Source of the DNA: Proales similis
Lineage: Eukaryota; Rotifera; Eurotatoria; Ploima; Proalidae
DNA: 64,000 bases
Assembly (NCBI GenBank): GCA_019059635.1
Contig: JAGVRJ010000001.1
Coordinates: forward strand, 1,860,001-1,924,000
Direction: 5' to 3'
The notes beneath the pieces were generated by a model, which worked only from the letters and a program-made list of their open reading frames with translations, searched no databases and was not told where the DNA came from. A program made the position numbers and the translations under genes. Positions 1 to 64,000 of the stretch are shown here, in pieces. Each line of letters begins with the position of its first letter. Positions within the stretch are counted from its first letter, which is position 1.

Positions 1-425
1 TTGATTCCGATGAAGAGGCAGACTTAAGCAAAATGGACATGGTTTAAATCAGTTATTTTCGATAAAAAAAAGATGAAAATAATTATCTTAATATAAACAT
101 AAGGGAAACAACAAAGGACCCATTAAGCGATGGGACTTTGACTCAACTGAGGACTATGGCAACTACATGAGCTCGCGAGAAGCGCTTCCCAAGTAAATCA
201 GATTAAATTTAATTTGAAAGGGAAAAATTATCATTTGACTCTAGAGCTGCATTCCAATTTGGACAAAAAACTAGTGACGGACGCAAAACAAGACGCATGC
301 AAAATGAACTTTTCAAGAATGAGAGGGCTAAATTGGATAAAGAATGGACAAAAATATCAAAAATTATTGAGAAGAGGAAAGCCGGCGAACACACCGGGCT
401 AGATTTGAAAAGACCTAAAAATTAG
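1..425 (+). CDS. IK: Protein RED / IK splicing factor, C-terminal end (5' partial)
   Basis: The last three exons of the spliceosomal protein RED (IK), a nuclear factor of the activated spliceosome. The frame enters at base 3 and reads an acidic tail ending SKMDM. A 62-nt intron (42-103) follows, then an exon encoding GNNKGPIKRWDFDSTEDYGN and SSREALP. A 52-nt intron (193-244) leads to the final exon (245-425), reading AAFQFGQKTSDGRKTRR and ending in KRPKN. This is the order of the conserved RED C-terminus: the SKMD motif, the RWDFD block, the EALPKAAFQYG block and the basic KRPK end. An AATAAA lies about 60 nt past the stop. The N-terminal RED domain is outside the window. Identification is by recalled family similarity and is strong. 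Confidence 0.93.
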
Positions 426-483
426 TTCTCCCTTCTTAAAACCGATCCCTAGAATGGCGCTTTTATTGATTGTTTTTATGATA

Positions 484-489
484 AATAAA
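484..489 (+). terminator. Poly(A) signal of IK
   Basis: A canonical AATAAA lies about 60 nt downstream of the IK stop codon, in AT-rich sequence with no competing gene. Confidence 0.6.
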
Positions 490-677
490 CAACTCGGGTT
501 GGTTAAAATGTAAAACGAAAGCTTAACGTGTTTTCAAATTTCAAAAAAGTGTTGGCGACCGGATGCATTTTGGAATCTTGAACACACATAATGATCAGGG
601 AAGGAATGAGGACATGAAATTGAATTTTAGTAAAATAAGAATAATAAAAAATCTAACCAATTTTTTAAATTCGAAAA

Positions 678-3278
678 ATGTTAGAGAAGTCTAACAGTAC
701 TGCCAGTTTCAATTGTAATTCAAAAATGATCAAAACACTCTTGGTGTTCATTTTATTTTCAATTATTGAAGCGGAAATATGTGAGGTCACAAAAAAACTC
801 TACAAAAACGTGTCTGTTCTTAGCTGTAGTTTACAAAATTCACAAGACATCAACACTTACATTTCAAGTGCAAAGTTTGATACTTTCAGAACCAATCGTT
901 TTGAGGTGATGATATTGAGTAATCAATGGTCCAAGCTTGTTCTCAATAATGAACTTGAAATTCAAAAGCTCCAAACAGTTTGGGCTTTTAAAGTAGAGAT
1001 AAGTGGATTTGAAAGTATTGGCTTAAACCTTTATTTGACAAGTAAAGCTTCAAACATGTTGATACCGAAAATAACAACTTTTTTTTCTTTTGGCGAACTT
1101 GTCTATGAGCCGGGAAATTTAACAGGTAATAGCTGCGATGTTACCGGGCAAGTCGATGAGGAAAATTCAAAATACGTTCGACTAAACGGGGTTCTATTAT
1201 TTCATAGCAGCATGCGATATAAAAGGTAATGCATGCTAATTTTCATAATCCTTTTTTTGGCTCTGAGTGGAAATTTATCTCATAGAAAAACTTGCCCTCT
1301 GATTTTCGACTACTCTCGCGTAGAACAGATAGAATTTAGAGGAATGACAAGATCTATGATTGCAGTCAATGAGTTAACTTTTCGATCAAAGACTATTGAT
1401 GGCCAACCTCAAGTCATAAACTATGCATGGGATGATGATTTATTTTACCTTTATCTGAATGAGGTGTACCGTCCATATCTTAGTCGTGAATTTTTTTCTG
1501 AACGAATGTTTAACTTTAATTTAATGTCGATTTACATAAGTGGTATTCTGGGTGAGATTCAACCGTCCATATTCCAGGAACTATATGCCAAATTAATATT
1601 TTTGAGATTATGGAATTTTAGGAAATTTTTTGAGCTTAATCAGAAATTTTTATTCGAGCTTGATATTTCTTTCAGAATTACATTTAAACAGGCGAATGAA
1701 CTTGAAGAAAACAACATATATCCTTTGAGAAACAAGCAGACAAGTTGGTTTCAATATGAAGACGAGGCATTTTGCCTTTTTAAATATTTTCCTATATATA
1801 ATGATTTCAACAATATTTTTTACATATTAAACGATTTTGAGCTAAATTTGACCTGTACTATTGTCTGGATTATGACCAATTCGGTGAACAATAGTGAAAT
1901 GCTCGATCGTTTTGCGTCATTTGAGAGACTTGAACTTCGTGATTTTATTCAAAGCAATCCTAGAGTAGAACTTTTGGCGCAAAAATTTCTTTTGGCCGGA
2001 AACTTTACTTCATGGTCAGAAAATAATTGCAATTTTACAAGAATGCAAGAATTGTGTGACATAGAAAATCCGCCAAAGTCGAAAAATTATGAAACATATG
2101 AATATGATGCAATCCTTCGGTTAGAAATGGCCAAATTCATTTTGGTTATAATATTCCAGCCGATTTTCGCAATATTAGGGCTCATAACAAATTTTACTAT
2201 AATCAAGACAAATGAAACTTTGATTTCCTCCAATAAAGGTAGCAGAGAAGGTTCCGGAAAAATTCTATTATATAAAAATAACCTACTTATCTACATAAAA
2301 TACAACGCGTGCTATACTTTCTTTTTTTGCTTGGCAGTTTTGCCCAAAGTTTTGACTGACTGTGTAAAATATAATGGAATCTACTGCTCACCTTTTCTTG
2401 GAAGAAAGCCAATTCAATACTTGAATGTTTTAATTACGATTTACGCAGCTAATGTTTTAAAAATGTGCAGCTCACTGACACAATGTACATATACTCTTTA
2501 TCGATATTTTATGAACAAAACAGCACAAGAAAATCATACATTCGCTTCTCAATTCCTTAAGTATTCAACCATTAAGCTTAATTTTATTATTCTGATTACA
2601 TCCCTTCTTTTGAACTCAGTGTTTATTTTTCTTAATCAAAATTATAGTTTGATGGACATCCAACTGACAAGTGGTTATGACATATTAATGTTTGATTTGG
2701 TCCAAATTAATAGCAAATCTTTGAGAACATTCGCCACCGTCTTGTACGGCTTTGATATAATACTCAATGATGTTTTTTTGATTCTATTTAATGTCTATGT
2801 CGATATAAAACTGTATCGCTTCATAAGAAATAGCCTCGAAAAAAGAAAATCGACACTCCCTGACGCTCAGATCAAAAACGGGAAGAACAATCAAAGTTTA
2901 CAAAAAAGGGAAAATACTAAAAACAATATGACTAGAATCATAATGATCAATGGAATATTGGGTGGCCTTCTCAAAATCCCGCATCTTTTGGCTTCTGCTT
3001 ATGTATACTACGATTTCGTTTATAGGAGAAACTCTTCGCAGCAGCTATCTTCTAATATAATTGGACTAGGTAGGGTGTGCTTTTACATGGGAGCTAGGTT
3101 TGACTCGGCATGTCTTAATTTTTATGAAATAACTGAATCAATGGCCACCCTAACACACTCTATAAATTTTTTCCTCTTGTATAAATTTAATGAACAGTTT
3201 CGCAAAGCATTCACTGCATATTTAGAAAGAGCTAAAAACTTGATATTAAAACCGAAGACCTGTCTAAGACCTGTTTGA
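678..3278 (+). CDS. Orphan seven-transmembrane receptor with large LRR-like ectodomain
   Basis: Two open frames (678-1225 and 1286-3278) join across a 60-nt GT-AG intron (1226-1285) to give about 846 residues. Translation may instead start at the ATG at 726, just before a strong signal peptide (MIKTLLVFILFSIIEA). The ectodomain of about 480 residues carries several N-glycosylation sequons and spaced Leu/Ile/Phe segments that look like degenerate leucine-rich repeats. Seven hydrophobic segments follow, beginning with ILVIIFQPIFAILGLITNF and ending with INFFLLYKFNEQF before a short basic tail. The FNEQF end resembles the NPxxY/helix-8 region of rhodopsin-class receptors, but DRY and NPxxY are not intact. 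The ligand is unknown and I cannot name a close family. Membrane topology is inferred. Confidence 0.75.
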
Positions 3279-3378
3279 AATGAATTTAATTTTTATTAAA
3301 AATTAGTTTGAGTTCAGATATAAAATCAAATCAGAAAATAAATTAACAACTATACTCATCAAAAAACTTAAAAGCTGG

Positions 3379-4731
3379 TCAAAGCTGTTCGACTGGTGTC
3401 ATAGACCCAGTTAAATGAGCCCCTCGGGCAGGAAAATCGATCGAATAGTATGCATGATCAGAATAGGGATGAGTTGGATAATAGTGTGGACTTAGCTCAG
3501 AAATAGAAGAAAAATTTCCATGAGGAGGATAATAACCACTCCATCCGTAGTTAGAAAAACCTTTAGTTTCTAGAGGATAATTGCTGGTATTTTGAACGGG
3601 TAGTAAGTTCGCTTGATCTGAATAGCAGTTTCCGAATTTGTTTTGAATGTATTGCGTCATTGTTCGAGGCTGACCCAGAGTTTGGAATCGAGATGACCAG
3701 TAATCTTCATCAGTTGAACTAGAATATGATGACTCGCTTGAACCAGTTCGGCACATCGAAGTGTTATTTACGCAATTGATTTGATTACTAATAGTCTGTT
3801 CATTACTTGCTATAGCCAATTCATTTGAGCCGCTAAATATTCGTCCTACGTCGATAATTCTCACCGGTTCCAGTGAGTCATTTTGCTTAACTCTGTCATT
3901 CGGCTTATTAATTTGGGTTGTCGAACTCCACAATTCTTCCTGGTGAACTTTGGTTCGTTTACTGCTTAGCCGACTTGGAGCATTTTGATGCATCCGTAAT
4001 TGGCCCAGAACATTTTGAATAACACTGGGTTCTATGTTACAACTAATGGTTGGCTCATTTGGCGAAAGGGGAGAAGTCGCCTCTCCTCCGCTTCCTGATA
4101 GATCTTCTTCGTCACTTCTTTTGCGTTTTTTTGAAGGGAAAGAATTCACTGGAAGCTTTCCTTGTGACATCAGAGTATCCTTGCGTCTACGATTCTGAAA
4201 CCAGATCTTAACTTGGTCTCTAGTAATTCCGATTAGATTGGCAATCATTGTTTTCTGAACACTATTTGGATATTTCATATCAGTATAAATAGCATTGAGA
4301 AGTTCCAGCTGATAGACTGTATAACTAAGTTTTTGTGTATTTGTGTTTATCTTTTGTGTTGTAAAATAAGCAGGGTAGACATGAGGGGTTTTTGCTTGGC
4401 TTCTTGCGGGCTGCGATTCTTCGTCTAATTTTTTGAATCTTGTTGAAGGCTTTTCTTGAGTAACGGTTTGAAAGTAGCTACACGTTCCAGGGTTAGTTGT
4501 GTAGTTTATGCTCAAGTTCGATGGACATGGATTGCTATTGTATGATACACCGCTAAAGGTGTCGCAAACAGTTTCGGATGGTTTGGTAGCAAGAAAAGCA
4601 CCACTGTTACTCCAATAATCTTAAAACAACGATGATCGATGTTTGAAAAATTTTTTACTTCTTTTTTGTTGATTGTTTTACTTACCAGCGTTGAGGGAAG
4701 AGTCCGAGTGAGAAGCTTGGTTAGAATACAT
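3379..4731 (-). CDS. Divergent homeodomain transcription factor
   Basis: Two exons: 4731-4686 (MYSNQASHSDSSLNA) and 4619-3379, split by a 66-nt intron, giving about 428 residues. The homeodomain lies about 90-160 residues in. Helix 1 contains YQLELLNAIY, and helix 3 is the classic QVKIWFQNRRRKD with Ile47, Gln50 and Asn51, so sequence-specific DNA binding is expected. A basic KKRKR stretch and Ser/Pro-rich and Tyr-rich regions follow, typical of regulatory tails. Gln50 and the KIWFQNRR helix fit an ANTP-like or unclassified homeobox. The helix 1-2 region (TDMKYPNSVQKTMIANLIGI) matches no Hox, NK or Paired family I recognise. A TATATAG about 50 nt upstream of the ATG is a plausible TATA box. 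Confidence 0.88.
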
Positions 4732-5377
4732 ATCTGATGCTAGATTGATAAACGTTGATGTAGAATGGTCCGATTCCGCTGCTATATAACAAGCAGTCGC
4801 TCAACAGGATGAGTGGTAGGTGGGCGCGGAAGCAGCAGTGGTAATTAAGAGGTCAGACTAGTATGAAGCTGCAATTTTTAATCAACATCGATAATTAGGA
4901 CGGTCAGGTGATGGTTCCACCCAGGCTACCTGTCTTATTTACTTCCTTTCTCCCTTTCAATTAGGACCTCCAGCCAACCGTTCAAGAAGAGCGAATAAGT
5001 CGAAACAAATAAATTAAATTGGGTCGCTTATAGAATGAGCGAATTGATTAAATTGATTGCACAATTTCAATTAAACCCTGGTCAGACAGTTTTTATCTTC
5101 ACGCACCTAATTTATCGGGCCGTAATTGATTGATAGCTGGAATATGAATAGATATCTCAAATCTCAGCAGAGTCGGGTCTGTCTAAGAGCAGTTGTCACC
5201 AGTTTATTCTTGTGTAATCAATAGAAACCAGTAATTCGCGACGGCGACGGACCTCTCTGATCTAGCCCAAATAAGCTGGGTACTAATCACGATAGGGAAT
5301 TAAAAAGCTGACTTATCGAAAAAGTCTTATTTATTTGAAAAACGACTGATATTCAAACTTTTTTATTTGCTGTTGTT
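4732..5377. other. Intergenic region upstream of the homeobox gene
   Basis: No coding exon is supported here. It holds the presumed homeobox promoter and the 3' flank of the tetraspanin gene. Several ATTA/TAAT homeodomain-type cores (for example the AATTGATTAAATTGATTG stretch near 5040-5060) could be regulatory, but such sites are common by chance. Confidence 0.5.
4783..4789 (-). promoter_or_regulatory. Possible TATA box of the homeobox gene
   Basis: Read on the minus strand, TATATAG lies about 50-60 nt upstream of the homeobox start codon at 4731. The distance suits a core promoter with a short leader. No transcript evidence is available. Confidence 0.4.
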
Positions 5378-6142
5378 TTACATGTACGGATTTAAAGCCG
5401 GATCTCGAAGATTTCGAAACTTGCGTGCAAGCACAACTCCAGATAACTAAAGAGTCAAAGATTAATTTATTTTTTTGGCTGTTGGTGTTATCAATAAGTT
5501 TTACGTCAATAAAGCTAAATAAGAGACCAACAATTCCAGCGACCCGCAGGGATTTCACGATCAAATTCTTAATGATAGGTAAACAAGGCTCGATTGAGGT
5601 GCGCGGGCAGTCCTCTGTTGCATCAGATGCATTATAAAATCCGCAACAGTTGTTTTCGAATTGTGTTTTCCGCCGCGTTTCACTATCCAGTCTTCGCCAT
5701 CCCATTTCGAGCAAATTTGCTTGCGAATCTGTATTTATCAAAGCAAGGCAGATGCATGCAATAATAAATTGAATAAGGAAACACAGGGCCAGTGTGCTCA
5801 TATACTTTTTTACAAGTTTTCATAAGCTTCCTTTTTCTAAATGAAAAACAAAAAGGAACCTACCGTAAAAAGAAGAACTTGGTGATGTTTCAATGTACCC
5901 AAAAGTCCGACCAATGAAATAAGAAACAGAAAGATGCCTGAGAATAAAATGCCGCCCACTATTCCTACAGATACAACACTGATAGAGAGACAATAGGCTG
6001 CGACCGAGATAAGTGTAATCGAAAGTACCTAGGGGAAGATATCAGGAAAGTTTCAAGCCATTCAAACTTAAATACTTACAATATAGAAGAGATTTAGGGC
6101 TATAAGGGCCCGGCGAACAAAATAAAACCCCATAAACGCCAT
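5378..6142 (-). CDS. TSPAN13: Tetraspanin of the TSPAN13/TSPAN31 type
   Basis: Four exons (6142-6080, 6028-5864, 5804-5505, 5446-5378) give 198 residues, close to the roughly 204-210 of the family. Tetraspanins organise membrane microdomains at the plasma membrane. The spliced protein starts MAFMGFYFVRRALIALNLFY. TM2 ends LVGLLGTLKHHQVLLF and TM3 is LALCFLIQFIIACICLALIN. The large loop has the CCG motif (NNCCGFYN), TM4 is interrupted by the last intron, and the tail reads ARKFRNLRDPALNPYM. The KHHQVLLF block and the RNLRDP.LNP tail point to the TSPAN13/31 subgroup. Introns are 49-59 nt. It is divergent from HDHD2, 147 nt away. Confidence 0.93.
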
Positions 6143-6289
6143 TTTACGCTCTTTTTCAGCAACTGATCATAATACACTGCGCGGTACTGAACACACGTTC
6201 GTCAAATTCAATTGCGTATAAAAACCTATGCAGCAACTGCAAATTATGTCTTCATATAATGCAGTGTCTATTCGCAGTTGTCTTTTTAG
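6143..6289. promoter_or_regulatory. Bidirectional promoter region, tetraspanin / HDHD2
   Basis: Only 147 nt separate the divergent start codons at 6142 (minus) and 6290 (plus), so both promoters must lie in this gap or overlap the genes. No TATA box is obvious. Confidence 0.55.
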
Positions 6290-7300
6290 ATGCTACCCTC
6301 GGCAAGACGGGCAGTCTTGGTTGATTTGAGCGGAACTCTTCATATTGAACGCCAGCTCATTCCGGGAACTCTAGAAGCAATCAACCGGTAGGAAATTAAT
6401 TGATAAGTTGTTTAAGTTTGACTCGTTGTCAATTTGCCAAGTCTCAAAAAGGCAGATAAGTTCGACATAAGATTTGTGACCAATACCACCACAGAATCGA
6501 GAGCAGGATTAAAAAGAGCTCTTGACGACCTGGGACTGAATATTGAGCTTAACCAGCTGTTTACTTCTCTTTCCGCTGCGCGGGCCCTAATCGAGCATCG
6601 GAAACTTCGGCCCCTGTTGTTCTTAGAACCATCGGCTTTGGAAGAATTTGAGGGAGTCGCAACATCTGAGCCCAATTCTGTTCTGATTGGTCTGGTCCCT
6701 GAAAAATTCAACTACAATCAATTAAATGAAGCTTTCAGGTTATTCTCAAACATTCTACTTCTTGGCTCTCTACTAATCAATGAAATTGACAGGATACTAA
6801 TAAAAGGAGCCCCTCTGATCGCTGTGCACAAGGCAAGATATTTTAAAAAACATGATGGGTTGGCGCTTGGTCCAGGTAGCATGATAGGCCGTGAGGCTAA
6901 TTGCTTAATTACCGAATGAAATTAATTCCTGTTGTCTTAAATCACTCCTAAAGGTGCATTTGTTTCTGCGCTTGAATACTCGACAGATGTTAAAGCAGAA
7001 GTAGTCGGGAAACCTAACCCTCAGTTTTTTCTATCGTCAATTAACGGCCTCGAGGTGGTTCCCGAAGACTGCATTATGATTGGCGATGTGAGGAAATGTT
7101 TGTTTTATATTCTTCTTAGTTTTCAACTCGTTGGAAAGGATGCCAGAGACGATATTCAAGGTGCCCACGAGGCTGGCATGAATGGAATACTAGTTAAAAC
7201 TGGAAAGTATAGAGATGGAGATGAAAAAAAACTTGGCAAGGCGCCATTGATGGTTGCTCGAGATTTTGCTGAAGCGGTCGATTTTCTATTGAAAAATTGA
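6290..7300 (+). CDS. HDHD2: Haloacid dehalogenase-like hydrolase, HDHD2 family
   Basis: Five exons (6290-6387, 6442-6738, 6793-6875, 6954-7087, 7139-7300) give 257 residues; the human protein has 259. HDHD2 is a HAD-fold hydrolase of the phosphatase type with no firmly known substrate. HAD motif I appears as VLVDLSGTLH near residue 10. Motif II is RFVTNTTTESR, the cap region contains HKARYFKKHDGLALGPG, the conserved lysine lies in VGKPNP and motif IV is IMIGD/DARDDIQGA. Introns of 51-78 nt match the genomic stop codons between frames. The second position of motif I is Ser rather than Asp, as in vertebrate HDHD2, so activity may be altered across the family. Very confident assignment. Confidence 0.95.
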
Positions 7301-7466
7301 ATTCATTGGCTTTAATGACTCGGTCAACTTTTATTGTGCTGTTAGCGAAATAAAAGTTATTGGAAAAGATATCTGGTTATCCTATCAAATGAAATTAATT
7401 TTCTTCGAATAAAAACCTCGTCCGATTTTGCGTTGAAAAAAAAAACAAACAAACCGAATTTCATAG

Positions 7467-10291
<2,825 letters not shown>

Positions 10292-10612
10292 TGAATAGAA
10301 ATGCTCTCTGATTTATGAACGTAAATAGTTAAGGTTTCCTTCAAACTTATTAATCTTGCCCTCCGCCACGAAATTGAAGGCTTTATGTATGCGAAATTAG
10401 TCCCTTGTGCGACTATGCAAGTATAGATGTAGAGGTTGATGCATTCAGCACCGAATTAAACGCGGCATAAATAGCTTTCAAAATATTTTTGTCAAATCTG
10501 CCTCATTCGGACGCATTATGGCCATAGGCATTATGGCATATGGCTAAAGTTCTTAAACATGTTGATTCAATTGCCACAAAAATTTTATTCTATACTTCAA
10601 CAAAGATTTAAA
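10292..10612. other. Intergenic, TBC1D23 promoter and SCHIP1 3' flank
   Basis: About 320 nt between the TBC1D23 start codon and the SCHIP1 stop, both minus strand. It must hold the SCHIP1 3'UTR and the TBC1D23 promoter. A local repeat of GGCATTATGGC/CATATGGC type occurs near 10517-10543. No coding exon is supported. Confidence 0.5.
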
Positions 10613-11808
10613 TCAATTAGGATATCTCACTTTGAAGCGACTAAGCTGGTGCTTCAAGAATTTAAAACTCAAAAGTCGTGATTCTGATTGAACTGAATTC
10701 GATTCTTTTTGTTTGGATTTGAGAGTTTCGGCCCTGGAAAGTAGCTCACCGAGACGTCTAATTATCATTTTATTTTATTTGCCAAGTTTTTTTTAACAGA
10801 ATAGTTACGAACTTGTTCACGTCGTCTACGTCCAGAAGAATGGCGTCTTGCTGCATGTGTAGTTCGTCACGGATCATCAATAGTTTAGTTAAATCGTCGT
10901 TTATATCTAAATGATCCGTTTAGGGTTTAACTGCTATTGGCTGATTTTCCCTTCTTACCCTCTATCTGGTTACAAAGGTCATTCACAATAACTTGAAGCT
11001 GTCCTATGTTCATATCGAGAATACTCTCACGTTCCAAAGGTTTCATTCCATATGATGGTAGTCCAACCTATTCAAAAACCTAGTAGATCTACTTCAAACC
11101 AGGTTTGGGGCAATCTTACAATATCTGCGATCGGAGACGGCTTGGGTTGAATGTTCTCTGAAAGAAATTTGCTTCTTTGTACAACTGCTAGATTCTTCTT
11201 CACTGTTTCCTGTTGGGTCAAAATGAGCCTTGGTTTCAATTCAGACATGTACAAGAATTACTTCTAGCTTGGTTTGAAACTCTCTGAGCTGTGACTGCTG
11301 ATTTGAATCACAACTAAATTCAAACTCTGGGAGTTTTTGAATATTTTCATTTTCACTGTCCTCATCTGTCTCATTGATAAAACAAATTTGTAGATTCTGA
11401 GCCACCATGGTTTTAGAATTTCGAAAGTAGCCCGAGGTCAAACGCTCCGATCGACAAGGACTGTTCGGCATCGCTGCCAGTCGGTGTCTAATTTCTTCAC
11501 GCTCTAGGGAACCAGTCTTTCGGAGTTTACAAGTTGAATAAATGAATTGATTTCAATTATTTTCGATCAATGTGTGTGCTTACTTTTGTTGTCTCTCTAT
11601 TGGCACAAAGTTTAGATTCGAGTTCATTCCAATCTAGTTGTGGAATTTGATACTCCGAATCTTGATCATTGATTTCTCTAGCTATCAGGAGATAATTGAT
11701 CGTCTCATGCCATAGTTTGATAAACAGAATCCTACCCTTGTCCAAGAGGGATCCAAAGCTTTCGTAAGCTTCCACCTCATTTTGGTCACTTTTTGCTTGT
11801 ATGTTCAT
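10613..11808 (-). CDS. SCHIP1: Schwannomin-interacting protein 1 homologue
   Basis: Six exons. SCHIP1 is a coiled-coil adaptor that binds the NF2 product and ankyrin-associated cortical complexes. The spliced protein has the family signatures in order. An EREEIRHRL block is followed by NLQICFINETDEDSENE. Next come a basic helix ending in KPSPIADI and the highly conserved C-terminal coiled coil, MNIGQLQVIVNDLCNQIE and then IRDELHMQQDAILLDVDD. The last exon adds RLGELLSRAETLKSK and a basic tail ending RYPN. Introns fall after the codons at LE, ADI, IE and VNK and measure about 50-60 nt. The first 75 residues (from MNIQAKSDQNEV) are not recognised and could be lineage-specific; further 5' exons are possible. 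Confidence 0.9.
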
Positions 11809-12485
11809 ATTGATTATTCAAAGGCCGAATACTGATCGTATGTCCGTAGATACCAGTTCGGAATAGATAGTACCTGAAAGGTGTTACAAATATTGAATAC
11901 AGACCCCCAAGTAGTCTTATAATATGCTTCCCCAGTTATTGCTAATTAATCTGTTCGGTATCATGAACCTATTTTAGAATCCGGAGAGCAAAGTTTCTTT
12001 CTCTTCTCTGTACCTGTAACAGAACAGAAACTCTGAGTGAGAAGGCAAGAACCAATTCAAGTTTCAACATAACTTAAAAATGAATGTAGACGAAAAATCG
12101 TTATCTCGGCGGAGAAAAAACGAAACAGAGGAAACAGATAGGAAATTTGACCAAATAACAAGAAATGCTAATAAAATCATCACATCTTTTCAACTTGATA
12201 TCAGCAAAAGATGCTTCGAGCTCAGTCGAAATGATCTTTAAGCATGAAGTATAAGTGAATTCATCAGTTATATGGCCAGAGAGGCGCGTTAATAGAGAGC
12301 GCGTATCATATTAAGTGCATTTTGGCGAGGTTCTGGGCATATTCTCAATTTAAGATTTCATGGTTTCTGAAAAGATTGTTTGGAAAAATGTATAGTTTAT
12401 TTTGCAAGACACATGTCATGCATACCACAACAACCAAATGAGGGCGGTGAGCGTGCGACGGCAATTCAGGGTTTAGTTGGTAGGC
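11809..12485. other. Divergent intergenic region, SCHIP1 / SETD2
   Basis: Presumed promoters of SCHIP1 (minus) and SETD2 (plus). It contains one short open frame (12080-12241), listed separately. A possible upstream mini-exon ATGAGGGCG followed by GTGAGC sits near 12440-12455, so the SETD2 leader might be spliced. Confidence 0.4.
12080..12241 (+). CDS. Small open frame, 53 residues, charged helical peptide
   Basis: An ATG at 12080 opens a 53-codon frame rich in Lys, Arg, Glu and Asn (MNVDEKSLSRRRKNETEETD at its start). It lies upstream of SETD2 and has a predicted amphipathic, helical character. I do not recognise it. It could be a small gene, a SETD2 upstream ORF or chance. Confidence 0.2.
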   Translation: MNVDEKSLSRRRKNETEETDRKFDQITRNANKIITSFQLDISKRCFELSRNDL

Positions 12486-15461
12486 ATGAGATTGGGCTCG
12501 ATGTCAAGTGTTAACATTGGAGAACGTCACCGTCACGAGCGATCTCATCAAAGGTTATCAAGAGATAGGATGAGCCGGGATCGATCAAGAGAAAGTCGCC
12601 ATTTTAAACAACACTCCCGGCGGAGTAGCTCGCGACGATCACGAAGGCGAAGGTCTAGTCGCTCTGATTCCTCTTCTAGCCGACGTAGAGGAGATCGTCG
12701 TCAACGTTCGAATTCTTTCGAAAAGAAATACCAAACTCTATCGAATGAGAAAAATCTCTTCATCAAAAAAAGAATTCACACTCCATCTCCTCCGCCGCCC
12801 GAAGAGAGTTCAAGTGAAAAATTGAAACCGGACGAAATTCTCATCAGCTTAAAATCAGAGCTACATAATCAATTAGAACAAACCCTGTTTGCTCAGCAAG
12901 CGTTAAAAACATCCATCACAGTTTCGAAAGAATCTGATAGGAAAAGACCGAAGCCCTCAAAGAACAACGACGAACATAAAACACAAAGCGAACGAGTACG
13001 ACGAAGTGATCGTATTAAACACATTGAGACAATCAAGAAAGAAGAAAAACAGGCAATGATCAAAAAGCGATTGAGCGAAGCACCAGAAAAGCTAACAGAC
13101 GAGAACCATGAATCTTTTGCTCAACTAGATGAAGAAAATCCAACCGAATTGGTTACTCTCTATCAGCATATAAGCGAAAATTTGTACGGAAAACGGCTAA
13201 AAGAGCTTTATTCTGCAGGACGTGACAAAAGAATGGTTTGTGACTGCAGTACCAGTGAGCAAGAGCGTTTAATGGGAATAGTTCCGTGCGGATCAGACTG
13301 TCTTAATCGCATGCTAATGATCGAGTGTGGTTCCAGATGTCCATGCGGAGAATACTGTACCAATAGGGATTTCAAAAACAAGAACTATGCTAAGGTAGCG
13401 CCATTCAAAGCTGGATCGAAAGGCTGGGGAGTAAGAGCTGCACAAGTTTTAAAAGCCAACACTTTTGTAATGGAATATGTTGGTGAAGTAATCGGACTCA
13501 AAGAATTCAAACGCCGCTGTGAGCTATACGCCGAAAACAATTATGAGCACTTTTATTTTATGTCGCTCAGTAATTTAATATTCATCGATGCCACTCGAAT
13601 GGGAAACTATAGCCGCTTCCTTAATCATAGCTGCGACCCCAATTGTGAAACTCAAAAATGGACTGTGAGTGGCCAGCTCCGAATTGGTATATTCACCAAA
13701 CGACCTATCGCAGCGGGAGAGGAACTAACCTTCGACTATCAGTACCAAACAGTCGGTAAACATCGACAAAAATGTTATTGTGGAAGTTCAAACTGCCGAG
13801 GATATTTGGGTAGCAGTTCTAAACAAACCGACGATGTGGCTGAATTCTGGCCGAGCAGTGATGAAGAAAGTAGTACAGATGACGAAGAAAGTGAAGATGA
13901 AGAGGAAATCGACGATGATCTCAATCGGCAGTTACACTCAATCAACTCACTGGGTAGCAAAGAAAGCGTGTTAAAACTTTGCCAACTCATGTTCCGTTCC
14001 AAGAATTTTCATTGGCGTATTGAAGCGCTCGATCTACTGCTTAGTACCAGATCTCCTATTAGCCTGAATCTGTTTATGGACTATCATGGGCTAAAGATAC
14101 TATCTAGCTGGATGGTAGATGTCGATCTAAGTAGCCGTTCTCTGCCTTACCTCAAATATCAAGTTAAAATACTTGATTTACTATCGATGCTACCCATAAA
14201 AAACAAAAGTCGTCTTGAAGAATGTAAGCTTTTCGCTCTCATAAAAACATGGGAAAGAAAGGTTTACTGCAATTATAAAGTCAATGATCAAGTCAAAAGT
14301 GTTGTTGAAAATTTAATAGAGTCTGTTGAGCGAAAGTTGGAAGGTGAGCGAGCTCTTGAAACGCTCGCTTACATAAGAGCTCAGGCAACAGTCTTGAACG
14401 AGAAATGGAATGCACTAAAGGAGACATTTAAAATTCCGAAAAAAGAACGTGACCAAGAACGCAGGGATCATGAAAGAGAAATAGCATCAATTCAGCAGAA
14501 AATTCCAAGACAATTTGAAAAAGACAACACTGAGAGCCGTATTTCTACTTCTCCTGATTCACCGCCTCGACGTTCTAACTATCGTCTATTACGACGTGAT
14601 TCCCGAGAAACGCCGACTTCACAGATGAGTAAGGAAGAGCGAAGGCGTCTTTTTGAAGAAAAAGTTCTCAAAGAAGAAAAAGAAAAGCAACAGAGTCAAC
14701 ATTTTACAAATGAGAGAATACCGTCTATCCCATCCGATGAACAAGAAAACCAAGCTCAAAACCAAATTGAAAGCGACATAAGGAAACCAATCCAAACCAG
14801 GCTGGTATACGATGCCAACCGTAACCAGTGGTTTGAATGCGAAATTTCTCAAAAAGAAGATGAATCCACCAATCAAGCTGCTCCTCAACTAGACTTTAAC
14901 TCAATAAATTTAAGCAATACGAACTTTAAAGAGTTAAAGCAAGCCGTTAAAATGTTGATGCCGAATTCTATTGAGTCTCCAGATGAGACAAAGCAAAACA
15001 AACCCGAATCAAGTCTGCCTAACGGATGGAAATGCAAATACAATCGAAAAGGAATTAAGTATTACTATAATACTATAACAAAAGTATCACAATGGCATGC
15101 ACCTGAAAAAGAGCCAAAAAAAAGCCAAGTTACGAGTGAATCGGTAAAAAAAGAAAAAAAAGACAAATTCAGAGATGAAGTCAGCAAATTGGTGATAAAA
15201 TTGCTGCAACCATATTTAAAAGCGGACTGCAAATATGGAAGAATAAAATCCACCGATGATTTCAAGCATTTGGCCCGTCGCTTTACGCATTTAGTCATCG
15301 AAAAAGAGTTTGAGAGGCGTCTAGCATTGAACGATTTGATGCTAAATGAGCGAATCCGGTCGAAAACTTTTGAATTTATTAAGCGCTTCATGCGCCAGTT
15401 CAAGCCATTTTACACCCGTCAGCCGGAAGCTTCAAGCAGTAGCAACCAGCCAGATCGATAG
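12486..15461 (+). CDS. SETD2: Histone H3K36 methyltransferase SETD2/Set2 (single exon)
   Basis: An uninterrupted 991-codon frame encodes the whole enzyme, which trimethylates H3 lysine 36 during RNA polymerase II elongation. The N-terminus is an RS-like Arg/Ser region (residues about 15-75). The AWS zinc cluster is at about 248-294, the SET domain at about 300-420 (FNHS-type motif FLNHSCDPNC, EELTFDYQY) and the post-SET cysteines at CYCGSSNCRGYLG. An acidic SSDEESSTDDEESEDEEE run follows. A WW domain lies near 843-875 (LPNGWKCKYNRKGIKYYYN) and an SRI domain at about 890-975 binds the phosphorylated polymerase tail. It is much shorter than vertebrate SETD2 and closer to a minimal architecture. 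The ATG at 12486 is the first in frame. The lack of introns is odd among its neighbours. Confidence 0.96.
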   Translation: MRLGSMSSVNIGERHRHERSHQRLSRDRMSRDRSRESRHFKQHSRRSSSRRSRRRRSSRSDSSSSRRRGDRRQRSNSFEKKYQTLSNEKNLFIKKRIHTPSPPPPEESSSEKLKPDEILISLKSELHNQLEQTLFAQQALKTSITVSKESDRKRPKPSKNNDEHKTQSERVRRSDRIKHIETIKKEEKQAMIKKRLSEAPEKLTDENHESFAQLDEENPTELVTLYQHISENLYGKRLKELYSAGRDKRMVCDCSTSEQERLMGIVPCGSDCLNRMLMIECGSRCPCGEYCTNRDFKNKNYAKVAPFKAGSKGWGVRAAQVLKANTFVMEYVGEVIGLKEFKRRCELYAENNYEHFYFMSLSNLIFIDATRMGNYSRFLNHSCDPNCETQKWTVSGQLRIGIFTKRPIAAGEELTFDYQYQTVGKHRQKCYCGSSNCRGYLGSSSKQTDDVAEFWPSSDEESSTDDEESEDEEEIDDDLNRQLHSINSLGSKESVLKLCQLMFRSKNFHWRIEALDLLLSTRSPISLNLFMDYHGLKILSSWMVDVDLSSRSLPYLKYQVKILDLLSMLPIKNKSRLEECKLFALIKTWERKVYCNYKVNDQVKSVVENLIESVERKLEGERALETLAYIRAQATVLNEKWNALKETFKIPKKERDQERRDHEREIASIQQKIPRQFEKDNTESRISTSPDSPPRRSNYRLLRRDSRETPTSQMSKEERRRLFEEKVLKEEKEKQQSQHFTNERIPSIPSDEQENQAQNQIESDIRKPIQTRLVYDANRNQWFECEISQKEDESTNQAAPQLDFNSINLSNTNFKELKQAVKMLMPNSIESPDETKQNKPESSLPNGWKCKYNRKGIKYYYNTITKVSQWHAPEKEPKKSQVTSESVKKEKKDKFRDEVSKLVIKLLQPYLKADCKYGRIKSTDDFKHLARRFTHLVIEKEFERRLALNDLMLNERIRSKTFEFIKRFMRQFKPFYTRQPEASSSSNQPDR

Positions 15462-16088
15462 CCGACTTGTTAAATCTTTTTCATTATCATTAAGCTTACT
15501 ATCTCATGTTGCTAATTTTCAAATTTCAAAGGCTAATAGAAATTAAAAATCAGCAAGAAGTCTTACTCAATCAAAAGCTTAATTTTTTATTAAATTTCAG
15601 TTAGACCTGCTGAGAACTAAACGATTCTTTAATTGAACGCATAAGAATACAGACTAAAGACTGGCGGATTTCTAAAATGTCTAAGTTAGCTTGGCAACAA
15701 GACGATTAAATTGGACGTTAATTGATGGACAAAAAAAGACTAAAATTGTTTGGCTAGCAATGGACTGCCTTAGAGGCCGACGTCGACTGATTTCCTATTA
15801 GAATCACTCTATATCTATAGAGAAATGTGTCAGCCGGTTGTCCTTGCTCGAATTAATGCCAACGTAATAGCATTTATAAATCAATCTACGCTAGGCGGAT
15901 TCCAATTATCGCAAAGAAAATTTGAACAAAAATCAAAGAAAATAGATAATTTAAAAGCGATAGAATCAGGGTTGCTTATGATAAGCCAAAAAACAAGGAA
16001 AATTAAAGGGCTCTGATAAATTTAGAGAGAAAATTTGTTTTCTCTTTGCCTCGTGGTCACCGTAGAAAAGCGGTACTATTGCAGCGAT
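15462..16088. other. Convergent 3' flanks of SETD2 and capicua
   Basis: AT-rich sequence between two converging genes, expected to hold both 3'UTRs. A 63-codon frame at 15825-16016 has no recognisable content and is not called. Confidence 0.5.
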
Positions 16089-19000
16089 TCAGACAGAAAA
16101 GGCGTTATTTAATAATTTTTGTCGAACTTCGCGCAGCTTTGTTAAAAATTCACGTTTGCTTTTGAATATGTCTTTGTTCTTCATTAGAAATTCATTCATC
16201 TTCGAATCTTAAACCAGCTTTTTTTGATCAAATATCAAAATAACAGTGAAAACCAGAAACTAACCTGATGGGTATCTTTCTTGTGCCAGCAATTCAAGAA
16301 CCGCCTTGCGACGCCGCTCTAGAAGAGCAGACTTGGGCGTTTTGTTGGCCTTCTCGTCTTGATTTTTTGTCATCTTGATCTTAAGCTTTACGTAGATTTA
16401 ATAACCCACTAATCCGACATGCGTATAATTGTTCTTTCATCAATCAAACCTGTTTTGAAACTAAACTGAACTTTGTAAGATGACTGTTTCTAATATTCAA
16501 GCCTAATGCTTCAATTTCTTCAGACACTTCGCCTTCGTAACTTGATTTGCCATCTGGACTCGTACTTGGAGAAGCACTTTCGTTTGAATTTCCTCTAAAT
16601 GCATCTAGATAATTTGTGCATTTTTTACAAAATCAAATAAATAATGTGCTAGACTCGATTATCATGTACAGTTCGAAACTTACGATTTTTAACTTCTCCG
16701 GTCAATGGAGGCGAATGTGAGCTTTCTAATTCGCTACTCGAAGTATCAGGAATAAATGAGGGTTCCATTCCACCGTTTGTTGATCCATCCTTTCCATTCT
16801 CCATTAACTTTTTTCCAATAATGTCAGACGGGCTAATTGAAATTTCTCGTCGGATGCGTCCAATCTGGTTGCGATTGCGCCATTGCCAACTAGGATTTGA
16901 CTCAACATGCTGGTTACGAAGTTCGAGTGCCAAACGGTGAAACTTGCGCTTCTCATCCTGACTTAGAGCGTACCAACGTTCTCCCAACATTTTGCTCACT
17001 GCTCTATTGTCACAGTTTGGAAACTGCTGATGTATAAGCGTTCTTTCTTTTTTACTAAATAGCATGAACGCATTCATTGGACGTCGTGGAGGCTGCCCTC
17101 CATTCAGGCTTGTTGGTGAGCTACGACAATCAACTAAAACTTCCGAACCAATTTCTGAACTACCATTTGATTCAGAGCTAAAACTTAAATATCTTAAGTT
17201 AAAAAAAAAATTATTGAGCATTTTTAAATTTTACTTTCGTTCGTTGCTGAAACTATCTCCCAGTCCATTAGCTGATTTTCCGCAGGAAAACGATGAAGAA
17301 GAACTGACACCGCTTTCAGATGATGACTTGCCAGAGGTCTTCTTTGAAGAAGAAACATTGTTACTCAAATTTCCATGGTTTCCAGCACTTGGATCATCAT
17401 CTGTATCCCTGTTTTTGTCGTTGCGTGGATCTTTTATGTCTGTCTCTTTTGTATCTTCATCTTCTTCTTCTTCGTCGTCATCTTCTTTCTTTTCATCTTG
17501 CTCATCTACTCTTTCACTTTCGTCGTTGGGCGCATTTTTTGTGGTATCAATCGCCTCTCTCGGTGTTTTCAAGTTTTTCTGATCTTGATTAGAGCTTTCG
17601 TCCACCAGCTGATTGATGCCAACCAATGCACTAGCAGCATTTATTTCCTCCTGTGTTCGGTTGATAAGCTGTGCTTTGGAAATTTGTGAAGTCGATATTT
17701 TCAAAGCTGCGGAATTGTGACTCGTATGAGTTCGCCTCGTTCCTCCGTTTTTCTCTGTTAAGTGACGCGAGCAATAGCCTTTGCGCTGAGACTCTTTCTG
17801 ACAGCCTGGCTTCGAGCATAGGCGTCGCCATTGTTTTCCATTAAATTTTTTTCGAATCCCATTAAGGCTTTCTACCACGTGACCTTTTTCATACTTAAGA
17901 TTGTTATCAGTTTTTGAGTTAACTGTAGTTGATACAGCTCTTTCGGTGTTTGTGGTCAAAGTTAGCGGCAATGGTGAAGCGCCATTCAAATTGAGAACTG
18001 CGTTCGGAAACAATGTTCCTGGATCTGCTATTCCACTTATCAGCATATGCGTGTTTTGTAGTAAACCTGGTCGATTTGCATTCAGAGAAAAAGCATCAAT
18101 GAATTTGCTTTTTTCTTGTTCAAACCCGGCGATATTCAATAAAGTTGGCCTATGGCTCTGTTCGTCAGTTGGTGAGGAGTGAATAGGTAAGCCGTTTGAA
18201 GTCTGAACAGCATCACATGCCAGTAGCTTCATGTCTGTGAGTTTTATTTCGGTAAAGTGCTTTAGATTCATCTTATCACGGCATTCAGAAAACCAAGGAG
18301 GGCAGACCAGGCGTAGATTGGGTCGGGTCACCCACAACTCAGGGTTTAGTTTATTACTGGTCTTTTGGGTCAGTGGCTTAACCAAAAATTTCTGGTGTTT
18401 GTTTTTTTCAATTAAGCGACCGATATGATATTTTAGTGGAGCACTTCCATTCGCAGAAGCAGACTCAGGTGCTCGAAAGAGTACAAGAATTCCGTTGCGC
18501 AGCTGTTCCAATTGCGGTGTAGAGTCGTCAATTATAGCATACTTCTCTGCTTCACTTGCCACGTCGTATGATACGGTAAAATAGTAAGGTTCAAAAGATG
18601 TGGGCTTGAAGAGTTCAATTGACACTTTCATCCGGCTATGATCAATGTGTTCTATTATAGCCGGAAAATAGGTAGCCTCTTCGAAATCCAGGGTCGGCTC
18701 ATTACTCGAAGAAAAAAAAGCCAGAACCCGGTGCTTGAGCCAGTCGTTCAAGTTAAGAGATTCTGCAGGTCGCTCAAAATGTGAAGTTTTGCTTATTGAA
18801 AGATTAAGAGCGACCGAAGAACCAGGCGCTGTATTTGAATCGCCGACCATTCTTTTCTTGAAAGGTACTGAAATAGGCTCACTGGGACGCACGGGCAATA
18901 CTGTTTTAAAAGCATCTGAAGGATAGGAAAAAGAAAGCATGTTTGGAGCTTCTTCTTTTGCCGAACTATTCCGTGATCGCCTAAGTTCTTCCGAATTCAA

Positions 19001-19246
19001 AGATTTGGATAGATTTATGGGTTCGTGAGGGAAAAATCGCGCGTCGGACGAGTTTTGAAGTGATTTAGAAGCGAGGTGTTCTTGCTTTGCGCCAACCATT
19101 TGAGTGAAAGGGGATGACGCTTGTGCTGAAAGAGGAGTTAACAGGGCTGAGGGTAGAGGCATCACCGGGTGCGTTTTTGACTCCTCTTCTTTCAAAATTT
19201 TCTTGTTATTTTCTTGATCAGTAGTTCCGTCGGTTTTACGCTTCAT
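16089..19246 (-). CDS. CIC: Capicua HMG-box transcriptional repressor
   Basis: Six exons. Capicua represses receptor-tyrosine-kinase target genes and is inactivated by Ras/MAPK signalling. The first exon (19246 to about 17233) holds a Ser/Pro-rich start, a globular block from residue 164 ([13 protein letters not shown]) that may be the conserved capicua N-terminal domain, a C-x4-C-x9-C-x2-H cluster at residues 478-494 and a long acidic Glu/Asp run. The next exon carries the HMG box ([32 protein letters not shown]), matching capicua rather than SOX. Small downstream exons restore the C-terminal C1 motif ([20 protein letters not shown], then [14 protein letters not shown]), which works with the HMG box in DNA binding. 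HMG box plus C1 together make the assignment strong. Confidence 0.93.
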
Positions 19247-20873
19247 ATTTTTTTTTAATTCTTGCGAATTCTACTTGCTTTTTTAAAAAGCCAAGTTCAC
19301 CGGGTCACAGGATATGATTTGGAGAATAATATCGTTCTCTTCGTCGTTGTCTCTAATCGGTACGCGAGGGGGCGAGTGAGCGCGTAAGGAGTGCGTATGC
19401 GTGTGTGACTTGTTGTATAATATTTGAAGATCTTTAAAGTATTGCAGGCTGCAATTCCTTCTGATTCAAATTGAATCAAAGGCGAAAACTTAAACAGCTG
19501 ACCAGGTAGCTAGTGTTTCCATATAGCCCCTCGTTTAAGCTCAGCAGAAGTTAAGAAAAGAGCAAGGCGCCATTAAAGATTTTCAATTATTTTGATGGTT
19601 GTCTTAAAAAAATTTAAAATATGAAAAAAGCTCAGCAGAGAACAATCAAGTAGAGTAATGATAAATTAAAAAAAAGAGTTGGATGCGTTATGAAAAAGAT
19701 GAAAAAAAACATCTGAGTAGGCCTTGATGACGCGATTATTTTAGGCCGAAAACATTGCGCTTATGAATGAACATTTCATTGAATTTTATTTGTGAGTGAG
19801 GAGGAATGCGAACGAAAGTCGAACAGAGAAAAAAGCGCGAATTGGCGGTGGCTCTCAGTTCGCCTTTTTCAAGATTAGCGAATAATGAGCTGCCTTGCAT
19901 GTTAGCATAAATTATATAAGTTGCATGAGCAAGCCGCACGGATGTGTCAGACGCACATTCATTGAATGTTTCTGTACCATTACTCTCCAGAAAGCGGCCT
20001 CCTCATAGACCTGAATAATGTTTGCGAGAACCGGCGCCGTCAAATTATGCGCCTCTAACATCACTAGCCCTCATTATGCCGTTCATTCAAGTTGGCCGAT
20101 TTCATTTTTATTACATTTTTCCATCTCATGTTGCACAACGCCAACATTCGGTTCGTTCGTACGTGCGATTGCTACGCTTGCGCTCGCATAAACGCCTCTC
20201 ACAGCGATTTGTTAACTCGATGTTCATTGGAGGGTCGAGAGCGTTCGCACCCGTCAAGAGTAAACAAGCTGCCGGTTGGGCAATATTTCATAATGTAATC
20301 AAATCTCGTTTGCAATCTTATCGTATTAAGAGGCCTTGCACTGCTAGTCCTAAATTTAGGGCGACTCTGAATCTAGGCGTTTTCGTCCAACAGAACGCTA
20401 ATTTTTGTTGATTTCTAGCAAGCCGATATGATATTCTCTCCAAACATAATAATACCCCACATCATGCAGATTAAAAACCAGTTTTTCGCCTTTTTCCTCG
20501 TAATTCAAACTCTCTTCAAATCCAAAGTTTCACATCTTTAAGGTTTTCACACTGATCTAGAATAGATTTCTTTACAGAAACTCAACAAGGAGTTTCAAAT
20601 TCTTGTACGATCTTGTAATTTCGCATTTCGGAATCTTGGGCTCTGATACGTTTTTAGTTCAAGAATAAAAACTTTTGATTGAAATTATTCGAAAAACGGT
20701 TCTTGTTTATTCAAGTTTATTTTTTAAAAACTAACTATTATTGTTGGGTTAATAATGCCTCTAAATAAGGAAAATACGATGAACGTGTAAGCGTATATTG
20801 AGCGAGACAAATAAGACATAACCGAGAGGAGATTTTTGTAGTAGCGCGAAAAGTTAAGAGGAATAAGGCTATA
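19247..20873. other. 1.6-kb divergent intergenic region, capicua / PPIL2
   Basis: The longest gene-free stretch in the left half, separating the divergent capicua and PPIL2 starts. No exon is supported. A TTGGCGG motif (E2F-like) occurs near 19840 and the 20000-20340 part is locally more GC-rich. A 129-codon frame at 20022-20411 lacks domain-like content. Most likely regulatory and leader sequence. Confidence 0.5.
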
Positions 20874-22808
20874 ATGGGAAAAAAGCAACACCAGCAAGAT
20901 AAACTATATCTGACAGCCACCGAGTGGAAGCAATTCTATGGAGGAAAGAAAGCCGACAAACCTGGAACAGGCGACAAGAATCTTAAACGGCTGCCTTTTT
21001 ACTGCTGTAGTCTCACTTTTCAGCCCTTCAAACATCCATATTGCTCGCGCGAAGGGCACATATTTGATTTAGAGAATATAGTCCCATTCATAAAAAGGCA
21101 CTGTAAGTTAGATCGGTTTTAAATGTTGGTTCGAATTGAATTGATTTGTTGATGCTCTAATTTAAGCTTTGAATCCGATCACTGGTACCCCACTAGACGC
21201 GAAAGGTCTCATCAAATTACACTTTCACAAGAACGCAAAGGACAAGTACCATTGTCCGGTAACATTTAGAGAATTCAATGAAAACTCTAAAATTGTCTGT
21301 GTGGCTCCTAGCGGAAACGTGTTTGCCTATGAAGCAGTCGAGCAGCTCAATCTGAAAGCCAACTTTTTCAAGGACCTTCTCACGGACGAGCCTTTTACAA
21401 AAAAAGACATTATCTGGCTTCAAAATCCCGAACAACTGGATAAATTTAATATAAATGACTTTTATTATGTTAAAAACAATCTTAAGCTCGATGAAGACAA
21501 ATCAAAAAGCGGAGAAGGAAATGTTAAGACATTGACAACAGAGGCCCGCGGAGCTCTAGAAGAACTAGGAAAAACTTATACAGCCCCTAAGATAGCAACT
21601 TCATCAAGCAACTACATGGCCACATCGGGGCCCAAGGCGGATAAGATAAATGCGGCCAGCTATTCAACTGGCAGAGTGGCCGCCTCACTTACCTCAACTG
21701 TTATGGCCATTCAAACAAGTCAAGAAGCGGCGATTATTGACGAGAATCAAATCAGATGGTCAAGATTACTCAAATCTGGCAAAAAAGGTTATGTCTGTCT
21801 TGAGACAAGTTTGGGACGATTGAATCTTGAGCTACACTGCGACATAGTTCCCAAAACTTGCGAAAATTTTCTCAAGCACTGCAAGGAAAAATACTACAAG
21901 GACACAATTTTCCACCGGTGCATAAGAACCTTTATGGTAAAGCGTTTTTCTACTTGATTATTGTTGAGCTTAGAATACAGACGACTCACAGATTCAAGGA
22001 GGTGATCCGACTGGAACCGGACATGGAGGTCAATCGGTTAGTTGTTTTTTAAGTGACTATCAGCTTGAGCATTTTTTCACTCAAAAAAAGATTTGGGGCA
22101 AAGAGTTTGAGGACGAGATTAAACCAAACTTGAATCATAACGCTCGAGGAGTGCTTAGTATGGCCAACCCTGGCTTTCCTAATCGAAACAAGTCACAATT
22201 GTAAATTCCTTGAATACCGATTAAATCGCCATCATTTTAAAAAGTACACATAATTCTCAATAGCTTTATAACTTTTCGTGCTTGTTCAGATCTTGATGGC
22301 AGTCATACTGTTTTCGGCCGAGTCGTAGGTGGCATGGACACGCTCAGTAAAATGGAAGCGGTTGAAACAGATAAAAACGATCGTCCAAAAGAATCAATAA
22401 AAATCTCCGACTGCCTGGTATTTGTTGACCCGTATGAGGAAGTCGATGAGCAAGTAAGCTTCACTAGCAAGAATAGTACTCATTTCAGAGTTAAAGCGTT
22501 GAATCAATAGCTGCGAGTTGAGCGAGCCAATTCTGCTCGCATTGATGATAAAAAAATGAACAAGAGTGAAGAGTTTAAAAGCAAAGGAATTCTTCAAAAA
22601 CTCACACCAAAGCGTGAAGGAGTTGGCAAGTACATAAACCCAGAAGCATTGTAAGTTGTGCAACTGTGCCTATGCTCTGCTTTGATAAATTGAAAATCGT
22701 TGAAAAAGGAAGCAAAATCTAAAAGAAGCTGAAAAAAGCGACTCTGATCCGCCTTCAAAAAAAATGAAAAAAGAACCTGGAAGTTTTGGCAATTTCTCTT
22801 GCTGGTGA
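20874..22808 (+). CDS. PPIL2: PPIL2 / Cyp60, U-box cyclophilin of the spliceosome
   Basis: Seven exons (20874-21102, 21167-21936, 21992-22036, 22091-22200, 22264-22453, 22511-22650, 22709-22808) give 527 residues; human has 520. PPIL2 combines a U-box with a peptidyl-prolyl isomerase-like domain and acts in the nucleus with the spliceosome. The start [18 protein letters not shown] is nearly family-perfect. The U-box covers about residues 40-110 ([26 protein letters not shown]). The cyclophilin domain begins [18 protein letters not shown] and continues [22 protein letters not shown] and [12 protein letters not shown]. The tail ends KYINPEAL and GSFGNFSCW, as in human. Introns are 53-64 nt. Confidence 0.96.
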
Positions 22809-23236
22809 TGCGTCTTGTTGAACAGCTTGTTAATTTTGTAGATTGCATTTAATAAATCAATTTGGCGTTTTTGATAATGTGAAAAAGAATGGGCTTGTTT
22901 ATTTTTCAAAAGCAGAAAGTGGCGCTCGGATAATCTCGATCGCTCAAATTTGCCAGGGAGCAAAGCATGCCATTGCGCTCGATATGTGCAGACAAATATA
23001 TCGTCTCTTTGTATTACATGTGATTAAAATAAGAGAAAAGAAATCGGGAAATCAACATAAATTATGAACAGGATATTCATTAGGCTCGAACACGAATGCA
23101 TCAGCCCAAGCCATCACGAGCAGTCAATATCCCACAGAAGCAAACCCGAAGGATTGAAAGAGAACCCTATTAATCAAACAAACAAATTTTCAACAACTCA
23201 AGGCGAACAGAATTGCCAACTGATGAAATCTGCACA
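22809..23236. other. Intergenic / leader region of the myotubularin gene
   Basis: No exon is certain here. An open frame from the ATG at 23064 lies in a different frame from the myotubularin and could be an alternative leader or an upstream ORF. The interval otherwise holds the PPIL2 3'UTR. Confidence 0.4.
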
Positions 23237-26200
23237 GAAATGGAAGCAACCCGAATTAAATCAAACTCAGTGGCCATGAGCATGGCAAAATCGCCAAGCG
23301 ATCATCTTGATGACTGCTCTCTGGTCGGCACGCTTCACAACAGCAGTGGAACTGACATATGCGAAAATAACAGCCTCGAGATTCTGACTCGCTGTCATCT
23401 AGACCTATTCCCCCGACAGAAAACCGTTTACGACGATGCAGGCTTGCAGTGGGTATCAGAAAAGATGCCACTTCTCAGCGGAGAAAACATCGAGTTTGTA
23501 GGCAAGTGCCAATAATAAAAAATTCTCGAAACCTCTGTGTGATTAAAACTCTCAATCTTCTCAATAGGCCAGTACAATGAATCCAATCTTGATGTTTTAC
23601 TTCTTAGCAACTTTCGAATGCTGGCGTTGACCGAACAAGGAAACGCGTTTTTCAACACCCCATTGTTGCTCATCGACACTGTGGAACTCCGAGATAATAC
23701 ATCAATTTTCATTAACTTAAAAACGGCCAGGCTTATTCGGTAAGCCAATCAAAGCGTTTCATACCGTGAAATGGCTAGTCACTTAATGACATTTTTAAGG
23801 CTCAACTTTTCGAGCTACGAGAAAGCGGATACCTGGCATAGGCGTCTAAATGTCATAATTGAAAGATCAAGGCAGGAAGAAGAAGTATTCGCCTTTCGCT
23901 TCTATTCATGGCATACAAATGAGCTATCCGAAAAGCCGACTCCCGGAGACGCCTTAGTCTTTGGCAAGAGTAAGCCCGATTACTTTCAATCTATTTGTTG
24001 GTTGGTTTTCAATTCCCTTTGTTAAGGAGAAACAAGAAATCTGGTCTGGCTAGAATATTCTCGTCTCGGCTTCGATCAGTCTTCCTGGCGGATATCAAAT
24101 GCAAATACCGATTTCAAGTACCACCAACTTGACTATAGAATTAGATCATAGATGTTTTAACATTTATTTAGGATTTGCAAAAGCTACCCGCAGCATGTAA
24201 TTGTGCCCAAATCAATCAGTGACGAACAGCTGGCGAAAATCGCTTCTTTTAGAAGCTCGTTCCGATTTCCAACCGTGACTTGGAGGTTAATTATTCTTCT
24301 TTAAAAATACCCTTGTGCATTCAAATTCAAATAGGCTTTTAATTTGAAGATACAAAAAAAACGGTGCCGTGCTAGCTCGTTCTAGCCAGCCCAAAGTTGG
24401 CCTACTATCGTGGAGAATGCAAGAAGATGAACTCATCCTCCGCAAACTATCCACCAACGCGTCCCAGAACCGTAAGTTTGCCATCTCACTCTATCTAATT
24501 TTGGGCCTTTCAACAGTAGAACTTTTCTCTCAAGCGTCAGAAAGTTTTGATCTTTTGATCGTGGACGCGCGTTCTCGAACAGTCGCTATGGCCAATCGAG
24601 TCAAAGGCGGAGGACATGAGCACGTTCAATACTACAGCAATTGTGACATTCAATTCATGGACCTTGAAAACATCCACGTGATTAGAAACAGTTTTCAAGC
24701 CCTTCGATTGCTTTGTCAAAGCATGGCAGACAACAAGCAGTTTCTCAGCCAACTCGAAGGCACTAAATGGTTACATCATGTATCAGCAATAATCAAAGCC
24801 GCCCGGACTGTTTCAGAATGCATTAATCGTGCTGGGAAATCTGTGTTGGTTCACTGTAGCGACGGATGGGATCGCACACCCCAAGTTGTTGGTCTTGCAA
24901 AACTTTTGCTTGACCCATTCTATAGGACGATTGAGGTATCAAATCTTATAATTCGCTTTACTAATTTGGACTATTTACTAGTTTAAAACTAAAAGGGCTT
25001 TCGAATTTTGATCGAACTCGAGTGGCTCGATTTCGGCCACAAATTCGCTGAACGTCATGGACATTCGAGCAGCAAATACAGCGATCCAAACGAAAAAAGT
25101 CCCGTTTTCTTGCAGTGGCTTGACTGTGTTTATCAACTTACTCAGCAGTACCCTTTTGCATTTCAATTCAACGAAAATTTCCTGGTAGGCAATTTCAAAT
25201 AGAATATTCATCTTAAGCAGCTCTGGTTGACGTTTTTTTTATTTAGCTCAAGCTCTGTTTCCATTCTTACTCAGGCTTGTTTGGCACATTTCTGTATGAT
25301 ACTGGCGCCGAACGGCTCAAAGAGAACGTCCACGATAGAACATTTAGTATTTGGTCGTATCTGAACGAGAAAAACACTCAAGTCATAAATTGTCTATTTG
25401 AACCATCGCAGGATCTTACACCTCTAAATCCTTGCTGCGATGTCGGAGCCATGCGATTATGGGTCCGCTTGTTCTGCACAAGTGAACTCACGTTTCTTGG
25501 AGGTTCGGGACCGGAGATAAATACGGCATTGAATGATTCAACGCACAGCTCCAACAGCCTTCTCAAAGAAGCCTTAGAGTCAAGTTCGCCTTGTGAAACC
25601 AATTCATACGACTATGAGCGTGTTTTTGAAATGCACGACCAGTCGACCGAATTCTGCACTGCTGAAACATGGCCTGATCCTAATTCGTCGTTAGAAACAG
25701 AAATGGCCTCTGTTAATACCCCGACCAACTCGTTTACCGCCGCACAAAACAGAGCACGTTGCATTGAGCCATCATCGCAGTCTTGTGACATTCGCGACCA
25801 TATAGATATTGATGGGTTGACTCTAGTGCCCAACTCTGCCAACCGGTGGCTATTTCGGCGGTTCGAAGCCTATCAGGTAAAGAGAAACATTTGAATCATC
25901 GTTTTTCTAGCAATCTAACTAATAGATTGGTTTTCCTAGGATGAAATAAGCTCATTAAAAGATCAGGTACGCAAGTTCAAGCTCATTCTCCGCAACCTCA
26001 CGTCGAATAGTACCGAACGGAGTACAGAGCTCGAGGTAGGCTTTGAGAGCGGCGGTACGAACGCGGGCCCAGCCTTATCGGCTTGGCGAAGAAGAAAAGA
26101 ATGTCGAAGGAGCTGGACGGAGAGCCAAATAGACACACAACAAGTAATGAAAGCATCTTCAGCAGCTGGGACCAAGTTGACGAGAGCGAAGTCCGTCGAA

Positions 26201-26597
26201 GCGGTTGGCTGCCCGATCAAATGGTCTCCCACTGCCAGAGCTGTAGCGAAAAGTTCACATTTAGCGTGAGAAGGCATCATTGCAGGTAAAGACCAATAAC
26301 CAACAATTTCACTTGAAATCCTAGCCGAGATCTGACTGCTGTTTTCAATCACAAAGGAATTGTGGAGGGATATTTTGCTACCGATGCGCCAACAAATTCT
26401 ATCCGTTACCCAACAATGCGAGTTCAGGTCGAGTGCGCGTATGTCACCACTGTCTTACGAGACTGAGAGCACGCCTCGAGTCGACGGAATCAAGAGATTT
26501 GCAACTCGCTGAAGACCTCTCAACTCTCAGTTGTAGTCAAATGGATCCGGTAAAGCTAAAGAAGCACCGCAATCGTCTGCAAAAGGTGTCCGTCTAA
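23237..26597 (+). CDS. MTMR3: Myotubularin-related phosphatase with FYVE domain (MTMR3/MTMR4)
   Basis: About twelve exons encode a 3-phosphatase acting on PI3P and PI(3,5)P2 at endosomal and autophagic membranes. The N-terminal SLEILTRCHLDLFPRQK resembles MTMR3. A PH-GRAM domain follows (IEFVG/QYNESNLDVLLLSNF). The phosphatase domain has the active-site loop HCSDGWDRTPQ (Cys, Asp, Arg all present), so it should be catalytic. Then come ELEWLDFGHKFAERHGH, GLFGTFLYDTGAERLKEN, a coiled coil (EISSLKDQVRKFKLIL) and a FYVE finger with WLPD, RRHHCRNCGG and RVRVC intact. The first intron (23502-23567) is GC-AG. Another (24472-24516) is 45 nt and stop-free in frame. Start chosen at the ATG at 23237. 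MTMR3 and MTMR4 cannot be separated here. Confidence 0.93.
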
Positions 26598-27004
26598 CTT
26601 GCAGCACTCGCCTGCCTAAATGTCTGCTACTTCTCCTCTCCATTAGTTGTTCATGTTTTTTACTTACCTAAAATGCTATACATAGTCGTTCATTCTCTAT
26701 TCAAAAAAAAATGAAACTGCTTCTCTAAAGTCTGTCCGCTGCTTCTATTAATTTTATTTATTGGCTAGAGTAATGACTTTTTCTACTCTTAGCATTAAAA
26801 TAAATCTGAACTGGTAATCAAAAGAGACCGTCTCTGAATTTGGCTGAATTAGAGACTAAATGTCCGCAATTATTTATAAATTTAAAAAAGCAAATCTATT
26901 TCGTACTGGATATCTTTATTAGAATGGCTTGACATGTATTATTGAATCAGATATTGAGTTCTTTTTTGTAAGAGCGAAGCCCAAATCAACAAGTCAATTG
27001 GGTC
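26598..27004. other. Convergent 3' flanks of MTMR3/4 and MRRF
   Basis: AT-rich 407 nt with several AATAAA-like strings on the plus strand (for example near 26800). It is expected to hold both 3'UTRs. No coding content seen. Confidence 0.5.
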
Positions 27005-27950
27005 TCATTCTTGCAGTATTTCTTTAGTTTTGCGCTCCTTGAGCTCTCGCGCCTCTTCAGCTGTTTGCTCGAATTGGTATTTTATCTTAAATGGAATTTC
27101 AGAATTCCTTTGGATGACTGTGAACCGCATGTGACAAAAAAGTCTTACGTATTGGCCAACGTTGAATTGAACATCTTTGTCCACGTTTTTTGCCGCTTTT
27201 GCCTTGCGAAGCGCTTTGGACTCTATGTCTCTCAGAGCTTTGAGTGCATTTTCGCATTTTATTTTGACAGCTCGGGCCAAATTCTCTCTATGTTCTTTGG
27301 TTACTTTTGGAACACGCACGTAGACAGTACTCTTGTCAATCTGCGGATTGAGATTGAGCTCAGATTTAACTAGCGCTTCCGAGACCGCTTTCACATAGTC
27401 TGGAGCGTGAATAAGGTCAATGACAAGGGCGCCACCAGGGCCTGCTTCAACCTGGGCGATTTCGCCTAATCTAACAACTTCTTTCTCATTCACTCTGACA
27501 TTTAACTCTTCTAGTGTGTCTGTACTAGAATGAGAAACTGCATTCAAGAAAAGCATTTTTAGGTTCATTGATTACCGGGAGTAATTCTCAAGCTAACTTG
27601 CTCTTGATATTCATTTCGGAGACGGTCAATAACTGCTTTCATGCTTCGCTTGAGTTCGTCATCACTTATGAACTGGTCGATTTCTTCCTTGAGAAGCTCC
27701 ATTTTTGGTTTGTTGGTTTTATTTCCTGATCGATTCGAAAAGTTTTTCTTATTTGAAATGAATCGAAATTAAGATGATTGTTACCTTTTCCTTTTTTGGT
27801 CGAATACTGACAACAATCGGTCACTAAAACAGGTCTGTAAGTAACAAGAGTTTCTCCCATTTGGATTGAACATCTGCCATTGAAACCAGCCTTGATCTGT
27901 GACCGCTGCCACCATGTTCGGTTGAGAGTCCCTAAAACAACCCGAAACAT
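27005..27950 (-). CDS. MRRF: Mitochondrial ribosome recycling factor
   Basis: Four exons (27950-27785, 27725-27576, 27537-27149, 27085-27005). The factor splits post-termination mitoribosomes together with mitochondrial EF-G2. The N-terminus (MFRVVLGTLNRTWWQRS) is basic and hydrophobic like a mitochondrial targeting peptide. The mature part shows RRF signatures: ELKRSMKAVIDRLRNEY, EIAQVEAGPGGALVIDL, LNPQIDKSTVYVRVPKVTKE, and HRENLARAVKIKCENALKAL in the three-helix domain, ending KTKEILQE. The intron at 27086-27148 is 63 nt and reads open in frame. ZW10 lies 190 nt upstream on the same strand. Confidence 0.93.
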
Positions 27951-28140
27951 TCTGAATCCTGCCCAAGTTGGTTAGAAATGAAGATTTCTGGAATCTTGCA
28001 GTAAAATGCGAATGATATCTGCAAAAAGATCCACCGGATAAGTTGGCCGAATAAAACCAAGTCAAAACTAAATTCGCATTGCTTCAAAATCAAGTTTATT
28101 CTGGCGCACAGAAACCAAGCGTTAAATAAATATTTCTTAA

Positions 28141-30533
28141 TCACTTTATCTTAGAAAGGGCCTCACTTCTGCGATCACTGATCATAAAAATCGCCCGAAT
28201 CAAATGTCGGATTTCGTCTGAGTCGAAGTGAAGGGCTAGCGGGCCATGTCCTTCGCTCCAAAGTTCAACAATATCCTTGAGACTTGCATTAAGAATAACA
28301 AGTAAAAAGCTGAATCGGCCCCAGCTTTTGGTGTGATTTTCAATGCTTAGTTCAAGCTCTTTAATTGACTCTTGGCTGGTTGAAATTTTGTCAAACAGTT
28401 CATGGGCAGTACTCTTTAAAACTTCGAAGGCCTTGCATATATGGCTCGCATCGTCTGAAGTAATGTCCTCTAGCTGAAGGACATCACGAACAAGACGGCT
28501 GCAGAGCGAATTCAAAAGTTGTCCAATTACGTTTTGGAATACCACTGGCGAGAGAACTTCAACCCAAACCGATTTGAGATGCTTGAGCTGAGCTGCACAA
28601 CAGTTGAGTGCTTTGGTTATACGTTCGGCATTCTTCGTTTGAGCCAAATCCATTAAAGTTGAAATTTCATCATCAACAAGTTGCATAAGGTACATGGTTT
28701 GTCGTTGAACTTCCCGTTCCATCATTTCATTGGCCCTAGCCGTAAGTTTGGGTACAAGCCGAAGAATATCAAATGCGTCAAATAGTTGATCAAGTTCAAA
28801 CTGAGAAAGAGGCTCTGGCCGAATGCAATTGATCGAGTGCAGAAGATTACGATATTTGGCAGTAAACAGCATACAGCGATGAGCAAGAAGCTGAAGGTCA
28901 TTGTGAACAATCGCACTCAATATGGGCAAACTAGAGCAATCTTGCTTGTATAAATTTGGCACTATGGCCTCGTAAATGGCAGCCAAATTGCAACTTGCAT
29001 TTAACAATAGAGCGATATTCTTGAGATTTGAACGGCCACTTCCAAGCATATCTAGGGCTTCATCTAACGTACGCTCTAACAAACTCAAGACAGTAACTAT
29101 CATTTTGCTCGATACAGGAACTGGTACACTCAACAACTCCGAATGCGGGGTCTTGAATTGTTCAAGTTTCTTACCCAACTCAGAATCGCTAGTTAGTTTC
29201 TGCTGAGTTGGAGTATTTTCGAAGAGATTATTGCGATCTTTAAGAATACTTCGGACCTGAGCGACTAGAAATCGAGCCTTCTTGCGAACATAAAGTTCTT
29301 CAACACTTTGGCTTAGACTTGAGAGCCGACCAACAGTTTCACTCTCAAAGCCCAAACTGCTGAGTCGGTTCGTGAAACTCTCAATTTGGTCTCGAATTTC
29401 TTGCTCAGCAGAAGGACTTAGTGAGTCGGACGGTAGACTTCCCAGAACCACTTTGTCGAATATTAGACGGGAAAAACTTTCGCCCATGATTTCGGCCAAT
29501 ATCGACATGAGTGGAAGACGACGCTTATTTGACCAGTCTGTGCCACTCAGATTAAACGGACCCATCTGATGTAGCCATTCAAAGACTTGTTCAATTTGGT
29601 ATAAAAGATGCTCAAGCCCTCTGGCTGATCGATTTGACTTGATGAAAAAGAGCTCTTGATCTGAAATCGAGACATCTTTTCCTTCTTCAATAAGCTCGTT
29701 TTCGATTAGACGAATCAGCTCTTTTCCAAATCTTTTGAATTGCTTTTCAAACATGAACCTTCCACTTGAATATTCCTCAGCGCCTTTAACTTGACCAAAC
29801 TGGTCCAAGTCATTCCAATAGATTTGATCAATAGCTCCTGATATTTTTATAAGAGCCTGGTCAGCTTTTATCGAAAGCAACTCATCAAATTTTTGATCAA
29901 GATGGTGCCAAAGCTGTTGTTTGAGAAGCTTAAATTGCTCGCTCATGATTGATACGACATCGAGCGATCTGAGCAATCGCATTTCATCGCTCCATATTGA
30001 TTCTAGTCTTAGCAAGAGGCTATGACACATTTGAAAATCACTTTTGGCAATCGAGTGCTCAAACAAATTCAAGCTTGAATTAAAATCTCGCAGAATTCTT
30101 AGATGGTCGATCATTGAGGCCAATAATTCAAAGTTGTGGGTAGCCAGGCGATATCGTTCCATTCGTGTCGCATCGTGAGCTGAGAGCTCCTGATTAGGAA
30201 AAAATGAAATATACGCTTGGAGAAATTTACAGACGAGTAATACCTGAACAGCAAGCTGCTTTTCAATTGAATTGAACTGCTCGTAGAGAAACTCAAGCTG
30301 GCCGACAATTTTATCACTCCTGGCTAAACTGCTCTCCACATCGGATCTATGTGAAATCTCTTTTACTTTCCTCAAACATTCCTCATCGCTTGAGTCTATT
30401 TGTTTTAAAAGATCATCCAAGTCACATTCCTGCTCTATTCTCAAATGAAGTTGGTATTTTAATAAAAATTTCTTGAGCGAATTTAAATACCCGAAAATCT
30501 AGCCAAAACTTGATCGAGTCGCGTAGAACTCAT
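28141..30533 (-). CDS. ZW10: ZW10 kinetochore and Golgi-ER tethering protein
   Basis: A short first exon from the ATG at 30533 (MSSTRLDQVLARFS) splices to the main frame (EQECDLDDLLKQID). A 54-nt stop-free intron lies at 30190-30243, and the stop is at 28141. ZW10 belongs to the RZZ complex at k-MTs, where it recruits dynein and checkpoint proteins, and to the NRZ tether for retrograde vesicles at the ER. The body is all-helical. The C-terminus is diagnostic: SLKDIVELWSEGHGPLALHF followed by RRSEALSKIK, against the ADGKGPLA and RRAAALAKIK ends of vertebrate ZW10. The length is comparable to human ZW10 (779). Sequence is divergent in the middle. Confidence 0.9.
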
Positions 30534-31063
30534 TCTCCTCTGCTTTTGTGTGTCAAGTAAGCGCCAAGTCAATAATTTAGATTTACTAGTGCATGAGCTC
30601 AGCTCTGACGTGTGCGAGGCGCTGTTAAATTCACATAACCGCTGCCTATTTTCTCCAAAATCTTTTTCTCCTAAGCAAGCTTTTTATGGGCAATTAAACT
30701 AAATTGCCCAAGAGAATAAGCTGTTGTCTCGATTAAAGTCGGTTGAGGAAGCTCTTCAAAGTCACTTATCTTCCAGCCTTTTTTTTTTTGATACTCAACG
30801 AGCCAAGTCAAAACTTTGCTTTAATTTAAAATTTGATCAATAGGGCGTGACTTAAAATAAGGGTTAATAGGCGTCAAGGGCGATAAAAAAATACTCCGAG
30901 AACAAGACAAGAACTAGACAAGTTTCATAATCGAATTTATGCTCAGCTTGAGAGTGCTTTCACGCAGCGAAAGTTAAATTTGCAGCATTCCTCACGAGCA
31001 GAACGTTCGCACCAACTGAATAACCAGAGCCATAATCAAGCTAAAGCACACACAACGCCCAGG
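30534..31063. other. Divergent intergenic region, ZW10 / PLPP
   Basis: 530 nt between divergent starts, with a T9-T10 run near 30780. No exon or RNA gene is supported; presumed promoters and leaders of both genes. Confidence 0.5.
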
Positions 31064-32103
31064 ATGATACGGCTAACAAGAAAAGAGATATTCATGCGGT
31101 CGATGACCGACTTTTTCATCATTGTCGTCGGTAAGAAAACGACCCTGTTCAAATAAACTGCTACCGTCTTTTAGCCTTAAAATGTCTGTCTGTCAGTCTG
31201 TGTGGCTTTTTTCTTTATCTACCTCTTCCTGAGCCCGTTCAACCGAGGTTTCTACTGCTCCGACGAAACAATTCGTTATCCATACAAGGGAGACACAATC
31301 TCGCTATTTGTAAGTGAACCGCACGCCAGTGATGTATGGCCGTTGAAATCATTTCTTGCCTAGATGGCCGGGGCTTATTGCGTTACTGCCGCCCTGTTTA
31401 TTGTGTTTGCCACTGAATTCTATTTGACTAGAAGGAATAAGGAATTTAGCTTCACTTTGAACCACTTCTTACTTGATACGATACAGGGCCTACTTCTTTT
31501 TGCGTTGGGTGCTATGAGCACTTTGCTTATAACTGAGATCGGCAAACATGCTGTCGGCAGACTGAGGCCGCATTTTATTGAAGTCTGCAAGCCAGACTGG
31601 TCTAAAATCGAATGCTTCGTCCAAATTCAAAATGTTTCGGTTAGCCAGTAAGCTATTTATGAATTCTAATGCTCGTGAAAGAAAGCGGTTGCTAACACTG
31701 TTTCCAAGATATGTTCCCCTCACCAATGATCTTTGCACTGGCGACGAGCATCTTATCAAAGAAGCGCGACTTTCTTTCCCTAGCGGTCATTCAAGCTTTT
31801 CCTCTTACTCGATGACATTTATAATAGTAGGCCAGCTGCTGTCTTTTTTCTTCTTCGTTTCTTGTTTGCATTGAGTATTCTTAGATCTATTTGGAAGCTC
31901 GAGTCAAAATACAGAGAGCCAACTTTTTCAAGTCAATTGTTCAACTGATGGCATTTGTTGCCGCATGGTACACATGCATGTCGCGCGTGTCCGACTACAA
32001 GCATCATTTTTCGGACGTGATCGCAGGTGCCGGAATCGGCCTGAGCGTAGCCCTATTTGTGGTATTTGCTTCGTCTAGTTTTGTTTTATCTAGAGAAAAA
32101 TAA
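31064..32103 (+). CDS. PLPP: Phospholipid phosphatase (PLPP/LPP, wunen type)
   Basis: Five exons (31064-31130, 31197-31309, 31364 to about 31648, an exon ending near 31830, and a last exon to 32103). LPPs are six-pass plasma membrane enzymes that dephosphorylate extracellular lipid phosphates. The first loop reads FNRGFYCSDETIRYPYKGD, typical of the family. The three PAP2 catalytic motifs are present: KHAVGRLRP (C1), FPSGHSS (C2) and SRVSDYKHHFSD (C3), with the essential Arg and two His. The frame stops at 32103 after LSREK. An alternative intron beginning GTTTTATC near 32083 and ending ATAACAG near 32132 would replace this end with a longer open tail. Confidence 0.92.
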
Positions 32104-32409
32104 TCGTATTTGATTTAAGACAATGATAACAGGTCGCAATTTGTGGCACTTGCGTCAAGGAAAAGAGCCCGAAAGAAATGAAGGAGAGCGACAAGTCATC
32201 GAACTCTGAACGCCTCTTCAAATTGTTTTGTTATTCAATGATAAATCTGAGTCTATTTTCGTTTAACAGCTTAAGCGAAGTTATTAGGTCAAGCAGATTA
32301 AGCTCGTGTTGTTAGATCTGAGCATGATAGACGTCTTTAAGTTAACAATAAAATTTATTAGGTTTTATTCGAAAACAATTAAAATAGCGACGTTTTGTTA
32401 GTTAGTTAA
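32104..32409. other. PLPP 3' region converging on HERPUD
   Basis: Holds the PLPP 3'UTR, or its alternative last exon, which would stay open to about 32316. An AATAAAATTTATTA string near 32347 could serve as a poly(A) signal on either strand. Confidence 0.45.
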
Positions 32410-33732
32410 TCAGTTGACTTGTCTGGGTCGTTCAGGAATGAGAGAAGTGAAAAAAGAAACCACAAAACTAATAAGAGCTCTAAAAACACTTGTTGTCTCA
32501 GGCTGATTAGCTCCACCCTCCGCTTGTGCGTTTTCTCCTTCTCGCTCTCTTGCAGGACGAACACGTCTCCTCTGTAAAGTTAACCAACCGTTCTGGTATC
32601 TTTCAGTATGTAATTTTTCAACTTCAACGGCCTGTTGAGCTGTAATTGATTTTGAGTTTAACTTACAAAAAGAGCAACAGTGCTAGCGAGGCGATAATTA
32701 GAAATCGCTGAATTGACGAATAGTAGAATATGATGCTGAACAAAACCACAAAAGAAACAAGATTGTGAACCATGCCAAGCCAATCCTCATCTTGTTCAGC
32801 AGCGGCTGCTCCTTCTTCTTGCATTGGTTCCGCCTCATTCGGTGCATCCATCATTTCCTCCACTGGTTCGATCGGACTGCTTCCTGGATCCACTGTTGCA
32901 TTTGTTACGTTTGCATTTAAGGATCTGATAAATTCCGCCCTTGAGGAAAATAAAAACGCGAATGAATAGATTATTTGCCAAGCAGCTTACTGCATTTGAT
33001 GGTAGAGGGCAAAGTGTTGAATATAAGTCGAGTTCCAATAGTTGTTGTTCACATCAATTCCTTGCGATTGACACTGGCTAGAATTATTGGAATTATATTG
33101 GAATAAAGTGAGATTGCTTTGAATGTTTAGTCATAGTTAAACCTTTTGAGCTGGTCAAGCATTCGCTTGTACTGTTCTCTTGAATTTAGCGATTCAATGT
33201 GAAAAGACGGTTCAGGAGATTCCTCGTGAATGATTGAATTTTCAGTACTGGACGATGTTGTGAAAGAAGAATCCATGCTGGATGAGGCTGAGAGGCCAGC
33301 TGCAGTATTTGAGGTGCCAGCATTTTCGGAACTGGCTTCCACCCCTGAGGGTACACTTACAAGGTGAATTATGTGCGAGTCCACATTTGAACCCTAATTG
33401 AATTTGAACTCAAAGTAAAACCAGTCCAAAACTATCACGTGAACATACTTCTCGAATGCACTCGCGCAGCAAAGCATGGTCCTGTAATAAGCGTCCACTG
33501 TAAATGAGTCTCATATTCGCCGGCTCCTAGATCAATGGGTTAAGGTCTGGCTGCAAAGATCTTATAAACTAAGAAGCAATATGCGTACTCCTAGGGCCTG
33601 ATTTAACTCATTCAAGACAGTTTTTAGCTTTTTAATGGTCCAGTCCCTCTCACAGTTGGCAACTTCAACGTCTGGCACATTTTGGCTGGCCGTCTTGACG
33701 ATCAGACGGTACGGAGCGCTTGGATTGCTCAT
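32410..33732 (-). CDS. HERPUD2: HERPUD-family ER ubiquitin-like protein
   Basis: Six exons. HERP proteins are ER-anchored ubiquitin-like factors that organise the HRD1 degradation complex. The start MSNPSAPYRLIVKTASQNVP leads the UBL fold, continuing DWTIKKLKTVLNEL and, after an intron, MRLIYSGRLLQDHALLRECI then IIHLV. A Ser-rich linker follows, then YNQ-type text (NNNYWNSTYIQHFALYHQMQ) and acidic DEDWLGMVHNL. A hydrophobic hairpin (FSIIFYYSSIQRFLIIASL) matches the HERP membrane segment. The last exon ends FFTSLIPERPRQVN, like the FFASLLPE end of human HERPUD2. The frame has several short introns bridging frame changes. Confidence 0.9.
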
Positions 33733-34271
33733 TTTAGAATGACGGCCTTTCTGCGCCCTAAATCATTCTGACACATCATTATTTTAGAAGACGCGTCAAA
33801 GCTAACTTGGCGTTCCTTTATTCTGCTTAATGTCTACCAAGTCAGCAATTGATTCAATAAAACAGCTAAAACATGGCCCATTCTTATCAGATTCAAGTTT
33901 ATAATCGTCATTTTAACCTTGTTAGATTGCTCAGTCCAGAGGGCATTTATTTTTGTTTATTATTTCAAATTTCTTGTCAGATATGATTTTTTTTCAGTCA
34001 GAGTTTCCGCAGCGTTAGCTCCCTTATTAGACACGACCTGTTCACCCAAATGGCGTCTCGTTCAGTTTTATGCGTAACTTCGCGATTTGATAAAAAGTTT
34101 GGGTTTTAAAAGTAGCCACCAAAGCATGGCTGATTGCAACTGGATGACGAAAGGCGACGCATTCGGTAATAAGTTAGCATTTTAATGAGCTCGCCTTATG
34201 CATATTTTCGTCATATTCTCAAAGCTTGAGAAAGAGAGCGAACGTTGAAATTAAGACTAATTAGTGTGAAA
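33733..34271. other. Divergent intergenic region, HERPUD / AIG1
   Basis: 539 nt between divergent starts with no supported exon; expected promoters for both. A TCATTTTA/AAATGA rich composition but no clear element. Confidence 0.5.
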
Positions 34272-35169
34272 ATGAGCGAATCTAAAGCGAGCTGTGTATG
34301 GCGGCGTCTAGCCGTTTACGGCGGAGTAATGGCACTTTACGGGATGAGTCAATATATGGACTCGATAATCGTAAGAGAAAACCGATATGCCAAAGTCGGC
34401 CTCACCTACCATCTCTCGTTCGGTGGACGATGGAAGTTTTTGACTTTTATTGATTTGGTAAGCTAGCTGGAACTATAGCTCAGCTCATTCGCCCTAATAA
34501 ATTGGCTAGAATCTTCAAACTGGCTATTTCGCTCTGATGGTAACTCTCACTCTGCTTGAGATACTGTTCGACATGAAGCCTAACAATCAGATAAACAAAT
34601 TTGCTGATTTCATTCATACCCGCCTCATATTCCCTGTCGGAGCGGTAAGACAAGCAGTAAATACCTCGATTATTCTCGTTGTTTTTTTAAACTTTCATTA
34701 AATCAAGATCGTCAGTGTGGTATTCTGGGGCCTGTATCTAGTCGATCGGCGTTTGATATTTCCGGATATAATGGACAAAATAATGCCCGCATGGCACAAC
34801 CATATCCTGCACACATTGCCTTTTGTCGGCGCGCTACTCGATAGCATTGTGAAGGATCACCATTATCCAAAGTCATTTATCCGCGGTTTTCTGCCAACCC
34901 TCTTTTTTTCCATCGCCTATCTAACGTGGTAAATTCATAACGCGCATTTGAAGATTAGACAAGCATATTCATAGAGTAAGTTTCACAGGGTCTATATAAT
35001 AGCCATTTACGCTGGATTCTGGGTCTATCCGTTCATGAGGGTCATGTCAAACGTGCAACGAATCATTTTCTTCGCCATCAACTTCATTGCGGTGGCATTT
35101 TTCTACCGTCTCGGTCAATTCCTGAATCAACTTTTCTGGCCGCCGGTGGCCCGCACCAAGAAAGATTAG
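34272..35169 (+). CDS. AIG1: AIG1/ADTRP-family membrane threonine hydrolase
   Basis: Four exons (34272-34457, 34510-34644, 34708-34928, 34989-35169) give 240 residues. AIG1 and ADTRP are multipass proteins that hydrolyse fatty acid esters of hydroxy fatty acids, using a Thr nucleophile and a His inside the membrane. Both positions are visible: GGRWKFLTFIDL carries the Thr, and PAWHNHILHTLPF carries the His. Hydrophobic segments surround them, and the third exon ends SIAYLTW, continued by VYIIAIYAGFWVYPFM. The C-terminus TKKD could be an ER-retention-like signal, but this is weak. The start ATG (34272) is the first in frame after several stops. Confidence 0.93.
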
Positions 35170-36620
<1,451 letters not shown>

Positions 36621-36664
36621 ACATTCAAGCGGATCAGAGAAATTTTGCAAAAAACTTGAGAAAC

Positions 36665-36670
36665 AATAAA
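36665..36670 (+). terminator. Poly(A) signal of cathepsin L
   Basis: AATAAA 45 nt downstream of the cathepsin stop codon. Confidence 0.6.
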
Positions 36671-36787
36671 CATTAATTGCTATCAACATTTTTATTTGAA
36701 AGAATAAGCCTTAGCGATCTATAAACAACTGGAATATAAAAAAAGAACAAGGCAGAAATGGGAGACAGGATGAGACTAGGGAAGAAG

Positions 36788-38175
36788 CTAAGAGAAGGGA
36801 CATAGGAAAAAAAGCCAAGAGACTAGGAAGCAAAACACCGATGTGACATGAGTGCTTGTTGATGCAGAGCTTAGTCTTAAATTAAATAGACACTGGCCGA
36901 CATCTTTGTCAAACCGAATTACGGGCTGTTCTGATCGATTCTGAGCTGAATTAAGGTTGTCTATCAAATGGCGCAAGTCGCTGGTTATTAGCTTTTGGCC
37001 AGTCAAGTTGGTTGTCACACATTCGCTAAAGCATTCGTCCACGTCATGGCGATCTTCTGCCAACGAGTAATCAATTTCAAATTAATGAAGATAAAAATTT
37101 CGATCTGCGGGTTACTTACCGTGACTGAGAAAATGTTCATCGTCATCTTCATAGCCGTCAAGACGGCTTTCGATTACTTGAACTACATTGTGACAGCTAA
37201 ACACCGGCTGGCCACCGTATGAATCTGCTTGGGTCGGTCGAAAGAAGGGACACATGTTCTGTACTCGAAAGCAGTATTTAAGACAAGGCCTGAGCTGATG
37301 GTTACCGCTGTAAAAGGGTATGTTAATAGAGCAAAGCCATTTCTTGTAGGCTTCCTTAAAAAGGTAACCAGCCGCGATGAGTGAGATGCTTAGAAAAAAT
37401 TAATAAATTTAAAGCGCTTTACCTTACAGAGACTACAGTTAGATTGAACCGAGAATTTGCTCGAACAATCAAAGTGCTCTAGAATGCCCGCAAACTCGTT
37501 ATTTTCACATTCGCTTTTTCGGGCAAGCAAAAGCAGATTTAGTAGAATGAGCTTGCAGTCGGTTAGATGAACGCGCCGCTCGATAATTCGAGCCTGTCTG
37601 GCCGGTCTTTCTATATCGTTAAAATCGTATCCAAGTGAATAGGGATCGATGATAGAGCTGTTTGTATGAGATGTGTATTTGACTCGAAGAGTGATACTCT
37701 CCTCAGAACCGGGCGACTTTAGTAAAAGTCTCATATGGCTTTGACTGATGGAGTTGCGCATCAAGTGTCCACATGTTGAATGCTCGTATTGATCTAATAG
37801 TAAGAGCTTGCGGTCTCTTTCACCTGGACCGGGATCAAGCTTAGGCTCGCATATATCCTCTATAGTCTTCAGTAGGGGCTTAGGTAAAATAGAATTGTCT
37901 GGATCTAATAAGTCAATCAGAATTCGACTGACTATATCATCGGGCTTAAGCTCAAGTCGGTGCCTTTCCTCATGTTTTTGACCCGGGTGGCATGAGAGAA
38001 AGTAATCAATCAGATTTTTGGCCATATTAAGCTCATCAAACAGGGAGCGATCAAATTGAACTTGGTTTTCAGCTCTTAACGTCGGTAGCCACATGAAGAA
38101 AATTAGAGGCAGCATCAAACGCAGAGCGAGGCCAAAGTTGTTATTTTGCGGGCTGCGACTCATGAATACGCTCAT
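36788..38175 (-). CDS. NALF1: NALCN channel auxiliary factor (NALF/FAM155, NLF-1 type)
   Basis: Three exons (38175 to about 37427, one ending near 37116, and a last to 36788). NALF proteins are ER-folded auxiliary subunits of the NALCN sodium-leak channel that sets neuronal resting potential. An N-terminal hydrophobic segment (LALRLMLPLIFFMWLP) precedes a luminal region. The cysteine-rich core is spliced from CSSKFSVQSNCSLCK to EAYKKWLCSINIPFYSG, then CLKYCFRVQNMCPFFRP and ADSYGGQPVFSC, the family hallmark. A C-terminal hydrophobic stretch (VFCFLVSWLFFLCPF) could be a membrane anchor. Assignment rests on the cysteine spacing and the YGG.P.F.C motif. Confidence 0.83.
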
Positions 38176-38794
38176 TTTTAGCGCTTTTGATCTTTAAAGT
38201 TTTCTACTTAAATCCCATAATAATCTAAATGGAAAAAGTTAAGGTCTGTTTTTCAAACAGATTAAGACTTTCAAGAGGAATAGAAGAGGGGACTTAAGCA
38301 AAAGAAGGGCCAGCAGCACCCTTTTGAGTTTTACGTCAGAATATTTGACCGAGTTGGAATAATGCGGCTGCCTTGAAGGCATACAACAGCCATGAATGCA
38401 AAACCGGCATTATGGCGCACAAGTTCGCAAGGCTGCTGAGCATCTAATCTTATTATGTAAATGGGAATTGTCAAGTTGTCGGCAGATGATTGAAAGAACC
38501 CAATGAAAAATAGGAGCGCTTCCGTTATAAATAAGAAATCGCAGCGAATGGCCGCCCTAAATTCTCGTTCGGACGTGAGAGAGATGAAAATTCTCGGACT
38601 AGAAGCGGAAAAGAGCCAAAAGCATATTTTGCTCGCCAATATCCGATTCGCCATTTATGACGATTTTATGCATTTTGGAGATAATCGAGTGCAAGCTGCA
38701 GTTGCATAAGCAGCATCCCGGCGTGCAGAGTGATAACAATAGCGATGAGAGAAAAAAGAAGACCCTGTGCTATTAGCTGAGACTCAATTCAAAT
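38176..38794. other. NALF promoter and GON7-like 3' flank
   Basis: About 620 nt with no supported gene. A minus-strand frame (38331-38654, 107 codons) and a plus-strand frame (38503-38709) overlap each other and neither resembles a known protein. Confidence 0.45.
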
Positions 38795-39178
38795 TTATTC
38801 GCATTGCTTTTTCGCTTCAACAGCTTCAATGGGCTCAGATCCATTTGTTCTCTTTTGACACGATTTGGAATCATCACTCTCGCTATGATAATCTGCCGCA
38901 TCGTCCTCGTCCTCTGATCCGTCATCATCGTCGTTGTCTTTGCTCTCTGCTTCTGCTTGTAAATTTCCTGTTGCACTTGCTTTTTCAGCATCGACCAGTT
39001 CGGTCATTAGCGCATTTACGCTTTGTTGAAACTCGTCCAGTTTACTAATAAGCTGCTGGTTAAACTGTTTGCTTCTTGTGACGCTGCTGCTATCATTTGA
39101 CGATTCGCTTTCGAGCGAAATTTCAAGTGCTCGTTGTTCGCCTCTCTTGCTGAAGCATTCAAACCTGAGTGCGCTCAT
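38795..39178 (-). CDS. Small acidic protein, possible GON7 subunit of KEOPS
   Basis: A single-exon 127-residue frame from the ATG at 39178. It starts MSALRFECFSKRGEQRALEI. A helical stretch (FNQQLISKLDEFQQSVNALMTELVDAE) is followed by a strongly acidic run (DNDDDDGSEDEDDAAD) and a basic end (EAKKQCE). The order of a short beta-like start, a helix ending MTEL and an acidic tail with a terminal basic patch recalls GON7, the disordered KEOPS subunit needed for tRNA t6A formation. The match is architectural and short, so the identity is tentative. The frame lies 230 nt downstream of importin-11 on the same strand. Confidence 0.5.
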   Translation of the reverse strand: MSALRFECFSKRGEQRALEISLESESSNDSSSVTRSKQFNQQLISKLDEFQQSVNALMTELVDAEKASATGNLQAEAESKDNDDDDGSEDEDDAADYHSESDDSKSCQKRTNGSEPIEAVEAKKQCE

Positions 39179-39410
39179 TTTATTCGCTTCTGAGAGAAAC
39201 AAACTTGAAATCTACACGAGGACATTTAATCGAGACGAGCTTAATTGCCTCTGATTCATAACGATGAAGAAATCTTTGCATAAAAAATCACGCGCGATTT
39301 CTTTTCAACTTCTTCAATATTTATTCGAAATGTATAATTCCGGACTAGTAAATGAAAACGGTCGGTAGAACAAAACGGCGAATAGATGAGGTAAAAGCAG
39401 GCGCATGGGC

Positions 39411-42400
39411 TCAGGCATGCCCTGAAGGGCCTAGCAGGATCTCATGCAACTTTTGAGCAGTGCTTCGATCAACAGTAGACATAAGCTGATCAAAAACTGC
39501 CTTTCCGAGTTTGGATTCGCACTCACGAATGGTTTTGATGCAGTATTCGTTTAGTGCGATACTGTAAACCGGGTTTTTGGCTCTAATCTATTTGTTGGTT
39601 TTCACCGTCAAGGAGCGATTTCTTATTTACTCAAATTTGACCTACTCGTCTCTTTCGTTTCTCATGCTCGGTGTCGACTTCTTCGTCGTCGGCCTCGCTC
39701 ACGTTTGGGTTCACCAGCATACAACTTATTTTTTGATCGATTTTCATAGCAGGAAGACAAAGTGATTGGTTAAACGGCATACTCATATTTCTGTCCATTA
39801 TCCTCTTTGATAACATCAAGCATCACGGTCAAACAGATGTTTAGAATAGAGGGCATACGTTCCAACACTGGCCTATGAAGATGCAAGCGAAGCAACGTGA
39901 TTAGAGAGGTGTAAAGAGAAGAGTGTTGGGCAGTGGAGAAGGGGGAGGGGCATAGTTGCAAGTGCTGTAGAAGCCTCTTACCCTAAGCCTGTAGAGAGGA
40001 GATGCAGAAGAGCGAGAGCAGTCAGCTTTCGTCGTTCAGGATGAACAATCATGTCGATTTTGTCGGCGTAAGAATCTAGAAGACTGGCCAATACAGCTTC
40101 GGGCTAGATGCTATTCTTTAGCTTTTGTCCATTAGGATTCTAACGGATAGCAAACACTTACTGTTTGATTGAGAGAAGCAGCACTTTTCTGAACAAATAA
40201 AAGAAAGTGCTCGCAGTCATCGAGCATTTCCTTGGACAATAGGCTAAGGCAAAGCGCCATGACCATTGGATAGACATCGGGATTCAGCGCTATGAGCAAA
40301 CATTTGAGAATCAATGGCTCAAATAGCTTTGTTTGAATATTGTTGGCCGGCGAGTCGAACATGCCTTCAGCTGATCGAATCAGACGAATGAGAGCGTCAA
40401 TTTTCATGTTTTCATTCAGCATTTCGCAGTATTTCTGGACCAAGAAGGCGCCATGGAACTGATAGAGAGCGCTTGCGTCCAGTATGACATAAGAGTCGAT
40501 TATGTCGAGACAAAGTTTCCAAACGTCTGTGTCTCGGTCCATAATCGGTTTGATGTTGTTGAACAGTTCGAGTAGTTCGGCGCTCATTTGGGTCGAGTTC
40601 TGCACAGTAATGCACCAAAGCTCAAGCGCGTCCTCTAAAAGATAGATACTCGCCGGATTATTCACGTCAGTCGCAAAGTGAACTACTGGCAATATGAATC
40701 CGTGATAGGAAGTGGACAAGGCGCCGAGAGCTTTGACTAAATAGTGAAGGGTTGTAATTATACAGCAGCGGAGCATATTGTGCTCGGCTGAATGTTCCCA
40801 CAAAAGTGGCAGATAGTTGGCCAGCTGAGCGTAGTAAGGTCGTATGTAAACATCCACTCGCTCGACGATGAATGAGATCACACCGAGCACTTTGATTTTT
40901 GTATCTCCTTCTTCGACTTGTTTGAGCAACGCGCACAAGAGCTCAAAGTGAACGTTCAAAAAAGGTAAATAGCTCTCGCGTTCAAAATGAACATCATCCA
41001 AGACAGCTCGCAAGGTCTGAGTGGCTTGTAGTCTGATGACAAGATCTTCACTCGGCTGAAGGCAAGTGCATAAAAGCTGATAAACAAGCGGTCGATTCTG
41101 AGCCTCTAGCTTGATGTTCACCCAGTTTGAAATTAAAATAAGAATTCGACGCTTGATTAACTTGGGTGTTTGTGCGTTCATTTGTGGTAGGAGGCTAGAT
41201 GTAAGCCAAGAGTCAAAGTCAATGTGCGACATGAGGTCCCAGGCAGCTATGCTGGCACAATTGAGACTTGCTTCTTTCAAACGAACTAGACGCTGGTCAC
41301 TTTCGTTTGAATAGTGCTGAACAAGAGTGACCACTGTGGGCAGAACCAAAGGGCCATATTCGTGAACAAAGGCCTGATAAAGAGTCTCGGCACAGGCTCG
41401 AAAGTTGTACTTCCATGCATCAAGATCATTGCTGTCCTCATTAATAAACTCTTCTGGTGACTCGTCCCACTGCTCGAGCTCTTCGTCGCTGAGCAGTAAA
41501 TATTCATTGAAAAGGAATTCAAGAACTCGTTTCACATTTTCTGCAGTTATGAATCCACTTTTGATTGCAGCCGCTTGCTTTTGACAAGTTAGAGCTCGCT
41601 CGTCACTAGGTCGAACGATGCTCGCTTTGTACTTGTCGCACATGATAATTGACTTGAGCAGGTTCATGAGGTTGATGCTGAGCTTGGTGTATGATGCTGC
41701 TCTGCCTTCGGGAGTAAAGCAAAGCTGCATTATCATGCGCATGGCCCGTTCGAGGCCTACACGAGCGAAATCGAACGGATACTGCTCGTGATAGTCAGAT
41801 ATAATGTCAGTTATTAAAACAATCAAGTACTCGTATTTTTCTTTAAAATAATCGATCACTGTTTGCTGACCAGAGGCAACCAGTTGACCACGAGAGGTAA
41901 TGAGACGTTCGATACTGTCAAAGAGGCCGGAGAGCAGAGGTTCGATCGGCTTCTGTTCATTTAGGTCCTTAAATCCATGAAGCACAAGTTTGTGAATGAT
42001 TTTCAAGCTTATTATGGCCTCGTCCAGTTCGAAGGTCAACTGCTTGAGCAGAGACTCTTGCGCGTTCAAACACACTTGCTCGGCATTGCTCATGCATTCA
42101 TTGATGTAATGAAAAGCGAATTGCATCAACAAGTCGATCAGACTATTGGTCAACTCTTCGAAGACCTTGCGATCGTTCGCTAGGCGTTTTGAAGAGAGCG
42201 ATTTGATTATTTGGTGCAGCGCCATAAAGCATCGGCTTTGGATGAGACTTTGTTCGGAATTGTTTACTTGAGTGCCCGAGGTGCTCTCAAGTAGTCTGAC
42301 GAGCTCCGTGATAAGTTCTGGCCATTGGAAAGGAAAGTCAAAGCGAGCGAGCTTGCCCAACGTCACCGACATTTGACGTGCGATTTTTAGCTCCGGCTCA

Positions 42401-42757
42401 TTGAGCCATTTTAGCATTTGTTGCTTAAGGCAAGCTCGCTCCTCGTCGCCAATCGAGTTTACAGCGCTTCTCCGCCAGTATTTGTCAATTGAGTTTTTAA
42501 GACAAATACAAGCCATAAATCGAACGCTGTTCTCCACCGAATGGTTCGTGATCAACTCCTTTAGGTCGGAAGAGAAGAGGATCTTTGGTTTGATTGGTGT
42601 GGGTGGCTTAGGCAAGACCTACCATTAAGACAAGAGTGTAGCCCGGTCGCACTTCAAGTTGCTTTATGTTCGCCTCGGCTTCTTTAACTTTGCCAGCTTC
42701 TTGATTGCACGCCTGGGCCATCACCTGGTAGACATCCTGCACGTTAACTTGCCACAT
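39411..42757 (-). CDS. IPO11: Importin-11 (karyopherin beta family)
   Basis: Six exons from the ATG at 42757 (MWQVNVQDVYQVMAQACNQE) to the stop at 39411, joined by introns of 40-120 nt. Importin-11 carries UBE2E-type ubiquitin-conjugating enzymes, PTEN and RPL12 into the nucleus. The protein is a HEAT-repeat solenoid. Family blocks are clear: SIDKYWRRSAVNSI, ARFDFPFQWPELI, SSKRLANDRK, DAWKYNFRACAETLYQAFVH, ANYLPLLWEHSAEHNMLRC and YLLEDALELW. Small 3' exons add HPERRKLTALALLHLLST, YEDCMLVNPNVSEADDEE and NPVYSIALNEYCIKTI. Length (about 975 residues) matches human. An E-box lies about 200 nt upstream. Confidence 0.95.
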
Positions 42758-42892
42758 TTTGCGATTCTATTCTGCTCTTTGCTCGCTGTGATTAGTATCC
42801 GATTGGTTCGCTTTCTCTTCTCTAATGACCTGAACACTTAGTTCGTCTGGCTGTTCTCAAGCTAAAGGAAACAAGCGTGTTTGACACTCTTA

Positions 42893-42908
42893 CTCGCTTG
42901 CAAGCGAG
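42893..42908. repeat. Perfect 16-bp palindrome CTCGCTTGCAAGCGAG
   Basis: Two 8-bp arms meet with no spacer, about 140 nt upstream of the importin-11 start. It could bind a dimeric factor; it is too short to exclude chance. Confidence 0.5.
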
Positions 42909-42951
42909 CTCATAACCTGCGCACATGTAGTTTTAGTATGTCTTATTCCAA

Positions 42952-42960
42952 GTCACGTGA
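42952..42960. promoter_or_regulatory. E-box GTCACGTGA upstream of importin-11
   Basis: A CACGTG core with flanking GT...A, the form preferred by MITF/TFE and USF bHLH-zipper factors. It lies about 200 nt upstream of the importin-11 ATG. Function is inferred only. Confidence 0.35.
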
Positions 42961-43229
42961 TTTATTAAGTGGAGAGCGTGAATTTGAGCGACGCATGCAA
43001 GTGAGCGTTCGCCATGAGCTGGACGCAGTTAAAATAAACAAACCATAGGCCCAGTCACGAAAGACCTGTTTAATTCATTTGGAAATAATAATCGATTTGC
43101 TTTGACCTTCGCCGATTAATCCCTGCTCTAGCTGCTTAAAGATTTTTTTATTTTGAAAGATTCATAAATTTATTCTTTTTTAATTTGTACAAAATAAAAG
43201 TCATTTTAAAAAGGGAAAATGCAACATGT

Positions 43230-43914
43230 CTAGTTGGTGCCGGTTGAGCCAAAGCCTCCTTCGCCTCGGTTTGTTTCTTGCAAGGTCTTTTTAAATTTGA
43301 ATCAAAAACTTAAGGAAAAAGCGAATATATGAAGTCTAACTAGTTGGCTAACCTCACACTCTTCTAAAACTGGATAAGCGATTCGTTCACAAATTAGCTG
43401 GGCAATGCGATCGCCTTTGGTAACTAGAAGTACGAAAGGGTGAAGAAAAGTCAAAGCAGTATGTTGAAAAAATCAACAAAAACAATAAGCTAAAAAAAGG
43501 CTCAAGAGGCTTTTCAAACCTTTGAAAGGAGTGTCGCCGAAATTGAACAAGATTACGCCCACGTTTCCGCGATAGTCTTTGTCAATAACGCCGGCGCCCA
43601 CATCAATGAAGTTTTTATGAGCTAGACCAGATCGGGGAGCGACTCGGCCATAGCAGCCTTCTGGGACGGCAATTTGGAGATCAGTTTTGGCGAGCACTTT
43701 TCCATGAGCAGGCACTTCATAATCGTATGCACTTGACAGCAGAGTTGTGTGAAGCTGGAATAGATTTTGATAAACGATTGCCGGCTCACCTGTACAAATC
43801 AAAGCCGGCAGCATCTTCTGAACCCTTTGTGGGCACGTAGGCATGCTCAGTCATTCTTACGATTCGAAGCGTCTCCTTGTTTGCTGATTCGTCAAGCTTC
43901 ATTCTTTTGCTCAT
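43230..43914 (-). CDS. DUT: Deoxyuridine 5'-triphosphate nucleotidohydrolase (dUTPase)
   Basis: Four exons from the ATG at 43914 to the stop at 43230. The trimeric enzyme splits dUTP to dUMP and pyrophosphate, keeping uracil out of DNA. All five trimeric dUTPase motifs are present after splicing: AAGFDLYS (1), [10 protein letters not shown] (2), [13 protein letters not shown] (3), [13 protein letters not shown] (4) and [10 protein letters not shown] (5). The substrate-binding Tyr is in DYRGN and the catalytic Asp in motif 3. There is no obvious mitochondrial leader on this start, so a nuclear/cytosolic form is likely. The third intron (about 95 nt) is longer than usual here. Confidence 0.96.
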
Positions 43915-44125
43915 AGAATAATTGTGCGATTGGACAAAATTTATTCCTTTTTTAAACTAAATACACAAGGAAAGTTGATCGAAAGAGAAATGAACGAAAA
44001 GACGGAACATACGAACGAAGCCAATGAAATTGGGTAAAGCCGACACACGCAGTTCATGTTAGAGACACGAAGCAACACACAAAATGAACAAAATTAAGTT
44101 AGAAATAGACGAATGAAAGAGACGA

Positions 44126-44614
44126 TCACGACTGACGAGTGGACACTCTCTCCACAATTAACTTAAAGTTCTGAAGATCAGCAAACTCGCGTCTATTGCG
44201 CTCCAACTCCTCCTCCTCTAATTGACGTTGAAGCTCCGCATCATATTTGCTCTTACGCTGACGCTTTGATCCACAAGGTTTATTCTCGCTACTTTTAGAA
44301 TTGGAGTGACGGCGGCGCTTTTTCTTGTTTTCTTGGTTCTCCTGTTCTGAAAGGTCTTCTGATGGCGCCGTTTTAACATCTTGGCGTTTTTGGCCTTCAT
44401 TCTTGACAACAACGTTGATCACATGTATTTCTCTTAATGAACGAATTTTTCTCTTGATTCGCAGCACTTTTCTGCTTAGGGCCACAGGCTCTTTGATGCG
44501 CTCGGCTCGAGACGGCTCAGAATCATCGTCAAGAAGACGCTGGCATATTTCATCGAACAAATCTTTTTGATTTGTGCTGCTCTCGGTTGTGTCAGAATTT
44601 GATTTAGACGCCAT
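44126..44614 (-). CDS. Uncharacterised lysine/arginine-rich protein, 162 residues
   Basis: A single open frame with ATG at 44614. I do not recognise it. It starts MASKSNSDTTESSTNQKDLF, has an N-terminal helix (LFDEICQRLL) followed by an acidic turn, and a basic region (LSRKVLRIKRKIRSLREI). Then come a Lys/Arg-rich nuclear-localisation-like stretch (KKKRRRHSNSK, KRQRKSK) and a charged coiled coil (LQRQLEEEELERNRREF). A nuclear, nucleic-acid-associated or scaffold role is a guess from composition. It sits between ATRAID and dUTPase on the same strand, 190-210 nt from each. Confidence 0.6.
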   Translation of the reverse strand: MASKSNSDTTESSTNQKDLFDEICQRLLDDDSEPSRAERIKEPVALSRKVLRIKRKIRSLREIHVINVVVKNEGQKRQDVKTAPSEDLSEQENQENKKKRRRHSNSKSSENKPCGSKRQRKSKYDAELQRQLEEEELERNRREFADLQNFKLIVERVSTRQS

Positions 44615-44805
44615 TTTGAGCGCAGTCGGCCGTTTGGCATACTTTTATATTAAGTCCCGATAGATTTGACCATGACCTCGCTGCCCACCCGCTCTTGTCG
44701 TATCCTTTGCACGCCCCACCAAGTTTGTGCACGACCCGACACACGAGTAAAGTTATTCATCTGTTTTATTGGAGAATGTCTTTCTCAACTTGTCTGCTGT
44801 GTCTA

Positions 44806-45788
44806 TTAAGCGATCACGTGTCTGCGTTGAAAGGTCCAGGCAAAGGCTGAGAGAACAGCCGTGCAAACAACAGTTATTATTGAGAACACAACGGTTGGAT
44901 ATCGTCCCTTTTTGAGTGAATTTAAATTTGTCCAGATTTGGGATATTAGGAGGTTTAATAGTGCAATTACCTCGCGAAGGCATTTGTAGCCGAAGAAGCC
45001 AGGCTTGCAGTGGCATTCAAAATTTCCAGGACCGTTGTCCGTACAATCTGACTGATGAGTGCAGTTCGTTGCCGCTTTGAATTTTAGATCCGAGAATTTT
45101 AGATCGGAAAGCTGGCCAAGAAAGAGGTAAAATTTTACCCAAACCAGAGCCGCAGACAGAATGTCTCTTCAAACAAGAACCGTGTTCCATTTGAGCCCAT
45201 GAGAAATTGCCGCCTGGGCAAGTAAAGTTTAGGGGAAGATATCTTAAATCGAGATTGCTGTTGAGTAAATTTAAGGGATATTGAGACATTTGCTTACAGA
45301 TTTTGCAGAGCAGTAAACTCAATAAATGTTTCTACATTCGAGTTGTTCAGATGAGTCGTGTTCAAATCCCTGAGATTCATGAGTCAAAGTGTGGAACTAG
45401 CAGCATTATTACTTACAGATATTGGATTTGAGCTCTAATGCTTGAGGAAATCTGACTGGCGTTGGCCACTTTACATCCTGAGAGGTCTAAACTTAATAAG
45501 GAGAGAATGTCAAAAGGGAACCTGGCGCGAACTAAAACAAAACATACGCAATCACGAGGCCATTTTTATAGCAGCAGCGGCTGTCTCTGTGATGGTCAGG
45601 GCTCGAGTCACAGAACTCAATCAGCTTTGGAGAAGTCATGTTAACTGCGGTGCATAACTCGCCTCTACAAAGCGGATCGCTAGCCTTAGAGCTTGCTAAA
45701 AAGAAGATTTGGTTGAATCCAAAATTTCAGTGGGCCCCACCTGGATTGAAACGATGCCCAGCAGAAACGAAATCAGAACGCCTATCAT
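44806..45788 (-). CDS. ATRAID: ATRAID/APR3 single-pass EGF-like membrane protein
   Basis: Six exons from the ATG at 45788 (MIGVLISFLLGIVSIQ, a signal peptide) to the stop at 44806. ATRAID is a glycoprotein of lysosomes and cell surface, linked in vertebrates to all-trans retinoic acid response and bisphosphonate action. The spliced protein shows SRCCYKNGLVIA and DLSGCKVANASQ, then LRYLPLNFTCPGGNFSW. An EGF-like C-terminal module (CTDNGPGNFECHCKPGFFGY) is followed by KCLREG and the membrane helix (VVFSIITVVCTAVLSAFAW) with the short basic tail TFQRRHVIA. The CPGG motif and the GPG..CHC.GF.GYKC module match the family well. Hormone-sensitive lipase ends 180 nt upstream. Confidence 0.88.
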
Positions 45789-45968
45789 GACAAGCTAGTC
45801 AAATGGTTTGGGTTGGTTTGGCTGATTCTTGTAGCCCCTCTCTGCCAAGTCACATGATGTGAGTATGAAGGCGACACCAAACTGTCTTGCATGAAAACTT
45901 AAATGTGCTGCTTTGAAATTTAAATAATTTTAGTTTATTGAAAAATATTTTAGCCTTTTGGGCTAATA
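45789..45968. other. Short gap between hormone-sensitive lipase and ATRAID
   Basis: 180 nt with an E-box-like TCACATGATG near 45850. It must contain the lipase 3' end and the ATRAID promoter or a shared processing region. Confidence 0.4.
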
Positions 45969-46178
45969 TCAGAGTTGATGATCGAAAGAGTTGATTAGAT
46001 CGTTCAAGAGAGCTACCGATTCAGAACAAGCGTCGTATGTTTCACTGCTGAGAGCGCTCATATTTATAAAACCATGAGGAATTCCATTGTCAGCAACAAG
46101 GAGTTCACAAGGAACGCCGAGTTTTTTAAGTCGCTTGCCAAACTCAATCGTATCGTCAATAAACGGATCCGTGCAAGC
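45969..46178 (-). CDS. Distal alternative last exon of hormone-sensitive lipase
   Basis: A 210-nt exon preceded by ATTTGATACAATAG on the minus strand, also phase 0. It encodes ACTDPFIDDTIEFGKRLKKL and NGIPHGFINMSALSS, then a TGA. Its ACTDP start resembles the canonical ACALDP of vertebrate HSL more closely than the proximal exon does, although the triad residues are kept in both. Using it means skipping the proximal exon or retaining it in another transcript. Confidence 0.8.
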   Translation of the reverse strand, partial: ACTDPFIDDTIEFGKRLKKLGVPCELLVADNGIPHGFINMSALSSETYDACSESVALLNDLINSFDHQL

Positions 46179-49100
46179 CTATTGTATCAAATCGTTTCAT
46201 TCAAAATGAGTTTATAAATAGATTTAAAGTTTGATAGTTATTTTTGTAAAGCAAAATATAAAATACTAAAACCAGGAAGAGCAATCTAGATTAACAGATA
46301 GACGCCAAGTTTTATGGGTGCAAACATTGAGCCGGTCAATAACTGGTCCAAGCACTAGACGCTCGTATGGGTGAAGAGAGTCTTAATTTTGTGAACCACG
46401 TGTTTAGATGCTTTTTGACATTTCTTGTTAACGGTGATAAAGTTCAGAAAGCCATGGTGAAGACCAGGTAAGACAAGCATCTCGCACGGAACATTAAGTG
46501 AGTCGAGTTTTTTGCGAAACTCCATATTATCGTCAAGCAGCGGGTCCAAGCTAACAGTCTAGAGAGGGCAAATAAGAAAGAATAGAATGAGTAACGAACG
46601 AATAGCAAAATATTTAGATGCCAACAAGCAAGTGATCCAATTGATGCAGCAGCAAAGAGACAGACAAGCAATAAACGGGTAAAATAGAAAAACAACTTAC
46701 AATCAAACAGGTTCGTGGAAATTTGCACAAGATTTCGTCTGGACTCAGTAAGGGCGACATAAATTGATTGTTTGTAAGCTCATGGTTTCGTAAGGTTTCG
46801 ATTAAAAATATTGAATCGCCCATGATTTGATGCAGCTTAATTAAACGAGCTCGATTTAGCTCATCATTTGCCTTTAGATCATGATTGTTAATTGAAGTTG
46901 CGTCTGCGATCGACTCATTTAACTCCGCTGATTCCATCTTAGGGTCTAATGGCTTAACAGGTATGATCTTATTTGGATCCGCACTTAACCGGCGACTTTC
47001 TGATTCCGCCTTTTGGAGCTCATCAGATGTCTCAAAGCTGCGTGAGTATCGTATTCCAGTGGTAACTTTCTTTTCTTTGGTTTCAATCGCTAACAGCTGC
47101 TTAAAATTTTCCGTCTCTCGCTTAAAATCTATTCCACAATAGGCGGCTAGACAACGCCACAGAATTCCAATGTTTAAAAGAGGGTCAACAATTGAAAGAA
47201 GGCGACTCGGCGACAGGCTGTAGTTCAGTTGGAATGGTGCATATATCGGAACTATTGCGTCAGGCACTCGAATCCCGGCTATAATTGCTCTCTGAGTTAT
47301 GTTGGTTATTAGAACTCCACCGGCGGAATCGCCAACAAGTATGATCCTTTCGCCGCTCCATCCAAGAATAGATTTATTGCTCAAGCACCAAGCGTATACA
47401 TAGAAGCATTCTTCGGACGCGCGTGGAAAGGCATGCTCGGGAGCCAACGAATAGTCAATGCTCAATATTGGCACTTGAAGCTCCTTACTCCACGGTTTAA
47501 GGTAAATTTCATGGGACTTGGACGAATGCGCAATAAAGCCGCCACCGTGTACATGGAGGATGAGACAAGAACTGGGCGGAAGGGAATCGCTGGAAGAGTC
47601 TGTCTTCTCATAGCTAAATGGCTCAGTCTCATCTCCCAGTTTCTCGAAATCAGCCATCCCGCGCCGCATGCTGTAACTAAGCAGTCTAATTCCGACCTTT
47701 TCACCAGCCTTGTGTCCAGTCGGAACATTGATTTGAACAGAAAAATTGCCGTCTGCGCTCGGGATGCTAAATGGTACTAATGAAAGCTGCTTCAGATAAT
47801 TAACTCCAACGCTTGGAGTTATCAAATTGGAGCCCATCTTGTATAGGTTTTTATATTTTTTTTGTGTTCTAAATTAACGGCATAAACTTACTTTGGCAAT
47901 TGAGGACTCTGTTAGCTGCCAGAAGGCTTTGCAGAATTCAACGTTGGCTGTTTTCATCACTTGAGCAATCTGAACCGAAACAAAAGATTAAGACAAAATT
48001 GTTTCGGTTAAATTTAGCACGCATTACTTTTTTGCTTCGAAGGTCCGGATCTATGATATAACGAGAACCGCTGTACACTGATTTGACGACTTGGCCAAGA
48101 GTTTGCGAAATTGTTAAATTTGGCACTGCCTGAGAAACTGAATCAGAGTTTTCGTCTGATATAGCGCTAGCAGTCGCCACCAAACTGGGCGCAGTATATG
48201 CCTCATAGCCGTCGTTGTAAGAGGCGAGTGCAACTGCTACTCCAGTCAAGGGAACTTGAAGAGAGTCATGAAACTGAAAGCCGCAAGCTCGGCCAAAGAA
48301 TGGCTCCACGTGCTGAGAGCAGAGCTCAAAAAGCTCGTTTTCGATATCCGTATCTAACGCCTGTGCTGATGTGACGAAAAGCGTATCGGGGCTTGCGTGG
48401 ATCATTTTTACACCAAGTTTAAGGACCTTTTCAAGTGTTTGCATAACTTTCAGCCACATTTGAATTTCTTTGACATTTGTGCTGAAAGCCATCGGCAGGT
48501 TGCCATTCTTGAGCTTTATTTGAAAGAAAAGATTTCCTTTCTTTTCGTTTAGCTCAACCAAAATGATCAAGAGACGGCGTGCACAGCTCTCAAACATTTT
48601 CAGCAACGACCAGTAGCCGTTCGTACGAATATCAGGATGGTAGTCATATTTGGGCGCGTTTTTCTCTATCTCTTCGTAGAGCAACAGGCAACGCTCAAGC
48701 AGCTGTTTACCATGTCGAGACAATGCTACATAAGTGCGTGCTCGCGCTTCGCTTGTTTCCATAAAATCGAATTTTTCGCTGGAATCCCCCACATCCGGGC
48801 CAAAGTGCTCAATCAATTCGTTAAGGTTTTGGTCCAGGTAAACAAATATGTCTTTGGGCAAAAGATCGTCACTGTGCAAAAGCTCTTTCTTACTTAAGCG
48901 ACTGAGGCTAGATGAGCGGTTACTGGCAGAATCGAAATGGCCTTTGGAAGTGGACGGATCACTGCTTTTCGATCTTATAAATTTCGGACGGCCTCTTTGA
49001 CTAGACGGACGGCCAGCTGGACCTGATGTGGTTCGAAAGACGCTCGAGAAACGTTTACTCGTGATGGTTAAGCTCCTTTGAAAGCCCGAAACTGGATCAT

Positions 49101-49287
49101 TAGAGAAGAGGGAGCTGGATGCTGTAGGACGGCGAAGCACTGATTCGACTTGAATTTGAGCGGTGGAATCAACTGACGTCTGGGAAGAGCTGTCCGTTGA
49201 CTTGGCGTTTACCAAGTAATTTTTTATGGTTCTAAAATGCTGCATAACTCTGCGTGCGTGCTGCTGCTTGTTCGCATCAGGCCACAT
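45969..49287 (-). CDS. LIPE: Hormone-sensitive lipase
   Basis: From the ATG at 49287 the N-terminal HSL domain is encoded (GYWSLLKMFESCARRLLII; GRACGFQFHD; SRYIIDPDLRS). A catalytic alpha/beta-hydrolase domain follows, with HVHGGGF (oxyanion hole) and VGDSAGG (Ser nucleophile). HSL releases fatty acids from diacylglycerol, cholesteryl ester and retinyl ester stores in the cytosol. The Ser/Thr-rich stretch before FMSPLLSPDE is the likely regulatory module. The main exon ends at 46700. Two alternative last exons follow, at 46355-46558 and 45969-46178, each phase 0, each with a DP.xDD Asp and an HGF His and a stop, so this range spans both isoforms. Internal introns at about 48026-47974 and 47890-47838 join the N-domain to the hydrolase. 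Confidence 0.93.
46355..46558 (-). CDS. Proximal alternative last exon of hormone-sensitive lipase
   Basis: A 204-nt exon, preceded by TTTGCCCTCTCTAG and read in phase 0 from the upstream donor at 46699. It encodes TVSLDPLLDDNMEFRKKLD and LPGLHHGFLNFITVNKK, then a TAG. The DPLLDD Asp and HHGF His complete the lipase triad. It is the nearer of two similar exons, and its use requires no skipping. Confidence 0.8.
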   Translation of the reverse strand, partial: TVSLDPLLDDNMEFRKKLDSLNVPCEMLVLPGLHHGFLNFITVNKKCQKASKHVVHKIKTLFTHTSV

Positions 49288-49800
49288 TAATACCTCAATG
49301 CGTCAACTTATTCCTCGAACCTAATTAGAGTTTGAACGTAATAATAATTTTATAGCTTGAAAGCATTCAATTCTAAAGAGCAGGCAGTTTAGAAAGCCTA
49401 TAGAAACAAACTTGACTCGCAATCGGAGTTGCAACAAAAAAAATTATGCGAGTTGCTTCCGCCATCTGTTCTGGCTGCCTTTAGCGCTCGTACGCATCCT
49501 GTGCGTTCGAAAATATGCATGAATTTATGAACGGTGCGCATGTTTAAGATCAACATTTATGACAAGATTGCTGCTCGAGCTCGACTCGAATCAGCTGAGG
49601 ATAAGACCACTTCTAGTCTTATCACCCTCGTCAAAAATGTTTAGGATTCTTGGCATAGATGCAAAATTGAAGTGAGAGAGCAGCTGATCGATTTAATTTA
49701 TTTGAAGCCATTTGGTCTGAACACATGACAACGGCTACTAGACTACGATTTATTAAAATATCGCTGATTCATTTGGAATATCGCGAAATATCGCTGATTA
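49288..49800. other. Hyccin 3' flank and lipase promoter
   Basis: 513 nt without a supported exon; a repeated CGCTGATT/ATATCGC stretch occurs near 49760-49800. It holds the Hyccin 3'UTR and the lipase promoter. Confidence 0.45.
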
Positions 49801-51685
49801 TCAAAGTCGCTCAACTAACTCATCCTGGCTGTCTCGGCTACTGCTTTCGTCAATCGGTGGGATAGCTGTTTGGAATGAAGCTTAAAAACATGTTGCTTGG
49901 TTAGTTTGAAGAACCGAGGGAAAAGTGACGAGAAATATGGCAAACATACAATTTATGGTTGAGTTTATCTCCCCAAGTCTAACCGGTTCATCGATTGAAC
50001 TTGAATGTGAAAAAGCCTCATCATTGAAGTCAGCGGATATTTCACGATGAGAAGCTCCCGATGATCTTTCAGGCTGTTGGTTGCCTGTCGCTCCGGTTTG
50101 GGCGTTTTGTAATTTCACAAATTTGTCGCCCGAGCTAAGCCCCGGGGAAGAGCTCTGGCTAGACCTTCCGAGCTTGCAGGTAGAATCGGTGCTCTTTTTT
50201 CGATTCGAAGCAGCCGATGAAGTTTCAAGTTTGCTGAATTGTATAAGACTCTTGATCGAGTTACACACCTTGAGTTCAGTTCACAAATAAGGGTTCAGCT
50301 TTTTTATATTTTCGATCGGCTACAAACCAGCATCACGTCTTCCATAAGCTCCTGCTCGGCATGGAACGAAATGGCCTCGATGGCAATATAGGCGTCAAGC
50401 TGCATTCCGTTCTGGAAAAGGTGGAAAAGAATGCGCAGCATTTCTTTCAACACTTCAGAGTCGAGGTAGAGGGGCTGAAATTTCTGATTCGCTCTATTTA
50501 TCTTGCACATTCTATTTGGGAATTTTCAGGGGCACAGGAGAGAAGAGAATAGAATAAATGGAAGGATCGAGCTGGCTAGAGGTGTTTTTAAAATCTTACT
50601 TTAGACACATATCACAGAAAAAGAGCTTCGAATTCTTGGGCACCACGCTCAGTTTGGAATAGAACAGAGAGAGCAGAAACCTGATGAGCATGTTGCGTTT
50701 TTTCTCGCTGACAAGATCTAAATTGGGCTTGAAGCGTTCTTCTCTTATTGTGTCATCTCCATCAAGACGAGAGAGGGCCGATTCAGTTAACTCAGACTGC
50801 ACCGCGCTGTGCAAAGGCTGGCATGTGTCCAGCAAGTTTATGAATTCAACTCGTCAAACCCAAGTAAAGACAATCTCACCGAATGGTAGACAGACGGCAT
50901 TGATAAATTCGGAATGCTCACTTTGCTCGAAATGATGTCGACTTCATTCAAGCTCTTGAAGAATATTTGGCTGATTACAAACGCATCTATTGGTTGCGAC
51001 TCTTTAACTCTACCCAAACGTTTCCAAATCGGCATGATTCAGTAGTAGAGCTACTGATACAGTGTTTAACTAACTCGAAGCCAGTTAAATAATTTAACAA
51101 CTGCAAATCAGCGCTGTACTACTGAACCAGGCAAGAGTAAGTTGTGAGTGTGAGTGGCAGAGAAACGTAACACCGATTTGTTTCTTACCAAATTGTAAAA
51201 AGTGAGCAGACAGACCTCGAGGGGCACGCGAGTCTGGGCAATAGGGGAAAGATTTTGAGCGAAACCAGAATGTTCGAGTTTGGGCCAATAAAAAGGCCTA
51301 CTTTCTCATCGTGATAGCACAAAAGGTAGTGGCGAACAAGCGCTGGAATGCATGCTACCAGGTGATCACGGCTTGCTTGATTCTCTCTGTAGACCGACGA
51401 GAGGCGGTTGCATACACGGGCGACCACCTAGAAAGGCGAACTTTAATAACAATCAGCGTATAAAAAAGAGGAAGCGAACAGTCGAAAGATTGGAGAACGA
51501 AGCAAATATTTACAATAAATCTGTAAAAGCGATCGAACAAGTCCAATGATGAAGAGAGAGAAAAAAGCGGAAGAGGGCAAGTGAAGAGGCGTAGGCCGGT
51601 GGCAGCAATGGCCTCTCGAAACTGCCTGCCTCACCTTCGTGCCATCTAAATTAATGCGGCCTCTCACACGAGACCACAATAGCCA
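49801..51685 (-). CDS. HYCC1: Hyccin / FAM126, PI4KA complex subunit
   Basis: Seven exons or so from a 5' boundary near 51685 to the stop at 49801. Hyccin is the FAM126 subunit that holds TTC7 and PI4KA at the plasma membrane for PI4P synthesis. The conserved blocks appear in order: VVARVCNRLSSVYRENQ; CIPALVRHYLLCYHDEK; SQPIDAFVISQIFFKSLNE; VSIPNLSMPSVYHS; ELTESALSRLDG; NMLIRFLLSLFYSKLSVVP; QNGMQLDAYIAIEAISFHAE; DVMLVCNSIKSL. The Ser-rich C-terminal tail ends SSSRDSQDELVERL. SIPNLSMPSVYH and ELTESALS are near-identical to vertebrate Hyccin. The first exon is not within this span; a candidate is given at 53233-53304. Confidence 0.88.
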
Positions 51686-53232
51686 CTGCCACTCGAGTCA
51701 AGTCAGTCATTTATTTGCATTAGCACGAACCATCAAACGTGCGAGGCACTCGTCTGAAGCAGACGTCAAATTTGTCAGTGAAAGTGAGCGTTGCAACTGG
51801 GCCCGTTTTATAAAAGGCGGCGAAGGTGTCAAATTATGGCGTGAGACCAACATATGAAGTGAGAGCAATCGCACTTATGCCAAGTGGGCGATTAGACGGG
51901 TTAAGTCCAAAAGCCGATTAGGATAATAGAACAAGCAGAAGAGAATGCGCGCGACGTTTCTTGTTCGACCGAATGAGCTTGCAGCCGTTTATATAGCGCC
52001 AGACCGGCTTGGAATCGGTCTCGCTCTAGCGAATAATCGATGGTATAATTATCGATGCCCAATTATCAATACTCGTCACTAGGCCCATCAGCAGGATAGA
52101 CTCGTTTCGTGTTTTGTCATTTCATGTTGTCAAAAAGAGCGGAAAGAGTCGAATTCTGGCATAGGCAGGATGCGATTTGGCTCTTCGAAATCAATTTGCG
52201 TCTTTTATACGGTGCCGATCGGTAGAAACGGGCAAGTATTTTCAGGCGCGTACACTCATGCCACTACAATCATGCCAATACATCTGACAGAAAGAATACA
52301 ACCGAGAGAGAGAGAGCGAGAGAGAGAAGGATACCCCCTTAACACTGCCTCAATTTGGAGCAGAATGAAAAAGGATGAAGAGAATAAAAATAAATGAGAA
52401 ATAGAAGCAGGAAAGAAATAGTGAGTGAACTGCAGCCAACTAAAGAGCCAGTGTATAAAAAACAAACGCGCTTGACAATTAGAGGACAGGCGATCGTCAT
52501 TCTTTTCCGAATTGAAGATCGCATCCTCCCGCGCGCGCGCGAGGAAGCACGCGCACTCGCCGGTCGTCCTAATTAATTTGCAGCGGAGACCAGAGAGAGA
52601 GAAGGGGGAAAGAAGCCTTCATAGAAGCAAGCACTCTCTTTTAAAAAGATGCTAGTCTCGCAATTAGAATCGAAGCCTCGATCTCGTTTGGTCTTATCTC
52701 TAATTCGAGCCCGTAAGCGAGCGGGAAGCACACGCCAACAACGCTTATCGAAGCACGACGACGACGACAAAGAGACTAAGAGCGGCATTCATCATGCCCA
52801 ACCGGAACGAGCGAGTATCGATTTTGGACGGCTTGTTGTCGGCACCGCGCGCTACTAGCTCTAGAATGCTGGCAGCCGTTCAAGCGTGCTAAACCGATTT
52901 CTTCCTCGCTCGGCTCTATGTAGCGCATTGGAGCCGAACAAATGCGATTTACGCTCGTCCCTAATTGAATGCTGCGATTGTGATGATACTAATACGATTA
53001 GATGGAGCGTAGTAGCCCACGCGAGGCCAATCATCTGCAGTCATGCTTCCAGCTGTTTCCGAATGCCTGGCTAGATCTGCATCTAGTGCTGCTCGCTGCT
53101 TGCCTAGTTGACCCTCTGCCGCGCTCGACACCCCGTCCGCACTGGTGCGTACAAACATTCATATTCTCACGCAATATAGCTCTTCGACTTCCATTCGCCT
53201 TTTTTTCTCACTAAAAAATAAAACTGACCAAC
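51686..53232. other. Large Hyccin intron or upstream region
   Basis: Gene-poor 1.5 kb between the first recognised Hyccin exon and the candidate 5' exon. It carries a GA microsatellite (52304-52328), a CGCGCGCGCG run near 52535 and a CGACGACGACGA run near 52757. If the candidate exon is real, this is an unusually long intron for the window. No other exon supported. Confidence 0.4.
52304..52328. repeat. GA dinucleotide microsatellite
   Basis: A run of GAGAGA units with one GC interruption. Simple repeat, no clear function. Confidence 0.7.
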
Positions 53233-53304
53233 CTTTTCCTCATTGGGCTTGAGTAGTTCGCATAAGGTCTCGAAGAATGGTTCGCTGCCGCCACTAAAAT
53301 CCAT
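53233..53304 (-). CDS. Candidate first exon of Hyccin/FAM126
   Basis: An ATG at 53304 opens 24 clean codons (MDFSGGSEPFFETLCELLKP then NEEK) and ends at a GTTGGT donor. The phase joins the 51685 exon in frame. The segment resembles the acidic, helical VEEWLSEFKTLP start of Hyccin, but the match is short. A different minus-strand gene is possible. Confidence 0.4.
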
Positions 53305-54233
53305 CAGCAGCTGCTGATGGTCTTTGCCCTGAGGCAATCATCATTAGTTTGGAGACAAGAAAATGAACGAGTGAGCGGAAAGAGAGGTGCCGCTCGTCAA
53401 TGCTCAATTAACAGAGACGAGTTTATAATTTCGGTATTCGTCGTAGCTGCCGCCCATCCGCCTGCAATTCGCCGTCCTCCTCTCTTGCTTAGACATCATG
53501 TATGAGAGCCATCGCTGCGCTCTGCCATTGATCGTTACTGGTCTTAATTTGACGCGATCACTTCAGGCGCCTATACCAATTATCTGACGCATATCAGTGG
53601 CAGGAGCACGGTTCCGGCCTAATTGCGCCCATTAGATGCTTATTAGTGCGGCGGTCGAGATAGCCGGTATGCGATCGACCCAGCAAGGCGCCTTAATTTC
53701 AGAAATAGGAAAGACAGCGCTCAAGTGCTCTTCACACGCCTCGCGTCGAGTACTTAAAAGCTACTGCTACTGATGAAGCCGAGCTTGTGCCCGAGCCAGT
53801 GCTAGAACCTAGCATAGCTGACCGAGTCTGGCGAGCTCAGATGCGCCCATAAATAAAGAGGAAAAATTTCGTACGGTCTGGGTCTGTTTGTTGCTCGGCT
53901 TGGATCTAATGGGAAGCACTCAAAACGATTCGGCGCTAAAATAATTGAATCGAACACTGCATGGAGCGGTTTATTGACTGCTGCGCTTTATTCCAAATGT
54001 AAATATAAATGAATTGATTCGGTAACAGCAGCAGCGGTCGGCGTCTGTTTAATAGCCAAGTATACAAAGATAAACTCGAAGCGCGGACGATCTATTTCGG
54101 CTCACTCGTTCGCACTGACTTGATCGACTTTAAATGTCCTGTCTTACCTTTTCCTTGTCCGATAGAAAAAAGGCTTCCATTGCCACAGAGAGGCGTTGAC
54201 GATTTCTTTCCACAAGACTTGTGCCTGCAACCA

Positions 54234-54322
54234 AATTGCAAATTATGCCGCAACCGATTATGAGTGCTTGGCTTGCGCTATTTCTAGTCTCGCCTTCTCA
54301 CGCCAGTGCGCTTGTCTACTGT
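54234..54322 (+). repeat. Direct repeat, copy 1
   Basis: About 90 bp nearly matching 55033-55122. It starts AATTGCAAATTATGCCGCAA and continues GATTATGAGTGCTTGGCTTG. It contains a 29-codon frame (54245-54334) reading MPQPIMSAWLALFLVSPSHA, which looks like a signal peptide. A GTAAATG donor-like sequence follows at 54327. Confidence 0.7.
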
Positions 54323-55032
54323 GAAAGTAAATGAATTGCTTTTAGCTCACTCATGCGACTGTCTTTCTGCCTCTTTGACAGTGTCCGTCATGAAACAGAA
54401 GAATGAATGATTTTTAATCGAGACTGAAATTCATTCCTCAGGCAATCGAGCACTTGATCAGATTCAATTAGGACATCGATGAATAAATTCAATGCATTTT
54501 TCCACATTTAATTGCCAGCAACTCGCATTCGAGACGAATAAATAGAATAGAATGCACTTTAAAGAGTACGAACAACGAATTAAGGCCCGCTTGAATAAAA
54601 GTTTATGGTCAATCAAAGTGTTCACCAAAGTTGGTTCTCATAAAAATCGAACGGAAAAGAGGTCTCGAAGAAAGCGTTTCATCAAAATTTAGCCCTTACA
54701 GGCTGAATGAAAACAAATTAACGTTAAAAGCTAGGCTCAGAAAATTGTGAAATTTCGACTGTGGTTCGAAAGTAAATAAAATGTTCTATTTGTTTGATGA
54801 CTAATTTCACTCGAATCTTGAATGGTAGACGATCGTTGAGATGATCATTATGGTGATGATAAATCTGAGGCCCCTAAACCCAAATTCAGCTCATTCGATC
54901 GGATTGTTTTCACCAACAATTATTTGTTTGATTTGCAAATTTCAAGTTGACTTAAATAATCTGGACGATTGACTGTCTTGTTTTAATTCTTTTATTTTAC
55001 CCTTTTTTAATCGATGCACTCTATTGCGAGCG

Positions 55033-55122
55033 AATTGCAAATTATGCCGCAAACGATTATGAGTGCTTGGCTTGCACTGCTTCTAGTCTCGCCTCGTCTC
55101 ACGCGCACATACACAGTCTACT
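55033..55122 (+). repeat. Direct repeat, copy 2
   Basis: The counterpart 0.8 kb downstream, just 150-240 nt upstream of the ZPR1 ATG. Changes over the shared open frame are GCG/GCA, CTA/CTG, TTT/CTT and CCG/ACG, mostly synonymous or conservative, before the copies diverge after TCGCCT. Confidence 0.7.
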
Positions 55123-55272
55123 TTGCTTGGTTGGTTTCTTGCTCTTTCATACAGCGATGCTTGTTTACCTCGTCCGTCGTGGAGATGGCCTACTCAAACA
55201 GGAACGAATATTTGAATCGCATCAATTCGGTTTATTCCAAGTCAAGTTTAGAACCAGAAAAGGCTCTTAAAT

Positions 55273-57155
55273 ATGTCTCATTTCAACACAAATCAGGAAA
55301 AGAAAACTACGAGCGCGTTTAGCAAATTGGACGCCGACGATGCACTAGAGCAGAATGGTGTCACTGAGATCGAAAGTGTTTGCCTTCACTGCTACGAAAA
55401 AGTAGACAAGACTGTGAATCGAAGCTATTTTAGGCCTTCTCTCCCAAATCCCATTTAACAGGGAACCACACGCCTGATGCTGACTCGAATTCCGTTCTAC
55501 AGAGATGTCATAATCTCTTCGTTCACTTGCGAGCACTGCCACAACAATAACAACAGCGTCGAGTCAGCTAATAAGATTCAATCTCACGGCATTCTAATCA
55601 AGTTGAGTGTGGAGACAGAGCGAGACTTGAATCGAGAGCTAATCAAGTCGGATTACGCCTCAGTGAAGATTCCGTCTCTTGACTTTGAAATTCCAGCACT
55701 AACACAAAAAGGCTGTAAGGCTTTACCCTCTGCCTAGCCTTTTTTCGTCAAGCTGCAGACTGATTGCTTGTCTCAAGCGATGACCACTGTGGAGGGTATT
55801 TTCGATCGGGTTATCACCAACCTCGATTCGGATATTGAGCTAAGGCGCCAAGTGGATGCTGAGACGAGCAACCAGCTTCAAGAGTTCCGTGACAAACTGG
55901 CTGATCTGAAATCGCTCAAGTGGGGCAAGTTCGAATTTGTTAGTCCAACTGCCTGCTCATCCTGCTGCTTGGATTCTAACGCGCGAAATTAGATTCTGGA
56001 CGATCCTAGTGGCGACAGCTTCATTGAGAATCCGAACGCACCGAGCAAAGACCCTCGAATGACTGTGAGCTTTTACCGTCGCAACGCGGAACAGAACCGA
56101 CTGCTCGGCCTAGAGGTTGAATCCAAAAAGCTTCATCCATCATAAGCTTCTTCAAAAGTGACCACGTTTTATGAAAATAAAAGGAAGAAGAAGCAGCTGC
56201 CGCTGCCGCTGAACCTGATGATGCCGACTTGGAGAACGAAGTAAACCGAAATGCTTTTCTCTTTAGCACATTTAAAATTAAGTATTTTCAAAACGAAACA
56301 AGGTCATCACATTTCACAATAATTGCTCAAATTGCAACGCAATCTGTGAGACCAACATGAAAGTAACCGGTACAAACTATTGCGTTTGCGTTTCTGCTGG
56401 CTGGTCTTTAAATGCGATTTCAATGCAAAGACATTCCATACTTCAAGAAAGTGATTGTAATGTGCACCACATGCGACAATTGTGGAATCAAATCAGCCGA
56501 AGTCAAGCCAGGCGCCGGTAATTTATTCGCAAAAGAAGCAGATTCGAGCTGAGCGTTGAAGATTTATGACGATAAAGGCATCGAAGAGAAAGGTGTGAGA
56601 TATTGTTTGAAATTGACCGATCCGTCTGATCTGAATCGAGACTTGCTCAAAGTAAACCTGGACCTAGCTCCTCTATTTCAATAATTTAATATTCGTCCTA
56701 GTCCGATGACGCCACTCTGGAAATTCCCGAGCTTGACTTTATGATGAACGCGGGCACATTGGGAGGAAAGTTTACCACCATCGAAGGAATATTGAAGGAC
56801 AGCGCCGACCAGCTGACTACTCTCAATCCGTTTTTCAGCGGCGACAGTGAGCTGACCGAGAGAAAACAAAAGCTTTTACAAGCTGTGGAAGAGCTTGAGC
56901 GTGTTCGCAACGGAGAAATGCTCAACGTTACGCTCATTCTCGACGACCCAACGGGAAACTCTTACTTACAAGTAAGCTGATTTTATCGACCTGTAAATAC
57001 CGGTTCGGCTCGTTAATTGGCGATTTTTAAAGAATTTGTACGCACCCGATGATGACCCCAACATGCAAGTCGAACACTACGAGCGTTCATACGAGCAGAA
57101 CGAGCTGCTCGGACTTAACGACATGAAAGTAGAGAATTATCAAAACTCAGATTAA
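55273..57155 (+). CDS. ZPR1: Zinc finger protein ZPR1
   Basis: About ten exons (first: 55273-55401, 55462-55714, 55778-55938, 55993-56115). ZPR1 is a duplicated zinc-ribbon protein that acts as a chaperone for eEF1A folding and binds SMN complexes and receptor tyrosine kinases. The first half has [20 protein letters not shown] and a CEHC pair, then [15 protein letters not shown] and [12 protein letters not shown]. An Ala-rich linker ([20 protein letters not shown]) leads to the second half: [44 protein letters not shown] and [10 protein letters not shown]. The end reads [17 protein letters not shown]. The 36-nt intron at 56518-56553 is the shortest in the window. AATAAA at 57177. Confidence 0.95.
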
Positions 57156-57176
57156 ACGCAGTTCTCATCTGCGGGA

Positions 57177-57182
57177 AATAAA
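57177..57182 (+). terminator. Poly(A) signal of ZPR1
   Basis: AATAAA about 22 nt after the ZPR1 stop. Confidence 0.6.
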
Positions 57183-57368
57183 GCTGATTTCTGACTTTTC
57201 ACGTCCCGATTTGACTGGTGTTTGTATCATGCAAAATTAAGAATGGGCTTAAAATCCCATGCAGATCTGCTTTATGCGATAGCGAGGCAAAGAGTGATTA
57301 AGTCGTTGCTTACTACTCAGACATTATTAAAAGGTGAGCCTGCTCAATGAACCGTCGACTTTGTTGAA

Positions 57369-60300
57369 ATGTCCTCAGCTGACCATCAGGTTGAAGAAAA
57401 GAAAGACAGGCGGCATTTGAACCGATACACTGAACTTCTGGTTCCAGCCATAAACGCATTGTCAATTCAAGTTCAAAATGAAAGTGAAGTTCAGTCTGGC
57501 TCAAATAACAACCTGGGCTTGCTCAAGATCGAGTACGATGCCTTGCTATTTGTGGAGCAGTTGATTTTGAATTTGCTCAATGCGATTGTCTTGGCCTCAT
57601 CAGATTACTTCAACTCGCTGCTGGAACGCGAATCAGACCCTCGGGAGGATCTGATTGAGCCCATGTTCGTTCCGATAGCGAATGTTCAGGAAGCTGAGCT
57701 CCGAGTGAGAAGGGTGGTGCCGAAAACGTACGCGGAGAGCATTTGCTCGGAGGCTCAGGAGCGACTTCACGCTCATAAGCAAAACATCAAGGGCGGATCG
57801 CGGGCCATCAAGCAAATTTTAAAAAGTTTGACCAATCGACGACCAAATAGAAACGACGCGCACGGCGGCGAAACAAACAGCGGCGAGGCGCACAGTAGCT
57901 TCTCGTGGGTGAACAATCATCTGATTGTATCAAAGGACATCCTTGTCTTTCCGGTCTCTCAAGTTCACGAAATCCTGTCCAAAGAGCTGTGCAACTACAA
58001 ACTAGACATGGACGTGACTATTTACTTGTGTGGTGTTATCCAATCTGTGTGTGCCGATCTGCTGTTACTCGCATCCAACTACGCCAGATTTCAGAACAAA
58101 TTTAGCATCAGCAAGCAGGACGTGAGCACATCAATCTATGCCGAGCCTCGTTTAGCCAACTTGATAAACAAAAACACCAAAGAAGGCTATCCTCAATTCC
58201 CGGCAGTCAAACTTGCCAGCGATCAGATCGATCAGTCTGAGGCAGACTGCGATGATTCACTCTTTAGCGAACCGTACACAAATGAAACATCTAGTGAGCT
58301 AGATAGCGAATCAGTTGTATGTCGCAATTCAGGCTCAAACTGCTCACTCGACACGATAGTCGGCTCGGCCAGAAACCTGACAGTCAGCACCAATGCAGTG
58401 CACGATGAGATCAGGGCGAGAAATGAATATAAAGCTCGAGTAAAAGAACTGAGTCAAGAGCAGCAACATCATATACAAGATCTTAGACTTATTCGGGTTG
58501 TGTTTATGAACCTGTTCGGACAGCTCTGCTCTGGAATTGATGAACACGAAGGAGCAATGCAGGCCGTATTCGCCAATATAAATCAAGTGTATGAATGCGC
58601 ACTGTGGCTCAGTGACGAACTCGAAGAGTGTTTATCGAGTCCAGAAAACGACCTACCTCTGGCTGGAAACTATATTTGGAGCTTGGCTATGGGAAACGAA
58701 TTCGATGTGTATCAAGAGTTTATTGATGCAGTTACAAACACCAGCCGTCTGGACGAGAACATTAAACGTTTATTGGATTATGGTAACACCTATCAAACTT
58801 TGCAAGAGCTAAGCCCCGGCTTGGGTGACGTCAGCCGATATTTACTTGGAAAACTGCTGCACGGCTGCGTCTACCACTTTCTCTACATTTACGAAACTCT
58901 CGAATACTTGATTGAGCGAAATGTAGATGTTGAAGACAAAAAGACTCTTAAAAGCTCACTTGACACCCTGATAGCCGGAAAATTAAAATTGGCCGAGAAA
59001 AAACTGAATAGTTCCAAGTATCGTCCGGTTGAGAGTAGTTTCCAACTGCTTCAACAGTTTCAATTTGACCTGTTTAATCAGAGAAACGACAAAGCCTTGT
59101 TGGAGAGCCCCGGTACGAGTATGTCTTTTATATGGACGCCCGTTTTCGTCTCGAATGTAGCCAGTGTCACGCGGAAAAAATGGAAAGAGCTGCACGAAAA
59201 CCTCGACTGGTCTAAAGAGGACGGGGGCAAAGCAACATCGCCAAAACAGATCAAAATGCCTTATGCCTATCTTTACGAGGGCAAAGTGAGCATCATGGGC
59301 AGTTACACTTTAATACCTCACGACGCCAACGTAAATGAGCTTCCACGAACCAAGGTGGCCAGCCGACACGCGTATTTGTTTAATAATCAACTTATTCTTA
59401 TCAAAAACAACGGCTCAAAACGCGGATGCAAGTTTAAATCATGCCTGTCACTCGACGAGTGTACTCTCATCGACATGAACGATGATAAATGTTTTCTAAT
59501 TCAAACAAGTCCGTCAATCGTTCAAGTAGGCGCTCAGCCTGAATTCACTCTCTTCATTGTGGAGTCGGTGATCGAGAAAAAGCGATGGATGCGAATGCTC
59601 TGCTACACTTTGTACCGTATCGAACGTATACTTCCAAAATTGAGCGAAGAAATCTGCTTGGCCTCTCCACTAAACATTCCGCCGCCAAATTACGGATTCG
59701 ATCATCCAGACTCTCCCAATACGATTCTATTTGAAGTGGATTACGAGCTATCCGATGCCGAAAATCCATATATTCAATCAGGCGACTTGCTGGTTCAAGC
59801 GGCCACAATACGCAAGCTGGTCGAACGCTTGACTCATCCTCGTTACACAGATGGACAGTTTCTAGATACATTTTTGCTGTTTTTTCACGACTTTTGTCAG
59901 CCTAGAGAACTACTCGAGCTTTTGTTTGAACGCTTCCAAGTGCCAGACTTGGATCCGGAAAATATAGCGAGCAACTTTGACTCGAGTCCGTTCTGGGCCG
60001 GCTTTACAGAACGCGAGATCATTAAGCGCTACAAGCGTGAGTACCAAAAACCGATTAGAGTAAAAGTCATCAATACGCTTAGACGCTGGATCGAAAAGTC
60101 TTATGAAGAAGACTTTAAAAATGATGCTCAACTGTGCAAACGAATGTTAGATTTCATCGAAGCCGCCGAAAAGGTGAGCACGCACTTGGCCAACTTGTTG
60201 AGAAGTGTGTGGCAAAAACAAAAACAAAAGCAAACGGATCCGACTTGTTCGAGAGAGACGATCAGCTTTCGATCCGAGAGCGAGAATCTGAAAGAAATAT

Positions 60301-62198
60301 TTGAAGTTTGCCTCAAGAGCCGGGTTCGTGAAGAAGAATGTCCCGAATTCGAAACGCATCTTGAAGACAAGTTTCCGCTCGACTTGCTCAGTATTCACCC
60401 GCTTGAATTCGCTCGACAGGTAACTCTGATGCACATGGAGCTCTTTTTCCGCATCAAACCCATCGAGCTGGTGAGCAGCGCGTGGAACAAAAAAGATCTT
60501 AAACACAAACTGGCGCCGAATGTCACTAATCTGATCAATTTGTCAAACAAGTTAACTTATTGGTACAGAAAATGTGTGTTTGACACGCCGAATTTGGAAG
60601 AGCGAGTAGCCATGGTTCAAAGGCTGCTTGAAATAGCCACTTATTTCCATCAGATGCGTAATTTAAGTGGCCTAAAAGAAGTGTTCGCGGCGCTTGAGAG
60701 TTGCACATCTGACAAGCTGAGAGTGACCCGAGCGCGCACTGACATAGAAAATCATGAGATATATCAGATCGCATCGAAGCTTTTTGAAGGGCAGAAGTGT
60801 TATAAAGAATTTGTGAAAAACTCTCCTCGACCTTTACTGCCTTTTATGGGCAATCATCTGAGCAACATTTTCCGCAAAATGGAGCACAGCAAATGCGCTC
60901 GAGAGCATCATGCGGCTCGTCTAGCCAAGCAGCAGATGGCATACATTGAAAAGCTCGGCTACTCTGAAAACCAGAGCCAGAGCGGCGAATTGATTTACTT
61001 TTCCAAATATCGACTCCCGTTCGAATTTATCAGGGAGATATTAGAGCTGCAAAACACGCCGTACAAGTTCCGAATCCATCAACGCATGAGAGCATTTATT
61101 ATCGACGAACTGGAGATGTTATTCGCTTCGGTTAGACGGGAGTGTCCCGATGACGTGAACGACTCGCAAAAAGTGGAAGACTTTCTACACTCGAGACTGG
61201 ACAAGCTTGAGAAAGACGGTGTAGTAGCTCATCATCCCCGACTTCGCCCGTACGATCTTCGATCACCGCCGAAATCCAGCAAAAACAGCTCCAAGCCAAA
61301 GGAGGCCAAAGAAAAGAATACACCGTTCGGCTCGCAGCCGTCATTCTTTGTTTTCTTCTCCAACCTTGGTGATCGAAGTCAGTCATCGAACAAACTAAGC
61401 GAATCGGAAAAAGTCACGCTTGAGTTTGGAAAGAACTGCTCAAACTCTCGGATGCCAACCTCTCCATCATCTAGTTTGAGTAAAAACTCCGATGCAAAGG
61501 CCAGCAAGCGTGTTTCTTCCTTAGCAAGGCAGAGCTCTTCGCCTTTTATGGATTTGGACAACAGGCCAAGAATGAGCAGTGATCAGAGCTCATACAATCA
61601 TCCTAAAACGGCTAGCTGCTATTCATTCGCTCAAAACAATTCTGAGCCTCCGTCACCGGTACTGACCAGCACTCAGACAAGAAGCAGCTTAAAAACTGCT
61701 TCGTTTGGTTCTGAGAGCTCCTCGGCGCCGAATTCACCTCCGCCCAAATACGATGAGATTTTCAGCGGTCCAGCTCATCAGGCATACAATAACTGCTACG
61801 ACAACAAAACCTATTTTCATCGATGTCAATCAGTAGTCACCGACTCGGACATAAGCGAAATCGCCGAGAATCCGAGTCCCGGCTGTAGATCAGCATTGGA
61901 AGCAGGTCTATTCTCAGCAGACTCTGGTCTGATGTTCACATTTATGGAAACTCCGACTGGTCAGAGTGAGTCGAGCAGGCTCTTAGATAGGGCCGGCTCA
62001 ATGGATGGCGACGAAAGTCCAGGACCTATTCTGGCTGGTAATGTCCCCCGGGCATTGCTTGTTAGAGGCCAGCCGCCGCTAAAACTAGACCGGGCAAGAG
62101 CTTCACCAGTTTTGACACGTTCAGGCAAAAGACATCCACCACCTTTACCGTACCCGCCTCCTCCACCGCCTAGTCCACCGCCGCCGCCACTCAATTAG
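57369..62198 (+). CDS. SOS1: Son of sevenless, Ras guanine nucleotide exchange factor (single exon)
   Basis: A 1609-codon open frame with no intron. SOS turns receptor tyrosine kinase signals into Ras-GTP. The N-terminal histone folds (about 15-265) carry a basic insertion near 155-180 (SLTNRRPNRNDAHGG). The DH domain lies at about 360-570, PH at about 630-755 (MPYAYLYEGKVSIMG), REM at about 795-935 (VQAATIRKLVERLTHPRYTD) and Cdc25 at about 1008-1230 (SIHPLEFARQVTLMHMELFF; NLSGLKEVFAALES; LPFMGNHLSNIFRKME). The tail is Ser/Pro-rich with PPLPYPPPPPPSPPPPP at the very end, suited to Grb2 SH3 binding. It is longer than human SOS1 (1333). The ATG at 57369 is the first in frame; a short upstream exon cannot be excluded. 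Confidence 0.95.
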   Translation: MSSADHQVEEKKDRRHLNRYTELLVPAINALSIQVQNESEVQSGSNNNLGLLKIEYDALLFVEQLILNLLNAIVLASSDYFNSLLERESDPREDLIEPMFVPIANVQEAELRVRRVVPKTYAESICSEAQERLHAHKQNIKGGSRAIKQILKSLTNRRPNRNDAHGGETNSGEAHSSFSWVNNHLIVSKDILVFPVSQVHEILSKELCNYKLDMDVTIYLCGVIQSVCADLLLLASNYARFQNKFSISKQDVSTSIYAEPRLANLINKNTKEGYPQFPAVKLASDQIDQSEADCDDSLFSEPYTNETSSELDSESVVCRNSGSNCSLDTIVGSARNLTVSTNAVHDEIRARNEYKARVKELSQEQQHHIQDLRLIRVVFMNLFGQLCSGIDEHEGAMQAVFANINQVYECALWLSDELEECLSSPENDLPLAGNYIWSLAMGNEFDVYQEFIDAVTNTSRLDENIKRLLDYGNTYQTLQELSPGLGDVSRYLLGKLLHGCVYHFLYIYETLEYLIERNVDVEDKKTLKSSLDTLIAGKLKLAEKKLNSSKYRPVESSFQLLQQFQFDLFNQRNDKALLESPGTSMSFIWTPVFVSNVASVTRKKWKELHENLDWSKEDGGKATSPKQIKMPYAYLYEGKVSIMGSYTLIPHDANVNELPRTKVASRHAYLFNNQLILIKNNGSKRGCKFKSCLSLDECTLIDMNDDKCFLIQTSPSIVQVGAQPEFTLFIVESVIEKKRWMRMLCYTLYRIERILPKLSEEICLASPLNIPPPNYGFDHPDSPNTILFEVDYELSDAENPYIQSGDLLVQAATIRKLVERLTHPRYTDGQFLDTFLLFFHDFCQPRELLELLFERFQVPDLDPENIASNFDSSPFWAGFTEREIIKRYKREYQKPIRVKVINTLRRWIEKSYEEDFKNDAQLCKRMLDFIEAAEKVSTHLANLLRSVWQKQKQKQTDPTCSRETISFRSESENLKEIFEVCLKSRVREEECPEFETHLEDKFPLDLLSIHPLEFARQVTLMHMELFFRIKPIELVSSAWNKKDLKHKLAPNVTNLINLSNKLTYWYRKCVFDTPNLEERVAMVQRLLEIATYFHQMRNLSGLKEVFAALESCTSDKLRVTRARTDIENHEIYQIASKLFEGQKCYKEFVKNSPRPLLPFMGNHLSNIFRKMEHSKCAREHHAARLAKQQMAYIEKLGYSENQSQSGELIYFSKYRLPFEFIREILELQNTPYKFRIHQRMRAFIIDELEMLFASVRRECPDDVNDSQKVEDFLHSRLDKLEKDGVVAHHPRLRPYDLRSPPKSSKNSSKPKEAKEKNTPFGSQPSFFVFFSNLGDRSQSSNKLSESEKVTLEFGKNCSNSRMPTSPSSSLSKNSDAKASKRVSSLARQSSSPFMDLDNRPRMSSDQSSYNHPKTASCYSFAQNNSEPPSPVLTSTQTRSSLKTASFGSESSSAPNSPPPKYDEIFSGPAHQAYNNCYDNKTYFHRCQSVVTDSDISEIAENPSPGCRSALEAGLFSADSGLMFTFMETPTGQSESSRLLDRAGSMDGDESPGPILAGNVPRALLVRGQPPLKLDRARASPVLTRSGKRHPPPLPYPPPPPPSPPPPPLN

Positions 62199-62651
62199 GC
62201 TTTAATGTAATTTATCGCGTCTGAGCCTTTTATTCAATTTCGCCTTAAGCACGTATATTTTTATACTTCGTTTACATTTATTCTCCTGATACCATTGAAG
62301 GCTCTTATTTGAGGACTTTTCCTGATAGGCGCTAAATTATCGCTTCTTGTTTTAGTTTACTACTTTTTTCTAATAAAGCTTATTCAGTTCAAACGAGTTG
62401 AAACCGATTCAAAGTAATTGCAGATTTCTGCTCGTTTGAAAATGATTGTGAAAATGATGAAAAGCATTCAATGCTTGAAAGCGATCGAAAAAAATTATGT
62501 AAGTTCAAGTTGTCAAGGCATTCATCGCTAGTGCGGTGAAACATCATGATTCACCATAATTGCCTTACGCTGGCGTGTAATAATCGAGATTAAAAAAAGA
62601 CGAAAAGAGAATCTAACAAGCTTGAACCGGTTGAGTTGAAATAAAACAAAA
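62199..62651. other. SOS 3' flank and promoter of the next gene
   Basis: 450 nt, AT-rich, with AATAAA at 62372-62377 as the likely SOS poly(A) signal. No exon supported before 62652. Confidence 0.5.
62372..62377 (+). terminator. Poly(A) signal of SOS
   Basis: AATAAA 174 nt after the SOS stop codon. Confidence 0.55.
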
Positions 62652-64000
62652 ATGAAAATCAAAGTTCTCTACGATGGTGAGCAAGCAATTCTGATCGATC
62701 GAAATGGGGCGGTCAAGAATGTCAGTGGACCAAAACTAGTAGGCTCCTTCAATTCTTAGATTTGGCTCATTTGATGCTGAAAGTGTTTTCTTCCAAGTTG
62801 GTTCTGGTTCTAAGCCGAATGGAAAAGCTGCGTCAGATAAGTGCGAATGCAGAGCAGTACCTTATTGTTCGCAATACGGACGGCAAGGTTGACCATTTCT
62901 GCGGGTGAGTGGCAGCCTTATCTGGCGTCTATCCTATTTCATTTATGGTGGCTCATTAGGCCTGTGAGTGTTTGGCAGAATAGATTCGAGCACGAGTCGA
63001 TTCAAGTCCGAGATGGCTTGAAATTGAGCGAGTCTCAGCTTATCGTCGTCTACCGTCGCCTGTCAAATGATCAAGTCGAACGCCAAGTGATCAGAGGGCC
63101 TTGTCTATTTATTCCGAATGCTGCTGAGTGGCTTCATGATTTCCAGTGGCACAGCCCTGATCCAGCTAGCGTTGGACAAATTCAAAGAAGTGGACCTAGC
63201 TTCAATGTTATTAACACCCGCCCTGACTACCTAAATTACAATGTAAATTTAGTTTTCTTATTTCATCTGTTTAATGCTAAAAGCGGACCACGGGTTGTTA
63301 AACTCTTCAAGGTTAAGGAAGTCCGCACCCTGGACGAGACTCTTCTGAGCGTTAAATTGATGGTCACTTATGCCCTCCAGGATATAGATCAAATGGTGAT
63401 TCATTTCTCTTGTGCCAAAGGTCGCCAACTATTAACTCGAGAGAAATAATTTTTAGCTTTCAAAAACACAAGATCCGATCTCGAGCTTGTTAAAGTAGAA
63501 TATCTTAGGCGCTCTTTTTTTTGAGAAAGCTCTCATTTGTTAATCATGATTTAAGCGCCATTTGTGCAGATGTGATCAGCGTAGTCGGAAAACTCACGTA
63601 TGGCTTTTTTCTAGCTGAACAATAAGCTGAGCGCTAATTTCTCGCAGATTTAAACAGTTTTTGGAATGCTCTTCGCAGCTTCTCAACAGCTTGGACACGT
63701 ATGAACAACTCAAGCAGAGAGCCGATTTGATTGGGTTCCGGATCGATTCTGTAATTTATGAGGGCTACATGTCTAAAGAAGAGCTGCAGGCAGTTCAAGA
63801 CGAAGCGATTCGACTTCGCACAGACTTGAGACTTAAGACCGAAGCAGATCGACAGCAGAACGAACTGATTGACTATCGTCTGTCAAACGAGAGTAAACGC
63901 GCTCAAAAAGAAGAAGAGCTAAATTTGCTCCGACAAAAGCTAGAGACCGAACTCAAGTTGAGTGAAAATGCGTTTAATAGCGAAATGGCTGAGAAAGAGC
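62652..64000 (+). CDS. SPFH/band-7-like protein with coiled coil (3' partial)
   Basis: The ATG at 62652 starts MKIKVLYDGEQAILIDRNGA. Exons join through 40-75 nt introns to EQYLIVRNTDGKVDHFCGPV, IQVRDGLKLSESQLIVVYRR, VIRGPCLFIPNAAEWLHDFQ, VRTLDETLLSVKLMVTYALQ, NAICADVISVVGKLT and FKQFLECSSQLLNSLDTYEQ. A Glu/Lys/Gln-rich coiled coil (EELNLLRQKLETELKL) then runs past 64000. The RGPCLFIPNAAEW block and the layout resemble a conserved, little-studied animal family related to SPFH/major-vault shoulder folds. I recall homologues but not an established name. A role in membrane or particle scaffolding is only inferred. Confidence 0.65.

Follow-up and report, generated by a model that had tools for sequence, protein, structure and literature searches.

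Can one gene supply two lipases that share a nucleophile and take the other two catalytic residues from different exons? The question is raised by a hormone-sensitive lipase (HSL) locus of the monogonont rotifer Proales similis, which lies in a 64,000-nucleotide stretch of contig JAGVRJ010000001.1 (positions 1,860,001 to 1,924,000). We call this whole stretch the window, and use its own numbering throughout. HSL is commonly treated as a single enzyme under the control of phosphorylation, and its known variants arise from alternative first exons or from skipping of the exon that bears the Ser. From the sequence we hold with high confidence that the window carries a single HSL gene with two conserved tandem terminal exons, a proximal one (P) and a distal one (D), and one donor that would be joined to P or to D. 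On this evidence it is very probable that two lipases, differing in an exchangeable catalytic half, are made from one gene.

The gene is on the minus strand, and the part common to both predicted proteins is laid out as follows.

49287-45969, minus strand: the HSL gene, recognized by HSL_N and Abhydrolase_3 matches
48028..49287, minus strand: exon A, the HSL N-terminal region, with an open frame and an HSL_N match
47892..47969, minus strand: exon B, 26 codons long and in phase 0 at either end, with GT/AG borders and an HSL_N match that spans its junctions
46701..47837, minus strand: exon C, the catalytic domain with HGGG and GDSAGG, ending in phase 0
46695..46700, minus strand: the 5' splice site GTAAGT after exon C, common to P and D

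The start codon of exon A was taken as 49287, an assumption; the true start may be an in-frame ATG 14 codons inward. Every junction of the gene is in phase 0. An earlier, sequence-only reading of this DNA had put the end of exon C at 46700, which is one base off: the last exonic base is 46701, and the donor GT occupies 46700-46699.

The same reading had named the gene as HSL, and profile and structure-database searches bear this out. The translated gene matches HSL_N (E 2.5e-48) and, with either ending, Abhydrolase_3 (E 5.8e-34 for the D form and 4.4e-37 for the P form), and among PDB sequences the D form matches human HSL (8zvq) best. Exon C contains both of the motifs that identify an HSL, the oxyanion motif HGGG and the nucleophile motif GDSAGG, with the nucleophile Ser codon at 47327-47325. 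The catalytic Asp (DPxxDD) and His (HGF) of the C-terminal part are present in P and again in D. Those of exon D align to Asp693 and His723 of 8zvq (residue numbers counted from the alignment), which we take to be the catalytic residues of human HSL. Because HSL_N and Abhydrolase_3 occur in one protein with either ending, the gene is by its domains a hormone-sensitive lipase, with predicted lipase activity. A whole-genome search with HSL_N finds one locus only, as two pieces, so that by this profile the HSL gene is single in the genome.

Elsewhere in the window there are very long open frames, at 57351-62198, 12477-15461, 40132-42618 and 28141-30498. By Pfam they are SOS-like RasGEF, SET/SRI methyltransferase, importin-11-like and ZW10-like, all ordinary conserved genes, and their length is in keeping with a compact, intron-poor genome.

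Downstream of exon C lie the two candidate endings.

46355..46558, minus strand: proximal terminal exon P, coding for 67 residues before a TAG stop; Asp codon 46546-46544, His codon 46456-46454
45969..46178, minus strand: distal terminal exon D, coding for 69 residues before a TGA stop; Asp codon 46169-46167, His codon 46076-46074

The description of two downstream phase-0 exons, each behind an acceptor and each with an Asp, a His and a stop, is confirmed. Both begin after an AG (...CCCTCTCTAG/ACT for P and ...GATACAATAG/GCT for D, the stroke marking the exon border), continue exon C in phase 0 and carry their own stop codon. As had been argued, a transcript can use only one of them as its C-terminus, P ending in TAG and D in TGA, and any one protein would therefore carry P or D, never both. 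The donor at 46700 would be joined to P, across an intron of 142 nt, or alternatively to D, across an intron of 522 nt that removes P. Either choice would extend the common HSL_N/HGGG/GDSAGG body by a strand-helix-strand-helix unit that bears the catalytic Asp and His.

The two exons had been proposed to be a tandem duplication, and genome-wide searches uphold their homology. Queried with the P peptide, the genome gives P itself, then D (E 4.8e-8, 42%) and last a single weak match elsewhere (E 0.004, 27%, one stop). With the D peptide it gives D, then P (E 6.3e-8), and no other match at E <= 1. P and D are identical at 22 of 61 aligned residues (36%). At third codon positions the agreement is 38%, and of the 22 identical residues 13 are encoded by different codons, implying that the duplication is old. 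Homologous, adjacent, in the same phase and provided with usable splice sites, the pair reads as tandem duplicated exons.

We then compared the locus with the HSL proteins of other species. Two protein searches scored the 7,995 and 7,994 candidates that shared most words, the second giving the best 120 of 448 matches; 165 relatives were examined, 47 of which bear the exon C junction. Among the best-scoring candidates, the best protein matches of the window HSL are rotifers, including Brachionus calyciflorus. In the relatives the residues F-P-x-T-x-L-I precede either module type. Beyond the junction, 13 of the 47 continue into P, 10 into D, 23 into V-S (22) or V-I (1, P0114), and 1 ends; the 23 include P0090, which also counts as D-type below. 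A GTnagt-like donor would encode just these V-S or V-I residues, and their presence in 23 of 47 relatives thus supports an intron normally present at this position. One relative, P0007, crosses the A-B and B-C junctions and then reads V-S into the intron, its open frame taking up 65% of a 4,367-bp contig; it is possibly an intron-retaining transcript that would give a lipase without the Asp-His pair.

Both ending types occur among monogononts. We call monogonont-like those proteins that are closer to the window and Brachionus than to named bdelloids (P0003, P0005, P0006, P0008, P0009 and P0090). Besides Proales, four monogonont-like proteins have P-type endings (P0006, P0008, P0009 and Brachionus plicatilis P0085) and four have D-type endings (P0003, B. 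calyciflorus P0004, P0005 and P0090). In five of these eight, the open frame takes up 87-96% of a short contig (2,023-3,420 bp) and continues across the junction, into P in P0006, P0008 and P0009 and into D in P0003 and P0005; judging from the share of the contig that is open, these contigs look like cDNA. Since no P-type/D-type pair exceeds 76% body identity among the best matches listed, the eight are not two forms from one species. Outside Proales the monogonont evidence comes from separate proteins for P and for D; among the monogononts examined, both exons were seen together in the window only. A further search, with the C-terminal 113 residues of the P form, found 2 proteins, both P-type; having missed P0008 and P0085, it is no census. 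At the DNA level, no relative from another rotifer was found among 202 pattern matches in viral contigs and 37 in genome contigs.

The protein P0090 differs in layout. From the end of exon C an open frame of about 69 nt leads straight into the D module, without P between; P would here be absent or elsewhere, and some rotifers may have lost or moved it.

Could one of the two exons be an unused relic in Proales similis? The weak acceptor of D is in favour of this, but the sequences argue the other way, and we regard it as very improbable. Both frames are intact despite the 38% agreement of their third positions. The identity of Proales P to the P modules of P0006, P0008, P0009 and P0085 is 63, 53, 66 and 48%, respectively, a range of 48-66%. 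Against the D modules of P0003, P0004, P0005 and P0090, Proales D reaches 53, 48, 44 and 48%, a range of 44-53%. Proales P and D, by contrast, share 36%. Over five monogonont modules of each type, Proales included, mean identity is 56% within P, 50% within D and 33% between P and D. Proales P is therefore closer by sequence to the P of other rotifers than to the D that lies 380 bases away, as is expected of long-kept, separately constrained exons. Decay of one copy was the sign that, on the earlier reading, would have told against two working endings. Instead, P is intact in four monogonont-like proteins, D is intact in four, and there are bdelloid models that carry both, the exception being P0090, with D and no P between.

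In bdelloids, 16 proteins have a module at the junction. Five read a complete P and then D (P0012, P0013, P0015, P0016 and P0017), three a cut P and then D (P0020, P0022 and P0028), one P alone (P0031) and seven D alone (P0014, P0018, P0026, P0027, P0032, P0034 and P0116). Taken literally, the chained models would mean that P is sometimes internal and is spliced onward from within to D, so that the protein would have two modules or be broken: five of them join complete P to D, and three are spliced out of mid-P. Yet in P0012, P0013, P0016, P0017 and P0020 the chaining replaces the usual residues of the D exon start, as forced models would, and in the window P closes with a stop and, on reading, has no GTRAGT inside it. 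We give such internal use of P very little credence. The chained models are probably misannotated, two terminal exons having been forced into one protein by gene predictors.

To relate the modules of the two subclasses, we built a maximum-likelihood tree of 53 modules over 64 columns, with 23 outgroup modules hand-picked from the relatives' proteins. The tree omits P0032 (D type) and the truncated P of P0020, P0022 and P0028, and the first four residues are blanked in the bdelloid D of P0012, P0013, P0016, P0017 and P0020, where the models splice off the exon start. Four clades stand out, with supports of 98 for monogonont P, 97 for monogonont D, 100 for bdelloid P and 100 for bdelloid D. The comparison with related species that had been suggested for this locus thus comes out positively at the protein level: both ending types are present after the same residues, in separate clades.

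The tree leaves room for two histories. The same exon might have been doubled separately in bdelloids and monogononts, a course of events that we think rather unlikely. Mean identities between monogononts and bdelloids are only 30-37%, the clade joining both D groups has a support of 46, and the AU test does not reject independent duplications (p 0.355, against 0.614 for a single D clade, with all six tested trees in the 95% set). Nevertheless, the best-scoring tested tree is the one with a single D clade, the junction and the P-D order are the same in both groups, and two residues past the Asp all 11 P modules have Leu and all 19 D modules have Phe. We propose, tentatively, that the common ancestor of bdelloids and monogononts duplicated the HSL terminal exon and that rotifers have since kept a splicing switch of the acid-base half of the triad. 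There would then be two lipases with one nucleophile half, one regulatory module and different substrate or pH preference, chosen by tissue, by life stage (feeding female, resting egg) or by nutrition.

The catalytic His is present in all 30 rotifer modules and the Asp in 27 of them. The three without it belong to the five bdelloid D modules that were blanked in the tree; there the gene model joins away from the true exon start and so shows another residue in place of the Asp. AlphaFold models of one P-type and one D-type relative both match human HSL, so that in these models either module completes the HSL fold. Besides the Leu/Phe site, the types differ just before the catalytic His, which is preceded by His or Thr in 11 of 11 P modules and by Pro in 18 of 19 D modules (Gly in P0005). 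In the bacterial esterase E53, I256L had little effect and S285G, adjoining the His, cut activity (PMC8767022). If I256 is taken as the same position as the Leu/Phe site, the difference there may mean little. A functional difference between P and D lipases is plausible, and the two enzymes would differ in the properties of the pocket.

How might an ending be chosen? The relevant signals are these.

46559..46580, minus strand: acceptor region of P, 18 of 20 bases before the AG being pyrimidines
46179..46200, minus strand: acceptor region of D, 8 of 20 bases before the AG being pyrimidines
45934..45939, minus strand: AATAAA, 29 bases past the D stop

Both acceptors had been called good. The AG is present at both and P deserves the word, but D is pyrimidine-poor; in this it resembles the acceptor of exon C in the same gene (7 of 20), unlike that of exon B (15 by the same count). 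Since P comes first and has the stronger acceptor, it would be the default ending, and use of D would need P to be skipped. Proales similis is expected to splice both.

The 3' ends might be shared or separate. No AATAAA or ATTAAA occurs from the P stop to D, and the AATAAA at 45939 follows the D stop closely. It is thus distinctly possible that P and D are alternative 3' splice sites before one common poly(A) site, P transcripts continuing through D as 3' UTR and the choice being a competition between acceptors. Against a shared site, the variants CATAAA (+38) and TATAAA (+138) follow the P stop, and of 13 long-ORF ends in the window, not every one a true gene end, only 7 have AATAAA within 250 bases, so that the absence of this signal after P says little. 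Either arrangement would yield the same two proteins.

If the switch is real, the conserved choice of an Asp-His pair would be a splicing-level control of lipolysis. It would also be a natural experiment in how substrate preference is set by the C-terminal half against an unchanging nucleophile half. The gene shows, besides, a catalytic triad distributed over one fixed exon and one of two optional ones, an arrangement kept in at least two rotifer subclasses. Work on rotifer lipids that assays HSL with primers or reads placed in a single ending would overlook the other form.

The earlier reading knew of no such arrangement in HSL, and our search agrees. Among the matches listed from the open-access literature, we found neither alternative terminal exons described for HSL nor any account of HSL splicing in rotifers, and none of an alternative catalytic C-terminus in human HSL. 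Alternative C-terminal exons are known in other genes. The serpin-1 gene of Manduca sexta has them. So does PpSerpin-1 of Pteromalus puparum, 16 of whose 21 exons have clear orthologues in Nasonia, over about 19 My (PMC10513286). The rotifer gene is like insect serpin-1 in having duplicated exons for the C-terminal part that are orthologous between species and alter the functional site. It is unlike insect serpin-1, which makes inhibitors from many exons, in that HSL is an enzyme whose exons, two in number, exchange two of its three catalytic residues. Human ketohexokinase (KHK) is a tandem duplicated exon substitution in which one catalytic residue is kept in both versions (PMC9741552). Like KHK and other such substitutions, rotifer HSL has homologous tandem exons; whereas those of KHK are internal and carry one catalytic Arg, the HSL exons are terminal, have their own stops and carry an Asp-His pair.
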